A stretch of 64,000 nt of DNA, taken from Streptomyces sp. HUAS MG91 (GTDB lineage: Bacteria; Actinomycetota; Actinomycetes; Streptomycetales; Streptomycetaceae). The DNA lies in contig NZ_CP159534.1 of NCBI RefSeq assembly GCF_040529335.1, positions 5,704,001 through 5,768,000 of the forward strand. The letters are read 5' to 3'. The position numbers were made by a program, and so were the translations under genes. Position 1 is the first letter of the stretch, and every line of letters starts with the position of its first letter. Below, piece by piece: positions 1 to 64,000 of this stretch. Under the pieces are notes generated by a model that worked only from the letters and a program-made list of their open reading frames with translations, did no database searches and was not told where the DNA came from.

Positions 1-780
1 AAGGGCCAGCGCGGTCTGATCGTGGCCCCGCCGAAGACCGGCAAGACCATGATCATGCAGGCGATCGCCAACGCGATCACGCACAACAACCCCGAGTGCC
101 ACCTGATGGTCGTCCTGGTCGACGAGCGTCCGGAAGAGGTCACCGACATGCAGCGGTCGGTCAAGGGCGAGGTCATCTCCTCGACCTTCGACCGTCCGGC
201 CGAGGACCACACGACCGTCGCCGAGCTGGCCATCGAGCGCGCCAAGCGTCTCGTGGAGCTGGGTCACGACGTCGTCGTGCTGCTCGACTCGATCACCCGT
301 CTGGGCCGCGCGTACAACCTCGCCGCCCCGGCCTCCGGCCGCATCCTGTCCGGTGGTGTCGACTCGACGGCCCTGTACCCCCCGAAGCGCTTCTTCGGCG
401 CCGCGCGCAACATCGAGGACGGCGGCTCGCTGACCATCCTCGCCACCGCGCTCGTCGACACCGGGTCCCGCATGGACGAGGTGATCTTCGAGGAGTTCAA
501 GGGCACGGGCAACGCCGAGCTCAAGCTCGACCGCAAGCTCGCCGACAAGCGCATCTTCCCGGCGGTGGACGTCGACGCGTCCGGCACCCGCAAGGAAGAG
601 ATCCTGCTCGGCAGCGACGAGCTCGCCATCACCTGGAAGCTGCGCCGCGTGCTGCACGCGCTCGACCAGCAGCAGGCGATCGAGCTGCTGCTCGACAAGA
701 TGAAGCAGACGAAGTCCAACGCGGAGTTCCTGCTCCAGATCCAGAAGACGACGCCGACGCCGGGCAACGGCAACGACTGA
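1..780 (+). CDS. rho: Transcription termination factor Rho, C-terminal part (5' end outside window)
   Basis: This is the C-terminal 259 residues of Rho, the hexameric RNA-dependent ATPase that terminates transcription. The frame is open from the first base, so the RNA-binding N-terminal domain lies upstream of the window. The Walker A motif APPKTGKT is near the start of the fragment. The Walker B region [16 protein letters not shown], the Q-loop stretch [29 protein letters not shown] and the arginine-finger/R-loop region [16 protein letters not shown] follow in the expected order. The reading frame ends at TGA 778-780 and is followed at once by a strong hairpin terminator. Identity is certain; only the start is missing. 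Confidence 0.98.
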
Positions 781-797
781 TCGTCGTACGTCCTTCA

Positions 798-841
798 GGG
801 CTGGGCCCCGCCGCTTCGTGCGGCGGGGCCCAGCCCTTTTC
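798..841 (+). terminator. Rho-independent terminator after rho
   Basis: A perfect 17-bp inverted repeat (798-814 paired with 820-836, loop TTCGT) begins 18 bases after the rho stop and is followed by a short T run. It ends the rho transcript and separates rho from the LCP gene. The rest of the 293-base gap to 1074 contains two small inverted repeats (GGGAC CTTA GTCCC, and TTACG TTC CGTAA near 950-965) that may belong to the LCP promoter region. Confidence 0.9.
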
Positions 842-1073
842 GTCCCGGTCCCCGGAGACCTTCACCACATGCATAAGAATTCGGGCCCTTTGTGAAGCAT
901 GTAGGGGGCACGGGCAAAAGCGCAGGTGGGAGGGGTTAGGGACCTTAGTCCCGTTACGTTCCGTAAGGAGAAGTGTTCGCTGCGGAGACAGTTGGCTGTG
1001 CAACCCTTCTTGGCGATTCGCCGTCACACCAGGTGAGGGCCACAGTGGAGCTGACAGACCCAGCGAGGGACAG

Positions 1074-2174
1074 ATGCCGGACCGTGACAGCACGCCCGGG
1101 CGCCGACGCGCCAAGGGGCGCCGCCGCAAGCCGCGCAGCGGACGCAGTAAGGCGCTGCGCGTAGCGGCATGGAGCGCGGCGGGCATCGTCGTCCTCGGCG
1201 GTACCGGTCTCGGGTACGTCTACTTCAAGCTCGACGGCAACATCAAGAGCGTGGACATCAACGCGGCGCTGGGCACGGACCGCCCGCAGAACGTGGACAA
1301 CGGCTCGCAGGACATCCTGGTCCTCGGCTCCGACAGCCGCGCCGGGGCCAACAAGAAGGCCGGCGGCGGGCAGGACGACGGCTCGGCCCGCTCCGACACC
1401 GCGATGATCGTCCACATCTACAAGGGCCACAAGAAGGCCGGCGTGGTCTCCATACCCAGGGACACGCTCATCGACCGGCCCGAGTGCACCGCAGCCGACG
1501 GCACCGTGCACCAGGCGGCCCGCCAGGTCATGTTCAACTCCGCCTACTCGACGGGCGGCGCGGCCTGCGCGGTCAAGACCGTCGAGTCGGTGACCGGCAT
1601 CCGCATGGACCACTACGTCGAGGTCGACTTCAGCGGCTTCGAGCAGCTCATCGACGACCTCGGCGGCGTCGATGTCACCACCACCAAGGCGATCGACGAC
1701 CCCGACAGCCACCTCACGCTCGACGCGGGCACCCACACGCTCGACGGCAAGCAGGCCCTCGGCCTCGTCCGCACCCGGCACGGCGTCGGCGACGGCAGCG
1801 ACCTGGGCCGCATCCAGCTCCAGCAGGCGTTCATGAAGGCCCTCATGGACCAGCTGAAGAGCGTCGGCGTCTTCACCAACCCCAAGAAGCTGTACGACCT
1901 CGCGAACACCGCCACCAAGTCCGTGACCACGGACTCGGACCTCGCCTCGGTGAAGGACCTGGCCTCGTTCGCGAACGGGCTCAAGGGCATCGGCTCGAAC
2001 GACATGAACATGGTCACGCTGCCGGTGCAGTACGACACCGCGGACGCCAACCGCGTCCTGGTCGACCAGGCCAAGGCCGACCAGGTCTGGAAGGCGCTCA
2101 AGGCCGACCGGACCATCCCGAAGTCGGCCGGCGAGGGCACCGCCACCGGCCAGGCCGACGGCGTCGTGAAGTAG
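1074..2174 (+). CDS. LytR-CpsA-Psr (LCP) family cell-wall ligase
   Basis: A 366-residue membrane-anchored LCP protein. Family members transfer undecaprenyl-linked wall glycopolymers (teichoic/teichuronic acid type) to peptidoglycan outside the membrane. The N-terminus is a basic cytoplasmic tail (residues 1-26, many Arg/Lys) followed by one membrane segment at about residues 28-51. The LCP domain starts at about residue 79 with DILVLGSDSRAG and continues with SDTAMIVHIYKGHKKAGVVSIPRDT and LVRTRHGVGDGSDLGR, which hold the conserved Asp and Arg residues that bind pyrophosphate and metal. ATG 1074 is chosen because CGAGGGA lies just upstream and the tail begins there. It stands alone between the rho terminator and rpmE. 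The exact glycopolymer is unknown. Confidence 0.9.
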   Translation: MPDRDSTPGRRRAKGRRRKPRSGRSKALRVAAWSAAGIVVLGGTGLGYVYFKLDGNIKSVDINAALGTDRPQNVDNGSQDILVLGSDSRAGANKKAGGGQDDGSARSDTAMIVHIYKGHKKAGVVSIPRDTLIDRPECTAADGTVHQAARQVMFNSAYSTGGAACAVKTVESVTGIRMDHYVEVDFSGFEQLIDDLGGVDVTTTKAIDDPDSHLTLDAGTHTLDGKQALGLVRTRHGVGDGSDLGRIQLQQAFMKALMDQLKSVGVFTNPKKLYDLANTATKSVTTDSDLASVKDLASFANGLKGIGSNDMNMVTLPVQYDTADANRVLVDQAKADQVWKALKADRTIPKSAGEGTATGQADGVVK

Positions 2175-2306
2175 CGGGGAATACTTCCGGCCCCACCCCG
2201 GTTTTGGGGGATGCGGCCAGTGCTGGCAGACTGGTACGTCGGCTCCGGTTCACGCTCCCGCAATCCGCGGCGGCGACCCGGCGCCCTCCCGAACCTAGGA
2301 GACACC

Positions 2307-2528
2307 TTGAAGCGCGACATCCACCCCGAGTACGTCGAGACGCAGGTCAGCTGCACCTGTGGCGCGTCGTTCACCACGCGGAGCACCATCGACTCCGGCA
2401 CCATCCGTGCCGAGGTCTGCTCCGAGTGCCACCCGTTCTACACGGGCAAGCAGAAGATCCTCGACACCGGTGGCCGTGTGGCCCGCTTCGAGGCCCGCTT
2501 CGGCAAGGCTGCCGCTGCCAAGAAGTAG
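2307..2528 (+). CDS. rpmE: 50S ribosomal protein L31, zinc-binding type
   Basis: A 73-residue L31 protein of the large ribosomal subunit. Four cysteines, Cys16 and Cys18 (CTC) plus Cys38 and Cys41 (CSEC), make this the zinc-ribbon (C+) form rather than the cysteine-free form that Zur usually represses. The TTG start at 2307 is chosen because the mature sequence MKRDIHPEY begins there and an AGGAGA ribosome-binding site lies at about 2296-2301. It is a single-gene unit ending in a strong hairpin, directly upstream of prfA. Confidence 0.97.
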
Positions 2529-2537
2529 CGAGGCTCC

Positions 2538-2616
2538 AGCGCCGGTCTCCGGTGTCCCTGTTTTCCGCGGGGACACCGGGACCGGCGCTTTGCGGTGCAG
2601 CCCCTTTTTTTGACCC
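2538..2616 (+). terminator. Rho-independent terminator after rpmE
   Basis: A roughly 21-bp GC-rich stem with one mismatch (arms AGCGCCGGTC...GGTGTCCC and GGGGACACC...GACCGGCGCT, 2538-2589) encloses the loop TGTTTTCCGC. A run of seven T residues follows further downstream at about 2607. It lies between rpmE and prfA. Confidence 0.85.
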
Positions 2617-2637
2617 CCGTACCAGCAGGAGCCGGAG

Positions 2638-3714
2638 ATGTTCGAGGCCGTCGAGGACCTGATCGGTGAGCACGCCGATCTGGAGAAGAAGCTCGCTGAC
2701 CCGTCGGTCCACGCCGACCAGGCCAACGCGCGCAAGCTGAACAAGCGCTACGCCGAGCTGACCCCGATCGTCTCGACGTACCGCTCCTGGAAGCAGACCG
2801 GGGACGACATCGAGACGGCCCGGGAGCTCGCCGCCGACGACCCCGACTTCGCCGCCGAGGTCAAGGAGCTGGAGAAGTCGCGCGAGGAGATCACCGAGAA
2901 GCTGCGGCTTCTGCTGGTGCCCCGCGACCCCTCCGACGACAAGGACGTCATCCTCGAGGTCAAGGCCGGCGCGGGCGGCGACGAGTCCGCCCTGTTCGCC
3001 GGCGACCTGCTGCGCATGTATCTGCGGTACGCCGAGCGCGTCGGCTGGAAGACCGAGATCATCGACGCCACCGAGTCCGAACTGGGCGGCTACAAGGACG
3101 TCCAGGTCGCCGTGAAGACCAAGGGCGGCAACGGCGCGACCGAGCCCGGCCAGGGCGTCTGGGCCCGCCTGAAGTACGAGGGCGGCGTGCACCGCGTGCA
3201 GCGTGTGCCCTCGACCGAGTCGCAGGGCCGCATCCACACCTCCGCCGCCGGCGTGCTCGTCACGCCCGAGGCCGAGGAGGTCGACGTCGAGATCCACGCC
3301 AACGACCTGCGCATCGACGTGTACCGCTCGTCGGGCCCCGGCGGCCAGTCCGTCAACACGACCGACTCCGCCGTGCGCATCACGCACATCCCCACCGGCG
3401 TCGTCGCTTCCTGCCAGAACGAGAAGAGCCAGCTGCAGAACAAGGAGCAGGCGATGCGTATCCTGCGCTCCAGGCTCCTCGCAGCGGCGCAGGAGGAAGC
3501 GGAGAAGGAAGCCGCGGACGCCCGCCGCAGCCAGGTCCGCACCGTCGACCGCTCCGAGAAGATCCGTACCTACAACTTCCCGGAGAACCGCATCTCGGAC
3601 CACCGCGTGGGCTTCAAGGCCTACAACCTGGACCAGGTGCTCGACGGCGACCTCGACGCCGTCATCCAGGCGTGCGTCGACGCGGACTCGGCCGCCAAGC
3701 TCGCCGCCGCGTAA
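2638..3714 (+). CDS. prfA: Peptide chain release factor 1
   Basis: A 358-residue class I release factor that reads UAG and UAA and triggers peptidyl-tRNA hydrolysis. The anticodon-like tripeptide is P-S-T at residues 191-193 ([14 protein letters not shown]), the RF1-type PxT motif rather than the SPF of RF2. The catalytic GGQ loop is at residues 235-237 ([10 protein letters not shown]). CAGGAGCCGGAG precedes the ATG. The gene that methylates the GGQ glutamine, prmC, starts 38 bases downstream, which is the usual pairing. Confidence 0.98.
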
Positions 3715-3751
3715 GACCCCCACGCACACAGCTCAGCCCCGGAGGACCAGC

Positions 3752-4597
3752 GTGAACCTGCTGCTCGCGGAAGTGGCCCAGGCCACCCAGCGGCTGGCCG
3801 ACGCCGGCGTGCCCTCGCCGCGCAACGACGCGGAGGAGCTCGCCGCGTTCGTGCACGGCGTCAAGCGGGGCGAGCTGCACACCGTCAAGGACCGTGACTT
3901 CGACGCCCGGTACTGGGAGGTCATCGCCCGCCGCGAGGCGCGCGAGCCGCTCCAGCACATCACCGGGCTCGCCTACTTCCGCTACCTGGAACTCCAGGTC
4001 GGGCCCGGCGTCTTCGTGCCGCGCCCCGAGACGGAGTCGGTCGTCGGGTGGGCCATAGACGCCGTGCGCGCCATGGACGTCGTCGAGCCGCTGATCGTCG
4101 ATCTGTGCACCGGCTCCGGCGCCATCGCCCTCGCGCTCGCGCAGGAGGTGCCGCGCTCGCGCGTGCACGCCGTGGAGCTGTCCGAGGACGCCCTCAAATG
4201 GACGCGGAAGAACGTCGAGGGGTCCAGGGTCGACCTGCGCCAGGGAGACGCTCTGGACGCCTTCCACGACCTCGACGGCCAGGTCGACCTCGTCGTCTCC
4301 AACCCGCCCTACATCCCGCTCACCGAGTGGGAGTACGTGGCGCCCGAGGCCCGCGACTACGACCCCGACCTCGCCCTGTTCTCCGGCGAGGACGGCCTCG
4401 ACCTGATCCGCGGCATCGAGCGCACCGCCCACCGTCTCCTGCGCCCCGGCGGCGTCGTCGTCATCGAGCACGCCGACACCCAGGGCGGCCAGGTGCCGTG
4501 GATCTTCACCGAGGAGCGGGGCTGGGCGGATGCCGCAGACCACCCGGACCTCAACAACCGGCCGCGGTTCGCGACCGCCCGCAGGGCGACGCCGTGA
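3752..4597 (+). CDS. prmC: Release factor glutamine N5-methyltransferase
   Basis: A 281-residue SAM-dependent methyltransferase (HemK/PrmC family) that methylates the GGQ glutamine of RF1 and RF2. The N-terminal helical domain (about 1-85) is followed by a Rossmann domain with the SAM-binding motif VDLCTGSGAIALALA and the catalytic NPPY at residues 184-187. GTG 3752 has GGAGGA eight bases upstream and fits the family N-terminus (NLLLAEVAQATQRL). The stop overlaps a small frame that bridges to the next gene, so prfA-prmC-tsaC and the phosphatase-like gene probably form one transcript. Confidence 0.96.
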   Translation: MNLLLAEVAQATQRLADAGVPSPRNDAEELAAFVHGVKRGELHTVKDRDFDARYWEVIARREAREPLQHITGLAYFRYLELQVGPGVFVPRPETESVVGWAIDAVRAMDVVEPLIVDLCTGSGAIALALAQEVPRSRVHAVELSEDALKWTRKNVEGSRVDLRQGDALDAFHDLDGQVDLVVSNPPYIPLTEWEYVAPEARDYDPDLALFSGEDGLDLIRGIERTAHRLLRPGGVVVIEHADTQGGQVPWIFTEERGWADAADHPDLNNRPRFATARRATP

Positions 4598-4635
4598 CCG
4601 ATCCCCGTTACGTACTTGAGCAGGAGGCCCGCTAA
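4594..4635 (+). other. Possible 13-codon bridging ORF between prmC and tsaC
   Basis: A GTG start at 4594 overlaps the prmC stop codon as GTGA. The frame encodes VTDPRYVLEQEAR and ends with TAA directly abutting the tsaC ATG at 4636. It contains the tsaC ribosome-binding site (GCAGGAGG). The geometry would let ribosomes finishing prmC re-initiate and be delivered to tsaC. There is no evidence that the peptide itself has a function. Confidence 0.3.
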
Positions 4636-5283
4636 ATGGCACGGCGTTACGACACCAACGACGCGACCGACCGCATCACCGGTCTGCGCGAAGCCGCGTC
4701 CGCCGTCCGCCGCGGCGAGCTGGTCGTACTCCCCACCGACACCGTCTACGGCATCGGCGCCGACGCGTTCTCGCCGGAGTCGGTCGGTGACCTGCTGGAG
4801 GCCAAGGGCCGCGGCCGCAACATGCCCACCCCGGTGGTCATCCCCTCCCCGAACACCCTGCACGGCCTCGTCACGGACTTCTCCGAGCTGGCCTGGGAGC
4901 TGGTCGACGCCTTCTGGCCGGGCGGCCTCACCCTCGTCGCCAAGCACCAGCCGTCGCTCCAGTGGGACCTCGGCGAGACCCGGGGCACCGTCGCGGTGCG
5001 CATGCCGCTGCACCCCGTCGCCATCGAACTGCTCACCGAGGTCGGCCCGCTGGCCCTGTCCTCGGCGAACCTCACCGGACACCCCTCGCCCGAGACCTGC
5101 GACGCCGCGCAGGAGATGCTCGGCGACTCCGTCTCCGTCTACCTCGACGGCGGCCCCACCCCCGGCAACATCCCCTCCTCCATCGTCGACGTGACCGGTC
5201 CCGTGCCGGTCCTGCTGCGCGCGGGCGCGCTCAGCGCCGACGAGCTGCGCAAGGTGGTACCCGACCTCGAGGTGGCGAATTGA
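4636..5283 (+). CDS. tsaC: Threonylcarbamoyl-AMP synthase (Sua5/YrdC family)
   Basis: A 215-residue Sua5/YrdC/YciO-family enzyme. It makes threonylcarbamoyl-AMP from threonine, bicarbonate and ATP for the t6A modification of ANN-decoding tRNAs. The YrdC core is clear: ELVVLPTDTVYGIGADAFS, then KGRGRNMPTPVVI, then the phosphate/nucleotide region ALSSANLTG and GPTPGNIPSSIVD. The length matches the short YrdC form without the extra Sua5 C-terminal domain. GCAGGAGG precedes the ATG. The stop overlaps the TTG start of the next gene, so the two are translationally coupled. Confidence 0.95.
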   Translation: MARRYDTNDATDRITGLREAASAVRRGELVVLPTDTVYGIGADAFSPESVGDLLEAKGRGRNMPTPVVIPSPNTLHGLVTDFSELAWELVDAFWPGGLTLVAKHQPSLQWDLGETRGTVAVRMPLHPVAIELLTEVGPLALSSANLTGHPSPETCDAAQEMLGDSVSVYLDGGPTPGNIPSSIVDVTGPVPVLLRAGALSADELRKVVPDLEVAN

Positions 5284-5951
5284 CAGCCCCTGAGACGGGG
5301 CGTGGCATAGGCACCGAGTCCATCCCGTACGGGGAGCCTCTGGTGCTCCCCGGCGACTCCTTCCGCATCCTCCACGTCAGCACCGGAAACGTCTGCCGCT
5401 CGCCGATCACCGAGCGGCTGACCCGGCATGCCCTCGCGGCCCGGCTCGGCGAGCGGGTGGCCGGCGGGCTCATCGTGGAGAGCGCGGGAACCTGGGGCCA
5501 CGAGGGTGCCCCCATGGAGGCCAACGCCGAGGCGGTCCTGGCGGACTTCGGCGCGGACGCCTCCGGCTTCGTGGGGCGCGAGCTCCTCGACGACCACGTC
5601 ATAAGAGCCGACCTGGTGCTGACCGCGACCCGCGACCACCGTGCCCAGGTCATCTCCATGGGGCACAGCGCGGGCCTGCGCACGTTCACCCTCAAGGAGT
5701 TCACCCGGCTCGTGCGGGCCATAGACCCGGCGACCCTGCCCGACCCGGTCGAGGCCGGTGTGGTCGAGCGCGCGCGGTCCCTGGTGCGGGCCGCGGCCGC
5801 TCTACGCGGGTGGCTTCTCGCGCCGAGCGTCGAGGCCGACGAGGTGTACGACCCGTACGGGGCGCCGCTGCCGTTCTTCCGGTCGGTCGGCTCGGAGATC
5901 AGCGAGGCGCTGGATCCGGTGGTCTCGGCCCTCACGGGCGTACCCAAGTAG
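5280..5951 (+). CDS. Low-molecular-weight tyrosine-phosphatase-like protein lacking the catalytic Cys
   Basis: A 223-residue protein with the LMW-PTP fold signature HVSTGNVCRSPITER near its N-terminus. In active enzymes the loop reads C-x-G-N-x-C-R-S, with the first Cys as nucleophile. Here that position is Ser34 (codon AGC at 5379), while Cys39, Arg40 and the general-acid motif YDPYG (Asp191) are kept. It may be a phosphotyrosine-binding pseudophosphatase or may use another chemistry. The protein is longer than the usual 150-180 residues because of an N-terminal extension of about 28 residues and a longer C-terminal half. TTG 5280 overlaps the tsaC stop and has GAGGTGG just upstream. It is probably co-transcribed with tsaC. 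Confidence 0.85.
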   Translation: MTAPETGRGIGTESIPYGEPLVLPGDSFRILHVSTGNVCRSPITERLTRHALAARLGERVAGGLIVESAGTWGHEGAPMEANAEAVLADFGADASGFVGRELLDDHVIRADLVLTATRDHRAQVISMGHSAGLRTFTLKEFTRLVRAIDPATLPDPVEAGVVERARSLVRAAAALRGWLLAPSVEADEVYDPYGAPLPFFRSVGSEISEALDPVVSALTGVPK

Positions 5952-6052
5952 GTGCCGCGGCGGAGCCGCACATCGACGCTTCCCCGCGCCCCTTTCGGGC
6001 CTCGGATCTAGGCTGTGAGACACACAGCCCTCCGCGAGGCCCGGAGCCGCAC

Positions 6053-7309
6053 ATGCCGGTGATCAGTGAACCCGACGCGCTCGAAGCACTGCGCCGCCAG
6101 GATCCCGAGCTCGCCGAGGTCATCCTCGGAGAGGCCGAGCGGCAGGCGGACGGCCTCCAGCTGATCGCCGCCGAGAACTTCGTCTCGCCCGCCGTCCTGG
6201 CCGCCCTCGGCTCACCGCTCGCCAACAAGTACGCGGAGGGCTATCCCGGCGCCCGTCACCACGGCGGCTGCGAGATCGTCGACGTGGCCGAGCGGATGGC
6301 CGTGGAGCGCGCCCAGGCCCTCTTCGGGGCCGCGCACGTCAACGTACAGGCACATTCCGGCTCGTCGGCCGTGCTGGCCGCCTACGCGGTCCTGCTGCGC
6401 CCCGGAGACACCGTCCTGGCGATGGGCCTGGCCGCGGGCGGCCACCTCACCCACGGCTCACCTGCCAACTTCTCGGGCCGCTGGTTCGACTTCGTGTCCT
6501 ACGGCGTCGATCCCGAGACCGGGCTCATCGACCTCGACGAGGTCCGCGCGCTGGCCCGCGCCCACCGCCCCAAGGCGATCGTCTGCGGCTCGATCTCCTA
6601 TCCCCGGCACATCGACTACGCCGCCTTCCGGGACATCGCCGACGACGTGGGCGCGCACCTCATCGCGGACGCCGCGCACCCCATCGGGCTCGTCGCCGGG
6701 GGAGCGGCCCCGAACCCGGTCCCGTACGCCGACATCGTCTGCGCCACCACGCACAAGGTGCTGCGCGGCCCGCGCGGCGGCATGCTGCTGTGCGGCGCCG
6801 AGCTGGCGGACCGGGTGGACCGGGCGGTCTTCCCGTTCACGCAGAGCGGCGCCCAGATGCACACCATCGCCGCCAAGGCCGTCGCGTTCGGCGAGGCGGC
6901 CACCCCCGCCTTCACGGGGTACGCGCACCAGGTCGTCGCCAACGCCCGGGTGCTGGCCGCGGCCCTGGAGGCGGAGGGGTTCGCCGTCACCACGGGCGGC
7001 ACCGACACCCATCTGGTCACCGTCGACCCCGCGCCGCTCGGCGACGGCGTCGGCGTCGACGGACGCACCGCCCGCGGCCGGCTGGCCTCGGCGGGCATGG
7101 TCCTGGACACCTGCGCGCTGCCGTACGGCGAGGGCCGCGGCCTGCGCCTGGGCACCGCCGCCGTCACCACCCAGGGCATGGGCGAGACCGAGATGGCCCG
7201 CATCGCGGTGCTCCTCTCGGGTGTCGTGCGCGACGCCTTCGACGTACGCGCCGTCCGCGAGGAGGTCCGTGAACTGGCCCGGAGATTTCCCCCGTATCCG
7301 GGCGGATGA
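6053..7309 (+). CDS. glyA: Serine hydroxymethyltransferase-like PLP enzyme (divergent GlyA paralogue)
   Basis: A 418-residue fold-type I PLP enzyme of the SHMT family, which interconverts serine and glycine with tetrahydrofolate. Recognisable blocks are NKYAEGYPGARHHGGCE, VQAHSGSSAV, GGHLTHGSPANFSG and the PLP-lysine motif TTHKVLRGPRGG. Several usually invariant positions differ: the RYYGGCE motif reads RHHGGCE, HSGS-AN reads HSGSSAV, and DMAH reads DAAH. It is therefore a diverged paralogue and may favour another aldol-type substrate. ATG 6053 gives the normal family N-terminus. Streptomyces genomes carry several glyA copies, so housekeeping function should not be assumed. Confidence 0.85.
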   Translation: MPVISEPDALEALRRQDPELAEVILGEAERQADGLQLIAAENFVSPAVLAALGSPLANKYAEGYPGARHHGGCEIVDVAERMAVERAQALFGAAHVNVQAHSGSSAVLAAYAVLLRPGDTVLAMGLAAGGHLTHGSPANFSGRWFDFVSYGVDPETGLIDLDEVRALARAHRPKAIVCGSISYPRHIDYAAFRDIADDVGAHLIADAAHPIGLVAGGAAPNPVPYADIVCATTHKVLRGPRGGMLLCGAELADRVDRAVFPFTQSGAQMHTIAAKAVAFGEAATPAFTGYAHQVVANARVLAAALEAEGFAVTTGGTDTHLVTVDPAPLGDGVGVDGRTARGRLASAGMVLDTCALPYGEGRGLRLGTAAVTTQGMGETEMARIAVLLSGVVRDAFDVRAVREEVRELARRFPPYPGG

Positions 7310-7455
7310 GGGGTAGACGCACGGGCGGAGCGGTGGCGGTGCGGGCCGGAACCGTCACTCGTGCAACGATCGTCGCTACCCGTAAGTCCCCGACCCCATG
7401 CACACGAAGCTAGGGTGTGGGGCTGAGATGGCCAGCGATACCTGTGGGGAAGCCC

Positions 7456-8823
7456 GTGCGTGAATACCTGCTGACGCTCTGCATCACGGCCGCGGTGACC
7501 TATCTGCTCACAGGCCCGGTGCGGAAGTTCGCGATCGTGGCCGGCGCCATGCCGGAGATCCGGGCACGTGACGTGCACCGGGAGCCCACGCCGCGGCTCG
7601 GCGGTATCGCCATGTTCTTCGGCCTGTGCGCGGGTCTGCTGGTCGCCGACCACCTGAGCAACCTGGACCAGGTCTTCGATTCGTCGAACGAGCCGAGAGC
7701 CCTGCTGTCGGGTGCCGCGCTGATCTGGCTGATCGGCGTCCTGGACGACAAGTTCGAGATCGACGCCCTGATCAAGCTGGGCGGCCAGATGATCGCCGCG
7801 GGCGTCATGGTCATGCAGGGTCTGACGATCCTGTGGCTGCCGATCCCCGGCGTCGGCACGGTCTCCCTGACCCAGTGGCAGGGCACGCTGCTCACCGTCG
7901 CGCTCGTGGTCATCACGATCAACGCCGTGAACTTCGTCGACGGCCTCGACGGGCTCGCGGCCGGCATGGTCTGCATCGCTGCGGCGGCGTTCTTCCTGTA
8001 CGCGTACCGGATCTGGTACGGCTACGGCATCGAGTCGGCGGCCCCCGCCACGCTCTTCGCGGCGATCCTGATGGGTATGTGCCTGGGCTTCCTGCCGCAC
8101 AACATGCATCCGGCGCGCATCTTCATGGGCGACTCGGGGTCGATGCTGATCGGGCTCGTGCTCGCCGCGGGCGCCATCTCCATCACGGGCCAGGTCGACC
8201 CGGACGCCCTGAAGCTGAACCTGGGCGGCTCGACCCGGGACGCCACCCACGCGATGCTCCCGGTCTTCATCCCGCTGGTGATGCCGCTGACGATCATCGC
8301 GATCCCGTTCGCGGACCTGGTCCTCGCGATCGTGCGCCGCACGTGGAACGGGCAGTCGCCGTTCGCCGCCGACCGCGGGCACCTGCACCACCGGCTCCTG
8401 GAGATCGGTCACTCGCACTCCCGCGCGGTGCTGATCATGTACTTCTGGTCGGCGCTCATCGCCTTCGGCGCGGTCGCGTACTCGGTGCACTCCGCGTCCG
8501 GGATGTGGGTCATGCTCGGCGTCGTCGCCCTGAGCTTCGTCGGTCTGGTGCTGCTGCTGTTGCCGCGCTTCACGCCGCACACCCCGCGCTGGGCGGAGCG
8601 TCTCGTGCCGCCGCGCTACCGGCGCCGCCGGGCCACCGCCGGGGAGGCGTCGGCCACCTCCGCGGGTGAGGTGTCCGCCACGGACATGCGTGACGAAAAG
8701 CGCGAAGAAGACGAAAGCGGCGAAGGCGATCGCACGCCGATTCCCGCAGGAGTCAACGGAGCGACGGCAATTGGCGCCCGTTCGCGCTTCACCGATCGGC
8801 GGAAGGCTGGTTCGTCGCGCTGA
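7456..8823 (+). CDS. wecA: Undecaprenyl-phosphate N-acetylglucosaminyl 1-phosphate transferase (WecA/TagO-like)
   Basis: A 455-residue polytopic membrane enzyme of the MraY/WecA family that moves GlcNAc-1-phosphate from UDP-GlcNAc to undecaprenyl phosphate. This is the first lipid-linked step of wall-glycopolymer synthesis. About ten or eleven hydrophobic segments are visible. The metal-binding aspartates lie in LDDKFEID (about residue 97), the second motif is NAVNFVDGLDGLAAG (about 157), and the cytoplasmic histidine motif is DRGHLHHRLLEIGH (about 305). The C-terminal 70 residues are hydrophilic and not conserved. GTG 7456 is preferred over 7417 and 7444 because GGGGA lies five bases upstream. 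It may feed the LCP ligase at 1074. Confidence 0.92.
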   Translation: MREYLLTLCITAAVTYLLTGPVRKFAIVAGAMPEIRARDVHREPTPRLGGIAMFFGLCAGLLVADHLSNLDQVFDSSNEPRALLSGAALIWLIGVLDDKFEIDALIKLGGQMIAAGVMVMQGLTILWLPIPGVGTVSLTQWQGTLLTVALVVITINAVNFVDGLDGLAAGMVCIAAAAFFLYAYRIWYGYGIESAAPATLFAAILMGMCLGFLPHNMHPARIFMGDSGSMLIGLVLAAGAISITGQVDPDALKLNLGGSTRDATHAMLPVFIPLVMPLTIIAIPFADLVLAIVRRTWNGQSPFAADRGHLHHRLLEIGHSHSRAVLIMYFWSALIAFGAVAYSVHSASGMWVMLGVVALSFVGLVLLLLPRFTPHTPRWAERLVPPRYRRRRATAGEASATSAGEVSATDMRDEKREEDESGEGDRTPIPAGVNGATAIGARSRFTDRRKAGSSR

Positions 8824-9084
8824 CGCGGCGTGCCAAAAGGCCCCAATACCAGACAAGTTGATGGCGTAGGCGCGCAGACGCGCACTGTCACTCTCATGTG
8901 TGACAGCGAGCACACCATCTAGGTAAAGACCGCATCAAATAGTTTGTGATACCGTTCACGAAACCCGGGGATAGAGCCGAAAGACCGGAGTGCGACGGTC
9001 CCTTGGCCCGAAATTCCCTCTCGGCCCCGGACTACGCTCGTCCATGACGACACCCTGCCCCCATCAATAAGCGGAGCTGCCGCC
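8824..9084. other. Intergenic region upstream of the ATP synthase operon
   Basis: This 261-base gap should hold the main atp promoter. Visible elements are an imperfect palindrome around TGTCACTCTCATGTGTGACA (about 8887-8906), a -35-like TTGTGA at about 8943, and a -10-like TACGCT at about 9034. I could not assign a single convincing promoter with correct spacing. GCGGAG just before ATG 9085 is the atpI ribosome-binding site. Confidence 0.4.
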
Positions 9085-9534
9085 ATGCCGTCCAACGACG
9101 CACGGACCCTTTTGCAGGCCCTCGTACCCACCGCCATCGCCGGCGTGATTGCCGCGGTGATCAGTGGTGTGCTTGCGGGCGGCAAGGGTGTCATCGGTGC
9201 GGTGGTCGGCACGCTGCTCGTCATCGCGTTCATGGGGATCGGGCAAATCGTTCTGTATCGGACGGCAAAATCGCTTCCGCAGCTGTTCCAGGCGATGGGC
9301 ATGATGCTCTACGTCGCCCAGCTCCTGCTGCTTCTGATCTTCGTGGCTGTCTTCAAGAACACCACGCTGTTCAACCCCCGGGCCTTCGCCGCCACCCTCG
9401 TGGCCGTGACCGTCGTGTGGATGGGTTTTCAGGCCCGTGCCCACCTCAAGGCGAAGGTCTTCTACGTCGATCCCGATACGACGAACGGCTCTGACAAGAG
9501 CGAGAACCCTGAGAAGACCGGGTCTTCGTCGTGA
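9085..9534 (+). CDS. atpI: ATP synthase protein I
   Basis: A 149-residue membrane protein with four hydrophobic segments (about residues 12-30, 33-52, 72-92 and 98-115) and a hydrophilic tail. It occupies the atpI position at the head of the F-ATPase operon. AtpI proteins are thought to help assemble the c-ring or handle Mg2+. The sequence is poorly conserved, so the call depends on topology and operon position. The 225-base gap to atpB holds no obvious gene. Confidence 0.88.
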   Translation: MPSNDARTLLQALVPTAIAGVIAAVISGVLAGGKGVIGAVVGTLLVIAFMGIGQIVLYRTAKSLPQLFQAMGMMLYVAQLLLLLIFVAVFKNTTLFNPRAFAATLVAVTVVWMGFQARAHLKAKVFYVDPDTTNGSDKSENPEKTGSSS

Positions 9535-9759
9535 AGGGTAGGGGCGCGATAAAGGGGCGGTTGAGTTACTGCTATCGTCCGGTGCCAACTGCGGCATCGC
9601 GGGCGCGGGCATTCGAGCTGACGCCTGCACGATCGCGAGGCTCAAAGCCTGCCCGCCGCCCCCACACCCGAAACACCAGACCGGTGCCGACCCGCGGCTG
9701 CGCGCCGCACCGACACAACGAGGTTGCCGTACTTATGCGTCACGCCGAAGGAGCCCGCG

Positions 9760-10578
9760 GTGAGTGCTGACACGACCCAGCTCGCGTTTGACTGGAGCTG
9801 TCGGATCATGTCCGACAACGGGTGTGGCTTCCCGGCGCCGGGCCTGCACTCCTTCCTCTTCCAGCCGATGTTCACCGTCGGCGGGTTCGAGTTCAACAAG
9901 GTGATGCTCCTCGCCCTGCTGACCTCCCTCGTGGTCGTGAGCTTCTTCTACGCCGCGTTCGGCCGCGCCAAGGTGGTCCCGGGCAAGACCCAGATGATCG
10001 CCGAGGCCGGTTACGACTTCGTGCGCCGCAGCATCGTCTACGAGACGCTCGGCAAGCGCGAGGGCGAGAAGTACGTCCCGCTCATGGTCTCGCTGTTCTT
10101 CTTCGTGTGGATCATGAACGTGTGGTCCGTGATCCCGCTGGCGCAGTTCCCGGTCGCCTCGGTCATCGCGTACCCGGCCGTCCTGGCCCTGATCGTCTAC
10201 GTTCTCTGGGTCTCGCTGACCTTCAAGCGCCACGGCTTCGTGGGCGGTTGGAAGAACATCGTCGGCTACGACGCCTCGCTCGGCCCGATCAAGTGGCTCG
10301 TCTCGTTCATCGAGTTCTTCTCGAACCTGCTGGTCCGTCCGTTCACCCACGCGGTGCGACTGTTCGCCAACATGTTCGCCGGCCACCTCATGCTCGTGAT
10401 GTTCACGGTCGCCTCCTGGTACCTGCTGAACGGCTGGATGATCCCGGCCGCGGGCGTCTCCTTCGTCATGACGATCGTCATGATCCTCTTCGAGCTTTTC
10501 GTGCAGGCGGTCCAGGCGTACGTCTTCGTGCTCCTCGCCTGCTCGTACATCCAGGGCGCGCTCGCCGAGCACCACTGA
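9760..10578 (+). CDS. atpB: F0F1 ATP synthase subunit a
   Basis: A 272-residue stator membrane subunit that forms the two proton half-channels beside the c-ring. The conserved transmembrane stretch FSNLLVRPFTHAVRLFANM carries the essential arginine (HAVRLFANM), and the last helix has FELFVQAVQAYVFVLLACSYI. GTG 9760 is chosen over the upstream ATG 9724-frame candidates because GAAGGAG lies six bases before it and the sequence SADTTQLAF starts the known actinobacterial form. Confidence 0.97.
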   Translation: MSADTTQLAFDWSCRIMSDNGCGFPAPGLHSFLFQPMFTVGGFEFNKVMLLALLTSLVVVSFFYAAFGRAKVVPGKTQMIAEAGYDFVRRSIVYETLGKREGEKYVPLMVSLFFFVWIMNVWSVIPLAQFPVASVIAYPAVLALIVYVLWVSLTFKRHGFVGGWKNIVGYDASLGPIKWLVSFIEFFSNLLVRPFTHAVRLFANMFAGHLMLVMFTVASWYLLNGWMIPAAGVSFVMTIVMILFELFVQAVQAYVFVLLACSYIQGALAEHH

Positions 10579-10899
<321 letters not shown>

Positions 10900-10937
10900 T
10901 CACCCCTTACTGACACTTTTCGACGAAAGGCACTGAT

Positions 10938-11486
10938 GTGATCGCCAACCTGGTTGCACTCGCGGCCGAGGAGGAGCAGAACCCGCTCATCCCGCCCGGC
11001 CCCGAGCTGCTCGTCGGCACCCTTGCCTTCGCCATCGTCTTCTTCTTCTTCGCCAAGAAGCTCCTCCCGCGTATCAACAAGACGCTGGAAGAGCGCCACG
11101 CGCTGATCGAAGGCGGTATCGAGAAGGCGGAGGCCGCTCAGACCGAGGCACAGAGCGTTCTTGAGCAGTACAAGGCTCAGCTCGCCGAGGCCCGGCACGA
11201 GGCCGCGCGGCTGCGCCAGGAGGCGCAGGAGCAGGGCGCCACGCTCATCGCCGAGATGCGTGCGGAAGGCCAGCGGCAGCGTGAGGAGATCATCGCCGCG
11301 GGTCACGCCCAGATCGAGGCCGACCGCAAGGCCGCCGCTCAGTCGCTGCGTCAGGACGTCGGCCAGCTGGCCACCGACCTGGCCGGCAAGCTGGTCGGCG
11401 AGTCGCTCGACGACTACGCCCGGCAGTCGCGCACGATCGACCGCTTCCTCGGTGAGCTCGAGGAGAAGGCAGAGGCTGCTCGATGA
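10938..11486 (+). CDS. atpF: F0F1 ATP synthase subunit b
   Basis: A 182-residue peripheral-stalk subunit. It has one N-terminal membrane helix (about residues 24-44, GTLAFAIVFFFFAKK) followed by a long charged coiled coil. GTG 10938 must be the start because the overlapping ATG at 10936 reads directly into TGA. CGAAAGG lies eight bases upstream. The stop overlaps the atpH ATG. Confidence 0.96.
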   Translation: MIANLVALAAEEEQNPLIPPGPELLVGTLAFAIVFFFFAKKLLPRINKTLEERHALIEGGIEKAEAAQTEAQSVLEQYKAQLAEARHEAARLRQEAQEQGATLIAEMRAEGQRQREEIIAAGHAQIEADRKAAAQSLRQDVGQLATDLAGKLVGESLDDYARQSRTIDRFLGELEEKAEAAR

Positions 11487-12304
11487 CCGCCCACGGAGCG
11501 AGCCGCGAGGCCCTCGTCGCCGCGCGTGAGCGTCTTGACGCGCTGACCGACTCCACGTCGGTCGACGCCAAGGCGCTCGCCGGTGACCTGGCCGCGGTGA
11601 CGGCGCTGCTGGACCGTGAGGTCTCGCTGCGCCGGGTTCTCACCGACCCGGCGCAGGCCGCCGAGGCCAAGGCCGAGCTCGCGGGCCGGCTGCTCGGCGG
11701 CCAGGTCAGCGGCGAGGCCGTCGACCTGGTGTCCGGTCTGGTCCGCTCCCGGTGGTCGGCCTCGCGCGACCTGGTCGACTCCCTCGAGGAGCTGGCCAAC
11801 ACCGCGGACCTCACCGCGGCGCAGAAGAGCGGTGAACTCGACGACGTCGAGGACGAGCTGTTCCGGTTCGACCGGATCGTCTCCTCCAACGCCGAGCTCC
11901 GTGCCGCCCTGACCGACAAGGGCGCCTCGGGCAAGCTGCGCGGTGACCTCGTCAAGCAGCTTCTCGGCGGGCGGGCCAAGCCCACCACCGAGCGCCTCGT
12001 CGAGCGTCTTGTGACCGTGCCGCGTGGACGTAGCCTTGAAGGGGGACTCGAGTCCCTCTCCAAGCTCGCCGCGGAGCGCCGGGAGCGCATGGTGGCCGTC
12101 GTCACGACGGCGGTGCCGCTGACCGACCAGCAGAAGCAGCGCCTGGGCGACGCCCTCGCGAAGCTCTACGGGCGTCGGATGCACCTGAACCTGGACGTGG
12201 ACCCCGGGGTCCTCGGCGGGATCAAGGTGCAGGTCGGCGACGAGGTCATCAACGGCTCCATCGCGGACCGCATCGAGGACGCCAGCCGCCGCATGGCCGG
12301 CTGA
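11483..12304 (+). CDS. atpH: F0F1 ATP synthase subunit delta
   Basis: A 273-residue delta subunit that joins the peripheral stalk to the top of the alpha/beta hexamer. It is about 90 residues longer than the E. coli protein, as usual for actinobacteria. The conserved C-terminal motif GGIKVQVGDEVINGSIADRI is present. ATG 11483 overlaps the atpF stop by four bases (ATGA), giving translational coupling. Confidence 0.96.
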   Translation: MTAHGASREALVAARERLDALTDSTSVDAKALAGDLAAVTALLDREVSLRRVLTDPAQAAEAKAELAGRLLGGQVSGEAVDLVSGLVRSRWSASRDLVDSLEELANTADLTAAQKSGELDDVEDELFRFDRIVSSNAELRAALTDKGASGKLRGDLVKQLLGGRAKPTTERLVERLVTVPRGRSLEGGLESLSKLAAERRERMVAVVTTAVPLTDQQKQRLGDALAKLYGRRMHLNLDVDPGVLGGIKVQVGDEVINGSIADRIEDASRRMAG

Positions 12305-12414
12305 CACCTCACACGTACAACTACGGCCCTAGTTGGGCCGTGCAGAGGATTCCTGGGGGCTGACCCCAGACCCCAAGAACACTTCGGGCCCAACAAGGAG
12401 AGCAGGGAACCCAG

Positions 12415-14007
12415 ATGGCGGAGCTCACGATCCGGCCGGAGGAGATCCGGGACGCGCTGGAGAACTTTGTCCAGGCGTACAAGCCGGACGCGGCCTCGCG
12501 CGAGGAGGTCGGTACGGTCACCCTTGCCGGCGACGGCATCGCGAAGGTCGAGGGTCTCCCCTCGGCCATGGCCAACGAACTGCTGAAGTTCGAGGACGGC
12601 ACCCTCGGCCTCGCGCTCAACCTGGAAGAGCGCGAGATCGGCGCCATCGTCCTCGGTGAGTTCAGCGGCATCGAGGAGGGTCAGCCGGTCACGCGTACCG
12701 GCGAGGTCCTGTCCGTCGGTGTCGGCGAGGGCTACCTGGGTCGCGTCGTCGACCCGCTCGGCAACCCGATCGACGGTCTCGGCGACATCGAGACGTCCGG
12801 CCGCCGCGCCCTTGAGCTGCAGGCCCCCACGGTCATGCAGCGCAAGTCGGTGCACGAGCCGATGGAGACCGGCTACAAGGCCGTCGACGCGATGACCCCG
12901 ATCGGCCGTGGCCAGCGTCAGCTGATCATCGGTGACCGTCAGACCGGCAAGACCGCCCTGGCCGTCGACACGATCATCAACCAGCGCGACAACTGGCGCA
13001 CCGGCGACCCGTCGAAGCAGGTCCGCTGCGTCTACGTCGCCATCGGTCAGAAGGGTTCCACCATCGCCTCCGTGCGTGGTGCCCTGGAAGAGGCCGGCGC
13101 GCTGGAGTACACGACCATCGTCGCCGCCCCGGCGTCCGACCCGGCCGGCTTCAAGTACCTGGCGCCGTACACCGGTTCGGCCATCGGCCAGCAGTGGATG
13201 TACGAGGGCAAGCACGTCCTCATCATCTTCGACGACCTCTCGAAGCAGGCCGACGCCTACCGCGCCGTGTCCCTGCTGCTGCGCCGCCCGCCGGGGCGCG
13301 AGGCCTACCCGGGTGACGTCTTCTACCTGCACTCGCGTCTGCTCGAGCGCTGCGCGAAGCTCTCGGACGAGCTCGGTGCCGGTTCGATGACGGGTCTGCC
13401 GATCGTCGAGACGAAGGCCAACGACGTCTCCGCGTTCATCCCGACCAACGTCATCTCCATCACCGACGGCCAGTGCTTCCTGGAGTCGGACCTCTTCAAC
13501 GCCGGTCAGCGCCCCGCGCTGAACGTCGGTATCTCCGTCTCCCGAGTCGGTGGTTCCGCGCAGCACAAGGCGATGAAGCAGGTCTCCGGCCGTCTCCGCC
13601 TCGACCTGGCCCAGTACCGCGAGCTGGAGGCGTTCGCCGCCTTCGGTTCCGACCTGGACGCCGCGTCGAAGTCGCAGCTGGAGCGCGGTCAGCGTCTGGT
13701 CGAGCTGCTCAAGCAGGCTCAGTACCAGCCGATGCCGACCGAGGACCAGGTCGTCTCCGTCTGGGCCGGCACCACCGGCAAGATGGACGATGTCCCGGTC
13801 GCCGACATCCGCCGCTTCGAGAAGGAGCTCCTGGAGCACCTGCACCGCAAGGAGCAGGGCCTCATGACCTCCATCAAGGAGGGCGGCAAGATGTCGGACG
13901 ACACCCTCACCGCTGTTGCCGACGCCATCGTCGAGTTCAAGAAGCAGTTCGAGACCTCGGACGGGAAGCTTCTCGGCGAGGACGCTCCGGCCGCCGCCGG
14001 TAAGTGA
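12415..14007 (+). CDS. atpA: F0F1 ATP synthase subunit alpha
   Basis: A 530-residue non-catalytic nucleotide-binding subunit. It shows the beta-barrel N-terminus, the P-loop GDRQTGKTA, the region [15 protein letters not shown] and the arginine-finger region [25 protein letters not shown] precedes the ATG. The preceding 110 bases are non-coding. Confidence 0.98.
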
Positions 14008-14027
14008 CGACGGAAGGGACCTGACTC

Positions 14028-16381
<2,354 letters not shown>

Positions 16382-16496
16382 GCCTCGTAGCTCATGGGAG
16401 GGCCGGGGCGTGTCCCGGCCCTCCCGCAACGCCCACTAGACTTTGACCCAACACCCGGCAGTGGATGCCGCCGGGTGGTGACCCGAGGAGCCCACC

Positions 16497-16871
16497 TTGG
16501 CTGCTGAGCTGCACGTCGAGCTCGTCGCCGCGGACCGCAGTGTCTGGTCCGGCGAGGCCACCCTGGTCGTCGCGCGTACCACGTCCGGCGACATCGGCGT
16601 CATGCCCGGTCACCAGCCGCTGCTCGGTGTGCTGGAGTCGGGCCCGGTGACGATCCGCACGAGCGACGGTGGAACGGTCGTGGCGGCTGTCCACGGCGGT
16701 TTCGTCTCGTTCGCGGACGACAAGCTGTCGCTGCTGGCCGAGATCGTCGAGCTGTCGGACGAGATCGATGTCCAGCGGGCGGAGCGGGCGCTGGAGCGCG
16801 CGAAGTCGGACGCCGACGCGTCCGCCGAGCGTCGCGCCGACGTCCGACTGCGTGCGGTGGCGGCGCGCTGA
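16497..16871 (+). CDS. atpC: F0F1 ATP synthase subunit epsilon
   Basis: A 124-residue epsilon subunit with an N-terminal beta-barrel (LHVELVAADRSVWSGEATLVV, GDIGVMPGHQPLLG) and a C-terminal helical hairpin that can inhibit ATP hydrolysis. The TTG start at 16497 has CGAGGAG at 16484-16490. It is the last gene of the atp operon and a long hairpin follows. Confidence 0.97.
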   Translation: MAAELHVELVAADRSVWSGEATLVVARTTSGDIGVMPGHQPLLGVLESGPVTIRTSDGGTVVAAVHGGFVSFADDKLSLLAEIVELSDEIDVQRAERALERAKSDADASAERRADVRLRAVAAR

Positions 16872-16893
16872 CCCCAGCGAGCCCTGTGACGTA

Positions 16894-16946
16894 CCTCAGC
16901 CGCGGCCCAGGCCGGAGATGACCTCCGGACCGGGTCGCGGCTGAGG
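16894..16946 (+). terminator. Probable terminator of the atp operon
   Basis: A long inverted repeat pairs CCTCAGCCGCG (from 16894) with CGCGGCTGAGG (to 16946) and contains an inner GGCCGGAG/CTCCGG stem. It is followed by a short T run at about 16960. It lies 22 bases after atpC and before the DUF2550 gene. Confidence 0.8.
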
Positions 16947-17029
16947 CGATCTCCACCCGTTTTTGCTGTTCCGTTATCAGGCGTTTGATCGGTCGAGAAG
17001 TTCCTTGAGAGACGAGGAGGTCGGTGCAG

Positions 17030-17485
17030 ATGGTCCTCGTTCTCGTGCTGTGCGTAGTCGCGGTCGTCGTACTCGTACTGCTGGGATTGTTCGTCTTCGG
17101 CCTGCGGCGCCGGCTGATCCAGCGCTCGGGCGGCACCTTCGACTGCTCGCTGCGGTGGGACGCTCCCGCGCCGGACGCCGTGGACACCTCCGGCAAGGGG
17201 TGGGGGTACGGGATCGCGCGCTACAACGGGGACCGGATCGAGTGGTTCCGGGTGTTCTCGTACGCGCCGCGGCCCCGGCGGATTCTTGAGCGGGCCGCCA
17301 TCGAGGTGACCGGGCGCCGGGCGCCCGAGGGTGAAGAGGAGCTGGCGCTCCTGTCCGATGCGATCGTGCTGGCCTGTACGCATCGGGGGGCCCGTCTCGA
17401 GCTGGCCATGAGCGAGGACGCGCTGACCGGTTTCCTGGCGTGGCTGGAGGCGGCGCCGCCCGGGCAGCGGGTGAACGTGGCGTGA
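17030..17485 (+). CDS. DUF2550 family membrane-anchored protein
   Basis: A 151-residue protein with one N-terminal membrane segment (VLVLVLCVVAVVVLVLLGLFVFG, residues 2-24), a basic RRRLIQR stop-transfer stretch and a soluble domain of about 120 residues (FDCSLRWD, GWGYGIARYNGDRIEWFRVFS). This matches DUF2550, an actinobacterial family found next to atpC, and its function is not established. ATG 17030 is preferred over GTG 17024 because GAGGAGG ends nine bases upstream of the ATG but only three before the GTG. Confidence 0.85.
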   Translation: MVLVLVLCVVAVVVLVLLGLFVFGLRRRLIQRSGGTFDCSLRWDAPAPDAVDTSGKGWGYGIARYNGDRIEWFRVFSYAPRPRRILERAAIEVTGRRAPEGEEELALLSDAIVLACTHRGARLELAMSEDALTGFLAWLEAAPPGQRVNVA

Positions 17486-17505
17486 TCCGCGACTGACGGC
17501 ATGGA

Positions 17506-17546
17506 GAAGCCGGGCGCACGGGGGGCGTTCCCGTGGGCCCGGCTTC
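17506..17546. terminator. Bidirectional terminator between the DUF2550 gene and the chitinase
   Basis: The inverted repeat GAAGCCGGGC-GCACGGG / CCCGTG-GGCCCGGCTTC (17506-17546) lies between two convergent genes. The T-rich CGTTTGTG follows on the + strand. It serves the DUF2550 gene from the left and the chitinase from the right. Confidence 0.8.
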
Positions 17547-17558
17547 GTTTGTGGGTGG

Positions 17559-19433
<1,875 letters not shown>

Positions 19434-19513
19434 GGGGTGCTCCTCGGGGTTCCGGGGTCCGTGAAGGGGGTGGATCCCTGCGACGCCCATGAGCACCGGA
19501 AGTGGGGAGTGTG

Positions 19514-19532
19514 CTCACCGCAGTGCGGTGAG
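19514..19532 (-). promoter_or_regulatory. Perfect inverted repeat at the chitinase transcription start
   Basis: CTCACCGC-AGT-GCGGTGAG is a perfect 8-bp inverted repeat with a 3-base spacer. It overlaps the last two bases of the predicted -10 box and the expected start point of the chitinase mRNA. It could be an operator or a 5'-end hairpin. Confidence 0.5.
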
Positions 19533-19570
19533 AATAGAAAGGTCTGGACCATCGGTCAAGGTCTAAACCA
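19531..19570 (-). promoter_or_regulatory. Chitinase promoter with paired 12-bp direct repeats
   Basis: Reading the minus strand, the -35 box TTGACC (19559-19554) and -10 box TATTCT (19536-19531) are 17 bases apart. Two 12-bp copies flank or overlap the -35 box: TGGTTTAGACCT (19570-19559) and TGGTCCAGACCT (19551-19540). They match the TGGTCTAGACCA-like direct repeats of Streptomyces chitinase promoters, which also fit the DasR binding consensus. The gene is therefore predicted to be chitin-induced and glucose-repressed through DasR or a related regulator. Confidence 0.8.
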
Positions 19571-19602
19571 ATTACGGGTTTCGGGCAACCTGCGGCGGCG
19601 GC

Positions 19603-20238
19603 CTACAGACCCAACTCCTGCGCCATCACCGCGGCTTGTACGCGGCTGCGCAGTCCCAGCTTGCCGAGAAGGCGGCTGACGTGCGTTTTCACCGTGGCCT
19701 CCGCCATGTCGAGGCGGTCCGCGATCCCCGCGTTGGAGAGCCCTTCGCCCAGGCAGCGGAGGACTTCGCGCTCGCGCCGGGTGAAGGTGGCCAACTCCGG
19801 TGGGGCGGGCGCGCGTTGCGGACCTGACGCGAATTCGGCGATCAGCCGGCGGGTCACGGCCGGCGCGATCGTCCCCTCACCGCGCGCGACCGTCCGCACG
19901 GCCTCGATCAGGTCCTTGGCGTCGGTGGTCTTGAGCAGGAACCCGGCGGCGCCCGCGCGCAGCGCCCCGAAGACGTACGCGTCGAGGTCGAAGGTGGTCA
20001 GCACCAGAACGTCCGCGAGCCCTTCGGCGACGATCGCGCGAGTGGCCGAAACCCCGTCGAGGCGCGGCATCTGAACATCCATCAGGACCAGATCGGGCCG
20101 CAGCTCACGGGCCAGCGCCACCGCCCGCTCGCCGTCCTCCGCCTCCCCGGCCACCTCGATGTCCGGCGCGCTGCCCAGGATGAGCACGAGTCCGGCCCGT
20201 ACGGCGGACTGGTCCTCGGCGACGAGTACGCGGATCAC
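19603..20238 (-). CDS. NarL/LuxR-family response regulator
   Basis: A 211-residue response regulator. The receiver domain (1-120) has the acidic pair in VLVAEDQSAVRAG, the phospho-acceptor in PDLVLMDVQMPRLDG and the conserved Lys in GFLLKTTD. The C-terminal HTH is FTRREREVLRCLGEGLSNAGIADRL. The GTG start at 20238 overlaps the stop of the kinase gene by four bases (GTGA), and AAGGAG lies upstream. It forms an operon with the kinase. It is downstream of and divergent from the chitinase promoter, but a link to chitin use is not shown. Confidence 0.95.
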   Translation of the reverse strand: MIRVLVAEDQSAVRAGLVLILGSAPDIEVAGEAEDGERAVALARELRPDLVLMDVQMPRLDGVSATRAIVAEGLADVLVLTTFDLDAYVFGALRAGAAGFLLKTTDAKDLIEAVRTVARGEGTIAPAVTRRLIAEFASGPQRAPAPPELATFTRREREVLRCLGEGLSNAGIADRLDMAEATVKTHVSRLLGKLGLRSRVQAAVMAQELGL

Positions 20239-21425
20239 GCGGGTTCTCCTTCGGGGGTCGGGGGTTCGAGTGGCAGGGTCGCGCGCACCCGCCAGACCGT
20301 GCGCCCGGCAGCGGGGTGCGGGCCCGCCTCGAAGGTCCCGGCGAGCAGCTCGGCGCGCTCGCGCATGCCGACGAGCCCGGCGCCGGAGCCGGGCGCGCGC
20401 GGCCCGTCCCGGTCCCCGTACGGGCTGGTGACCCGCACCTCGATCCGGTCGGCCGAGCGCCGGAGCTCGACCGTGACGCCGCCGGGGGAGGCGTGCTTGA
20501 GGGCGTTGGTGAGGGACTCCTGGACGATGCGGTACGCGGCGAGGCCGACCGGGGCGGGCAGGCCGGTGGTGGCGCCGGTGACGGTCAGCTCCGCGTCGAG
20601 CCCGTTCACTCTGGCCTGGTCGACGAGGGCGCCCAGGCCGTCCAGGGTCGGCGCCGCGGCCGGTTCCTCGGAGGCGCCCGCGTCGCGCAGCAGCCCGATC
20701 AGGCGGCGCATCTCGGCCAGCCCCTCGACGCTGTTCTCGCGGATGGTCTCCAACGCCGTACGGGTCGTCGCCGCGTCGTCGATGGACAGCGCGGCCGTGG
20801 AGTGGATCGCGATGGCCGAAAGATGGTTGGCCACCATGTCGTGCAGCTCGCGGGCCATCCGGGCGCGCTCCGCCGTCACCGCCTGGACGCGGTCGATCTC
20901 GGCGAGCAGCGCGGTCTGTTCGGCCCGCAGCCGTTCGGCCGCCGCCGTCTCGCGGTGGTTGCGGACCAGCACCCCGGTGGCGGCCGGGGTGAACGTCACC
21001 AGGCCCACGGCGACCCCGATCAGCAGCGCCTCCGGCCGCCGCCACACGGCCAGCGCGCCCAGCGTCACCGCGACCGTGAGCAGACCGGCGGCCACGGGGA
21101 TGCGCCGGGCCGCCGCCGGGCTGCCGTACAGGACGGCCGCGTAGACCAGGTCCGTGTACATCAGGACGGTCGCCAGGCTCCCCGTGGTGCACTGGTCGGC
21201 GATCAGCACCAGGGTGCCCGCCGCGACCGCGCACCACGGCAGCGTCCGGCGCACCAGCTCCAGGCCCGCCATCGCGACGAGCGGCAGCAGGAGCCACGCG
21301 CCGCCGAGCGGCCGGCCCGTGTTCATGCCGAGGCCGATGACCCACAGCAGCAGCCCGCCCAGCAGGCCCGCCACGGCGATCCGGACGTCGTCGCGGTGCG
21401 GCGGGCGGGGGAGCGGCAGATGCAT
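20235..21425 (-). CDS. NarL-type sensor histidine kinase (HisKA_3)
   Basis: A 396-residue membrane kinase. The N-terminal 150 residues hold about five hydrophobic segments with almost no extracellular loop. The dimerisation/phospho-acceptor region is ERARMARELHDMVANHLS with His195. The ATPase domain has VQESLTNALKHA and GSGAGLVGMRERAELL. The architecture suggests sensing in or near the membrane. ATG 21425 is used; longer versions would add low-quality sequence. It pairs with the response regulator that overlaps its 3' end. Confidence 0.92.
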   Translation of the reverse strand: MHLPLPRPPHRDDVRIAVAGLLGGLLLWVIGLGMNTGRPLGGAWLLLPLVAMAGLELVRRTLPWCAVAAGTLVLIADQCTTGSLATVLMYTDLVYAAVLYGSPAAARRIPVAAGLLTVAVTLGALAVWRRPEALLIGVAVGLVTFTPAATGVLVRNHRETAAAERLRAEQTALLAEIDRVQAVTAERARMARELHDMVANHLSAIAIHSTAALSIDDAATTRTALETIRENSVEGLAEMRRLIGLLRDAGASEEPAAAPTLDGLGALVDQARVNGLDAELTVTGATTGLPAPVGLAAYRIVQESLTNALKHASPGGVTVELRRSADRIEVRVTSPYGDRDGPRAPGSGAGLVGMRERAELLAGTFEAGPHPAAGRTVWRVRATLPLEPPTPEGEPA

Positions 21426-21588
21426 GACCCCATCCAACACGGGCCGGGGCCGCCGGGCGCGGTGCCGGAGAACGATCTCGCGCGGGCCGCCGGTACATCG
21501 AAGGATGCAGTGCCGTCTCGTCACGTACGACGACGATCCCGGCCCGTCCGGCGGCCAGGCTGGAAGCGGGGAACGAGAGGAGCCCGTC

Positions 21589-22140
21589 GTGATCGTCACG
21601 CTCATCGTCGTCTGCGAGGTCGCCTTCTGGGTGCTGCTCGCCGCCGGACTCGCCCTGCGCTACTGGGCCCGGATGCCCCGCGCGGGTCTCGCCGTCCTGC
21701 TGTGCGAGCCGCTGCTCGAGGTGATCCTGCTGGTCGTCACCGCCGTCGACCTCAAGAACGGCGCCGAACCGGACTGGAAGCACGGCCTCGCCGCCGTCTA
21801 CATCGGCTACTCGGTGGCGCTCGGCCACTACACCGTCCGCTGGGTGGACGTCCGCGTCGCCCACCGCTTCGCGGGCGGCCCGCCGCCGTCGACGCCCAAG
21901 TACGGCACCGCGCGGGCGGTCCACGAGTGGAAGCTCGCCGCGCGCTGGGTGCTCGCCTCGGTCATTGCCATCGGGCTGCTGCAGGGCGCGATCTGGTACG
22001 TCGGCGACGACGGGGACACCGGCTCCCTGACCCAGTGGCAGCAGCGCATGCTGTTCCTCATCGGCCTCAACGTGGTCATCGCGCTGAGCTACACACTGTT
22101 CCCGAAGAAGGCGCCGGCTCGCGGTGGAGGAGCCGCCTAG
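21589..22140 (+). CDS. Integral membrane protein of unknown function
   Basis: A 183-residue protein with about four or five hydrophobic segments (VTLIVVCEVAFWVLLAAGLAL, LAVLLCEPLLEVILLVVTAVD, the segment around AAVYIGYSVALGHY, WVLASVIAIGLLQGAIWYV and RMLFLIGLNVVIALSYTLF). I recognise no catalytic motif. GTG 21589 has GAGAGGA upstream. It runs divergently from the sensor kinase and converges on the adenosyltransferase gene, sharing the palindrome CTAG as interlocked stop codons. Confidence 0.8.
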   Translation: MIVTLIVVCEVAFWVLLAAGLALRYWARMPRAGLAVLLCEPLLEVILLVVTAVDLKNGAEPDWKHGLAAVYIGYSVALGHYTVRWVDVRVAHRFAGGPPPSTPKYGTARAVHEWKLAARWVLASVIAIGLLQGAIWYVGDDGDTGSLTQWQQRMLFLIGLNVVIALSYTLFPKKAPARGGGAA

Positions 22141-22709
22141 CGCTCGCCTCCCGGCACCCACAGCACGTCCCCGACCTGCTTGTTCGCGATGCGGGCGAGG
22201 ATGAACAGCAGGTCCGAGAGCCGGTTCAGGTACGTCGCCGTCAGCGGGTTCATCGTCTCGCCGTGCACCTCCATGGCCGCCCACGTCGACCGCTCGGCCC
22301 GCCGCACCACGGTGCACGCCTGGTGCAGCAGGGCGGCGCCCGCGGTGCCGCCCGGCAGGATGAACGAGCGCAGCTTCTCCAGCTCGGCGTTGAACCGGTC
22401 GCAGTCCGCCTCCAGCTTGTCCACGTAGAACTGCTCGACGCGCAGCGGCGGGTACTCGGGGTTCTCGGCGACGGGCGTCGACAGGTCGGCGCCGACGTCG
22501 AACAGGTCGTTCTGGACGCGCGTGAGCACCGTGACGACCTCCTCGTCCAGGCCGCCGAGGGCGATCGCCGTGCCGATGACGGCGTTGGCCTCGTTGGCGT
22601 CCGCGTACGCCGAGATCCGCAGATCGGTCTTGGCGGTGCGGCTCATGTCGCCGAGGGCGGTGCTGCCCTTGTCTCCGGTACGGGTGTAGATGCGCGTCAG
22701 GTTGACCAT
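22137..22709 (-). CDS. ATP:cob(I)alamin adenosyltransferase, PduO type
   Basis: A 190-residue PduO-family adenosyltransferase that makes adenosylcobalamin from cob(I)alamin and ATP. The ATP-binding N-terminal motif TRTGDKGSTALGD and the C-terminal signature RRAERSTWAAMEV...YLNRLSDLLFILARIAN are intact. The product is the cofactor of isobutyryl-CoA and methylmalonyl-CoA mutases, and icmA and meaB lie in this window. No ribosome-binding site precedes the ATG. A TACGCT -10-like box sits six bases upstream, so the mRNA may be leaderless. Confidence 0.95.
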   Translation of the reverse strand: MVNLTRIYTRTGDKGSTALGDMSRTAKTDLRISAYADANEANAVIGTAIALGGLDEEVVTVLTRVQNDLFDVGADLSTPVAENPEYPPLRVEQFYVDKLEADCDRFNAELEKLRSFILPGGTAGAALLHQACTVVRRAERSTWAAMEVHGETMNPLTATYLNRLSDLLFILARIANKQVGDVLWVPGGER

Positions 22710-23102
22710 GCGGCCAGCGTAGTTAAGCCCGCGCGTCACCCACCACCACCCTGGCCGGGAGCCCGCCCGGCCGCCCCTAGGGCGTGTGTACCGACCGTCA
22801 CGGCCGCCGCCGCGAAGGCGAGGTCGGGCCGGCCGGGCGCGAGAAGCGTCGTGAGACGCCGAGCCAGGAGGCCGGTGCCGGCCGGGACTGCTGAGCGAAA
22901 AGGTGCTCAACTACGCCGTGCGTGACGCCTGATGACCGACCGATGACCGCCGAACGACCGGCACCGGTGTGATGTCCGTCATTCGAGACGTGACGCGCAT
23001 CTCTATGCGGTCACACAACCCCTCACGGACGCTAAGGTCCGCAAAAGAGCAACGTAAACAGTGGTTAAGCGGTACGCGGGTACGCGGTAAGGGGAGTCGC
23101 AC
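22710..23102. other. Divergent intergenic region between adenosyltransferase and hydroxybutyryl-CoA dehydrogenase
   Basis: This 393-base gap has no supported gene. Toward the right it holds a possible promoter for the dehydrogenase (GTCACA-like -35 near 23010 and -10 TAAGGT at 23033-23038). A perfect tandem 8-bp repeat, GTACGCGG twice (23072-23087), abuts the ribosome-binding site AAGGGGAG. Toward the left is the possible leaderless promoter of the adenosyltransferase. I see no cobalamin riboswitch signature. Confidence 0.5.
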
Positions 23103-23954
23103 GTGGCACGGAAGCTCGCCGTCATCGGGGCCGGTCTCATGGGGTCCGGCATCGCCCAGGTCTCTGCCCAGGCGGGCTGGGACGTCGTCCTGCGCGACGT
23201 CACCGACGAAGCCCTCACGCGCGGCACCGACGGGATCAAGGCGTCGTACGACAAGTTCGTGAGCAAGGGCAAACTGGCGGCCGAGGACGCCGAGGCGGCC
23301 CTCGCCCGCATCACGCCGACCACCGATCTGGACGCGGCCGCCGACGCCGACCTCGTCGTCGAGGCCGTCTTCGAGAAGCTGGAGATCAAGCACGAGATCT
23401 TCCGCGCGCTCGACAAGATCGTGCGGGACGACACGGTGCTCGCGTCGAACACCTCCGCCATCCCGATCACCAAGATCGCGGCGGTGACGGACCGCCCGGA
23501 GCGCGTCGTCGGCGCCCACTTCTTCTCGCCGGTGCCGATGATGCAGCTGTGCGAGCTGGTCCGCGGCTACAAGACGAGCGACGAAACCCTCGCCACCGCG
23601 CGGGAGTTCGCCGAGTCCGTCGGCAAGACCTGCATCGTCGTCAACCGCGACGTGGCGGGCTTCGTCACCACCCGGCTCATCTCGGCCCTCGTCGTCGAGG
23701 CGGCGAAGCTGTACGAGTCGGGCGTCGCCACCGCGGAGGACATCGACATCGCCTGCAAGCTGGGCTTCGGCCACGCCATGGGCCCGCTGGCCACGGCCGA
23801 CCTGACCGGCGTCGACATCCTGCTGCACGCCACCAGCAACATCTACACCGAGTCGCAGGACGAGAAGTTCGCGCCGCCGGAGCTGATGCGCCGGATGGTG
23901 GACGCCGGTGACATCGGACGCAAGAGCGGGCAGGGCTTCTACAAGCACGGCTGA
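23103..23954 (+). CDS. 3-hydroxybutyryl-CoA dehydrogenase
   Basis: A 283-residue NAD(P)-dependent 3-hydroxyacyl-CoA dehydrogenase. The Rossmann motif is GAGLMGSGIAQVSAQAGWDV (residues 8-27). The catalytic region is ASNTSAIPITKIA followed by GAHFFSPVPMMQLCELV with the active-site His, and the C-terminal domain has NRDVAGFVTTRL and GFGHAMGPLATADLTGVD. GTG 23103 has AAGGGGAG eight bases upstream. It probably works with thiolases such as the one at 40700 in acetoacetyl-CoA/crotonyl-CoA metabolism. Confidence 0.95.
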   Translation: MARKLAVIGAGLMGSGIAQVSAQAGWDVVLRDVTDEALTRGTDGIKASYDKFVSKGKLAAEDAEAALARITPTTDLDAAADADLVVEAVFEKLEIKHEIFRALDKIVRDDTVLASNTSAIPITKIAAVTDRPERVVGAHFFSPVPMMQLCELVRGYKTSDETLATAREFAESVGKTCIVVNRDVAGFVTTRLISALVVEAAKLYESGVATAEDIDIACKLGFGHAMGPLATADLTGVDILLHATSNIYTESQDEKFAPPELMRRMVDAGDIGRKSGQGFYKHG

Positions 23955-24128
23955 ACCGGCAAGCGGGGCTGAACCGGCCCCGCCTGACGCGACATCACCC
24001 CTCAGGGTGAATTCGGTATCGGTTCGCTTACAGACGGCAACTTCTGGCGCCTTGAGCCAGTCAGTTGCAGTGACATACCCAGATCACATGGAAACCTCTC
24101 GTCACTACTGATCGCACGGGGAGCGCAT

Positions 24129-24452
24129 ATGCACATCAGGGGCGACCACGCCGAGCTGGTCGTCGGGGGCCGCCTCGACGTCCGGAGCGCGGCGGACGCC
24201 CGTACGGTCCTGCACACCGCCGTCGACGACGGCATCGGAGACCTGGTCCTCGACCTGTCCGAACTGGACTCGTGGGACGCGACCGGACTCGGCGTCATCA
24301 TGGGCGCCCACCGGCGGGCCGGCCGCTGCGGACGCAGGCTCGTGCTGCGCGGGGTCCCGGACCGCATGCAGCGCCTGCTGGTCGCCACCCGGCTGCACCG
24401 GATCCTGGCCATCGAGGGCGGCATCGGAGTCGAGTCACTGCCCCGCGTGTGA
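24129..24452 (+). CDS. STAS-domain protein (anti-sigma factor antagonist type)
   Basis: A 107-residue single STAS domain (ELVVGGRLDVRSAADARTVL, LVLDLSELDSWDATGLGVIM). Such proteins bind anti-sigma kinases and are switched by phosphorylation in the loop that usually reads D-S-S-G-L-G. Here the loop is DATGLG, with Thr52 where the phospho-serine normally lies. No partner kinase or sigma factor is adjacent. Its target is unknown. GGGGAGC precedes the ATG. Confidence 0.88.
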   Translation: MHIRGDHAELVVGGRLDVRSAADARTVLHTAVDDGIGDLVLDLSELDSWDATGLGVIMGAHRRAGRCGRRLVLRGVPDRMQRLLVATRLHRILAIEGGIGVESLPRV

Positions 24453-24474
24453 GGAACGTTCACCCCCCGAAGGT

Positions 24475-24491
24475 GTGAATCGCTCATTCAC
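24475..24491. repeat. Short inverted repeat downstream of the STAS gene
   Basis: GTGAAT-CGCTC-ATTCAC is a perfect 6-bp inverted repeat with a 5-base loop, 23 bases after the STAS stop. It could be a weak terminator or an operator for the following gene. Confidence 0.4.
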
Positions 24492-24553
24492 GGGGGAAGC
24501 GCCCACAATCCTCACGAGACTGTGACGTCTCGGGCGGCGCGGCACCCCGGCTG

Positions 24554-24582
24554 TTCGGAGATACTGCGACAAGGTCTAGGGT
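24554..24582 (+). promoter_or_regulatory. Candidate promoter for the P-loop membrane protein
   Basis: A -35-like TTCGGA (24554-24559) and -10-like TAGGGT (24577-24582) are separated by 17 bases. They lie about 115 bases upstream of the ATG at 24698. The -35 box is a weak match. Confidence 0.35.
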
Positions 24583-24697
24583 TCGGTCGCCCGCGGTATG
24601 ACGACCCGCCTCGCGGGCACCGGACCAGAAGCGACAGCGCAGTGTGCACAGGCCGGGAGGGGCAAGCGGCACACCACGCTTTTGGGGGGCTTTCAGC

Positions 24698-27166
24698 ATG
24701 GACCCGACGAACCGGGGACCGGAAGACTTCAGCAAGGACCGGCGCGACGACAGCACGCCGGCGCACGGCGGCCGCCAGCGGCCGCCCGTCCCACCCGACT
24801 TCGGCCAGCCGGTGCCCGCGCTCGCGCGCACCGTGCAGGTCGTGTCGGGCGACCACCTCCTGACCGTCAACCCTGTCGACGGCAGCGAGATCGAACCCTG
24901 CCCGCCGGGTGAACGCCCGGGCAGGCCCGTCAAGTTCGACGACGCCGAGCGCGTCGACCGCGCGCGGGCCGCACGTCCGCCGCTGCCGCCCGGGCCCGCG
25001 CTGCCCCGGCTGCCGCTCCTGGAGCGCCAGGAGGACCGCGAGCGACTGGTACGGCTCCTCGCGCGCGGGCGCTCCGTACGGCTCACCGGACCGTCGGGAT
25101 CCGGGCGCACCGCGCTCCTCGACCAGGTCGCCGAGGACTGCCTCGGCATCGCGCCCGACGGCGTCGTCCGGCTCTCCGGGCACCACCGCTCGGCCGACGA
25201 CCTGCTGTACGAGCTGTTCGGCGCCGTCTACAACGCACCGCTGTACCACCCCGACCGCACCCTGATGCGCGAACTCGTGCACGAGGTCGGCGCCGTCGTC
25301 GTCCTGGACGACCTCGAGTTCGGCGGCGCCCAGCTCGACGAACTCCTCGAAGCCACGCCGGAGTGCGCCTTCCTGCTCGCCGCGACGCCCGACGTCGCCG
25401 CGCCGTCGGCCGACTCCCACGTGGAGGAGGTCTTCCTCGGCGGCCTCGGCCGCGGCGGCAGCCTGGAACTCCTGGAGCGCGTCGTCGGCCGGGTGCTCAC
25501 CGACGAGGAGGCCCAGTGGGCCGGTGACCTGTGGTTCGAGTCGGAGGGGCTGCCCCTGCGGTTCGCGCAGGCCGGCGCCCTGCTGCGGCAGCGGGACCAA
25601 CTGAGCGCCGATCCGAGCGTCTTCGACGAGTTCAGCGCCTTCTCCGACGAGCCGGTGGACGCGCCGTTCGACTCCGCCGACGGCCACGACGTACCGCTGC
25701 CCTCGCTCGCCGAGGGCGCCGCTCCCGCCGCGCTGCTCGCCTCCCGGCTGAGCCGCTCGGCCCGCTCCACCCTGCGGTTCGCCGTCGCGCTGGGCGGCGA
25801 GATCCCGCACCAGGCGCATCTGCCCGCGCTCGTGGGCGACCAGCACGCCGACGCGGCCCTGGCCGAGCTGGTCTCCAGCGCCCTCGTCACCGCGGTCGGC
25901 GCGCGCTACCGCCTCGCGGCCGGTGTCCAGGTGCAGTTGGAGGCCGCCGGGTTCGGGGACGAGAGCGTCGAGCGGGCCCGTACGGCGGCCCTGCACTACG
26001 CCTGGTGGGCCGGGCACCCGTCGGTCGGCCCCGAGCGGGTCGCCGCCGAGAGCGACGCCCTGCTGGCCGCGCTCGCCGTCCTCGTACCGGTGTCGGCCTC
26101 GGCCGGCGACGAGGCGACGCCCGCGTCCGTGGAGCTGGCCCGCGCTGCCGCGCCCGCGTTCGCCGCCGGGCTCGCCTGGAGCGCCTGGGAGCGTGCGCTG
26201 CGCTCCGGGCAGGAGGCGGCCCGGATCGCCGGACTCGTCTCCGAAGAGGCCTACTTCCACCACGAGCTGGGGATCCTCGCGCTGCTCGACGGGCAGCTCG
26301 ACCGGGCCCGCGCCGAGCTGGAGGCCTCCATCGGCCTGCGCGGCGCCCTCGCCGACAAGCGGGGCACGATCGCGGGCCGGCGCGCCCTCGCCCTGGTGGC
26401 GGACCGTTCCGGCGGCGCGCTGCCCGGTGGCCGCACGGCGGCCGGCGAGGAAGTCCCCGACGCGATGTACGAGGAGTCGCAGTCGCCGCCCGGCGGGGTG
26501 CTCGCCACGTACGCGCCGCCCGAGGCGCCGGGCGAGGCCGAGACCTTGGTGAGCCGGCCGCCCGCGCCCGCTCCGACGGTGGTCGGCGGCGGCCCTGTGC
26601 CCTCGCGCAGGTCCATCGTCCGCGGCACCCGGCGCAACCTGGTCGCGGCCGGCGCGGGCGCGCTGCTCGCGGCGGTGCTCGGCACGGTCGTCACCCTCGG
26701 CACCTTGTCGAACAGCGACGAGCCGCCGTCCGACAAGGTCAACACCAACCCGTCGGCCACGGCGGGGGAGACCGGCGGGGACCTGGGCGCGGAGAAGGCC
26801 GGGGACAGCGGCAAGGGCAGCGACGGCTCCGCCTCGGCGCCGGCCGACCCCGGTGCGGACGGGGTCCCGGGCACGGCGGACGATCCGGCGCCGTCGCAGA
26901 GTGCCAGCGGATCGCCGTCGGAGGACCCGAGCGGCTCCACGTCCCCGGACCGGCCGACGAAGTCCCCGAGCGGGAAGCCGACGAAGTCCCCGACGAAGTC
27001 GCCCACGAAGTCTCCGACGAAAACGCCGACCAAGCCGCCGACGCCGAGCGACGATCCCTCGACCTCCCCGCCGTCCGAGACGCCGGACCCGACACCGACG
27101 GACACGGCGAGCACCGACACGGCGAGCAACCCCGTCGCGCCCAGCGTCTCCGACACGGTGATGTAG
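24698..27166 (+). CDS. Large P-loop ATPase with one membrane helix and Pro/Ser/Thr-rich external tail
   Basis: An 822-residue protein with unusual architecture. A disordered N-terminus (1-110) leads to a Walker A motif GPSGSGRT at about 131-138, a Walker B-like region VVVLDDLEFGG and a long helical region with Ala/Glu-rich repeats to about 600. One strong membrane helix lies at about 647-670 (LVAAGAGALLAAVLGTVVTLGTL). The last 150 residues are low-complexity, with repeated TKSP units and many Ser, Thr, Pro and Asp. By the positive-inside rule the ATPase is cytoplasmic and the tail lies in the wall. It resembles AAA/STAND-like ATPases, but I cannot assign a partner or substrate. Confidence 0.8.
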   Translation: MDPTNRGPEDFSKDRRDDSTPAHGGRQRPPVPPDFGQPVPALARTVQVVSGDHLLTVNPVDGSEIEPCPPGERPGRPVKFDDAERVDRARAARPPLPPGPALPRLPLLERQEDRERLVRLLARGRSVRLTGPSGSGRTALLDQVAEDCLGIAPDGVVRLSGHHRSADDLLYELFGAVYNAPLYHPDRTLMRELVHEVGAVVVLDDLEFGGAQLDELLEATPECAFLLAATPDVAAPSADSHVEEVFLGGLGRGGSLELLERVVGRVLTDEEAQWAGDLWFESEGLPLRFAQAGALLRQRDQLSADPSVFDEFSAFSDEPVDAPFDSADGHDVPLPSLAEGAAPAALLASRLSRSARSTLRFAVALGGEIPHQAHLPALVGDQHADAALAELVSSALVTAVGARYRLAAGVQVQLEAAGFGDESVERARTAALHYAWWAGHPSVGPERVAAESDALLAALAVLVPVSASAGDEATPASVELARAAAPAFAAGLAWSAWERALRSGQEAARIAGLVSEEAYFHHELGILALLDGQLDRARAELEASIGLRGALADKRGTIAGRRALALVADRSGGALPGGRTAAGEEVPDAMYEESQSPPGGVLATYAPPEAPGEAETLVSRPPAPAPTVVGGGPVPSRRSIVRGTRRNLVAAGAGALLAAVLGTVVTLGTLSNSDEPPSDKVNTNPSATAGETGGDLGAEKAGDSGKGSDGSASAPADPGADGVPGTADDPAPSQSASGSPSEDPSGSTSPDRPTKSPSGKPTKSPTKSPTKSPTKTPTKPPTPSDDPSTSPPSETPDPTPTDTASTDTASNPVAPSVSDTVM
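26981..27040 (+). repeat. Five tandem 12-bp repeats encoding TKSP-type units
   Basis: Five consecutive degenerate 12-mers (ACGAAGTCCCCG, ACGAAGTCGCCC, ACGAAGTCTCCG, ACGAAAACGCCG, ACCAAGCCGCCG) encode the TKSP/TKTP/TKPP repeats of the external tail. The array is in frame, so copy-number change would alter tail length without a frameshift. Confidence 0.85.
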
Positions 27167-27177
27167 AGCGCCCCGTC

Positions 27178-27261
27178 AGGAGCGCGGGGAACTGCGCGAG
27201 CAACCACGACGAAGCCGCGGCCGCGTCCGCTCATCGACTGAGCGGACGCGACCGCGGCTTC
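27178..27261. terminator. Bidirectional terminator with one copy of the dispersed GCGCGGGGAACTGCGCG repeat
   Basis: Between convergent genes lie one repeat core, GCGCGGGGAACTGCGCG (from 27182), and a near-perfect 23-bp hairpin. The hairpin pairs 27211-27233 with 27239-27261 around the loop TCGAC with one mismatch. The hairpin should end transcription from both sides. Confidence 0.85.
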
Positions 27262-27274
27262 TCGCGGTCGACCT

Positions 27275-27946
27275 CTAGAAGAGCCGCAGCTTGTCGTCCT
27301 CGATCCCGCGCATCGCGTCGTAGTCGAGCACCGTGCACCCGATACCGCGATCCGTCGCCAGCACCCGGGCCTGCGGCTTGATCTCCTGCGCCGCGAAGAC
27401 ACCGCGGACCGGCGCGAGGTGCGGGTCGCGGTTCAGCAGCTCCAGGTAGCGCGTGAGCTGCTCCACGCCGTCGATCTCGCCGCGCCGCTTGATCTCCACG
27501 GCGACGGTCTGCCCCTCGGCGTCCCGGCACAGGATGTCGACCGGGCCGATCGCCGTCATGTACTCGCGGCGGATCAGCGTGTAGCCCTCGCCGAGGGTGT
27601 CGATGCGGTCCGCGAGGAGTTCCTGAAGGTGCGCTTCCACGCCGTCCTTGATGAGCCCCGGGTCGACACCGAGCTCGTGCGACGAGTCGTGGAGGATCTC
27701 CTCCATCGTGATGATCAGTTTTTCGCCCGCCTTGTTGATGACGGTCCAGGTGCCTTCGTCGTCACCCGTGCCCTCCTTCAAGGTGCAGGGCGGCGACATC
27801 CAGTTGAGGGGCTTGTAGGCCCGGTCGTCCGCGTGGATGGAGACGCTGCCGTCCGCCTTCACGAGGATGAGACGGGGGGCCGACGGAAGATGGGCGGTGA
27901 GCCTGCCCGCGTAATCCACGGAGCAGCGGGCGATGACGAGACGCAT
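27275..27946 (-). CDS. nucS: Endonuclease NucS
   Basis: A 223-residue NucS/EndoMS nuclease that cuts both strands at mismatches. It is the core of the mismatch repair used by actinobacteria that lack MutS/MutL. The N-terminal dimer domain starts [16 protein letters not shown]. The nuclease domain holds the catalytic residues in [23 protein letters not shown] (Asp, then E-x-K). The C-terminus ends IEDDKLRLF, resembling the beta-clamp-binding tail of the family. ATG 27946 is used. Confidence 0.96.
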
Positions 27947-28240
27947 GGTGGGCAACGCTACTCGACTGCCGCCGCTCCCCGCACTTCGCCCGCCGGTCGC
28001 CCGGCGCCGCCCTGTCCGAGCCCTTTCGGGTGCCCCTTTTATTAAGAAGTACCCCGTTCGTTATTGGCTGGTTGTGTGCGACCGGTGCGCGGTACGCCCT
28101 GTTGCGCTCCGGAAGCGTTGCTTACCGTAGAAGCAGGAGGTCGCGGTGCGCGCACGCTGAGTGTTCGAGGGGCCGCGTGTACCGGGGGCTCCCGGCCTGT
28201 CCGTCAACCCCCGCTCCCTGGGGGTGCGAGAGGAGAACCC

Positions 28241-28633
28241 ATGTCGCTCGACGTCTCACCGGCACTGTTGGAACAGGCCGAGCGAGGCGAGGTTGACGAA
28301 GCGGACTTCGTCGACTGCGTCCGGACCTCCCTGCCTTACGCATGGGAGATGATCAGCTCCCTGGTGGCTCAGCTGAAGGTCGACGGCGGAGACTTCGCCG
28401 ACAACCAGACGCCGCCGCCGGACGAGCAGGCACGTGGACAGCTGCTGCGTGCGCTCGCGAGTGACGCGATTCGTGGCGCACTCCAGCGGCACTTCGGTGT
28501 CCGGCTGGCGTTCCAGAACTGCCACCGGGTCGCGGTCTTCCCGCTGACCCCGGCGGTGGACGAGACGCTGGCCCGCTTCACCTCGGTCCGCAACCAGCTG
28601 CTCAACCAGTCACCGGAGCTGCGTGACTGCTGA
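28241..28633 (+). CDS. SCO5389-family conserved Streptomyces protein
   Basis: A 130-residue soluble protein (MSLDVSPALLEQAERGEV, LPYAWEMISSLVAQLKVDGG, QLLRALASDAIRGALQRHFG). From memory it matches a highly conserved Streptomyces family named after S. coelicolor SCO5389, and no function is known. An unusually strong ribosome-binding site, AGAGGAGAA, precedes the ATG, suggesting high expression. The upstream 294 bases are relatively AT-rich around 28030-28070 and probably hold its promoter. Confidence 0.85.
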   Translation: MSLDVSPALLEQAERGEVDEADFVDCVRTSLPYAWEMISSLVAQLKVDGGDFADNQTPPPDEQARGQLLRALASDAIRGALQRHFGVRLAFQNCHRVAVFPLTPAVDETLARFTSVRNQLLNQSPELRDC

Positions 28634-28655
28634 CGGCAATCGCCTTGGATCGGTT

Positions 28656-28703
28656 TGCCTGCCGTCCCGTGCGCGGGAGGTGCTTCTGTACGGGCGGCAG
28701 GCA
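28656..28703. terminator. Bidirectional terminator
   Basis: The inverted repeat TGCCTGCCG-CCCGT / ACGGG-CGGCAGGCA pairs 28656-28670 with 28690-28703 with one bulge. It lies between the convergent SCO5389-type gene and the luciferase-like gene. Confidence 0.75.
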
Positions 28704-28733
28704 CCGGACCTCAAGGGCGACCGACGGGCGGGA

Positions 28734-29768
28734 TCAGCCGAGTTGCGGCAGGACCTCGGCTCCCAGCCGACGGACGTTCTCCTCCGTCGCCGCGAGATCC
28801 CCCGAGCCCTCGACGAGCAGCGCGAAGCGTGTGATGCCGGTGCGCTCCGATGTGGCGGCGAGCCGGTCCGCGCACAACTGCGGGGTGCCGACCGGGTGCA
28901 GACGGCACAGCAGCTCCGTGTAGGCGCGCGGATCCCGCATCTTGCGTACGCGTCCGTCCACCGTCACATGCGCGTCCAGCCCCTGTTTCAGCCAGCCTGG
29001 CATCGCCTTCAGGAGCGCCTCCGACGCGTCCGCGCCGCAATCGCCGATCTGGGCGACCCCGGCGGAGACATGGGGCGCGGAGAGGATCTCGTCGGGCGTG
29101 CGCCCGGCCTCGCGCGCGCTCCGTCGCCACAGTGCCACCATCTCCGCCTTCTCCTCGTCGCCGCAGTGCATCCCGAGCAGCATCGGCAGGCCGCGCTCGG
29201 CGGCGGTGCGCACGCTCTTCGGTGACGTACAGGCGACGACGACCTCGGGTCCCGCCGGGTCCGTGTCGCCTATCGCCTCGGCCGGGCGCGGCACCACCGG
29301 CACCTCGCGGAACGGGAACCGGCCGTCCCCGCCCGCCACATGGGTCTCACGCAGCCAGCGCAGCAGCAGATCGAGCGAGTCCGGGAACCCCGACTCGTAC
29401 GCCTCGAGACCCGAGCCGAAGACCTCCAGGTCCACCCACGGCCCGCCGCGCCCCACGCCGAGCGAGAAGCGCCCGCCCGAGGTCAGGTGCAGCAGCGCCG
29501 CCTGCTCGCCCAGGGCCACCGGGTGGGCCGTCGGCAGCACGCTCACGGCCGTGCCGATCCGCAGGGTGCGGGTGCGGCCGAGCAGCAGCGCGGCCAGTGT
29601 GATGGCCGACGGGCAGGTCCCGTACGGCACGAAGTGATGTTCGGCGAGCCAGGCCGTGTCCAGGCCCGCCTCCTCGGCGACCTCGGCCGACCGCACCGCA
29701 CGGTGCAGAGCCTCCCCCTGCCCCTGGCCCGGAAACTGGGCCGCCAGTACAAACGTTCCTACGCGCAT
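28734..29768 (-). CDS. LLM-class flavin-dependent oxidoreductase
   Basis: A 344-residue luciferase-like TIM-barrel protein that would use FMN or F420. Typical blocks are VGTFVLAAQFPGQ, EEAGLDTAWLAEHHFVPYG, RIGTAVSVLPTAHPVALGEQAALL and GGRFSLGVGRGGPW. The substrate cannot be predicted. A textbook AAGGAGG lies eight bases before the ATG at 29768. Confidence 0.9.
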   Translation of the reverse strand: MRVGTFVLAAQFPGQGQGEALHRAVRSAEVAEEAGLDTAWLAEHHFVPYGTCPSAITLAALLLGRTRTLRIGTAVSVLPTAHPVALGEQAALLHLTSGGRFSLGVGRGGPWVDLEVFGSGLEAYESGFPDSLDLLLRWLRETHVAGGDGRFPFREVPVVPRPAEAIGDTDPAGPEVVVACTSPKSVRTAAERGLPMLLGMHCGDEEKAEMVALWRRSAREAGRTPDEILSAPHVSAGVAQIGDCGADASEALLKAMPGWLKQGLDAHVTVDGRVRKMRDPRAYTELLCRLHPVGTPQLCADRLAATSERTGITRFALLVEGSGDLAATEENVRRLGAEVLPQLG

Positions 29769-29999
29769 CGCGTTTTTGCCTCCTTGGCGCCGACGCGGGC
29801 ACTCCCCATGCAGGCATTAACGGTTGGCAAGTGCCAAAGACACGGCCTGGCATGAAGATTGACAGATTTTCTGCGCAGCGCCGGTGCGGATGGGGTCCGC
29901 GCGGGCCGGTGGGGGTCGTGGTGAGGGCCGATCGTCGCAGCTCCGTCGGCGTACGCTGGTCCAGACCCCGCTCCGTACCAGCACCCCGTGAGGTGATCC

Positions 30000-30326
30000 G
30001 TGTCCCCGCGTCGCAACCGCCCCAAGGCCGGCGGATCGTCAGGCAGCAGCGACGACGAGGGGCGGCGCTACGGCGGGTTCCAGTCCTCCGAGCACTGGCA
30101 GGGCGAGGAGTGGAGCGTGCGCCATGTCGCGGGCGCGAGCGCGGCCGGCAAGACCTACCGCTGCCCCGGATGCGACCAGGAGATCGCCTCCGGGGTCGCC
30201 CATGTCGTGGCCTGGCCCGAGTACGGCGGCGTGGACGACCGGCGCCACTGGCACAAGGCGTGCTGGAACGCGAAGGACCGCCGCACCACGAAGGTGCAGC
30301 GGTCCCGGAACGCGCCGCGCTACTGA
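30000..30326 (+). CDS. Small Cys/His-rich protein, possible zinc-binding
   Basis: A 108-residue basic protein with a Ser/Gly/Asp-rich N-terminus. Its C-terminal half contains CPGC (Y-R-C-P-G-C-D-Q), a histidine in GVAHVVAWPEYGG, and H-W-H-K-A-C. These could form a treble-clef-like zinc site, perhaps for nucleic acid binding. GTG 30000 has GAGGTGAT just upstream. No close family is recognised beyond conserved actinobacterial hypothetical proteins. Confidence 0.75.
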   Translation: MSPRRNRPKAGGSSGSSDDEGRRYGGFQSSEHWQGEEWSVRHVAGASAAGKTYRCPGCDQEIASGVAHVVAWPEYGGVDDRRHWHKACWNAKDRRTTKVQRSRNAPRY

Positions 30327-30337
30327 GGGCTCCCGCC

Positions 30338-31174
30338 CTAGACGTCGCGGCTGTTGAGCCCGGCGAACGCGCCGGCCAGGGCGACGCCCGTGAGGGCCAG
30401 CATGATCCACAGCGGGTCCCAGCCGGACGGGCCGGAGCCGCCGGCCACCGAGTTGTCGTAGAGCACGGCGAGCTGGCTCGGGATCGAGTACTCCAGGAGG
30501 GCCTGCTGGAGGTCCTTGAGCGACTCGGCGAACATGAACAGCGCGAGCACCAGCGGCAGCAGCACCAGGCCGATCATGATGGTGATCGCGCCCGCCGAGT
30601 GCCGCACCAGCGTGCCGAGCGCGAGGCCGAGCAGACCGAGCAGCGCCACGAACAGGCCGACGCCGACGGTCGACTTGAACCACATCGCGCCGGTCGGCGA
30701 GTCCTCGGCGCCCACGATGGCCACCTGGACCACGCCGACCAGCGCGGCGACCACCGTGGTCAGCACGAAGACCAGCGAGAAGAACACGATCGCCTTGGCC
30801 GCAAGGACCCGGCTGCGGCTCGAACAGGCCGTCATCGTCGTACGGATCATGCCGGTGCCGTACTCGGAGGCGATGGTCAGCACGCCCAGCGTGATCACGC
30901 AGATGATGCCGAGCAGGACGCCGAAGAAGCCGAGGCCCAGCGTCTCGTTGCCGTCCATCGACGAGGTGTCCGCGGAGGCGACGACCGCCGCCGAGGCGAG
31001 GCCGATGCCGACCATGAGCACGATCATCACGCCGAGCGTCCACATCGTGGAGCGCACCGATCTGATCTTCGTCCACTCCGAGGCGAGCGCGTCACCGAGG
31101 TGGGCGCGGCGCACGGGGATGGGGGAGTGGTACGAGGCGCCGGGCGGGGCGTAGGGAGGGGGCGGCGTGCTCAT
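30338..31174 (-). CDS. ABC transporter permease (exporter 1)
   Basis: A 278-residue ABC-2-type permease with six hydrophobic segments. A Pro-rich N-terminus (MSTPPPPYAPPG) precedes the family start ALASEWTKIRSVRST. The internal motif ASEYGTGMIRTTMTACSSRSRVLAAK is the usual signature. The ATG overlaps the stop of the ATPase gene by four bases (ATGA). It is paralogous to the permease at 32925. The substrate is unknown. Confidence 0.92.
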   Translation of the reverse strand: MSTPPPPYAPPGASYHSPIPVRRAHLGDALASEWTKIRSVRSTMWTLGVMIVLMVGIGLASAAVVASADTSSMDGNETLGLGFFGVLLGIICVITLGVLTIASEYGTGMIRTTMTACSSRSRVLAAKAIVFFSLVFVLTTVVAALVGVVQVAIVGAEDSPTGAMWFKSTVGVGLFVALLGLLGLALGTLVRHSAGAITIMIGLVLLPLVLALFMFAESLKDLQQALLEYSIPSQLAVLYDNSVAGGSGPSGWDPLWIMLALTGVALAGAFAGLNSRDV

Positions 31175-32355
31175 CGGGCGTCGTCCTTCTGCGTCTCGTC
31201 CGTCTTGTCCATCGTGGCCGTCGTGCTCGCCGGAGGGGGCGGTGCGACCGGGAGAGCCGGCGCGGGCGCCGGGGGCTGCGGGGTGGCGTACGGGTTCTCG
31301 CCGGGCGCCGGCGGCTGCTGCGGCTGGCCCTGGGGCGGCGGCGGGGCGTACCAGCCCGGCTGGTCCTGGCCCGGTACGGGCGCAGGCGGCGGCATCATGC
31401 CGGGCGCCGGCTGCTGCTGCAGGCCCGCGCGCTGGTCGACCGTGGAGCGGTAGTCGACGGCGCCCTGCGTCATCCGCATGTACGCCTCCTCCAGCGAGGC
31501 CTGGTGCGGGGACAGCTCCCACAGCCGGACGTCCGCCTCGTGCGCGAGGTCGCTGATCCGCGGCAGCGGCAGGCCCGTCACGCGCAGCCCGCCGTCCGGC
31601 TCGGGCAGCACCTGGCCGCCCGCCTCGGTCAGCGCCGCGCTCAGCTTCTCGCGCTGCGCCGGCTCGGTGTCCGGGGTGCGTACGCGCGCGAAACCGGCCG
31701 AGTTGTGGGCGATGAAGTCCCGGACGCTCATGTCGGCGAGCAGCTGCCCGCGCCCGATCACGATCAGGTGCTCGGCGGTCAGCGCCATCTCGCTCATCAG
31801 GTGCGAGGAGACGAAGACCGTGCGGCCCTCGGCGGCCAGCGACTTCATCAGGTTCCTCACCCAGAGGATGCCCTCGGGGTCCAGACCGTTGACCGGTTCG
31901 TCGAAGAGCAGCACCTGGGGGTCGCCGAGCAGTGCCGCCGCGATGCCGAGCCGCTGGCCCATGCCGAGCGAGAACCCGTTCGAACGCCGCTTCGCCACCT
32001 CCTGGAGGCCGACGACGCCGAGCACCTCGTCGACCCGGCGGGCCGGGATGCCGGAGAGCTGGGCCAGGCTCAGCAGATGGCTGCGGGCGGTCCGGCCGCC
32101 GTGCACGGCCTTCGCGTCGAGCAGTGCGCCGACCTGGCGCGGGGCGTTCGGCAGCTCGTTGTACGGGTGGCCGCCGATCGTCACCCGGCCCTGCGTCGGC
32201 TTGTCGAGGCCGAGGATCATCCGCATCGTCGTCGACTTGCCCGAGCCGTTCGGTCCCAGGAAGCCGGTCACGGTTCCCGGCCGGACCTGGAAGGAAAGGT
32301 TGTACACGGCTGTCTTCGCGCCGTAGCGCTTCGTCAGGCCGACTGCCTCGATCAT
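31171..32355 (-). CDS. ABC transporter ATP-binding protein with Pro-rich C-terminal tail (exporter 1)
   Basis: A 394-residue ATPase. Walker A GPNGSGKST is at about residue 38, the signature FSLGMGQRLGIA at about 130, Walker B VLLFDEPVNGLDPEG, and the switch His in FVSSHLMSEM. The last roughly 90 residues are rich in Pro, Gln and Ala (PPPPQGQPQQPPAPG), which is unusual for an ABC ATPase. ATG 32355 is taken by alignment with its paralogue at 34695; GTG 32364 is an alternative. Together with the permease it forms exporter 1. Confidence 0.92.
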   Translation of the reverse strand: MIEAVGLTKRYGAKTAVYNLSFQVRPGTVTGFLGPNGSGKSTTMRMILGLDKPTQGRVTIGGHPYNELPNAPRQVGALLDAKAVHGGRTARSHLLSLAQLSGIPARRVDEVLGVVGLQEVAKRRSNGFSLGMGQRLGIAAALLGDPQVLLFDEPVNGLDPEGILWVRNLMKSLAAEGRTVFVSSHLMSEMALTAEHLIVIGRGQLLADMSVRDFIAHNSAGFARVRTPDTEPAQREKLSAALTEAGGQVLPEPDGGLRVTGLPLPRISDLAHEADVRLWELSPHQASLEEAYMRMTQGAVDYRSTVDQRAGLQQQPAPGMMPPPAPVPGQDQPGWYAPPPPQGQPQQPPAPGENPYATPQPPAPAPALPVAPPPPASTTATMDKTDETQKDDAR

Positions 32356-32924
32356 TCTCCGCACCCATCGGAAGGTCTGAACGGTTCTGAACGGTTGTGA
32401 AAGTTCAGGACGTCGGGGCAGACGCCCCCGTAAGGGTTAGGAGCGTATCCGAGCGCTGACGGTTCCGGCCAAGAGTGAGCAAAGGGATCAGCGGGGCCAG
32501 TGGGCGGGCCCCCGGCCCGGTGGGGCTTCTCGCGCAGTTCCCCGCGCCCCTGAAAACCAGCCGTCACGCGCGGCTCTCGTCGTGGCTGGTCGCGCAGTTC
32601 CCCGCGCCCCTGAAGGCATGCGCTGCGCGCAGCCTTCCCCGATGAGATGGCGCACGAAGTGCGCATCTCAGGGGCGCGGGGAACTGCGCGAGAAGTCCCA
32701 CCGGGCCGCGGACGACATACGACCCAGGGCCGCGCCGCTTGGGCCTGTCCGGCGGATCAGGTCGCGGCCGGGTGGCCCGCGCGTCTCTGTGCTGGTGAGC
32801 GGGGTCTGGTGCGTCGAGATGCAAGGCGGAGGAGGGCGTCAACGCGGAGCGTTGGCAACCGACGACAACGCCGCAGGTCGGCGTGCCAGCCCCCGCGCCC
32901 GCGACAAGATCCGCCGGACAGGCC
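32356..32924. other. 569-base gap containing a large repeat palindrome
   Basis: No gene is supported here. The left part should contain the promoter of exporter 1 (minus strand). From 32514 to 32707 it carries three copies of the dispersed repeat, described separately. The segment 32708-32924 shows nothing I can identify. Confidence 0.7.
32514..32707. repeat. Dispersed palindromic repeat, locus B (three cores)
   Basis: Two forward cores CGCGCAGTTCCCCGCGCCCCTGA (from 32531 and from 32591) and one inverted core (TCAGGGGCGCGGGGAACTGCGCGA, 32668-32691) are enclosed by outer inverted arms GGCCCGGTGGG (32514-32524) and CCCACCGGGCC (32697-32707). An extra inner hairpin TGAGATGGCGCAC/GTGCGCATCTCA is present. 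The sequence between cores (GCATGCGCTGCGCGCAGCC) recurs inverted at locus D. Confidence 0.9.
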
Positions 32925-33695
32925 CTAAGCGTCCCGCTTCTTCAGCAGGGCGTAGCCCACGAGCAGGGCCACGGCCACCCACACCAGCAGAATCGCCAGA
33001 CCGCCCCACGGTCCGTACGCGATGTCGTCGTCGGCCGGGGTGATCACCTGCATGATCCGCTGGCCCGCCTGGTCGGGGAAGTACTGCGCGACCTTCTTCG
33101 TGGCCGAGACGCTGCCGAGGATGGGGGAGATCAGGAAGAAGAACGGCATGAGGATGCCCAGGGAGAGCATGGGGGAGCGGAGCATCGTGGCGATGCCCAT
33201 GGAGAACATCGCCACCAGCGTCATGTAGACGGCGGCGCCGATCACAGCGCGCAGCACGTTCGGGGCGCCCAGGTCCGTGCTGTGGTCGCCGAGCATGAGC
33301 TGGCCGAGGAAGAACGACGCGAAGCTGGTGACCAGCGCGACGGCCAGGACGAGCAGCGAGGCCACCGTGATCTTGCTGAACAGGAACGTGCCGCGCTGCG
33401 GGACCGCCGCGAGCGAGGTGCGGATCATCCCCGTGCTGTACTCACTGGCCACGACGAGCACCCCGAAGACCACCATCGCCAGCTGCCCGAGGGAGAGGCC
33501 GGAGAAGGAGATGAAGGTCGGGTCGAACGTCAGCTTGCTCTCGCGGGAGAGGTTCTTGAAGTCGTTGTTGGACAGGGCGCTGATCAGCATCCCGAGCCCG
33601 GCCGAGACGACCAGGGCGAGGCTGAGCGTGAGAGCCGTCGAGTTGACCGACTTGATCTTGGTCCACTCGGATCTGAGGACCTGGGCCGCGGCCAT
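32925..33695 (-). CDS. ABC transporter permease (exporter 2)
   Basis: A 256-residue ABC-2-type permease with six membrane segments. It begins MAAAQVLRSEWTKIKSVNST and contains ASEYSTGMIRTSLAAVPQRGTFLFSK, paralogous to exporter 1. It starts one base after the ATPase stop, so the pair is translationally coupled. The substrate is unknown; an antibiotic, lipid or wall precursor are possibilities. Confidence 0.93.
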   Translation of the reverse strand: MAAAQVLRSEWTKIKSVNSTALTLSLALVVSAGLGMLISALSNNDFKNLSRESKLTFDPTFISFSGLSLGQLAMVVFGVLVVASEYSTGMIRTSLAAVPQRGTFLFSKITVASLLVLAVALVTSFASFFLGQLMLGDHSTDLGAPNVLRAVIGAAVYMTLVAMFSMGIATMLRSPMLSLGILMPFFFLISPILGSVSATKKVAQYFPDQAGQRIMQVITPADDDIAYGPWGGLAILLVWVAVALLVGYALLKKRDA

Positions 33696-33696
33696 C

Positions 33697-34695
33697 TCAG
33701 GCCCCCTTCCCTTGGTTCTTGTCGCGGTTCCAGGACGCGCCCCAGCCCTGCTGCTGCGGCTGCTGCGACGGCGGCTGCGGTGCCGTTCCGCCCGAGTGGG
33801 CGTGGTACTCGACCGACCCGGCGGTCAGCTGCATGAAGGCCTCTTCGAGGGACGCCTGCTGCGGGCTCAGCTCGTGCAGCACCAGCTGATGGCTCGCGGC
33901 CAGCTCGCCCAGCTGCTCGGGGGAGCCGCCGTCGACCTCCAGGGTGCCGTTGCCGGCCTCCACGACCGTGACGCCGTTCTCGTGCAGGACGTCGAGCAGC
34001 CGCTCGCGCTGCGGCGAGCGCAGCCGCACGAACGACCGCGAGTTCTCCCGGATGAAGTCCGCCATGGAGGTGTCGGCGAGCAGCCGGCCCTGCCCGATGA
34101 CCACGAGGTGGTCGGCGGTGAGCGCCATCTCGCTCATCAGGTGCGAGGAGACGAAGACCGTACGGCCCGCGGCCGCGAGCGACTTCATCAGATTGCGGAT
34201 CCAGTGGATGCCCTCGGGGTCGAGCCCGTTCACCGGCTCGTCGAACATCAGGATCTGCGGGTCGCCGAGGAGCGCGCCCGCGATGCCGAGCCGCTGGCCC
34301 ATGCCGAGCGAGAAGCCCTTCGACTTCTTCTTGGCGACCGCGGTCAGGCCGACGGTGTCCAGGACCTCGGAGACCCGGCTCTTCGGGATGCCGTTGGACT
34401 GGGCGAGGCAGAGCAGATGGTTGTACGCGCTGCGGCCGCCGTGCATCGCCTTCGCGTCGAGGAGAGCGCCGATGAACGTAAGGGGGTCCTTCAGCCGCGC
34501 GTACTGCCTGCCGTCGATCCGGACCGTGCCCGCGGTGGGGTTGTCGAGCCCGAGCATCATGCGCATCGTCGTCGACTTGCCCGCGCCGTTCGGACCGAGG
34601 AAGCCCGTGACGATGCCCGGTCGCACGCTGAAGGTGAGGTTGTCGACGGCGGTCTTGTCGCCGTAGCGCTTCGTCAGCCCCTCGAGCTCAATCAT
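33697..34695 (-). CDS. ABC transporter ATP-binding protein (exporter 2)
   Basis: A 332-residue ATPase with Walker A GPNGAGKST, signature FSLGMGQRLGIAGAL, Walker B ILMFDEPVNGLDPEG and the switch His in SSHLMSEMAL. The C-terminal tail is short and Gln/Pro-rich (PQPPSQQPQQQGW), a shorter version of the tail in exporter 1. It is followed by its permease. A filP terminator lies just upstream. Confidence 0.94.
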   Translation of the reverse strand: MIELEGLTKRYGDKTAVDNLTFSVRPGIVTGFLGPNGAGKSTTMRMMLGLDNPTAGTVRIDGRQYARLKDPLTFIGALLDAKAMHGGRSAYNHLLCLAQSNGIPKSRVSEVLDTVGLTAVAKKKSKGFSLGMGQRLGIAGALLGDPQILMFDEPVNGLDPEGIHWIRNLMKSLAAAGRTVFVSSHLMSEMALTADHLVVIGQGRLLADTSMADFIRENSRSFVRLRSPQRERLLDVLHENGVTVVEAGNGTLEVDGGSPEQLGELAASHQLVLHELSPQQASLEEAFMQLTAGSVEYHAHSGGTAPQPPSQQPQQQGWGASWNRDKNQGKGA

Positions 34696-34717
34696 GGGGC
34701 CACGCTAGAGCGCGAAT

Positions 34718-34751
34718 AAGCCCCCTGCCACTTGTTTGGGGCAGGGGGCTT
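34718..34751 (-). terminator. Rho-independent terminator after filP
   Basis: A perfect 12-bp stem, AAGCCCCCTGCC (34718-34729) with GGCAGGGGGCTT (34740-34751), lies 22 bases beyond the filP stop on the minus strand. It is followed by TTATTC. It separates filP from the ABC ATPase. Confidence 0.9.
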
Positions 34752-34772
34752 ACAGCGTGACACCAGTGGCGA

Positions 34773-35708
34773 TCAGCGGGACTGCTGCGCCGGGACCCCA
34801 CGGGAGATGGGCTCGTCCTCGACCGGCGCACCGGCGGCGGCGACCGCCGCACCGGTGAGGGTGGCCAGCATTTCGCGCACGTTCGTCAGCTGGGCGTTGA
34901 TCGAGTCGCGGCGGTTGGTGAGCGCCGCCAGCTCGCGCTCGGATTCCGAGCGGATGCGGTCGGCCTTGGCGTTCGCGTCGGCCACGATGTCCTCGGCCTG
35001 GCGCTGGGCCGTCTCCACCGTCTGCCGGGCGCGGCGCTCGGCGTCCGTGCGCAGCTTCTCGGCCTCCAGGCGGAGCTGCTCCGCGCGGTGCTCGATCTCC
35101 GCGAGGCGCTTCTCGGCCTTGGCCTGACGCGAGGCCAGGTCGCGCTCGGACTGCTCGCGCCGCTTGGCCAGGTTCGTCTCGAAGTCCGCGGCGGCCTGGG
35201 CGGCCTTGGCGCGGGTCTCCTCGAAGAGGGCGTCCGCCTCCTCGCGCTTGGACTGCGCGTCCTTCTGCGCCTCGGAGCGCAGCGTGGACGCCTCGCCCTT
35301 GGCCTTCTCGACGATCCGGACGCCCTCGTCCTCGGCCTTGGCCTTGCGCTCGGCGGCGAACGACTCCGCGTCGTTGCGCACCTGCTGGGCCGCGGACTCG
35401 GCGAGCTCGCGGTGCTGCTCGGCGGCCCGGCGGGCCTCCTCGCGCAGGTCCTTGGCCTCCTCCTCGGCGAGGCGGAGGATCTTCTCGACGCGCGCGCCGA
35501 GGCCGGCGTACGACGGCTCCGCGTCGTTCACCTGGGCCTGGGCGTTCTGCGTCTCGAGGTGGAGTTCCTCGATGCGCTTTTCCAGAGCAGTGATGCGAGC
35601 GAGGGCGCTGTCACGGTCGGAGACGAGCTTGGAGATTCGTTCGTCCACCTGAGCGCGGTCGTACCCACGCCGCACAAGCTCGAAGCCGTAGGGGGAAGTG
35701 TCGCTCAT
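34773..35708 (-). CDS. filP: Cytoskeletal coiled-coil protein FilP
   Basis: A 311-residue, almost entirely helical, Ala/Glu/Arg-rich protein that matches FilP of S. coelicolor (SCO5396) in size and sequence type. FilP forms intermediate-filament-like networks behind growing hyphal tips and gives the cell stiffness. It interacts with DivIVA and Scy. The N-terminus MSDTSPYGFELVRRGYDRAQVDERI is the DivIVA-like head. The coiled coil runs to about 275 and a short unstructured tail follows. CAGGAAC precedes the ATG at 35708. It lies immediately downstream of scy in the same direction. Confidence 0.95.
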   Translation of the reverse strand: MSDTSPYGFELVRRGYDRAQVDERISKLVSDRDSALARITALEKRIEELHLETQNAQAQVNDAEPSYAGLGARVEKILRLAEEEAKDLREEARRAAEQHRELAESAAQQVRNDAESFAAERKAKAEDEGVRIVEKAKGEASTLRSEAQKDAQSKREEADALFEETRAKAAQAAADFETNLAKRREQSERDLASRQAKAEKRLAEIEHRAEQLRLEAEKLRTDAERRARQTVETAQRQAEDIVADANAKADRIRSESERELAALTNRRDSINAQLTNVREMLATLTGAAVAAAGAPVEDEPISRGVPAQQSR

Positions 35709-35891
35709 GGGGTTCCTGTCGAATGAGACCGGTGAGGTGATAAGGGGAATCCTAGGGGCCAAAGCGGCGTGTCATCGAGCGGATGCCGGTTTGATCTGGA
35801 GAATGACACCCCTTTTGAGTGGCGTAGCGGCTGAGCACTTGCCAGGAGTAGGGCCGAACGACCTCCTCAAGCACGTTACTTGGTCTCCTGG
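35709..35891. other. Intergenic region between scy and filP
   Basis: A 183-base gap on the minus strand. An 8-bp inverted repeat GCCAGGAG/CTCCTGGC (35841-35848 and 35885-35892) starts in the scy stop codon but has a 36-base loop, so it is at best a weak terminator. The remaining stretch should hold the filP promoter. Confidence 0.4.
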
Positions 35892-38800
35892 CTAGCCCTC
35901 TGCCCCCTTACCACCCGATCGGGTAGCCCCTGCCGCGGCGCCGGCCTTGACGCCGCCGTCCTTGCCCGGGCCGGACGGCGTCTCAAAAGATTCCAACGCC
36001 TCCAACACGTCCTGGACACGGGAGATTTCGGCGTTGATGTCCTCGCGGCGCCTGACCAGCACGTCCAGGTCCCGCTGGCCCTTCTCGATCATGGCGGCGG
36101 ACTCCTCCTCGGCGTCGGCCCTGATCTTCTCCGCCTCGCGCGTCAGCTCGGCCTTCTTCTGCTCGGCCTCCTTGAGCAGCCCCTCGGCCTTCTTCACGGC
36201 GGCGATCCGGACCTTGCCGGCCTCGGAATTGGCGTCGTTGAGGATGTCCTTGGACTTGGCGGTGGCCTCGGCCAGCTGCTCCTCGGCGGCCTTGACCAGG
36301 GCGTCGCAGCGCTCGCCCGCGTTCTTCATCGCCTCCGCGGATTCGCGGCGCGCCCGCTCGTGCAGCTCCTCGATCTCGCCCGTGATGCGGTCGCGCAGCT
36401 CCTCGGCCCGCTCTCTTATCTGCGTGGCGTCCCGGCGGGCACCGACGAGGAGCTCGTCCGCGTCGGTACGGGCCTTCTCCACCGTCGTATTGCCCTCGAC
36501 CGTCGCCTCGGAGATCAGCCGCTCCGCCTCCGTGCGGGCCGCGCCGACCATCGTGTCGGCCTGCGCCTCCGCGTCGGCGGTCGTCTTCTGCGCCGCCTCC
36601 TGCGCCTCGCGCGTCAGCTTGTCGGCCTCGGCGGCGGACTCCGTGATGAGCGTGTCGACCTGCTCGGCGGCCTCCGTACGGCGCTTGTTCGCGTCCTTGC
36701 GGGCCTCGTCCAGGGTGCGCTCCGCCTCGTCCCGCGCGGCGGCCGTGACTCGCTCCGCCTCCTGGGCGGCCTCGGCCTTGACCCGCTCGGACTCGGTACG
36801 GATGCGCTCCGCGTGCTGCTGCGCCGAGCCGACCGTCTCCGCGGCCTCCGCGCGCAGCCGCTCGGCGTCGCCCGACGCGTCCGCGATCAGCTTCTCGGCC
36901 TTGGCGACCGACTCGGTGCGCAGCCGCTCGGCCTCGGTGACCGTCTCGGCCGTCAGACGCTCGGCCTCCGCGGTCGCGTCGGCGACGCGCTTCTCGGCCG
37001 CCGCGGTGGACTCCGCGCGGACCCGCTCCGCCTCGGTGTTCGTCTCCGTCGTCAGCCGCTCGGCCTCGGCACGGGCCTCACCGATCAGGGTGTCGGCCTG
37101 GGTGGCGGCGTCCGACCGGATGCGGTTGGCGTCCTCGCGGGCCTCGGCGCGGGTGCGCGAGGCGTCCTGGTCGGCGCCCGAACGCAGGTCGGAGACCTCG
37201 GTGCGGACCCGCTGGGCGTGCTCGGCGGCCTCGGAGCGCAGCCGCTCGGACTCGGCGATCGCCTCCGCGACGGTGTGCTCCGCCAGCGACTTGGCGGCCT
37301 CCGCCTCGGTGGTGGCCTCGGAGCGCAGCCGGTTCGCGTCCTCGGCGGCGCGCTCGCGCTCCGCGTAGGCGTCGGCACGGACCCGGTCGGCCTCCTCCTG
37401 CGCCTCCTGCGTCGTGCGCTCCGCCGCGTGCTCGGCGGCCGAACGCAGCCCGGCGATCTCCTCCTGGGCCTGCTCCTGGAGCCCGGACACGGAGTCGCGC
37501 ACCTGCTGCGCGGTCTGCTCGGCGGTGGAGACCAGCTCGGTGGCCCGCTGGTCCGCCTCCTCGACGAGCCGGGTGGCCTCGGTCTGCGCCTCCTCGACCC
37601 GGGCCCGCGCGACGGCCAGCAGCTCCTCGCTCCGCTCACGGGCCCGCTCGCGCTCCTGGTCGGCCTCCTGACGGGCGCTGCCCAGCGTCTCCTCGGCCTC
37701 GCGGCGCCGGCGGGCGGCCTCCTCGGCCGCGGCGGCCAGCGTCTCGGCGGCCTCGGCGGAGATCCGCTCGGCGGCGGTCTGCGCCTCGGCGCGCAGCCGG
37801 TCGGCGGACTCCTGCGCCTCGGTCTTCAGCCGCTCGGCCTCGGTCGCGGCCTCGGACCGCAGCCGTACCGCGATGTTCTCGGCCTCGGAGCGGGTCGTCG
37901 AGGCGTCGGCGGCGGCCTCGGTGCGCAGCCGCTCGGCCTCCGTCTCGGCCTGCGCCTGCAACGTCCGTACGCGCTCGGCCGCCTCGGCGCGCAGCCGGTC
38001 GCCCTCGTCCGCCGCCTCCCGGCGCAGCCGCTCGGCCTCCGCCCGCGCGTCGGTGAGCGTCGTCTCCGACGCCGTGAGGCGCTCCTCGGCCTCGGTGTGC
38101 AGCCGGGTCAGCTCGCGGGCCGCCTCGTCCTGCCGGTTCTTTATGGCCTCTTCGGCCTCGTCCTTGAGGGCCTGGGCGGCGCGCTCCGCCTCGGCGCGGG
38201 TCGCCTCGGCCTGCTCGTCGGCCTCGGCGCGGTGCCGCTCGGCCTCGGCGCGGGTGCGCTCCAGCGTCTCCTCGGCCTGCTTGCGCAGGCCCGTGGCGCG
38301 CTCGATGGCCTCGGTGCGCACCCGCTCGGCCTCGGTCGTGGCACCGCTGCGCAGCTCGTCCGCGTCGGCCTTCGCCTTGGCGAGCAGCTGCTCGGCGGTC
38401 CTGGCCGCCTCCTCGATCTGCTGGACGGCGTCGCGGCGGGCCTCGGACCGGATCCGCTCGCCCTCCTCGACGGCCTCGGCCCGCAGCTGCTCGGCCTCGC
38501 CGCGCAGCCGCCGCGCCTCCTCCTGGAGCTCGACCGTCTTGGCCCGGTACTCCTTGGTGTCGTCCTTGGCCGCGCCCTTGAGCTGCTCGGAGATGTCGTG
38601 CGCCTCGGCGCGCAGCCGGTCCGCCTCGGTCTCGGCCTCGGTGCGGATCCGCTCGGCCTCCTCGGCGGCGGCCCTCGTCGTCGACTTGGCCTCCTCGGAG
38701 GCCTTGTTCAGCACGTCCTCGGCGGTGCGCGCGGCCTTCGCCAGCTCGCCCGCGGTCTCCTCCGCGGTGACCGTACGGGCCTTCTCCTTGGCCTGCGCGA

Positions 38801-39842
38801 TCAGCTGCTCGGCCTCGGCCTTGGCGTCGGCGACGACCTGCTCGGCCTCCGACTTGGTGGACTCGGCCTCCTTGGTGGCCTCCTGGACGAGGCGGGCGAC
38901 CTGCTCCTTCGCGGTCCGCGTGCGCTGCTCGTTGGCGGACTCGGCGCTCGCGAGCTGCTTGGCCGCGGCCTCCTTGGCCTCGGAGAGGACCTTGTCGGCC
39001 TCCGTGCGGGCCTCGCGCAGCGCGGTGTCCGCCTCGGCGATCTTCTGCTCGGCGGCGCGGCTCAGCTCGCCGGCCTGGCGGCGCGCGGCGTCGGACTCGG
39101 CGGTCGTGGTGGAGCGCAGCTGCTCGGCGTGGTCGGTGGCCTCCTGGGCCTGCGCCGACGCGGCATTGAGCAGGCGCTCGGCGTCCTGGCGGGCGCGGGC
39201 CAGGATCGCCTGGGCCTCGGCGCGCGCGCTCTCCGCCTCGCCGGTCAGCCGGCGGCTGGCCTCGGCGGCGACCCGCTCGGCCTCCGCGCGGGCGGCGGCC
39301 AGCGACTGGTCGGCCTCGGCGCGGGACTCGTCGAGCAGCCGGCGGGCCTGCTGCTCGGTGCGGGCGCGCAGCTGCTCGGCCCACTGCACGTTCTCGTTGA
39401 CGTGGGTCTCGACCGTGCGGCGGCGCTCGGCGAGCTCCTGGTCGAGCTGCTGCCTGCGGTTGACCGCCTCGGTGTGCAGCTCGGACTGGAGCCGCGCCTG
39501 CTGTTCGGCGTGCTCCTGGAGGATGCGCTGGGTCTGCGCCCGGGCGTCGCGCAGCTCGCGCTCGGCGTCGGCGCGCAGCTGCTCGGCCTGGATCTGGGCA
39601 TTGCGGAGCAGCTGCTCGGCCTGATAGCCGATGTCCGCCCCGTCATAGGCAGGCCGGGACGCGAGGCTGCGGCGCGCCTCGTGCAGCTTGGCGCGCAACA
39701 CCTCCACCTGGTAGCCCAGGTCCTCGGCGTGCTGGACGGCCTTCTCCCGCTCGGTCTTCAGCCGCTCCATCTCGGCTTCGAACCGCGAGAGATGGTCGGT
39801 CTCAGCCGGCCGCCGGCCGTCCTGGCTCTCGTAGCCCCGCAC
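35892..39842 (-). CDS. scy: Polar growth scaffold protein Scy
   Basis: A 1,316-residue giant coiled-coil protein, matching Scy of S. coelicolor (SCO5397) in length, location and sequence style. Scy is the molecular assembler at hyphal tips, recruiting DivIVA and FilP and controlling tip number. The N-terminal head (about 1-60, RGYESQ, HLSRFEAEMERLKTERE) is followed by more than 1,150 residues of alternating heptad/hendecad repeats such as AEAERLRTEA. It ends in a Gly/Lys-rich tail. GTG 39842 is chosen because the S. coelicolor protein starts at this RGYESQ sequence; the ribosome-binding site is weak (ACGGGA). The underlying DNA is highly repetitive. Confidence 0.95.
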   Translation of the reverse strand: MRGYESQDGRRPAETDHLSRFEAEMERLKTEREKAVQHAEDLGYQVEVLRAKLHEARRSLASRPAYDGADIGYQAEQLLRNAQIQAEQLRADAERELRDARAQTQRILQEHAEQQARLQSELHTEAVNRRQQLDQELAERRRTVETHVNENVQWAEQLRARTEQQARRLLDESRAEADQSLAAARAEAERVAAEASRRLTGEAESARAEAQAILARARQDAERLLNAASAQAQEATDHAEQLRSTTTAESDAARRQAGELSRAAEQKIAEADTALREARTEADKVLSEAKEAAAKQLASAESANEQRTRTAKEQVARLVQEATKEAESTKSEAEQVVADAKAEAEQLIAQAKEKARTVTAEETAGELAKAARTAEDVLNKASEEAKSTTRAAAEEAERIRTEAETEADRLRAEAHDISEQLKGAAKDDTKEYRAKTVELQEEARRLRGEAEQLRAEAVEEGERIRSEARRDAVQQIEEAARTAEQLLAKAKADADELRSGATTEAERVRTEAIERATGLRKQAEETLERTRAEAERHRAEADEQAEATRAEAERAAQALKDEAEEAIKNRQDEAARELTRLHTEAEERLTASETTLTDARAEAERLRREAADEGDRLRAEAAERVRTLQAQAETEAERLRTEAAADASTTRSEAENIAVRLRSEAATEAERLKTEAQESADRLRAEAQTAAERISAEAAETLAAAAEEAARRRREAEETLGSARQEADQERERARERSEELLAVARARVEEAQTEATRLVEEADQRATELVSTAEQTAQQVRDSVSGLQEQAQEEIAGLRSAAEHAAERTTQEAQEEADRVRADAYAERERAAEDANRLRSEATTEAEAAKSLAEHTVAEAIAESERLRSEAAEHAQRVRTEVSDLRSGADQDASRTRAEAREDANRIRSDAATQADTLIGEARAEAERLTTETNTEAERVRAESTAAAEKRVADATAEAERLTAETVTEAERLRTESVAKAEKLIADASGDAERLRAEAAETVGSAQQHAERIRTESERVKAEAAQEAERVTAAARDEAERTLDEARKDANKRRTEAAEQVDTLITESAAEADKLTREAQEAAQKTTADAEAQADTMVGAARTEAERLISEATVEGNTTVEKARTDADELLVGARRDATQIRERAEELRDRITGEIEELHERARRESAEAMKNAGERCDALVKAAEEQLAEATAKSKDILNDANSEAGKVRIAAVKKAEGLLKEAEQKKAELTREAEKIRADAEEESAAMIEKGQRDLDVLVRRREDINAEISRVQDVLEALESFETPSGPGKDGGVKAGAAAGATRSGGKGAEG

Positions 39843-40120
39843 TGCGCGGTCCCGTCCTTCCCCAAGCTCTCGACTTCGCTCGAGCAGGGGAGACCCCACT
39901 CCTGGTCGCAAGTTCTTCCCTACGGGCTCCGTCCGTCCGCCGAACGGGGCCCCCGGGGAATGGTGTCAGATCGACAAGGAGTGTGCAGTCGGCGCTGGGG
40001 ACCCACACGTTCCGGCCCTTTCGCCCCGACCCTTGTCCCCCGATACCCGGACCCCGGCCCACGACTGTCCTCTGGTGGCGACAGTCGCTCCCCAACCCTA
40101 CCGGCCCGAGTATGCGGAGG
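39843..40120. other. Intergenic region upstream of scy
   Basis: A 278-base gap between two minus-strand genes. It must hold the scy promoter. I see no convincing -10/-35 pair, terminator or small gene. Confidence 0.4.
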
Positions 40121-40561
40121 TCAGTGGTCGGCCGACTCCTGGGGTGCGGAGGTGACGAGTTCGGTCAGTACGCCGTGACAGTCCTTGGGGTGCAGGAACG
40201 TGATGCGCGACCCCATCGAACCCCGCCGGGGCTCGTCGTACAGGACGCGTACGCCCTTGCCCCTGATGGCGTCGGCGTCGGCGTCGACATCGGCCGTACC
40301 GAAGGCGATGTGGTGCACGCCCTCGCCGTTCTTGGCCAGCCACTTGCCCACCGCGGAGTCCTCGCGGGTCGGTTCCAGGAGCTGGAGGTAGGAGGCCCCG
40401 CCGTCACTGGTCTCATTGATCTTGAGCATGGCCTCGCGCACGCCCTGCTCTTCGTTGATCTCGGTGTGGAACACCTCGAAGCCGTACGTGGCCCGGTAGA
40501 ACTCGACGGTCGCGTCGAGGTCGTGGCAGGCGATCCCGATGTGGTCGATTCGCGTCAGCAT
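40121..40561 (-). CDS. mce: Methylmalonyl-CoA epimerase
   Basis: A 146-residue vicinal-oxygen-chelate protein that interconverts (R)- and (S)-methylmalonyl-CoA. The metal ligands are visible in RIDHIGIACHD, ASYLQLLEP, GVHHIAFGTADV and GVLTELV. It supplies the substrate stereoisomer for the B12-dependent mutase. It is divergent from a thiolase and is followed on the other strand by meaB, a common actinobacterial grouping. Confidence 0.95.
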   Translation of the reverse strand: MLTRIDHIGIACHDLDATVEFYRATYGFEVFHTEINEEQGVREAMLKINETSDGGASYLQLLEPTREDSAVGKWLAKNGEGVHHIAFGTADVDADADAIRGKGVRVLYDEPRRGSMGSRITFLHPKDCHGVLTELVTSAPQESADH

Positions 40562-40625
40562 GGGTCAAGTGCAGCGCGGTCCGTCGTGGTTACGCAACGT
40601 GCGCGCGATCACATTCACTGGCCGG

Positions 40626-40653
40626 TGACGGGCGGCGTACCGCTCAGTACATT
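40626..40653 (+). promoter_or_regulatory. Candidate promoter of the thiolase gene
   Basis: A -35-like TGACGG (40626-40631) and -10 TACATT (40648-40653) are separated by 16 bases, 47 bases upstream of the thiolase ATG. The region is divergent with mce. Confidence 0.4.
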
Positions 40654-40699
40654 CGAGTAAACCCTCGTTCACTCCTCATCTCCCAAGGGGCTGTGCCTC

Positions 40700-41902
40700 A
40701 TGTCTGGAACGACCGGTACCACCTCAGTGATCGTCGCGGGCGCGCGCACGCCCATGGGACGGCTGCTGGGTTCCCTCAAGTCCTTCTCCGGAGCCGACCT
40801 CGGCGGCTTCGCGATCAAGGCCGCCATCGACCGTGCGGGGATCGGTGGCGACCAGGTGCAGTACGTGATCATGGGCCAGGTGCTCCAGGCCGGGGCGGGG
40901 CAGATCCCGGCGCGCCAGGCCGCGGTCAAGGCGGGCATCCCGATGAACGTCCCGGCGCTCACGATCAACAAGGTCTGCCTGTCCGGCCTCGACGCCATCG
41001 CCCTCGCCGACCAGCTGATCCGCGCGGGTGAGTTCGACGTCGTGGTCGCGGGCGGCCAGGAGTCGATGACGAACGCCCCGCACCTCCTCCCGAAGTCCCG
41101 CGAGGGCTACAAGTACGGCGCGGTCGAGATGCTCGACGCCATGGCGTACGACGGCCTGACGGACTCCTTCGAGAACATCCCCATGGGCGCCTCGACGGAG
41201 AAGCACAACACCCGCCTCGGCATCGCCCGCCCCGAGCAGGACGAGGTGGCCGCCCTCTCGCACCAGCGGGCCGCCGCCGCGCAGAAGAACGGCCTGTTCG
41301 AGGCCGAGATCACGCCCGTCGAGATCCCGCAGCGCAAGGGCGACCCGGTCCTGTTCAGCAAGGACGAGGGCATCCGCGCCGAGACCACCGCGGAGTCCCT
41401 CGGCAAGCTGCGCCCCGCCTTCGCCAAGGACGGGACGATCACGGCCGGCACGTCCTCGCAGATCTCGGACGGCGCCGCCGCCGTGGTCGTCATGAGCAAG
41501 GCCAAGGCCGAGGAGCTGGGCCTGGACTGGATCGCGGAGATCGGCGCGCACGGCAACGTGGCGGGGCCGGACAACTCGCTCCAGTCCCAGCCCTCGAACG
41601 CGATCCAGCACGCCCTCAAGAAGGAGGGCATCGGCGTCGCGGATCTTGATCTGATCGAGATCAACGAGGCGTTCGCGGCCGTCGCCGTGCAGTCAATGAA
41701 GGACCTCGGCGTGTCCTCGGAAAAGGTGAACGTCAACGGCGGCGCCATTGCCCTGGGTCACCCGATCGGGATGTCCGGCGCGCGCATCGTGCTGCACCTC
41801 GCCCTCGAACTGAAGCGGCGCGGCGGCGGTGTCGGCGCGGCCGCGCTGTGCGGTGGCGGCGGTCAGGGTGACGCGCTCGTGCTGCGGGTACCCAAGGCGT
41901 AA
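40700..41902 (+). CDS. Acetyl-CoA acetyltransferase (thiolase)
   Basis: A 400-residue degradative/biosynthetic thiolase that makes or cleaves acetoacetyl-CoA. The nucleophile Cys93 lies in [10 protein letters not shown], His354 in [16 protein letters not shown] and the acid/base Cys384 in [18 protein letters not shown] lies nine bases before the ATG. It can act with the 3-hydroxybutyryl-CoA dehydrogenase at 23103 in ethylmalonyl-CoA or polyhydroxybutyrate-type flux. Confidence 0.96.
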
Positions 41903-41955
41903 CCGGGTCACCGGTTCACCGGTTTTTGGTACGGGTCTGACGGAACGGAGCTGTG

Positions 41956-42915
41956 ATGCAGGACGTCCCCACGCTGGTCGCCCAGGCGAGAGAGGGCAGG
42001 CCGCGGGCCGTGGCCCGGCTGATCTCGCTGGTGGAGGGGGCGTCCCCGCAGCTGCGCGAGGTCATGGCCGCGCTCGCCCCGCTGACGGGGAACGCGTACG
42101 TGGTCGGGCTCACCGGATCGCCGGGGGTCGGCAAGTCGACGTCCACGTCGGCGCTGGTCAGCGCGTACCGCAGGGCCGGGAAGCGGGTCGGCGTCCTGGC
42201 CGTCGACCCGTCGTCGCCGTTCAGCGGGGGCGCGCTGCTCGGCGACCGGGTGCGGATGTCCGAGCACGCCTCCGATCCCGGGGTCTACATCCGCTCGATG
42301 GCCACGCGCGGGCACCTGGGCGGGCTCGCCTGGGCCGCGCCGCAGGCGATCCGGGTGCTCGACGCCGCCGGGTGCGACGTGGTGCTGGTGGAGACGGTCG
42401 GCGTCGGGCAGTCCGAGGTCGAGATCGCCTCCCAGGCCGATACGAGCGTGGTGCTGCTCGCGCCCGGGATGGGCGACGGGATCCAGGCGGCCAAGGCCGG
42501 GATCCTGGAGATCGGTGACGTGTACGTCGTCAACAAGGCCGACCGGGACGGCGCCGACGCCACCGCGCGCGAGCTGAACCACATGCTGGGGCTCGGGGAG
42601 TCCCGGGCGCCCGGTGACTGGCGGCCGCCCATCGTGAAGACCGTCGCGGCGCGGGGCGAGGGGATCGACGAGGTGGTCGAGGCGCTGGAGAAGCACCGGG
42701 CGTGGATGGAGGAGCACGGGGTGCTCTCCGAGCGGCGGGTGGCCCGCGCGTCCCGCGAGGTCGAGACGATCGCGGTGACCGCCCTTCGTGAGCGGATCGG
42801 TGACCTTCGTGGTGACCGCCGCCTCGGTGCCCTGGCCGAGCGCATCGTCTCCGGCGACCTCGATCCTTACCGGGCCGCCGACGAACTGGTCGAGGGCCTC
42901 ACTCACGGCAGCTGA
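41956..42915 (+). CDS. meaB: MeaB-type GTPase chaperone of acyl-CoA mutases
   Basis: A 319-residue G3E-family GTPase (MeaB/ArgK) that guards loading and repair of adenosylcobalamin in methylmalonyl- or isobutyryl-CoA mutase. Motifs are Walker A GSPGVGKST, VDPSSPFSGGALLGDRVRM, ETVGVGQSE and NKAD. ATG 41956 has ACGGAG five bases upstream; GTG 41953 is an alternative. It sits with mce and the thiolase, and icmA is in the same window. Confidence 0.95.
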   Translation: MQDVPTLVAQAREGRPRAVARLISLVEGASPQLREVMAALAPLTGNAYVVGLTGSPGVGKSTSTSALVSAYRRAGKRVGVLAVDPSSPFSGGALLGDRVRMSEHASDPGVYIRSMATRGHLGGLAWAAPQAIRVLDAAGCDVVLVETVGVGQSEVEIASQADTSVVLLAPGMGDGIQAAKAGILEIGDVYVVNKADRDGADATARELNHMLGLGESRAPGDWRPPIVKTVAARGEGIDEVVEALEKHRAWMEEHGVLSERRVARASREVETIAVTALRERIGDLRGDRRLGALAERIVSGDLDPYRAADELVEGLTHGS

Positions 42916-42937
42916 CCGCGGCTCTCGTCGTGGCTGG

Positions 42938-43002
42938 TCGCGCAGTTCCCCGCGCCCCTGAGCGAGCGAAGCTCGCTTCCAGGGGCGCGGGGAACTGCGC
43001 GA
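42938..43002. terminator. Dispersed palindromic repeat, locus C, acting as bidirectional terminator
   Basis: A perfect 23-bp inverted repeat (42938-42960 with 42980-43002, core GCGCAGTTCCCCGCGCCCC) encloses an inner hairpin AGCGAGC-GAA-GCTCGCT. It lies between the convergent meaB and PepSY genes. The right flank CCACCGGCCGTCAGCCGAC matches the right arm of locus D. Confidence 0.9.
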
Positions 43003-43037
43003 GAAGAGGCCACCGGCCGTCAGCCGACGGTCAAGGG

Positions 43038-43664
43038 TCAGTCGTCGTCACCGTGGTCGTCGTCGCCACCCCGGTGATCCACGGTCACGGCCCCCGACCG
43101 GAGGTCCACGTGCCAGTCGTGCTGCGTCCCGTCCGCCGACGTCGTCTCGACCTCCCACGCCGTCACCGAGCGGGCGTCGTCATCGGCGTCCACCGAGGTC
43201 ACCGTCCCCTTCGCGGCGGCGGCCCGGGCCGCGTCCGAGGCCGAGACCGGCGCGTTCTTCAGCCCGGCGGCGACCCGCGCGGGATCGTCGTCGTCATCCT
43301 TCTCGACGTGCGAGCCCAGCACCTTCCCCGTGCCGGGGTCGATCTCGACATGGTGGCGGGCGGAGCCGATCACGTCGACGTCCCACACGAGCCGGCCGTC
43401 GTCGGAGTCGAGGTCCGCCTCGGCCGCGACGCCCGGGGTGTGCTTCAGGGCGGCGGCGATCGCTTCCTCGGCCGTGATCCGGGCGCCCTTGGCCTCGTCG
43501 GCGTTCTCCCGGGCGTCACTGACGTTGTCGTCCTTGATCCGCACACTCGACTTCGCTGCGGCGCCCGACCCGCTGTCGTCGGAGAGGGCGACCGCCGTGG
43601 CGGTTCCGCCGCCGATCAGCGCGACGGCGGCGATGGCGGAGATGACGGTCGTACGGCGCTTCAT
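43038..43664 (-). CDS. Secreted or membrane-anchored PepSY-domain protein
   Basis: A 208-residue exported protein. MKRRTTVISAIAAVALIGGGTATAVAL is a signal peptide or anchor. Two PepSY-like repeats follow (ARITAEEAIAAALKHTPGVAAEADL...WDVDV; APVSASDAARAAAAKGTV...WEVE). The C-terminus is acidic (GGDDDHGDDD) and an internal run DDDDDP is present. PepSY domains often inhibit or sense in the envelope. It is divergent from the two-component operon at 43776 and is probably controlled by it. Confidence 0.88.
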   Translation of the reverse strand: MKRRTTVISAIAAVALIGGGTATAVALSDDSGSGAAAKSSVRIKDDNVSDARENADEAKGARITAEEAIAAALKHTPGVAAEADLDSDDGRLVWDVDVIGSARHHVEIDPGTGKVLGSHVEKDDDDDPARVAAGLKNAPVSASDAARAAAAKGTVTSVDADDDARSVTAWEVETTSADGTQHDWHVDLRSGAVTVDHRGGDDDHGDDD

Positions 43665-43715
43665 GGGGTCCGTCCCTTCGTGGAGTTCGACGGCAACCAA
43701 GGTGCCCGAGTGATG

Positions 43716-43742
43716 CTGAAGCCCCGCTGAAGGAACCTGAAG
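43716..43742. promoter_or_regulatory. Triple CTGAAG repeat in the PepSY/two-component divergent promoter
   Basis: CTGAAG occurs at 43716, 43727 and 43737 (spacing 11 and 10 bases). An inverted CTTCAG follows at about 43748. Direct repeats at one helical turn are typical sites for OmpR/PhoB-family regulators such as the adjacent gene product. Confidence 0.6.
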
Positions 43743-43775
43743 AAGCCTTCAGGAACCACCTGCGACCCTGAACCC

Positions 43776-44501
43776 ATGCGCCCGCCCGCCTCCCACCACC
43801 GCCCTGCTCGAGGCGCTACGCGCCGCCCCTTTCGATTCCTGATCGTGGAGGACGAGAAGCGCCTCGCCGTGTCGCTCGCCAAAGGGCTGACCGCCGAGGG
43901 GTACGCCGTCGACGTGGTCCACGACGGCCTCGAAGGACTGCACCGCGCGAGCGAGTCGCCGTACGACCTGATCGTCCTGGACATCATGCTGCCCGGCATG
44001 AACGGCTACCGGGTCTGCGCCGCCCTGCGCGCCGCCGGGAACGACGTGCCGATCCTGATGCTCACCGCCAAGGACGGCGAGTACGACGAGGCCGAGGGGC
44101 TGGACACGGGCGCCGACGACTACCTCACCAAGCCGTTCTCGTACGTCGTGCTCGTCGCGCGTGTGAAGGCGCTGCTGCGGCGGCGCGGCAGCGCGGGCCG
44201 GGCCAACCCCGTGCACACTGTCGGTCCGTACGCCGTGGACACCGCCGCGCGCCGGGTCACGCACGCCGACGACGGCGAAGTGCCGCTCACCGCGAAGGAG
44301 TTCGCGGTGCTCGAACAGCTCGTCGCGCGGGCCGGCGAGGTGGTCTCCAAGGGCGACATCCTGGAACACGTGTGGGACTTCGCCTACGAGGGCGATCCGA
44401 ACATCGTCGAGGTCTACGTCAGCGCCCTGCGCCGCAAGCTCGGCGCGTCCCTCATCCGGACCGTGCGCGGCGCCGGCTACCGGCTGGAGATCCCGCGATG
44501 A
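43776..44501 (+). CDS. rapA1: OmpR-family response regulator (RapA1-like)
   Basis: A 241-residue response regulator. The receiver domain starts at FLIVEDEKRLAVSLAKG, has the phospho-Asp in DLIVLDIMLPGMNG and the Lys in DDYLTKPFSY. The winged-helix domain ends VEVYVSALRRKLG...VRGAGYRLEIPR. Its stop overlaps the kinase start (ATGA). By gene order next to an absC-like gene it corresponds to S. coelicolor SCO5403 (RapA1), reported to affect actinorhodin and a polyketide. The symbol is inferred from synteny. Confidence 0.88.
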   Translation: MRPPASHHRPARGATRRPFRFLIVEDEKRLAVSLAKGLTAEGYAVDVVHDGLEGLHRASESPYDLIVLDIMLPGMNGYRVCAALRAAGNDVPILMLTAKDGEYDEAEGLDTGADDYLTKPFSYVVLVARVKALLRRRGSAGRANPVHTVGPYAVDTAARRVTHADDGEVPLTAKEFAVLEQLVARAGEVVSKGDILEHVWDFAYEGDPNIVEVYVSALRRKLGASLIRTVRGAGYRLEIPR

Positions 44502-45934
44502 AGCGGCGTCTCCTCGGCTCCGTACGGTCGCGTGCCGCCCTCGCCGCCACCCTCGTCGTCGCCGTGGCCCTGGTCGCGGCCGGTGCCGCCGTGCTGCTCG
44601 CCCTGCGCGACAACCTCGGCGAACAGGCCTCGGCGGGCGCCGACTCCGCCGCGCGCCGGGTCGCCACCTCTCTGGTCGGCGGGGTCGCGCCCGACAGCCT
44701 CGACCTCGACGACGAGGACCATCCGGTGCAGGTCGTCGACGACGACGGCAGGCTGATCGCCGCCACCGAGGACCTGGAGCGGATCTCCGGCGCCGGGACG
44801 GACGCCGTCAAGCCGGTCGCCGCCCGGCGGGACGACGACGGGGACGACGACCGGCACGGCGGCCGGGGCGGGGGCGGTGACGACGACGGCGCCGGCGGCA
44901 CGGTCTCCGGCTCCACCGACTACTCCGACGGCAGCGCCACCGTGGACGGCGACAGCGCCGCCTACCGGTTCGCCGAGGTGCACGTCGACGACACCGCGTA
45001 CGGCGATCTGACCGTGTACGCGGGTTCCTCGCTGGCCGCCGAGCAGAGCGCCGTGACGACGACGAAGACCGCCATGCTGATCGGCTTCCCGCTGCTGCTC
45101 GTGGTCGTCGGCGGCGTCACGTATGTGGTGACCCGGCGCGCGCTGCGGCCCGTCGAGGGCATCCGCGCCGAGATGGCCGCGATCACCGCCTCGCAGGACC
45201 TCGGCCGCCGGGTGCCGCAGCCGGACACGCACGACGAGGTCGCCCGGCTGGCCGCGACCACCAACGAGACGCTGGCCGCGCTCCAGGAGTCGGTCGAGCG
45301 GCAGCGGCGGTTCGTCGCCGACGCCTCGCACGAGCTGCGCAGCCCCATCGCCTCGCTGCGCACCCAGCTGGAGGTCGGCGCCGCCCATCCGGAGCTGCTG
45401 GACGTCCCCGGCGCCGTCGAGGACACGGTGCGGCTCCAGGAACTCGCCGCGGACCTGCTGCTGCTAGCCCGGCTCGACGCGGGGGAGCGGCCCGGCGGCG
45501 GTGAAGTGGATCTGGCGGCCCTGGCGCGCGAGGAGCTGTCCCAGCGCACCGGCGACCGGCTGCCCGTCACGGTGGAGTCGGCGCGGTCCGCCCGGGTCAC
45601 CGGCTCGCGCGGGCAGCTGGCCCGGGTGCTCGGCAATCTCGTGGACAACGCACAGCGGCACGCACGCACGGAGGTCGTCGTCGACGTGGGCGTCGAGGGG
45701 GGAGCGGCGGTCCTCACCGTCGCGGACGACGGCGCCGGGGTGCCGGCGGAGGAGCGCGAGCGGATCTTCGAGCGGTTCGTCCGGCTCGACGACGCGCGCT
45801 CCCGGGACGGGGGCGGGGCGGGTCTCGGACTGGCCATCGCCCGGGATGTGGCCGTGCGGCACGGCGGCACCCTCACGGTGCGCGCCGCGCCGCAGGGCGG
45901 GGCACTTTTCGAGCTGCGGCTGCCCGCGAACTGA
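44498..45934 (+). CDS. rapA2: Sensor histidine kinase with acidic extracellular domain (RapA2-like)
   Basis: A 478-residue kinase. Two membrane helices (about residues 12-35 and 191-212) flank an extracellular domain of about 155 residues. That domain contains a striking Asp/Gly/Arg stretch (DDDGDDDRHGGRGGGGDDDG) at about 112-131. HAMP, then HisKA with His278 in VADASHELRSP, then HATPase with LGNLVDNAQRHA, DDGAGVP and GAGLGLAIARDV. The acidic loop suggests binding of cations or cationic peptides. It corresponds in order to S. coelicolor SCO5404 (RapA2). Confidence 0.88.
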   Translation: MKRRLLGSVRSRAALAATLVVAVALVAAGAAVLLALRDNLGEQASAGADSAARRVATSLVGGVAPDSLDLDDEDHPVQVVDDDGRLIAATEDLERISGAGTDAVKPVAARRDDDGDDDRHGGRGGGGDDDGAGGTVSGSTDYSDGSATVDGDSAAYRFAEVHVDDTAYGDLTVYAGSSLAAEQSAVTTTKTAMLIGFPLLLVVVGGVTYVVTRRALRPVEGIRAEMAAITASQDLGRRVPQPDTHDEVARLAATTNETLAALQESVERQRRFVADASHELRSPIASLRTQLEVGAAHPELLDVPGAVEDTVRLQELAADLLLLARLDAGERPGGGEVDLAALAREELSQRTGDRLPVTVESARSARVTGSRGQLARVLGNLVDNAQRHARTEVVVDVGVEGGAAVLTVADDGAGVPAEERERIFERFVRLDDARSRDGGGAGLGLAIARDVAVRHGGTLTVRAAPQGGALFELRLPAN

Positions 45935-45999
45935 GCGCGGGTCTCCACGGGGGAGGTCGGCGGTCCTCCGCGGACTGCAACCTCAGGTGTTCGCAGGTG

Positions 46000-46476
46000 T
46001 CACGGTTTGCCGCGTTGCGAACGCAGGTGGTCGGCGATGGGCGTGAGCGCCTTGTGGAGGTCGCTCAGCTCCTGCGGCGAGACCAGGTCGACGAAGTGCT
46101 GTCGCACGGACGCCACATGGAACGGGGCGACCTTCCGCATGGTCTCCAGGCCGAAGTCGGTGAGGACCGTGTACAGGCCGCGCCGGTCGGACTCGCAGTT
46201 CTCGCGGCGGACCAGCCCCCCGTTCTCCATCCGGGTGATCTGGTGCGAGAGCCGGCTCTTGGACTGCAGGGTCGCCGCAGCCAGGTCGCTCATCCGCATC
46301 CGGTGCTCATCCGCCTCGGAGAGGTTCACCAGAATCTCGTAGTCGTTCATCGTCAGGCCGAAGGGCTGGAGGTCTTTCTCCAGCTGGTAGTTCAGCAGCC
46401 TGTTGACCTCCAGGTGGGTGCGCCAGGCGCACTGTTCCTCGTCGGTCAGCCACCGCGTGGCCGTCTCGGTCTCCAT
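46000..46476 (-). CDS. absC: MarR-family regulator, AbsC-like
   Basis: A 158-residue MarR protein, the same length and position as AbsC (SCO5405) of S. coelicolor, which controls antibiotic production in a zinc-dependent way. The winged helix includes LTMNDYEILVNLSEADEHRMRMSDLAAATLQSKSRLSHQITRME and the wing RRENCESDRRGLYTVLTDFG. No ribosome-binding site precedes the ATG. A TAGAAT -10 box ends seven bases upstream, so translation is probably leaderless. The symbol is inferred from length and synteny. Confidence 0.85.
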   Translation of the reverse strand: METETATRWLTDEEQCAWRTHLEVNRLLNYQLEKDLQPFGLTMNDYEILVNLSEADEHRMRMSDLAAATLQSKSRLSHQITRMENGGLVRRENCESDRRGLYTVLTDFGLETMRKVAPFHVASVRQHFVDLVSPQELSDLHKALTPIADHLRSQRGKP

Positions 46477-46489
46477 GGAATCGATTCTA
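46477..46489 (-). promoter_or_regulatory. absC -10 region with overlapping palindrome
   Basis: On the minus strand TAGAAT (46489-46484) lies seven bases before the ATG, giving a leaderless start. The perfect palindrome GAATCGATTC (46478-46487) overlaps it and could be an autoregulatory MarR-type site. No good -35 box was found. Confidence 0.5.
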
Positions 46490-46566
46490 CCTAAGAAGTT
46501 GAAAGGCGAACGAACGTGGGGAATGTGACGTTCACGCGTTCGACGTCACACTCCGCAGACTACCGC

Positions 46567-47358
46567 TCACAGCCCGAAGCGACGCTGGAGGTCTCCGAGC
46601 TGTCCGGGAAGCCTCGGTGTCGGTGACGGACCCGCGCCCGGTCCCGGACCGCCGCCCGGAACGCCCGCTTGGTGAGGTACGTCACCCGTCGCGGGCTCCG
46701 GCATCAGCGCCTCGCTCGACTGAAGCAGCACCGTCCCCGCGCCCACGAATTCGAACTGGTGCTCCTCGCCGCTGACTCCGCCGATCCCCGTCATCGCACG
46801 TAGACCGCCTATGACGCCCGTCAGGTAGCCGTGGTCGTAGTGATGGCAGGGCGACGGACAGTCGGCCCAGCCGACCAGTGCCTGTGGATCAACGCGGATC
46901 GGCGGCTCCATGAAGACGACCGGACCGTTTGAAGCCGCGACGAATTTGCCACTGCCAATGAGTGTGAGAAAGCCGGGCACGATGGACTGCTTGAGCGAGA
47001 GACTTGGCTGAAAAGCGAGCAGATTGCCCGCGCGGATGGTCAGGTTGCCGTCGTCCAGGTCGTAGGAGTTGACGTCGAAGGCCCGGTCCGCGAGGAGCAT
47101 CTTGCCGCTGCCCTCCGCCACCACCCAGTCGCTCGCGTGCAGCGGCGAGTGGAACGAGGTGCGCACCAGCCGGTCGAGCCGACCGTGCCCGATGCCGTTG
47201 AACTCCATCCGCCCGTAGTAGGCGATCATCTTGCCCTTCTGCAGGAACCACTGACTGCTCTTCAGTTCCACGCAGAAGGTGTACGCGTTGACGTTGTCGT
47301 CGACCGGCAGCGTTCTGGGGTCGTGGATCACCGGGCCCGCGGGCATGGGGTGGTTCAC
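46567..47358 (-). CDS. AIM24-family protein, paralogue 3 of 3
   Basis: A 263-residue protein of the AIM24 (TRAP-like beta-sandwich) family: FCVELKSSQWFLQKGKMIAYYGRMEF, VVAEGSGKMLLADRAFDVNSYDL and the C-terminal HQFEFVGAGTVLLQSSE. The last 35 residues are Pro/Gly-rich. The GTG start overlaps the previous stop by four bases (GTGA) and GGAGGAG lies upstream. It is the third gene of a three-paralogue operon. The molecular role in bacteria is not established. Confidence 0.88.
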   Translation of the reverse strand: MNHPMPAGPVIHDPRTLPVDDNVNAYTFCVELKSSQWFLQKGKMIAYYGRMEFNGIGHGRLDRLVRTSFHSPLHASDWVVAEGSGKMLLADRAFDVNSYDLDDGNLTIRAGNLLAFQPSLSLKQSIVPGFLTLIGSGKFVAASNGPVVFMEPPIRVDPQALVGWADCPSPCHHYDHGYLTGVIGGLRAMTGIGGVSGEEHQFEFVGAGTVLLQSSEALMPEPATGDVPHQAGVPGGGPGPGAGPSPTPRLPGQLGDLQRRFGL

Positions 47359-48020
47359 AGCTTCTCCTCCGACGCCTGTACGCACACCGCACCGCTCCCG
47401 CTCAGCTCCAGCTGGAACGCCTCGCCGCTGCCGCGGCCCACCATGTCCCGCCAGCCGAGCGCCGTCGACAGCTTGTTGCGCACGTCGCCGTGGTGGGCGA
47501 CGTAGGCCTGCGGGTCGACGTGCACCGGGTTGTTCGGGGTGATCGGCACCTCGATGACCCCGCCGTGCGCCATCACCGCGACCGCCCCGTGCCCCTTGAG
47601 CGTCGTCGTGAAGAGGCCCTGCCCGGTGACCTGCCCGCGCACCATGCCCATCACCCCGCCCTGGGAGCCCATGAACATGGTCCCCTGCTGCAGCGCCCCG
47701 TCGAAGGCGAGCAGCCGGTCCGCCTCCACGTACAGGGTGTCGCCGGAGAGGGTGATCACCTGCACGTGATGCCCGCCGTGCCCGAACAGCACCGTGCCGC
47801 TGCCCTCGACCGTCATCAGCGGCGTCGCCTCGTTCGCCACCCGCCGCCCGATCATCGACATCAGTCCCCCCTGTCCGCCCTGCACGTTGGGGGTGAAGGA
47901 GACGTCCCCCTTGTACGCGAGCATCGCGCCGCGCTGGCTGTAGAGCCGCTGCCCGGGCACGACGGTCGCCTCGACCATCTTCGAGTTGATCTCACGGAAG
48001 CTCGCCGGCATCTCAGACAT
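47355..48020 (-). CDS. AIM24-family protein, paralogue 2 of 3
   Basis: A 221-residue AIM24-family protein (MVEATVVPGQRLYSQRGAMLAYKGDVSF, MTVEGSGTVLFGHGGHHVQVITL, GQGLFTTTLKGHGAVAVMAHGG, GEAFQLELSGSGAVCVQASE). It overlaps its neighbours at both ends, so the three genes are translationally coupled. The ATG at 48020 is chosen from the overlap with the upstream gene. Confidence 0.88.
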   Translation of the reverse strand: MSEMPASFREINSKMVEATVVPGQRLYSQRGAMLAYKGDVSFTPNVQGGQGGLMSMIGRRVANEATPLMTVEGSGTVLFGHGGHHVQVITLSGDTLYVEADRLLAFDGALQQGTMFMGSQGGVMGMVRGQVTGQGLFTTTLKGHGAVAVMAHGGVIEVPITPNNPVHVDPQAYVAHHGDVRNKLSTALGWRDMVGRGSGEAFQLELSGSGAVCVQASEEKL

Positions 48021-48651
48021 CCCCCGCGATCGTGTTGCGCTCACTGGGCTGTACGTAGACCAGCCCGTCCCCCTCGAAGAGGATCTGGAACGCCTCGCCG
48101 CCGCCTTCTCCCAGGAAGGTGCGGAAGGTGACGCCCGACTGGAACGACTGCCGCAGATTCCCCTGGTGCGCGATGTAGGCGCCGGGGTCGACCGTCAGCG
48201 GGTAGTCGCGGCTGACGCGCAGCACCACCGCCGGGCCGTCGCTCATGATCGCGGCCTGGCCGTGTCCCTCGACGGTCGTCGTGAACAGTCCGTTGCCCTG
48301 GGAGGCGCCGCGCATCCCCGTGAAACTGGTGCCGGTGCGCAGTCCCGCGTCCGTGCACAGCAGATTGCTCGCCTCGACCCAGAGCTTGTCCCCCTGCAGA
48401 CCGACCAGGTTGATCTCGCTGGCCCGGTCCGCGAACCAGCAGGTGCCCTGGCCCTTCACCTCCATCACGGTCATCTGCTCACCCGTGATGCGGCGGGTCA
48501 CCATCCCCCGTATCCCCTCGCCACCCCCGCTCAGCTTCTTGAACGCCATACGGCCGTCGTACGCGACCATCGAACCGTTCTTCGCCTTGACGCTGTCGCC
48601 CGTCATGTCGACGGCGAGCATCTTGCTGCCCTGCAGCCGGAACGTTGCCAC
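48013..48651 (-). CDS. AIM24-family protein, paralogue 1 of 3
   Basis: A 212-residue AIM24-family protein (ATFRLQGSKMLAVDMTGDSVKAKNGSMVAYDG, GNGLFTTTVEGHGQAAIMSDG, GEAFQILFEGDGLVYVQPSE). The start is uncertain: GTG 48651 fits the family N-terminus. GTG 48711 would add 20 residues that do not look conserved. Neither has a clear ribosome-binding site. It is the promoter-proximal gene of the operon and is divergent from the DUF3817 gene at 48784. Confidence 0.82.
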   Translation of the reverse strand: MATFRLQGSKMLAVDMTGDSVKAKNGSMVAYDGRMAFKKLSGGGEGIRGMVTRRITGEQMTVMEVKGQGTCWFADRASEINLVGLQGDKLWVEASNLLCTDAGLRTGTSFTGMRGASQGNGLFTTTVEGHGQAAIMSDGPAVVLRVSRDYPLTVDPGAYIAHQGNLRQSFQSGVTFRTFLGEGGGEAFQILFEGDGLVYVQPSERNTIAGDV

Positions 48652-48783
48652 GGAGTCGACGGTAGCCGGGCGGGGGAGCCCGCCGACAGGGCGGCGCTGG
48701 GGCGATGCCACAATGGGGAACGCTTGTGCGCGCTTTCACAAGATCACTGCCAGCCCGTCGACCACTCCAGTCAAAGGTGCCTC

Positions 48784-49137
48784 GTGGACATCAAGACCGC
48801 CTCCGCCATCCGCCGCCTCCGCCTGGTCTCCGCGCCCGAGGCCGTCTCCTTCATCCTGCTGCTGGTCTGCTCGGTGCTGAAGCGCACGACGGACTTCAAC
48901 GCGGTGCCCGTCATGGGCATGGTGCACGGCGTGCTGTTCGTGCTGTACGTCGTCTTCTGGCTGGACGCCTGGAACCGCGCGAAGTGGGGCTTCGGCCGGG
49001 GCGCGCTGTACTTCGTCCTGTCGGTGCTGCCCACCGGCGGCTTCTTCGCCGAGCGCAAGCTGAAGCGGGAGTCGGAGAGCGCCGTCGACGCGGCGATCGC
49101 GGCCCGCGCCCGTCAGGAAGGGATCGTGAACGCATGA
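48784..49137 (+). CDS. DUF3817 membrane protein, copy 1
   Basis: A 117-residue protein with three hydrophobic segments ([51 protein letters not shown]) matching DUF3817. GTG 48784 has AAAGGTG upstream. It is a paralogue of the protein at 55268 (shared HG-LYVVY, KW-G and PT--FF-ERK pattern). The function is unknown. Its stop overlaps the next start (ATGA). Confidence 0.88.
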
Positions 49138-49427
49138 TCGTCGCTTTCTCCGTGACGCCGCTCGGGGTCGGTGAGGACGTGGGGGAGTACGTCGCCGACG
49201 CCGTGCGGGTGGTTCGTGAGTCGGGGCTGCCCCACCGGACCGATGCGATGTTCACGTCGGTCGAGGGGGAGTGGGACGAGGTGATGGACGTCGTGAAGCG
49301 GGCCGTCGCCGTGGTCGAGGAGCGTGCTCCCCGGGTCTCCGTGGTCATGAAGGCCGACATCCGCCCCGGCGTCACCGACGGCTTGACCTCGAAGGTCGCC
49401 ACCGTGGAGCGGTATCTCGCCGGCTGA
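49134..49427 (+). CDS. Thiamine-binding-type protein (MTH1187/YkoF family, DUF77)
   Basis: A 97-residue ferredoxin-like protein ([57 protein letters not shown]) of the family once called DUF77, some members of which bind thiamine or HMP. It overlaps the DUF3817 gene by four bases. The last seven bases of the gene (from 49421) are already part of a dispersed repeat palindrome. Confidence 0.88.
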
Positions 49428-49558
49428 CGGCCGGTGGCCTCTTCTCGCGCAGTTCCCCGCGCCCCTGAAAGGCCTGCGGCCTTCAGGGGAGGCTGCGCGC
49501 AGCGCATGCCTCAGGGGCGCGGGGAACTGCGCGACCAGCCCCCACCGGCCGTCAGCCG
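49421..49558. repeat. Dispersed palindromic repeat, locus D
   Basis: Outer arms form a perfect 17-bp inverted repeat (CGGCTGACGGCCGGTGG, 49421-49437; CCACCGGCCGTCAGCCG, 49542-49558). Inside are one forward core (CTTCTCGCGCAGTTCCCCGC..., from 49441) and one inverted core (TCAGGGGCGCGGGGAACTGC..., from 49511). GGCTGCGCGCAGCGCATGCC lies between them, shared with locus B. The left arm includes the stop codon of the preceding gene. Confidence 0.92.
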
Positions 49559-49585
49559 ACCGGTAACCCCCCAAAGCGCGGCCCC

Positions 49586-49607
49586 GATTCACCCGACCCC
49601 GTGAATC
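49586..49607. repeat. Inverted repeat upstream of the glucan cassette
   Basis: GATTCAC-(8 bases)-GTGAATC is a perfect 7-bp inverted repeat, 122 bases upstream of the GT2 start. It may be an operator. Apart from this, the promoter below and repeat locus D, the 301-base gap holds no gene. Confidence 0.5.
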
Positions 49608-49659
49608 GACACGCCATACCTCACTCGTACGCCGCTTCCGGTTCGACACGCCCACGAAA

Positions 49660-49688
49660 GTCACATTTTGTGAGGTTATCGATACGCT
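49660..49688 (+). promoter_or_regulatory. Candidate promoter of the GT2-GlxA operon
   Basis: A GTCACA -35-like box (49660-49665) and TACGCT -10 box (49683-49688) are 17 bases apart. An inverted repeat TCACA-TTT-TGTGA (49661-49673) overlaps the -35 region and could bind a repressor or activator. Confidence 0.5.
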
Positions 49689-49728
49689 CGGTCACCGAAG
49701 GCCGGGCGACGGGAACCTGGAGGGCGCT

Positions 49729-51498
49729 GTGCGGCCTGAGGGCTATGACTACGACACCTACAGCAGACTGGCGGGCCCGCTCACCGAGCCGCCCGCCGAC
49801 GGCTACCGGGTGCAGTACACCTCACTCCTCTCCCGTGAACCCCACCGAATACGCGCGATCCTGCTGATGACGCTCGCCCCGGTGCTCACCGGGATCCTGC
49901 TCGTCTATCTGGTGTGGCCCAGCCACTGGGTGGAGCGTGAGGGCGGCGCCCGCTGGCTCGTCCAGCTCGACATCGTGATGCTGGTGTCGATCGGCCTCAT
50001 CGAGCTGTTCATGGTCGTCAACGTCATCTCCATCGCCCACGCGACGATGGTGGCCAGGGACCCCGTCCCGGTCCGCCCCGAACCCGGCACCCGGGTCGCG
50101 TTCCTGACGACGTACGTGCCCGGCAAGGAACCCCTGGCGATGGTGCGCGCCACGCTGGAGGGTGCCGTCCGCATCACCCACGACGGCCCGCTCGACGTGT
50201 GGCTGCTCGACGAGGGCGACGACCCCCGGGCCCGCGCCCTCTGCGCCGAGCTGGGCGTCCGGCACTTCACGCGGCACGGCGTCGAGGAGTGGAACCGCGC
50301 CAAGGGCGCCCACAAGACCCGTACCAAGCACGGCAACTACAACGCCTGGCTCGCCGCGCACCACGCCGACTACGACTTCTTCGCGTCCGTCGACACCGAC
50401 CACGTACCGGTGCCGGAGTTCCTGGAGCGGATGCTGGGCTACTTCCGCGACCCGGACGTCGCGTTCGTCGTCGGGCCGCAGGTCTACGGCAACTACGACT
50501 CACCGGTCACCAAGGCCGCCGAGTCCCAGCAGTTCCTCTTCCACGCGCTGATCCAGCGGGCCGGCAACCGCTACCGGGCCCCCATGTTCGTCGGCACCAA
50601 CAACGTCGTGCGGATCAGCGCCCTGAAGCAGATCGGCGGCTTCGTCGACTCGATCACCGAGGACATGGCGACCGGGTTCGAGATCCACCGGCACGCCAAC
50701 CCGGCCACCGGCGTCAAGTGGCGCTCGGTCTACACCCCCGACGTGCTCGCCGTCGGTGAGGGTCCCGCCTCCTGGACGGACTTCTTCACCCAGCAGCTGC
50801 GCTGGTCGCGCGGGACGTACGAGACGCTGTTCAAGCAGTACTGGAAGGCGCCGTTCAGCATGCCGGCCGGCCGCCTCTTCTCGTACTCGATGATGCTCGT
50901 CTACTACCCGATGACGGCCGTCAACTGGCTCCTCGGCGTGCTGAGCTGCGTGCTGTTCCTCTGGTTCGGCGCGTCCGGCACCCAGGTCTCCGCCTCCGTG
51001 TGGCTGATGCTCTACAGCGACGCCGCGGCCCTCCAGATCGGGCTGTACCTGTGGAACCGGCGGCACAACGTCTCGCCGCACGAGCCCGAGGGCTCCGGCG
51101 GTCTCGCGGGCATGGCCATGTCGGCGATCTCCGCGCCGATCTACCTCAAGTCGCTGGGCGCCGCGCTGCTGCGCCGCCCGTCCCGCTTCGTCGTCACCCC
51201 GAAGGGCGGCGACGCCACCGCAGACCGGATGCTGACCTTCCGCATCCATCTCTTCTGGGCGGGCGTGCTGGCCGTGTCGCTGGCCGCGTCGGTCGTCCTC
51301 GACCACACGCACGTGGCCATGCGGACCTGGGCGGTCCTCGCCCTGTGCATCGCCCTCGCGCCCCCGGTGGTGTGGAGCGTCGCGCAGCGCCGCGCGGCGG
51401 CCGCGCTCGCCGGGTCCGGGACGACGGCGCCGGCTGAGAAGCCCGAGCCCGCCCTCGCCGGCCCGCGGGTCTCCAGCACGAGCACAGGAGGGAACTGA
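49729..51498 (+). CDS. Cellulose-synthase-like family 2 glycosyltransferase (CslA-like)
   Basis: A 589-residue processive GT2 enzyme. Two N-terminal helices (about 48-66 and 84-106) precede the catalytic domain with DEGDD, DTDHVPVPE, the TED motif in SITEDMATGFE and the product-binding QQLRW. Four or five C-terminal membrane helices follow. This is the pattern of bacterial cellulose synthase and of CslA, which makes a beta-glucan at hyphal tips. GGAGGG precedes GTG 49729. The downstream glxA-like gene starts four bases after its stop, as in known cslA-glxA pairs. The exact polymer is inferred, not shown. Confidence 0.9.
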   Translation: MRPEGYDYDTYSRLAGPLTEPPADGYRVQYTSLLSREPHRIRAILLMTLAPVLTGILLVYLVWPSHWVEREGGARWLVQLDIVMLVSIGLIELFMVVNVISIAHATMVARDPVPVRPEPGTRVAFLTTYVPGKEPLAMVRATLEGAVRITHDGPLDVWLLDEGDDPRARALCAELGVRHFTRHGVEEWNRAKGAHKTRTKHGNYNAWLAAHHADYDFFASVDTDHVPVPEFLERMLGYFRDPDVAFVVGPQVYGNYDSPVTKAAESQQFLFHALIQRAGNRYRAPMFVGTNNVVRISALKQIGGFVDSITEDMATGFEIHRHANPATGVKWRSVYTPDVLAVGEGPASWTDFFTQQLRWSRGTYETLFKQYWKAPFSMPAGRLFSYSMMLVYYPMTAVNWLLGVLSCVLFLWFGASGTQVSASVWLMLYSDAAALQIGLYLWNRRHNVSPHEPEGSGGLAGMAMSAISAPIYLKSLGAALLRRPSRFVVTPKGGDATADRMLTFRIHLFWAGVLAVSLAASVVLDHTHVAMRTWAVLALCIALAPPVVWSVAQRRAAAALAGSGTTAPAEKPEPALAGPRVSSTSTGGN

Positions 51499-51501
51499 CC
51501 C

Positions 51502-53472
51502 ATGGCCTTCAACAGCTACCGGCCTTCCCAGAAGATGAAGAAGACCGTCCTGGGCGCGGGCGGCATCGCCCTCCTCGTCGGCCTCAACGCCCCGGCCGCC
51601 TGGACCTTCGCCTCCGAGAAGTACGAGGACTGGAAGATCGCCCAGCCCGGCTACAAGGCCCAGTACGGCTCGTGGTCGCAGGTCGACATCCCCGACCGGT
51701 TCCGTACCAACGCGATCCACGCGGCGCTGCTGCACACCGGCAAGGTGCTGATCGTGGCGGGCTCCGGCAACGAGCAGAAGAAGTTCGACGCCGGATCGTT
51801 CGACACCGTCCTGTGGGACCCGAAGGCGAACACCTTCAAGAAGATCGACACCCCCGAGGACTTCTTCTGCTCGGGACACGCCGCGCTCCCCGACGGCCGG
51901 ATGCTCGTGGCCGGCGGCACCGCCCGCTACGAACTCCTCGACGGCGAGGTGAAGCGGGCCGGCGGCGGCATGCGCGTCAAGAACGAGAGCCCCGACGCAC
52001 CGGTGGTCCTGAAGAAGGGGACGAGGTTCCGCTCGCCGGACGGCGTCGAGTACGTGTCGAAGTTCGACGTGACCGTGCCCAAGGCCAAGCGCTCCTACGA
52101 CATCAGCTACAACCGCGCCGGTGTCATGCAGCCCTGGAAGACGAAGATCAAGGCGAGCGAGGCCCGCGTCTTCGTCGAGGCGGTCGCCGACGGCAAGCAG
52201 TACGAGACGTCGAAGCAGGCCCAGTACGAGATCGAGGGCCTCACGGGCAAGGACGCCGACAACGCGTACGGGCTCTCCGAGAAGATCACCATGGAGAAGC
52301 AGGACTTCCAGGGGATCAAGGCCGCGTACGAGTTCGACCCGGTCGCCGAGAAGTACGTGCCCGTGGACCCGATGCAGAAGGCCCGCTGGTACCCCACGCT
52401 CGTCGGCCTGGAGGACGGCAAGGTGCTCGCCGTCTCCGGACTCGACGACGTCGGCGTCATCGACCCCGGGGACAACGAGATCTACGACCCGAAGACCAAG
52501 AAGTGGTCGATGGGCCCCAAGCGGTACTTCCCGACCTACCCGGCGCTGTTCCTGACCAAGGGCGGCAAGCTCTTCTACCCGGCCTCCAACGCCGGGTACG
52601 GGCCCGCCGAGAAGGGCCGGGAGCCCGGCCTGTGGGATCTCAAGACCAACAAGTTCGAGAAGGTCCCGGGCCTCACGGACGGGGACGAGACGGAGACGTC
52701 GGCGTCGCTGCTGCTGCCCCCGGCGCAGGACCAGAAGGTGATGATCCTGGGCGGCGGAGGCGTCGGAGAGTCCGAGCGGGCGACGCCGCGCACCGCGGTC
52801 GTCGACCTGAAGGAGGACAGCCCCCGCTTCAAGGAGGGGCCGAACCTGCCGCAGGGCACCCGGTACCTGAACAGCGTGATCATGCCGGACGACTCGGTCT
52901 TCACGTCCAACGGCTCGTCCGACTACCGCGGGCGCGGCGCGAGCAACATCCTCGCGGCGCAGTTCTACGACCCCAAGAAGAACGCCTTCCGCGAGGCGGC
53001 CTCGCCCAAGGTCGGCCGCAACTACCACTCGGAGGCGCTGCTGCTGCCCGACGGCCGGGTGGTGACCTTCGGCTCCGACCCGCTCTTCGACGACCAGCAG
53101 AACACCAAGCTGGGCCACTTCGAGCAGCGCATGGAGATCTTCACGCCGCCCGCGCTGCACAAGGGCGGGGACCGGCGCCCGGTCCTCGGTGAGGGCCCGG
53201 AGACCCTGCCCGCCGATCACCGGGCGACGTTCCGGACGGACGCCGCCGACCGGATCGTGAAGGCGCGGCTGATGCGCCCGTCCGCCGTGACCCACACGAC
53301 GGACGTCGAGCAGCGCTCGATCGAGCTGGGCCTGAGCAGGCGCGAGGGGCAGATCACGGTCGACGTGCCGACCGACCGGGCCCTGGTCCCACCCGGCTGG
53401 TACATGCTGTTCGCGACGGACGCGGACGGGGTGTCGTCCGAGGCCAAGTGGGTCAAGGTCGGCGACGACTGA
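51502..53472 (+). CDS. glxA: GlxA-like copper radical oxidase
   Basis: A 656-residue membrane-anchored kelch-propeller oxidase. GlxA oxidises primary alcohols at the copper-radical site and is needed for deposition of the CslA glucan. An N-terminal anchor (about residues 12-34) is followed by seven-bladed repeats (GGxxLY...D type). The full active site is visible: Cys123 in FFCSGHA and Tyr297 (next to Trp296) in RWYPT for the Cys-Tyr cofactor, with Tyr508-His509 in RNYHSE and His598 in VTHTTD as copper ligands. It is translationally coupled to the GT2 gene. Confidence 0.93.
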   Translation: MAFNSYRPSQKMKKTVLGAGGIALLVGLNAPAAWTFASEKYEDWKIAQPGYKAQYGSWSQVDIPDRFRTNAIHAALLHTGKVLIVAGSGNEQKKFDAGSFDTVLWDPKANTFKKIDTPEDFFCSGHAALPDGRMLVAGGTARYELLDGEVKRAGGGMRVKNESPDAPVVLKKGTRFRSPDGVEYVSKFDVTVPKAKRSYDISYNRAGVMQPWKTKIKASEARVFVEAVADGKQYETSKQAQYEIEGLTGKDADNAYGLSEKITMEKQDFQGIKAAYEFDPVAEKYVPVDPMQKARWYPTLVGLEDGKVLAVSGLDDVGVIDPGDNEIYDPKTKKWSMGPKRYFPTYPALFLTKGGKLFYPASNAGYGPAEKGREPGLWDLKTNKFEKVPGLTDGDETETSASLLLPPAQDQKVMILGGGGVGESERATPRTAVVDLKEDSPRFKEGPNLPQGTRYLNSVIMPDDSVFTSNGSSDYRGRGASNILAAQFYDPKKNAFREAASPKVGRNYHSEALLLPDGRVVTFGSDPLFDDQQNTKLGHFEQRMEIFTPPALHKGGDRRPVLGEGPETLPADHRATFRTDAADRIVKARLMRPSAVTHTTDVEQRSIELGLSRREGQITVDVPTDRALVPPGWYMLFATDADGVSSEAKWVKVGDD

Positions 53473-53487
53473 GCCCGGCGGCCCGCG

Positions 53488-54531
53488 TCACGTGTGCGCG
53501 GCGCGGGCCAGCCCCAGCGCGTACTCCGCCCACCAGGTGCCTGCCGCGGGTCCGCCCCGGCAGGTGCCGTCCGACTCCCCGGGCCGCTTGACCCACAGGT
53601 ACGCGTCGACCAGCGGATCCCCGGTCCGGGTGGTCGGCGCGGCGCCGAGGGCACGGCCCGGCGGGTTGCACCAGCCGTCGGCGCCGGCCGGTGAGTAGGG
53701 TCCCGCGCCGTTGCGGCTGGTGTCCACCACGAAGTGGGCGCCGCCGAGCAGCTGCGAGAGCTGCTTGCCGTACGAGGAACTTGCCCGGTCCGTCTGGAAG
53801 TTCGAGACGTTCAGGGAGAAGCCGTCGGCCCGCTCGACGCCCGCCCGGCGCAGCGGCTCGACGAGTTTGGCCGCGTCGGGGATCCAGGCGGGGTTCCCGG
53901 CGTCGACGTACACCTTGGTGTTCGGCTGCTGCTTCAGGCGGTCGATCGCCGAGCCGATCAGCTGGTAGCGCTCCTCCCGGTACTCCTCCGGGGTGCAGCC
54001 GTCGACGATGTGCCCGAGGGCGTCCGGTTCCAGCACGACCAGCGCCTTGGCGTCCCCGATGCCCGTCGCGAACGCGTCGACCCACTGGTGGTAGAAGTCC
54101 GCGCTGTGCGCGCCGCCCGCCGAGTGCTGCCCGCAGTCGCGGTGCGGGATGTTGTACGCGACCAGGACCAGCGTCTTGTCCGCCTTCTTCGCCTTCTCGC
54201 CGGCCTCCGCGATCACCGGCCGCGGATAGTCGCCCGGCGCCCACATGCCCTGCGGGTGCTGGGCGATCCGCCGGATCACGGCGGCGTCCGAGGCGCGGCC
54301 CTGCTTCTCCCACCGCTCGGCCTGGACGGCGGCGGCGGACGCGGGGTCGACCCAGAACGGCGAGGTGTCGGCGGTGCCGGGAGAGGGCGCGGTCCGTCCG
54401 GCGGCCTCGCGGGGGCCGGCCTGCTCGGAATCCCCGCCGGAGCAGGCGGTGGCGAGCCCGGCGAGGACGAGCGCGGCCGTGCCGAGCGCGAGCGTGCGGG
54501 ACGGTGTGCGGCGGATGGTCGGGACGGGCAT
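53488..54531 (-). CDS. Family 6 glycoside hydrolase (endoglucanase, CslZ-like)
   Basis: A 347-residue exported GH6 enzyme. The N-terminus has a signal sequence ending LAGLATACSGG, a possible lipobox with Cys30. The catalytic domain has VLVAYNIPHRDCGQHSAGG, the acid Asp in ALVVLEPDALGHI and HFVVDTSRNGAGP. It converges on the GlxA gene with only 15 bases between stops. It is probably the trimming glucanase of the same glucan system (the CslZ role), although on the opposite strand. Confidence 0.93.
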   Translation of the reverse strand: MPVPTIRRTPSRTLALGTAALVLAGLATACSGGDSEQAGPREAAGRTAPSPGTADTSPFWVDPASAAAVQAERWEKQGRASDAAVIRRIAQHPQGMWAPGDYPRPVIAEAGEKAKKADKTLVLVAYNIPHRDCGQHSAGGAHSADFYHQWVDAFATGIGDAKALVVLEPDALGHIVDGCTPEEYREERYQLIGSAIDRLKQQPNTKVYVDAGNPAWIPDAAKLVEPLRRAGVERADGFSLNVSNFQTDRASSSYGKQLSQLLGGAHFVVDTSRNGAGPYSPAGADGWCNPPGRALGAAPTTRTGDPLVDAYLWVKRPGESDGTCRGGPAAGTWWAEYALGLARAAHT

Positions 54532-54667
54532 CCTGCCCCCTGGATCGGAGCGCGTACAATTCCGGCAATCCTGACATAAGGCACCGCTGTCGAGGCGCTC
54601 GGCGCGCTCTGCCGCACCCGTCTCGCGCTGGTGGCGAGGGTGAACCGGCCAAAGGGCGAGACGGGGC

Positions 54668-54701
54668 TGACCACCATATGACCGGCCGGTAAGGTCGAGG
54701 G
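54668..54701 (+). promoter_or_regulatory. Leaderless promoter of the marR gene
   Basis: A -35-like TGACCA and -10 TAAGGT (54690-54695) are about 16 bases apart. The -10 box ends seven bases before GTG 54702, so transcription should start at the first codon. The palindrome ACCGGCCGGT (54681-54690) lies between the boxes and may be an autoregulatory site. Confidence 0.5.
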
Positions 54702-55211
54702 GTGCCGAAGCCGCTCAGTCTTGCCTTCGATCCGATCGCGCGCGCCGATGAACTCTGGAAGCAGCGCTGGGGATCCGTGCCGTCCATGGCCGCGATCACC
54801 TCGATCATGCGCGCGCACCAGATCCTGCTCGCCGAGGTCGACGCCGTCGTCAAGCCGTACGGGCTCACCTTCGCGCGCTACGAGGCCCTGGTCCTGCTCA
54901 CCTTCTCCAAGGAGGGCGAGCTGCCGATGTCGAAGATCGGCGAGCGGTTGATGGTCCACCCGACCTCGGTGACCAACACGGTCGACCGGCTCGTCCGGTC
55001 CGGTCTCGTCGACAAGCGGCCCAACCCGAACGACGGCCGCGGCACCCTCGCCTCCATCACCGCCAAGGGCCGCGAGGCCGTCGACGCGGCCACCCGCGAC
55101 CTGATGGCGATGGACTTCGGGCTCGGTGTGTACGACGCCGACGAGTGCGGGGAGATCTTCGCGATGCTGCGGCCGCTGCGGGTCGCGGCGCACGACTTCG
55201 ACGAGGAGTGA
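54702..55211 (+). CDS. MarR-family transcriptional regulator
   Basis: A 169-residue MarR protein: LTFARYEALVLLTFSKEGELPMSKIGERLMVHPTSVTNTVDRLVRSGLV and the wing KRPNPNDGRGTLASITAKG. It is transcribed toward DUF3817 copy 2 and icmA. The GTG at 54702 fits the predicted leaderless start. Candidate targets are its own promoter and the palindrome in front of icmA. Confidence 0.92.
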   Translation: MPKPLSLAFDPIARADELWKQRWGSVPSMAAITSIMRAHQILLAEVDAVVKPYGLTFARYEALVLLTFSKEGELPMSKIGERLMVHPTSVTNTVDRLVRSGLVDKRPNPNDGRGTLASITAKGREAVDAATRDLMAMDFGLGVYDADECGEIFAMLRPLRVAAHDFDEE

Positions 55212-55267
55212 GCGAGGCCACCGGGCCCGCCTGAAGATCGCGCAAAACGGACGGTTACGCTCGACCC

Positions 55268-55606
55268 ATGAAGAAGAGCGTCCTGACTCGCTACCGGATC
55301 ATGGCCTACGTGACCGGTGTCCTCCTGGTCGTCCTCTGCCTCGGCATGATCGCCAAGTACGCGTTCGACATGGACGGCGCCGCGGACTTCACGCGCGTCG
55401 TCGCCATCGCCCACGGCTGGCTCTACGTCGTGTACCTGGTGGTCGCCTTCGACCTCGGCTCCAAGGCGAAGTGGCGGGTCGGCAAGCAGCTCTGGGTGCT
55501 GATCGCCGGCACGATCCCGACCGCCGCCTTCTTCGTGGAGCGCAAGATCTCCGCCGAGCTGGACGCCAAGGTCGCCGCCGGCGACGCGAGCCTCGCGAAG
55601 GCGTAA
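55268..55606 (+). CDS. DUF3817 membrane protein, copy 2
   Basis: A 112-residue protein with three membrane segments (YRIMAYVTGVLLVVLCLGMIA, HGWLYVVYLVVAFDLGS, LWVLIAGTIPTAAFFVERKI), the same family as the protein at 48784. It lies 56 bases after the marR gene in the same direction and may be co-transcribed. The function is unknown. Confidence 0.9.
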   Translation: MKKSVLTRYRIMAYVTGVLLVVLCLGMIAKYAFDMDGAADFTRVVAIAHGWLYVVYLVVAFDLGSKAKWRVGKQLWVLIAGTIPTAAFFVERKISAELDAKVAAGDASLAKA

Positions 55607-55653
55607 CCCGGGACCGGCCCGACCGCTCGCACGAGGTGCGGGCGGTTTCGCCA

Positions 55654-55683
55654 TCGACAGTTACTAGGACGTCCTAGTAAATT
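55654..55683 (+). promoter_or_regulatory. icmA: icmA promoter with a 20-bp perfect palindrome
   Basis: TTACTAGGAC|GTCCTAGTAA (55661-55680) is a perfect 20-bp palindrome. It fills almost the whole 18-base spacer between TCGACA (55654-55659) and TAAATT (55678-55683). Repressor binding here would block RNA polymerase. The -10 box ends seven bases before the icmA ATG, so the mRNA may be leaderless, although GAGGG is also present. Confidence 0.75.
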
Positions 55684-55690
55684 CGAGGGT

Positions 55691-57412
55691 ATGGGAACCA
55701 GGGACGCTGACGACAAGGCCACCGCCATCGAGGAGGGCCGCCGTCGCTGGCAGGCCCGCTACGACACCGCCCGCAAGCGGGAGGCGGACTTCACCACGCT
55801 CTCGGGCGACCCCGTCGACCCGGTCTACGGACCGCGGCCCGGGGACACCTACGAGGGGTTCGAGCGGATCGGCTGGCCGGGGGAGTACCCGTTCACGCGC
55901 GGCCTGTACCCGACCGGGTACCGCGGCCGCACCTGGACGATCCGCCAGTTCGCCGGGTTCGGGAACGCCGAGCAGACGAACGAGCGCTACAAGATGATCC
56001 TGGCCGCGGGCGGCGGCGGCCTCTCCGTCGCCTTCGACATGCCGACGCTCATGGGCCGCGACTCCGACGACCCGCGCTCGCTCGGCGAGGTCGGGCACTG
56101 CGGCGTCGCCATCGACTCCGCCGCCGACATGGAGGTGCTGTTCCGGGGCATCCCGCTGGGCGACGTCACGACCTCGATGACGATCAGCGGCCCGGCCGTG
56201 CCCGTCTTCTGTATGTACCTCGTCGCCGCCGAGCGCCAGGGCGTCGACCCGGCCGTGCTCAACGGCACGCTCCAGACCGACATCTTCAAGGAGTACATCG
56301 CCCAGAAGGAGTGGCTCTTCCAGCCCGAGCCGCACCTGCGCCTGATCGGCGACCTGATGGAGCACTGCGCCGCGTCCATCCCCGCGTACAAGCCGCTGTC
56401 GGTCTCCGGGTACCACATCCGCGAGGCGGGCTCGACGGCCGCGCAGGAACTGGCGTACACGCTCGCGGACGGCTTCGGCTACGTCGAGCTGGGCCTCAGC
56501 CGGGGCCTGGACGTGGACGTCTTCGCGCCCGGCCTGTCCTTCTTCTTCGACGCGCACGTCGACTTCTTCGAGGAGATCGCCAAGTTCCGCGCGGCCCGGC
56601 GCATCTGGGCCCGGTGGATGCGGGACGTGTACGGGGCGACCAGCGACAAGGCGCAGTGGCTGCGGTTCCACACCCAGACGGCCGGTGTCTCGCTCACCGC
56701 CCAGCAGCCGTACAACAACGTCGTGCGCACGGCGGTCGAGGCGCTGGCGGCGGTGCTGGGAGGCACGAACTCGCTCCACACCAACGCCCTCGACGAGACC
56801 CTCGCGCTGCCCAGCGAGCAGGCCGCCGAGATCGCGCTGCGCACGCAGCAGGTGCTCATGGAGGAGACCGGCGTCGCCAACGTCGCCGACCCGCTGGGCG
56901 GCTCCTGGTACGTCGAGCAGCTCACCGACCGTATCGAGGCCGACGCCGAGAAGATCTTCGAGCAGATCAAGGAGCGCGGGCTTCGGGCGCACCCCGACGG
57001 GCAGCACCCGATCGGCCCGATCACCTCCGGGATCCTGCGCGGCATCGAGGACGGCTGGTTCACCGGCGAGATCGCCGAGTCGGCGTTCCAGTACCAGCAG
57101 TCGCTGGAGAAGGGCGACAAGCGGGTCGTCGGGGTGAACGCGCACCACGGTTCCGTCACCGGTGACCTGGAGATCCTGCGGGTCAGCCACGAGGTGGAGC
57201 GGGAGCAGGTACGGGCTCTGGCGGAGCGGAAGGGGGCCCGGGACGACGCGGCGGTGCGCGAGGCCCTGGACCGGATGCTGGGGGCGGCCCGGGACGGGTC
57301 CAACATGATCGTGCCGATGCTGGACGCGGTGCGGGCGGAGGCGACGCTGGGCGAGATCTGCGGGGTCCTCCGGGAGGAGTGGGGGGTGTACACGGAGCCG
57401 GCCGGGTTCTAG
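55691..57412 (+). CDS. icmA: Isobutyryl-CoA mutase large subunit
   Basis: A 573-residue acyl-CoA mutase barrel domain without the C-terminal B12-binding domain, which must come from a separate small subunit not in this window. The two residues that tell isobutyryl-CoA mutase from methylmalonyl-CoA mutase are both of the Icm type: Phe87 (TIRQFAGFGNAEQTN; Tyr in Mcm) and Gln205 (YIAQKEW; Arg in Mcm). They are at the same offset from the published IcmA positions (80 and 198). It interconverts isobutyryl-CoA and n-butyryl-CoA and supplies precursors for polyketides and valine catabolism. Confidence 0.94.
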   Translation: MGTRDADDKATAIEEGRRRWQARYDTARKREADFTTLSGDPVDPVYGPRPGDTYEGFERIGWPGEYPFTRGLYPTGYRGRTWTIRQFAGFGNAEQTNERYKMILAAGGGGLSVAFDMPTLMGRDSDDPRSLGEVGHCGVAIDSAADMEVLFRGIPLGDVTTSMTISGPAVPVFCMYLVAAERQGVDPAVLNGTLQTDIFKEYIAQKEWLFQPEPHLRLIGDLMEHCAASIPAYKPLSVSGYHIREAGSTAAQELAYTLADGFGYVELGLSRGLDVDVFAPGLSFFFDAHVDFFEEIAKFRAARRIWARWMRDVYGATSDKAQWLRFHTQTAGVSLTAQQPYNNVVRTAVEALAAVLGGTNSLHTNALDETLALPSEQAAEIALRTQQVLMEETGVANVADPLGGSWYVEQLTDRIEADAEKIFEQIKERGLRAHPDGQHPIGPITSGILRGIEDGWFTGEIAESAFQYQQSLEKGDKRVVGVNAHHGSVTGDLEILRVSHEVEREQVRALAERKGARDDAAVREALDRMLGAARDGSNMIVPMLDAVRAEATLGEICGVLREEWGVYTEPAGF

Positions 57413-57430
57413 GCACGCGGCCGGGTGCCG

Positions 57431-57522
57431 CCCGGTGGGGCTTCTCGCGCAGTTCCCCGCGCCCCCGACAGACCGGCTTCGTCGTCGGCTGACGGCCACT
57501 GCGCGACCAGCCGCCCACCGGG
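57431..57522. repeat. Dispersed palindromic repeat, locus E
   Basis: Outer arms CCCGGTGGG (57431-57439) and CCCACCGGG (57514-57522) are perfect. The left core CTTCTCGCGCAGTTCCCCGCGCCCC is intact. The right core is decayed to CACTGCGCGACCAGCC. It lies between the convergent icmA and kinase genes and may terminate both. Confidence 0.85.
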
Positions 57523-57531
57523 CCGCAGGTG

Positions 57532-58889
57532 CTATGTGGCCGTGGTCGGGGGGAAGGCGAGTCGGAACAGGGCCCCGCCGCCCGGGGCCCGCTCGGCGGA
57601 GAGCCGGGCGCCGTGGGCCTCGGCGATCTGCCGGGCCATCGCGAGGCCGAGCCCCGACCCGGGCAGCGCCCGCGACGCCTCCGCGCGGTAGAACCGGTCG
57701 AAGACATAGGGGAGGTCCTCCGGGGCGATCCCCGGACCGTGGTCCCGGACGGTCAGCTCGCCCGCAGACAGGACGACCTCGACCGAGGCCCCCGGCGGAC
57801 TGAACTTCGCCGCGTTGCCGAGCAGGTTCGACAGGAGACGGGAGAGGCGGGACGGCACGCCGGGCAGGGTCGTCGACGCCGCCGACGGCGCGACCGTCAG
57901 GGCGAAGGCGACCCGGGGCCAGTGCGCCCGTGCCGCCTCCACCGCGTGCGCGACGAGCGGCGCGAGCGGCACCTCCTCGACGAGCGGCGTCGGCTCCTCG
58001 TCCCGGGCCAGCTCGATCAAGTCGTTGACCAGGGACGTGACTTCGTGGATCTGGCGGCCGAGCGCCGCCGACGCCCGATCGCGCTGGGCAGGCGTCAAGC
58101 GCTCGGCACGGGCCAGGAGCTCGGCGTTCGTGCGGAGCGCCGTCAGCGGCGTACGGAGTTCGTGGGAGGCGTCGGCGACGAGGCGTCGGCGGGCCGCGAC
58201 CGAGTCCTCCAGTTCGCCCAGCATGGTGTTGAACGAGGCGGCGAGGCGTGTGAGTTCGTCCCTGCGGCCCGGCGGCAGGTCGATGCGGGTACGGGCGTCG
58301 CGGGTCGCCGCGATCCGTTCCGCCGTCGCCGTCAGCCGGGCCACCGGAGCGAGCCCGCGCCGCGCGACCCCGTAGCCGCCGAGCGCCGCCAGCGCGACGC
58401 CCGCCACGCTGATCGCCGCGAACAGCGCGGTGGCCTGCCGCACCCCCTTGGCCGTGGGGTCCGACCGCAGCGCCACCTGCAGCGCCTTGCCCTCGCCCGC
58501 CGTGTACGGCGTCGTCAGCATCCGCACCGGATGCCCCTGGAGCGTGAGGTTCGTGTAGTACGGGGCGTGCGCGTCGGCCGCGACCGCGCGGGCGGTGTCC
58601 GTGACGGGCAGCAGATACTCCTGGCCGGACGGGTCGTCCGCCGCGTCGGCCGGGACCAGCTGGGCGCAGGCCGGAGCCGCCAGATAGCGGCACTCGCCGG
58701 ACAGCACCCCGGCCGGCTCGCCCCGGTTCTGCTGGGTGGCCAGGGTCGCCGCCTGGGTGAGCTGGAGATCGAGCTGGTGCCCGAGCTCGTAACGGATGAC
58801 GGCGCGGCCGTGCACACGCCCACCGTGATCAGCGCGACCGTGACGGTCGCCAGGAGCGCGAGCCGGGTGCGCAGCGGCAGCCGGGTCAC
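57532..58889 (-). CDS. Sensor histidine kinase with an apparent single-base frameshift near its N-terminus
   Basis: The kinase core is intact: HAMP, HisKA in RRRLVADASHELRTPLTAL, HATPase with LLSNLLGNAAKFSP, DHGPGIAPEDLPYVFDRFYR and GSGLGLAMARQIAEAHG. The natural start is GTG 58889, which overlaps the response-regulator stop by four bases (GTGA) and encodes the first membrane helix RLALLATVTVALITVG. That frame is out of phase with the rest. A frame switch is needed near 58800-58816; one added base in the GCCGCGCCGTC stretch restores a continuous protein of about 450 residues. Without it, translation would have to begin at an internal GTG (58815) and the first helix would be lost. Sequencing error or a real mutation are both possible. 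Confidence 0.8.
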
Positions 58890-59578
58890 GGCGTGCCCAG
58901 CCGGTAGCCGACGCCGTGGACCGTGTGCAGGAGCCGCGCCTCCCCGGCCGTCTCCAGCTTGCGCCGCAGATAACCCACGTACACGGCGAGCGAGTTGGAG
59001 TCGGGGCCGAAGTCGCGGCCCCACACCGCCTCCTGGACGACCTCGCGCGGCAGCACCTGCCCGGCGTTGCGCACCAGGACCTCCAGGAGCGCGAACTCGG
59101 TGCGGCTGAAGTCGATGGTCCGCCCGCCGCGCCGGCCCGTGCGGGTCGCCGGGTCCAGGACCAGGTCGCCGTAGGCGAGCGGGTCGTCCGGCTCCGGTTC
59201 GGGAGCGGCGCGGCGCAGCAGCGCCCGTACGCGCGCGGTCAGTTCGTCGAGTGCGAACGGCTTCACCAGGTAGTCGTCGGCGCCCGCGTCCAGCCCGTCC
59301 ACCCGCTCGCTCACCGAGTCGAGCGCGGTGAGGACGAGCACCGGGGTGGCGCGCATCCGGCGGCACACCGCGAGCCCGTCGAGGACCGGCATCATCACGT
59401 CGAGGACGACCGCGTCCGGCTCGGAGCGGGCCAGCGCGGTCAGCGCCCGCTGCCCGTCGGCCGCGGCCGTGACCCGGTAGCCCTCCACGGTCAGCGCGTC
59501 CTCGACGGCCGACCGGACCTCGGGGTCGTCGTCCACGACCAGGATCCGGGCCGGCGCGGGTGTGTTCCCTGTCGTCAT
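58886..59578 (-). CDS. OmpR-family response regulator
   Basis: A 230-residue regulator. The receiver has ILVVDDDPEVRSAVEDAL, phospho-Asp in DAVVLDVMMPVLDG and Lys in DDYLVKPFALDEL. The winged helix has TIDFSRTEFALLEVLVRN and LAVYVGYLRRKLE...VHGVGYRLG. It overlaps the kinase gene by four bases. It is divergent from the MurG-like gene with 64 bases between starts, so it probably controls both directions. Confidence 0.94.
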   Translation of the reverse strand: MTTGNTPAPARILVVDDDPEVRSAVEDALTVEGYRVTAAADGQRALTALARSEPDAVVLDVMMPVLDGLAVCRRMRATPVLVLTALDSVSERVDGLDAGADDYLVKPFALDELTARVRALLRRAAPEPEPDDPLAYGDLVLDPATRTGRRGGRTIDFSRTEFALLEVLVRNAGQVLPREVVQEAVWGRDFGPDSNSLAVYVGYLRRKLETAGEARLLHTVHGVGYRLGTP

Positions 59579-59600
59579 GGCACAAAGGTGTCAAACGCGG

Positions 59601-59617
59601 CTCTTAAAACCCTCTTA
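59601..59617. promoter_or_regulatory. 11-bp-spaced direct repeats in the TCS/MurG-like divergent promoter
   Basis: CTCTTA occurs at 59601-59606 and 59612-59617, exactly 11 bases apart, in CTCTTAAAACCCTCTTAGAC. This is the usual layout of a site for a dimer of an OmpR-family regulator. The divergent gap of 64 bases contains nothing else obvious. Confidence 0.65.
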
Positions 59618-59642
59618 GACCGGTCCGTGACGCTCGACCGTC

Positions 59643-60776
59643 ATGCGAACACCTCTCTCCGTCGTCATCGGCGCGGGCGGCACCGGGGGCCACATCTACC
59701 CGGGGCTCGCCCTCGCCGACGCGCTGCGCCGGGCCGTCCCCGACGCGGTGATCTCGTTCGTCGGCACCGAACGCGGCCTGGAGACCCGGCTCATCCCGGC
59801 CGCCGGGTACCGGCTGCACACGGTCGACATGATCCCGTTCGACCCGTCCCTCGGCGCCCGGCGCTATCTGCTGCCCGCGGACCTCGTGCGCTCCGGCGCC
59901 CAGTGCCGGACCATCCTGCGCGAGCAGCGCGCCCAGGTCGCCGTCGGCATGGGCGGCTACCCGAGCGCGCCCGTGATCGTCGGCGCCCGGATGGCCGGCC
60001 TGCCCAGCCTCATCCACGAGTCCAACGCGGTCCCGGGCCGCGCCAACCGCTTCGCCGCCCGCCTCACCCCGCACATCGCCGTCGCCTTCGACCGCAGCCG
60101 CGCCCATCTGCCGGGCGGAACAGGGGCGTTCACCACCGGTATGCCGATCGCCGCCTCCCTCGCGGACCTGGACCGGCCCGCCCTGCGGGCCACCGCGCGC
60201 CGGGAACTCGGCGTCCCGGACGGCGCCCGGCTCGTCCTCGTCAACGGCGGCAGCCTGGGCGCGGCCCGGCTGACGGAGGCGGCGGTCGGCCTGGCCGCGC
60301 GCTGGCGGGGCCGCACGGATGTGCGGCTGCTGGTGAAGACCGGCCCGGCGGCCCTGGAGGACACCCGGCGCCGCCTGCACGACACCCCCGCCGTCGCCGT
60401 GCCCTACCTCGACCGGATGGACCTCGCCTACGCCGCCGCCGACCTCGTGGTGTGCCGGGCGGGCTCCGCGACCGTCGCCGAACTCGCCACGACGCGGGTC
60501 CCGGCCGTCCTCGTCCCCTACCCCCACGCCCCCGGCGACCACCAGACCCACAACGCGCGGGTGCTCTCCGACGCGGGCGCCGGACTGCTGCTCGCGGACG
60601 CGGACACCACGCCCGACACACTCGCGGCCCTCGTCGAACCGCTGCTCGCCGATCCGGCGCGGCTCGCGGCGATGTCGGCGGCTGCGCCCGCGGGGCCCCA
60701 CGCCAGGGCGGCCGACCTCCTGGCACGCCACGTACGCGAACTGGCAGGACATTCAAAGGAGTTGCAGTACATATGA
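59643..60776 (+). CDS. MurG-like UDP-GlcNAc transferase (second MurG)
   Basis: A 377-residue GT28 enzyme with all main MurG signatures: GAGGTGGHIYPGLALA, GMGGYPSAPVIV, IHESNAVPGRANRFAA, NGGSLGAARL, CRAGSATVAEL and PYPHAPGDHQTHNA. It is not in the dcw division cluster, so it is probably a specialised copy that acts on lipid I or another lipid-linked acceptor. There is no ribosome-binding site before the ATG, only 64 bases from the divergent regulator. Its stop overlaps the next start (ATGA). It is likely induced by the adjacent two-component system. Confidence 0.92.
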   Translation: MRTPLSVVIGAGGTGGHIYPGLALADALRRAVPDAVISFVGTERGLETRLIPAAGYRLHTVDMIPFDPSLGARRYLLPADLVRSGAQCRTILREQRAQVAVGMGGYPSAPVIVGARMAGLPSLIHESNAVPGRANRFAARLTPHIAVAFDRSRAHLPGGTGAFTTGMPIAASLADLDRPALRATARRELGVPDGARLVLVNGGSLGAARLTEAAVGLAARWRGRTDVRLLVKTGPAALEDTRRRLHDTPAVAVPYLDRMDLAYAAADLVVCRAGSATVAELATTRVPAVLVPYPHAPGDHQTHNARVLSDAGAGLLLADADTTPDTLAALVEPLLADPARLAAMSAAAPAGPHARAADLLARHVRELAGHSKELQYI

Positions 60777-61771
60777 GCACCACATCCAGCTGGGCGGACC
60801 GCACCGTTCTGGTCACCGGGGCGGAGGGCTTCATCGGCTCGACGCTCGTCGACCTGCTCCTCGACGCGGGCGCCCGCGTCCGGGCCTTCGTCCACTACAA
60901 GCCGTACGCCGAGAAGGGGCACCTCGCGCACCTCCTCGACGACCCCCGGGTGGAGATCCTGGCGGGCGACGTCCGCGACCCGGGCCGCGTCGCGGACGCC
61001 GTCTCCGGCTGCGACACGGTCTTCCACCTCGCCGCGCTGATCGGCATCCCGTACTCGTACGACTCCCCGGGCGCGTACGTCCAGACGAACGTCGTCGGCA
61101 CCGAGAACATCGCCGAGGCCTGCCGCAGGCACTCCGTGCGCCGCCTGGTCCACACCTCCACGAGCGAGGTCTACGGCACCGCGCTGACGGCCCCGATCTC
61201 CGAGGAGCACCCCCTCCAGCCGCAGTCCCCGTACTCCGCGTCGAAGATCGGCGCGGACATGATGGCGCTGTCCCACTGGCACGCGTTCGAGCTCCCGGTC
61301 ACGGTGGTCCGCCCCTTCAACACGTACGGACCACGCCAGTCGGCCCGAGCCGTGATCCCCACCATCCTGGCCCAACTCCACTCCGGGGCACGGGAGATCA
61401 AGCTCGGCTCGCTCACCCCGACCCGCGACTTCACGTACGTCTCCGACACGGCGAGAGGATTCATGGCCCTGGCCCGGTGCGACCGCGCCCTCGGCCAGGT
61501 GGTCAACCTCGGTACGGGGCAGGAGATCTCGATCGGCGACCTGGCGCAGGCGCTCATCAGGGCATCGGGCCGCGACGCCCGCGTCGTCGTCGACCCGTCA
61601 CGGCTGCGCCCGTCGGGGAGCGAGGTGCAGCGGCTGCTGTCGGACAACGGGCGGGCGCGTGAATGGGCCGGGTGGGAGCCGGAGTTCACGCTGGACGAAG
61701 GACTGAAGCGCACGTCGCAGTGGGTGGCGGAGAACCTCGACCGCTTCGCGCCGGGGCGGTATCAGGTCTGA
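60773..61771 (+). CDS. NAD-dependent nucleotide-sugar 4,6-dehydratase/epimerase, LegB-like
   Basis: A 332-residue extended SDR enzyme. The NAD motif is TGAEGFIGS and the active site is TSTSEVYGT with SPYSASKIGADMMALS (Y-x3-K). The stretches FHLAALIGIPYSYDSPGAYVQTNVVGTENIAEA and RPFNTYGPRQSARAVIPTI, with KLGSLTPTRDFTYVSDTARGF, closely resemble LegB-type GlcNAc 4,6-dehydratases that begin legionaminic or bacillosamine-like sugar synthesis. It is translationally coupled to the MurG-like gene with AAGGAG upstream. No aminotransferase or later sugar genes follow. Confidence 0.9.
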   Translation: MSTTSSWADRTVLVTGAEGFIGSTLVDLLLDAGARVRAFVHYKPYAEKGHLAHLLDDPRVEILAGDVRDPGRVADAVSGCDTVFHLAALIGIPYSYDSPGAYVQTNVVGTENIAEACRRHSVRRLVHTSTSEVYGTALTAPISEEHPLQPQSPYSASKIGADMMALSHWHAFELPVTVVRPFNTYGPRQSARAVIPTILAQLHSGAREIKLGSLTPTRDFTYVSDTARGFMALARCDRALGQVVNLGTGQEISIGDLAQALIRASGRDARVVVDPSRLRPSGSEVQRLLSDNGRAREWAGWEPEFTLDEGLKRTSQWVAENLDRFAPGRYQV

Positions 61772-61776
61772 CGGGT

Positions 61777-61814
61777 CGGAGCCGCGCCCGCGCCCGTCGC
61801 CGGGGGCGGCTCCG
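61777..61814. terminator. Probable bidirectional terminator
   Basis: CGGAGCCGC (61777-61785) pairs with GCGGCTCCG (61806-61814), with additional GCCC/GGGG pairing inside. It lies between the convergent dehydratase and FG-GAP genes. Confidence 0.65.
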
Positions 61815-61831
61815 GGGGTGATCCGATCGGG

Positions 61832-62760
61832 TCAGGAGAACATGACGCGGTAGGTCTGGTAGCCAGTCCCGATCTTCTTCTTCGCCGCGAAGGGAGCGGC
61901 CGCGTCGCCGGTGCCCTTGTAGAAGTACAGGTCGCCGTTGGGCTGGCGGGCCATGAGGTCGGCCTTGCCGTCGAGGTCCAGGTCGCCGGTGCCCACGAGG
62001 GCGTCGAACTGGTTCCAGCCGGGGCCGATCCTGGTGCGCGCCGCGAAGGGGGCGTTGCCGTCGCCGGTGCCTTTGTAGAGCCACAGAACACCGGAGGCGT
62101 CCCGCGCGACGAGGTCCGGCCATTGGTCGCCGGTGAGATCGCCCTTGCCGGTGAGCTGAGTGAACTGGTCCCAGGCGGGGCCGACCTTGTGGCGGGCGGT
62201 GAGGGTGCCGTCGCTGTAGCCGTAGTACATCCACAGCACGCCGTCGGCGTCGCGGCCGATCACGTCGTAGCCCTGGGCGCCGCCGAGGTTGCCGGGGGAG
62301 AAGACGCTGTCGTAGATGTTCCAGCCGCCTCCGACGTATCCGTAGCTGCTGGACAGTCCGCCGTTGGTCGTCCAGACCCAGGTGTCGTCGGCGACGCCGT
62401 CGCCGTCGTCGTCGGCGCTGCTGGCCGTACGGACGTCCCCGTAGTCGGTGGCGAGCTGCTCGCGAGGGGCGAGGACCGTGGTGCTATCGGCCGCGTAGGA
62501 GTACAGGGCGCCCCTGGTGTCGATGGCGAACATGCCGAAGACGGCGGCGGTTTGGGGCGCGGCGGCTACGGAGGTGCGGGTGGAAGCGGGTGCGATGCCC
62601 TGGGCGGCCCGCGTGATCCGGAAGGCGTCGGACGACGTGGACGCCGCGCCGGTGTCCGCCGACGCGGTGCCGGCCGCGACGGCTATCAGGGTTGTGGTGA
62701 CGAGAACGATCCCCAGCCGTGAGAAGGGTCTGGGGAGCGGTTGTCGGTGGTGCCTGGCAT
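61832..62760 (-). CDS. Secreted FG-GAP/VCBS-repeat protein, apparently frameshifted in its signal peptide
   Basis: The mature protein has beta-propeller FG-GAP repeats with calcium-type loops (DDDGDGVADDTWVW, GDLTGDQWPDLVARD, GDLDLDGKADLMARQ, each followed by a LYFYKGTGD-like strand). A good signal peptide (LGIVLVTTTLIAVAAGTASA) is present. ATG 62760 has a perfect AGGAG ribosome-binding site but is one base out of frame with it. Adding one C in the run CTCCCCAGACC (about 62725-62735) restores MPGTTDNRSP-RPFSRLGIVLV. The alternative in-frame GTG at 62836 has no ribosome-binding site and adds an Arg-rich leader. Function unknown; such proteins often bind carbohydrate or peptidoglycan. Confidence 0.75.
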
Positions 62761-63087
62761 CAGGGTCTCCTCTGCGCAAAGACGGGCCGGCATCCCTGAA
62801 CGAGCGGTACAACCGTCGCCTGTGACGGCACGTCACACTTCAGGCAGGCCGCGGATCACTGTTCGGAGTGAATGCCTCGCAGAGCTTGTCATATGCATTT
62901 ACTGTGTGCCTAGTGTGAGTTTCCAGTGGCGTATCAGTGAAGATCGCGCCTTGTTGATGCGGCCGGACGACCGCCTCGCGCCGGTTCGTCGTGCTGTCGA
63001 CTCGATTGCTGCACGGCCGGATCGAGGTCGTCATGTCAGGCCCATGACATATACGCCCGTCGATGGCGGTGCGTGGGGGGAATCGGG
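62761..63087. other. Intergenic region between FG-GAP protein and last gene
   Basis: About 327 bases. It has relatively AT-rich parts (62880-62960) likely to contain divergent promoters; TTGTCA at 62888 and TAGTGT at about 62913 are the best -35/-10-like boxes but are 19 bases apart. If the FG-GAP protein starts at GTG 62836 the gap shortens. I see no RNA gene. Confidence 0.4.
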
Positions 63088-64000
63088 TTGAGACTCGACA
63101 GATCGTCAAGTGGGCACAGTAGACGAAGATTTGCCCGGCTCGCGCCGGCGCTGACCTCCGTCACCGCGCTGGCTCTGATCACAGGGCTGGCTGCGCAACC
63201 GGACGCCCTGACACCGAAGCAGGGCGACCGTACCGAAAAGGTCGGTTACGACTGGTACGAGGACACAGCCGCGGAGCAGCTGCGGCAGGACCAGTGCCTG
63301 ATGAACGGCGTGCTGCAACTGGGCGGCACAACCATGGCGGCTGTCGCTCAAGATGCCCTCAACCAGCCGGCGGACCAGCTGCATGTGCTGGCCAACCGAG
63401 AGCACTGGGAGGACACGCCGCTCAGCAAGGCCTACGACGCGGACAAGGCCTCCGCCAGGAAGGCCATGGACGATTTCGACACCCTGAAAACTGGGTGGTA
63501 CGACAAACTCGCCGGCCTGGACGCGCCCGGCGGGTTCACCGAGTCCGAATTCCACTGGCCGCCCGGCTCGGGCGGCGACGGCAAGAAGGACTTCTACGAT
63601 CAGACCGGGCTCGGGCAGTGGGTCGCGAACCGGTTCTGGCAGCAGGACAGTGACTTCTACGAGGACCCGACTCCGCTCGCCGACACGGCGACGAAGAACG
63701 CGGTGAAGGCTCTCGGGGCTCCGCTCTACGGCGCCGATACGGACGGATCGAGTGCGGAGTACGACCGTCACCAGGCCTACGACGTTCTGACGAACTGGAG
63801 TCTGGAGCCGACCGGTGCGGACAACGCCCGGATCTTCCTGGAGTCGGGCGGCTTCCCGACCTCGGCGCCGGAGTCGGACAGCGCGGAGTTCCGGATCGGG
63901 GTCGAGAACCTCAAGACCCGGTTCGCCGCGTGCGCGTGGCGTGACCCGATCGACCCCGACCGGGTACTGGGTGAGGAAGAGAGCACCTCCGCCGCGGAGT
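63088..64000 (+). CDS. Large secreted protein of unknown function (3' end outside window)
   Basis: The frame is open from TTG 63088 to the window end (at least 304 residues). TTG 63088 is preceded by GGGGGGA; GTG 63073 is an in-frame alternative. A basic stretch (SRRRFARLAP) and a hydrophobic segment (LTSVTALALITGLAAQ) form a signal peptide. The exported part is acidic and Trp/Tyr-rich, with blocks WYDKLAGLDAPGG, TGLGQWVANRFWQQDSDFYEDP and RFAACAWRDPIDPDRVLGEEE. The last block is reminiscent, from memory, of N-terminal regions of large Streptomyces polymorphic-toxin-like secreted proteins, but I cannot confirm this. Confidence 0.75.
   Translation, partial: MRLDRSSSGHSRRRFARLAPALTSVTALALITGLAAQPDALTPKQGDRTEKVGYDWYEDTAAEQLRQDQCLMNGVLQLGGTTMAAVAQDALNQPADQLHVLANREHWEDTPLSKAYDADKASARKAMDDFDTLKTGWYDKLAGLDAPGGFTESEFHWPPGSGGDGKKDFYDQTGLGQWVANRFWQQDSDFYEDPTPLADTATKNAVKALGAPLYGADTDGSSAEYDRHQAYDVLTNWSLEPTGADNARIFLESGGFPTSAPESDSAEFRIGVENLKTRFAACAWRDPIDPDRVLGEEESTSAAE

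Follow-up and report, generated by a model that had tools for sequence, protein, structure and literature searches.

The window analysed here, a stretch of 64,000 nucleotides, is part of the 8.6 Mb genome of Streptomyces sp. HUAS MG91 and carries two gene pairs that diverge from a common control region. On the reverse strand lie the open reading frame of a sensor kinase (57532-58815; HAMP, HisKA and HATPase_c domains in Pfam) and the gene of an OmpR-family response regulator (58886-59578; Response_reg and Trans_reg_C). The forward strand carries the gene of a GT28 glycosyltransferase named MurG2 (59643-60776; Glyco_transf_28 and Glyco_tran_28_C) and that of a LegB-type extended SDR, a predicted NDP-GlcNAc 4,6-dehydratase (60773-61771; GDP_Man_Dehyd/Epimerase). 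The stop codon of MurG2 overlaps the start codon of the SDR in the motif ATGA, and the region between the two pairs counts 64 bases (59579-59642, without strand), in agreement with the earlier note, which had described a two-component system sharing a 64-base gap with a coupled MurG and dehydratase. The idea of a shared divergent promoter in this gap was strengthened by the presence of a conserved direct repeat with an 11-base period, TCTTAAAACCCTCTTA, at 59602-59617 of the forward strand. It has the form TCTTA-N6-TCTTA and is the single match to this pattern in the window, for 0 expected. OmpR-family regulators bind direct repeats of 11-base period, and the repeat is a putative box for the regulator.

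The kinase frame of the window lacks the first transmembrane helix, which is encoded in another reading frame (58816-58889, reverse strand). This helix is intact and in frame in 37 of 37 relatives outside Arthrobacter, and the Arthrobacter frame also starts with such a helix; the window kinase is thus either frameshifted or carries a sequencing error. Two cysteines of the sensor domain were invariant in all 15 aligned kinases. The best model for the regulator was RpaB (193 bits), and the best VanR model reached 141.2 bits against a cut-off of 350; a kinship with VanRS, whose type of control the locus had been said to resemble, was thus not supported. A second two-component pair lies at 43812-45925 of the window, its members being 40% and 35% identical to the kinase and regulator beside MurG2. 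Elsewhere in the window (49729-54531), a glycosyltransferase, a GlxA-like protein of the galactose oxidase type and a GH6 glycoside hydrolase (GH6 by Pfam) are grouped, an arrangement which we take to resemble the cslA-glxA cluster of Streptomyces.

MurG2 is the second MurG of this genome, whose canonical murG (G000:C1:2307092-2308162) is 41% identical to it. Both GT28 domains were over their Pfam cut-offs (PF03033, 97.6 bits; PF04101, 122 bits). The best NCBIfam model was MurG, TIGR01133, with 244.1 bits for an equivalog cut-off of 250.25, and the best model for the SDR was LegB, TIGR04180, with 431.9 bits for a cut-off of 475, so that the assignment to MurG-type and LegB-type enzymes stands at the level of best models, each slightly under its cut-off. 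The MurG2 proteins from a Frankiaceae MAG (L085), an Acidimicrobiales MAG (L086) and Arthrobacter sp. GMC3 (L087) were likewise under the TIGR01133 cut-off. In an alignment of 16 MurG2 rows, His17 (the His of GGxGGH), the acceptor Glu126, Glu280 and Gln301 of the donor site, and Asn304 were kept throughout; the GGS loop was present in 15 rows and reads GAS in L086. Three of the motifs are reported to be important, namely this His, the Glu of HEQN and the GGS loop (PMC8993221, PMC8256705). The clade is marked by Lys232, Met103 and the usual loss of an Asn at position 211 that is present in 37 of 37 canonical rows. In a MurG tree of 56 rows, including three fragments (L084, 72 aa; L098, 82 aa; L153, 134 aa), the 17 MurG2 rows fell on one side of a branch with a support of 100/95.

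In the SDR, Thr-Ser-Glu and Tyr-x3-Lys were invariant in all 20 aligned rows, and the aligned DesIV dehydratase has Thr-Asp-Glu in place of Thr-Ser-Glu. These are active-site residues, the Glu being a mark of dehydratases or decarboxylases, and their invariance favours dehydration. The structure model of the SDR (pLDDT 90.7) had as its nearest solved folds a mixture of UDP-GlcNAc/GalNAc 4-epimerases and 4,6-dehydratases, tied in Z; the modelled fold alone cannot tell a dehydratase from an epimerase. The MurG-linked SDRs formed one group, comprising 18 of the 54 rows of the SDR tree, with a support (88/72) weaker than that for MurG2. Sister to this group was an SDR (L183:5628-6614 of genome G463) encoded on a 9.4 kb contig without MurG. 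A second LegB-like subfamily, about 50-53% identical, was observed at loci L062-L071, with no MurG2 in the stretch, and relatives of this SDR type often adjoin a nucleotidyltransferase.

The distribution of the genes was surveyed in genome sets that represent a draw and not a census. Among 150 Streptomyces genomes, the window genome included, MurG2 relatives (73-100% identity) and SDR relatives (80-100%) occurred in the same 30. Some SDR match at E <= 1e-60 was present in 58 of the 150, those beyond the 30 being 50-54% identical. The order kinase, regulator, MurG2, SDR was kept in all 30 genomes that bear the pair, which argues against a chance arrangement; in G071 the gap between MurG2 and the regulator measures about 1.2 kb, and the kinase of G012 is matched only in part. 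When MurG2 alone served as the query, the 12 best loci among the matches listed (L076-L087) all had the SDR adjoining or one gene off, and an SDR match (E <= 1e-12, in the sequence stretch around each gene) was found at none of the other 68 MurG loci listed. Among these listed matches, the four-gene order was seen in 9 of 9 loci of Streptomyces, Kitasatospora GAS204B and 'Actinobacteria bacterium OV450' (L080, from the same genome as G100, was omitted from the counts), with a broken kinase match in L078 and L079. Laboratory strains that carry the locus include S. lavendulae CCM 3239 and S. flavofungini JCM 4753. Arthrobacter sp. GMC3 (L087) has the four-gene module as well as a canonical dcw murG. 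The expectation of a gene set conserved among actinobacteria was therefore borne out, in Streptomyces and also in Kitasatospora and Arthrobacter.

The neighbours of the module vary. Of 37 loci, 20 adjoin a methylmalonyl-CoA mutase-like gene and 9 share another neighbour; no fifth conserved gene was found among the genes called at these loci by a simple script that misses genes. This includes aminotransferases, whose absence had been pointed out before; in 10 genomes, the LegC-type aminotransferase model TIGR04181 gave no match over its cut-off, with weak matches in 9. A class survey yielded an SDR match at E <= 1e-85 in 43 of 394 genomes, the loci of 28 of which were examined. Thirteen of the 43 were MurG2-linked, 10 of them Streptomyces and 3 members of a family designated f86; the remaining examined SDRs were LegB-like genes of about 46-54% identity, often beside a nucleotidyltransferase. 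A survey of the phylum gave SDR matches in 21 of 396 genomes, of which 4 were MurG2-linked; the match of G463 (64%) was not linked. The SDR lineage can thus occur without MurG2, and no MurG2 was seen without the SDR. Judged by gene order and homology, MurG2 and the SDR form a fixed pair, each being one lineage of its own family, and together with the kinase and the regulator they make up a conserved, relocating four-gene module.

A different setting for the pair was found in the dcw cluster. The Frankiaceae MAG shows the order murF-mraY-murD-ftsW-MurG2-nucleotidyltransferase-SDR-murC-ftsQ-ftsZ, and genome G194 has the same collinear dcw order; in the Acidimicrobiales MAG, MurG2, the nucleotidyltransferase and the SDR are inverted between ftsW and murC (L086:1531-4758). 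Each of 12 genomes of family f86 gave one MurG match, which was of the MurG2 type only in 4 and canonical only in 8. The f86 genes of the MurG2 type are 74-100% identical to that of L085 and are followed by the nucleotidyltransferase and the SDR, with murC observed behind the SDR in G598 and G650. The canonical f86 genes lie between ftsW and murC, are 39-42% identical to L085 MurG2 and fall outside the MurG2 clade in the 56-row tree. The four f86 genomes with MurG2 are 91, 86, 86 and 68% complete, and a hidden murG is possible, three of them being only 68-86% complete. A search with PF04101 detected a single protein in each of the two MAGs (L085, L086). In G194, which is 100% complete, it gave a weak 29.5-bit match besides the dcw protein; no second full MurG was found by this search in the three genomes. 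L085 MurG2 has 1026 relatives at E <= 1e-70, the best 120 of which are 54-100% identical. The catalytic part of the dcw nucleotidyltransferase was nearest to mannose-1-phosphate guanylyltransferase and MurU models, far under their cut-offs; the N-terminal part gave a match to the end region of KpsF/GutQ proteins, where CBS domains are located. The window genome gave no full match to this type of nucleotidyltransferase. By gene position, MurG2, the nucleotidyltransferase and the SDR occupy the murG slot of the dcw cluster in some actinobacteria; in our reading, a xenologue arriving with a sugar-nucleotide cassette probably took over from murG at its original site.

These observations bear on the acceptor of MurG2. 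Streptomyces keeps its canonical murG, and Agl24, a related glycosyltransferase, is reported to use another acceptor (PMC8993221); both would suit an enzyme that makes no lipid II but uses a different lipid-linked acceptor in place of lipid I, for example in building a wall glycopolymer. However, the same clade holds the dcw murG slot elsewhere, and His17 and the acceptor Glu126 are kept in all 16 rows, which makes this an unlikely explanation. The dcw position makes a lipid II the most likely product of MurG2, and the constancy of its SDR partner suggests a modified amino-sugar. The latter point separates this reading from one in which MurG2 is a back-up lipid II synthase working on ordinary UDP-GlcNAc, the SDR serving another, merely co-induced envelope sugar. 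Such a role has a precedent in MglA of Kitasatospora viridifaciens, in whose presence murG is reported to be dispensable and the muropeptides normal (PMC8092295), and the donor-site motifs of MurG2 are ordinary. We regard it as conceivable but doubtful, given that MurG2 and the SDR stay together in both genomic settings, different as these are.

The repeat of the control region was then compared among loci. TCTTA-N6-TCTTA was exact in 37 of 38 loci, with one mismatch in Kitasatospora; the scan covered the whole 1.2 kb gap for L055 (G071) and the last 200 bases for the others. In the gap of Arthrobacter L087, scored apart from the 38 loci, the repeat was absent. A scan of 8 genomes gave 12 matches, 8 of which lie directly before MurG2. 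The reversed pattern gave 9, and the case for the repeat consequently rests on its position and not on its number. The extra sites have a different spacer in G000 and G134, and in G064 and G137 they precede homologous genes with a GH129-type domain, the genes of GH129-like secreted proteins being located at L263:5040-7067 and L264:3938-5977 with TCTTA-N6-TCTTA upstream. A GH129-like gene was present in 18 of the 150 Streptomyces genomes, 12 of which are among the 30 with MurG2 (Fisher p = 4e-6, ignoring kinship); it was absent from the window genome. Within the 400 bases upstream of this gene, the best box in the 12 MurG2 genomes had 0, 1 and 2 mismatches in 9, 2 and 1 cases, respectively, and in the 6 genomes without MurG2 it had 0 (G016), 1 (G018) or 3-4 mismatches (four genomes). 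In simulated upstream regions 1 mismatch was reached in 0.04% and 2 in 1.9%. The repeat between regulator and MurG2 is thus conserved in sequence and also occurs before the GH129-like gene in part of the genomes, where it may have the same function. The hydrolase gene of G146 follows the SDR at a distance of about 5.5 kb.

Four MurG2-negative genomes with the hydrolase gene were examined further. In G016 and G058 a related kinase pair lies no more than 7 kb from it, and the box of G058 is instead placed ahead of the regulator; the stretch around the hydrolase gene showed no kinase pair in G018 and G051. Related kinase pairs without MurG2 near a GH129-like gene were observed at L285:16587-17977 and L287:2216-4395, and in L287 the preceding gene resembles, by eye, an MMPL-type transporter. 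As the kinase pair exists without MurG2, its signal may concern surface glycans more widely. The hydrolase also enters a reading in which the SDR works as a 4-epimerase, MurG2 transfers GalNAc or a similar sugar to lipid I, and the GH129-like enzyme, under the same control, acts on related sugars. The family GH129 is named for alpha-GalNAc hydrolases, and 4-epimerases tie with dehydratases among the nearest folds of the SDR. Against this stand LegB as the best-scoring family, the invariant Glu of Thr-Ser-Glu, and the type of linkage, which is alpha for the bonds cleaved by GH129 enzymes and beta for those formed by MurG; we consider this reading very unlikely.

We propose, with a probability of roughly one half, that the two-component system switches on a dedicated alternative unit for making lipid II. 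What the sequences show directly is the conservation, the linkage, the dcw position and the box; the signal, the regulator binding, the donor nucleotide and the reactions are inferred as follows. Envelope stress, or extracellular redox or folding trouble, might activate the kinase through its two sensor-domain cysteines; this is a guess, although in CutS such cysteines are reported to control activity (PMC12802291). The phosphorylated regulator would bind the repeat and induce MurG2 and the SDR and, in some strains, the hydrolase. The SDR would make or tailor a sugar for MurG2, oxidizing C4 of NDP-GlcNAc with loss of the 6-OH to give a 4-keto-6-deoxy intermediate, as does LegB with its reported substrate GDP-GlcNAc (PMC7439481). 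MurG2 would then join the resulting amino-sugar, or GlcNAc, to lipid I, and lipid II could carry a GlcNAc analogue of the 6-deoxy or 4-keto-derived type. This analogue may be a general subunit after reduction, or a non-extendable cap at the start of a glycan strand. Because a growing strand requires the 4-OH of the incoming sugar, a 4-keto sugar that has not been reduced could serve only to begin one, and use as a general subunit would require a reductase encoded elsewhere. Since an unreduced 4-keto sugar is not extendable and the dcw-type genomes appear to rely on MurG2, the enzyme must also accept a donor giving extendable lipid II; MglA makes normal peptidoglycan without a needed partner (PMC8092295), and MurG2 may do so too.

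More tentatively, and as a possibility that falls clearly short of even odds, we suggest a peptidoglycan with a dedicated non-GlcNAc sugar, in which MurG2 would use an NDP-amino-sugar made by the SDR (in the dcw lineages together with the linked nucleotidyltransferase) to form lipid II with a 6-deoxy-type GlcNAc analogue. In Streptomyces and Arthrobacter the two-component system would call for this when needed, and in actinobacterial lineages whose murG the cassette has replaced it would be constitutive. The common view takes MurG to be the universal lipid II synthase, and GlcNAc to be a first sugar of the subunit that does not vary. With a switchable, SDR-tied MurG, placed in the murG slot of some lineages, a change of backbone sugar at the lipid II stage becomes directly testable. 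Such a change, if true, would matter for the sensitivity to lysozyme and for antibiotics binding to lipid II or to the UDP-GlcNAc site. The module also constitutes a compact regulon with a predicted operator.

Several known systems share features with this locus. CutRS and CssRS, secretion-stress systems, are Streptomyces two-component systems that also have two conserved sensor-domain cysteines (PMC12802291), but the cysteines are spaced by 18 residues in CutS and by 8 in the kinase described here, and CutR is reported to recognize TAWATAAA, as opposed to TCTTA-N6-TCTTA, and to have other targets (PMC12802291). VanO-type operons likewise are actinobacterial units in which wall-precursor genes under regulation are joined by an additional murG-like gene (PMC8698665), whereas the present locus is without a van ligase, dehydrogenase or dipeptidase. 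LegB cassettes share with the locus the best NCBIfam model of the SDR, and the nucleotidyltransferase that many LegB-like genes have as a neighbour is also part of the dcw arrangement; the SDR is, however, under the cut-off, the locus has no conserved nonulosonic-acid genes, and the partner is MurG2. The earlier note knew of no described system with this exact set. This holds for the full module, in that searches of the open-licence literature gave no two-component module paired with a LegB-type enzyme, no such box and no dcw replacement, but not for the alternative lipid II synthase, as MglA is known (PMC8092295). Alternative MurG proteins are already known and widespread in Streptomycetaceae, MurG-like genes being reported in 38% of strains and in many groups (PMC8092295). 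MglA resembles MurG2 in being a second, non-dcw MurG of this family, and it can replace MurG (PMC8092295). It is 31.2% identical to S. coelicolor MurG (PMC8092295), compared with 41% between MurG2 and the MurG of its own genome, and the primer letters given in that paper suggest a protein start different from that of MurG2. Finally, a term search of the main text of that paper met with no mention of a dehydratase or two-component partner for MglA, whereas MurG2 has both.
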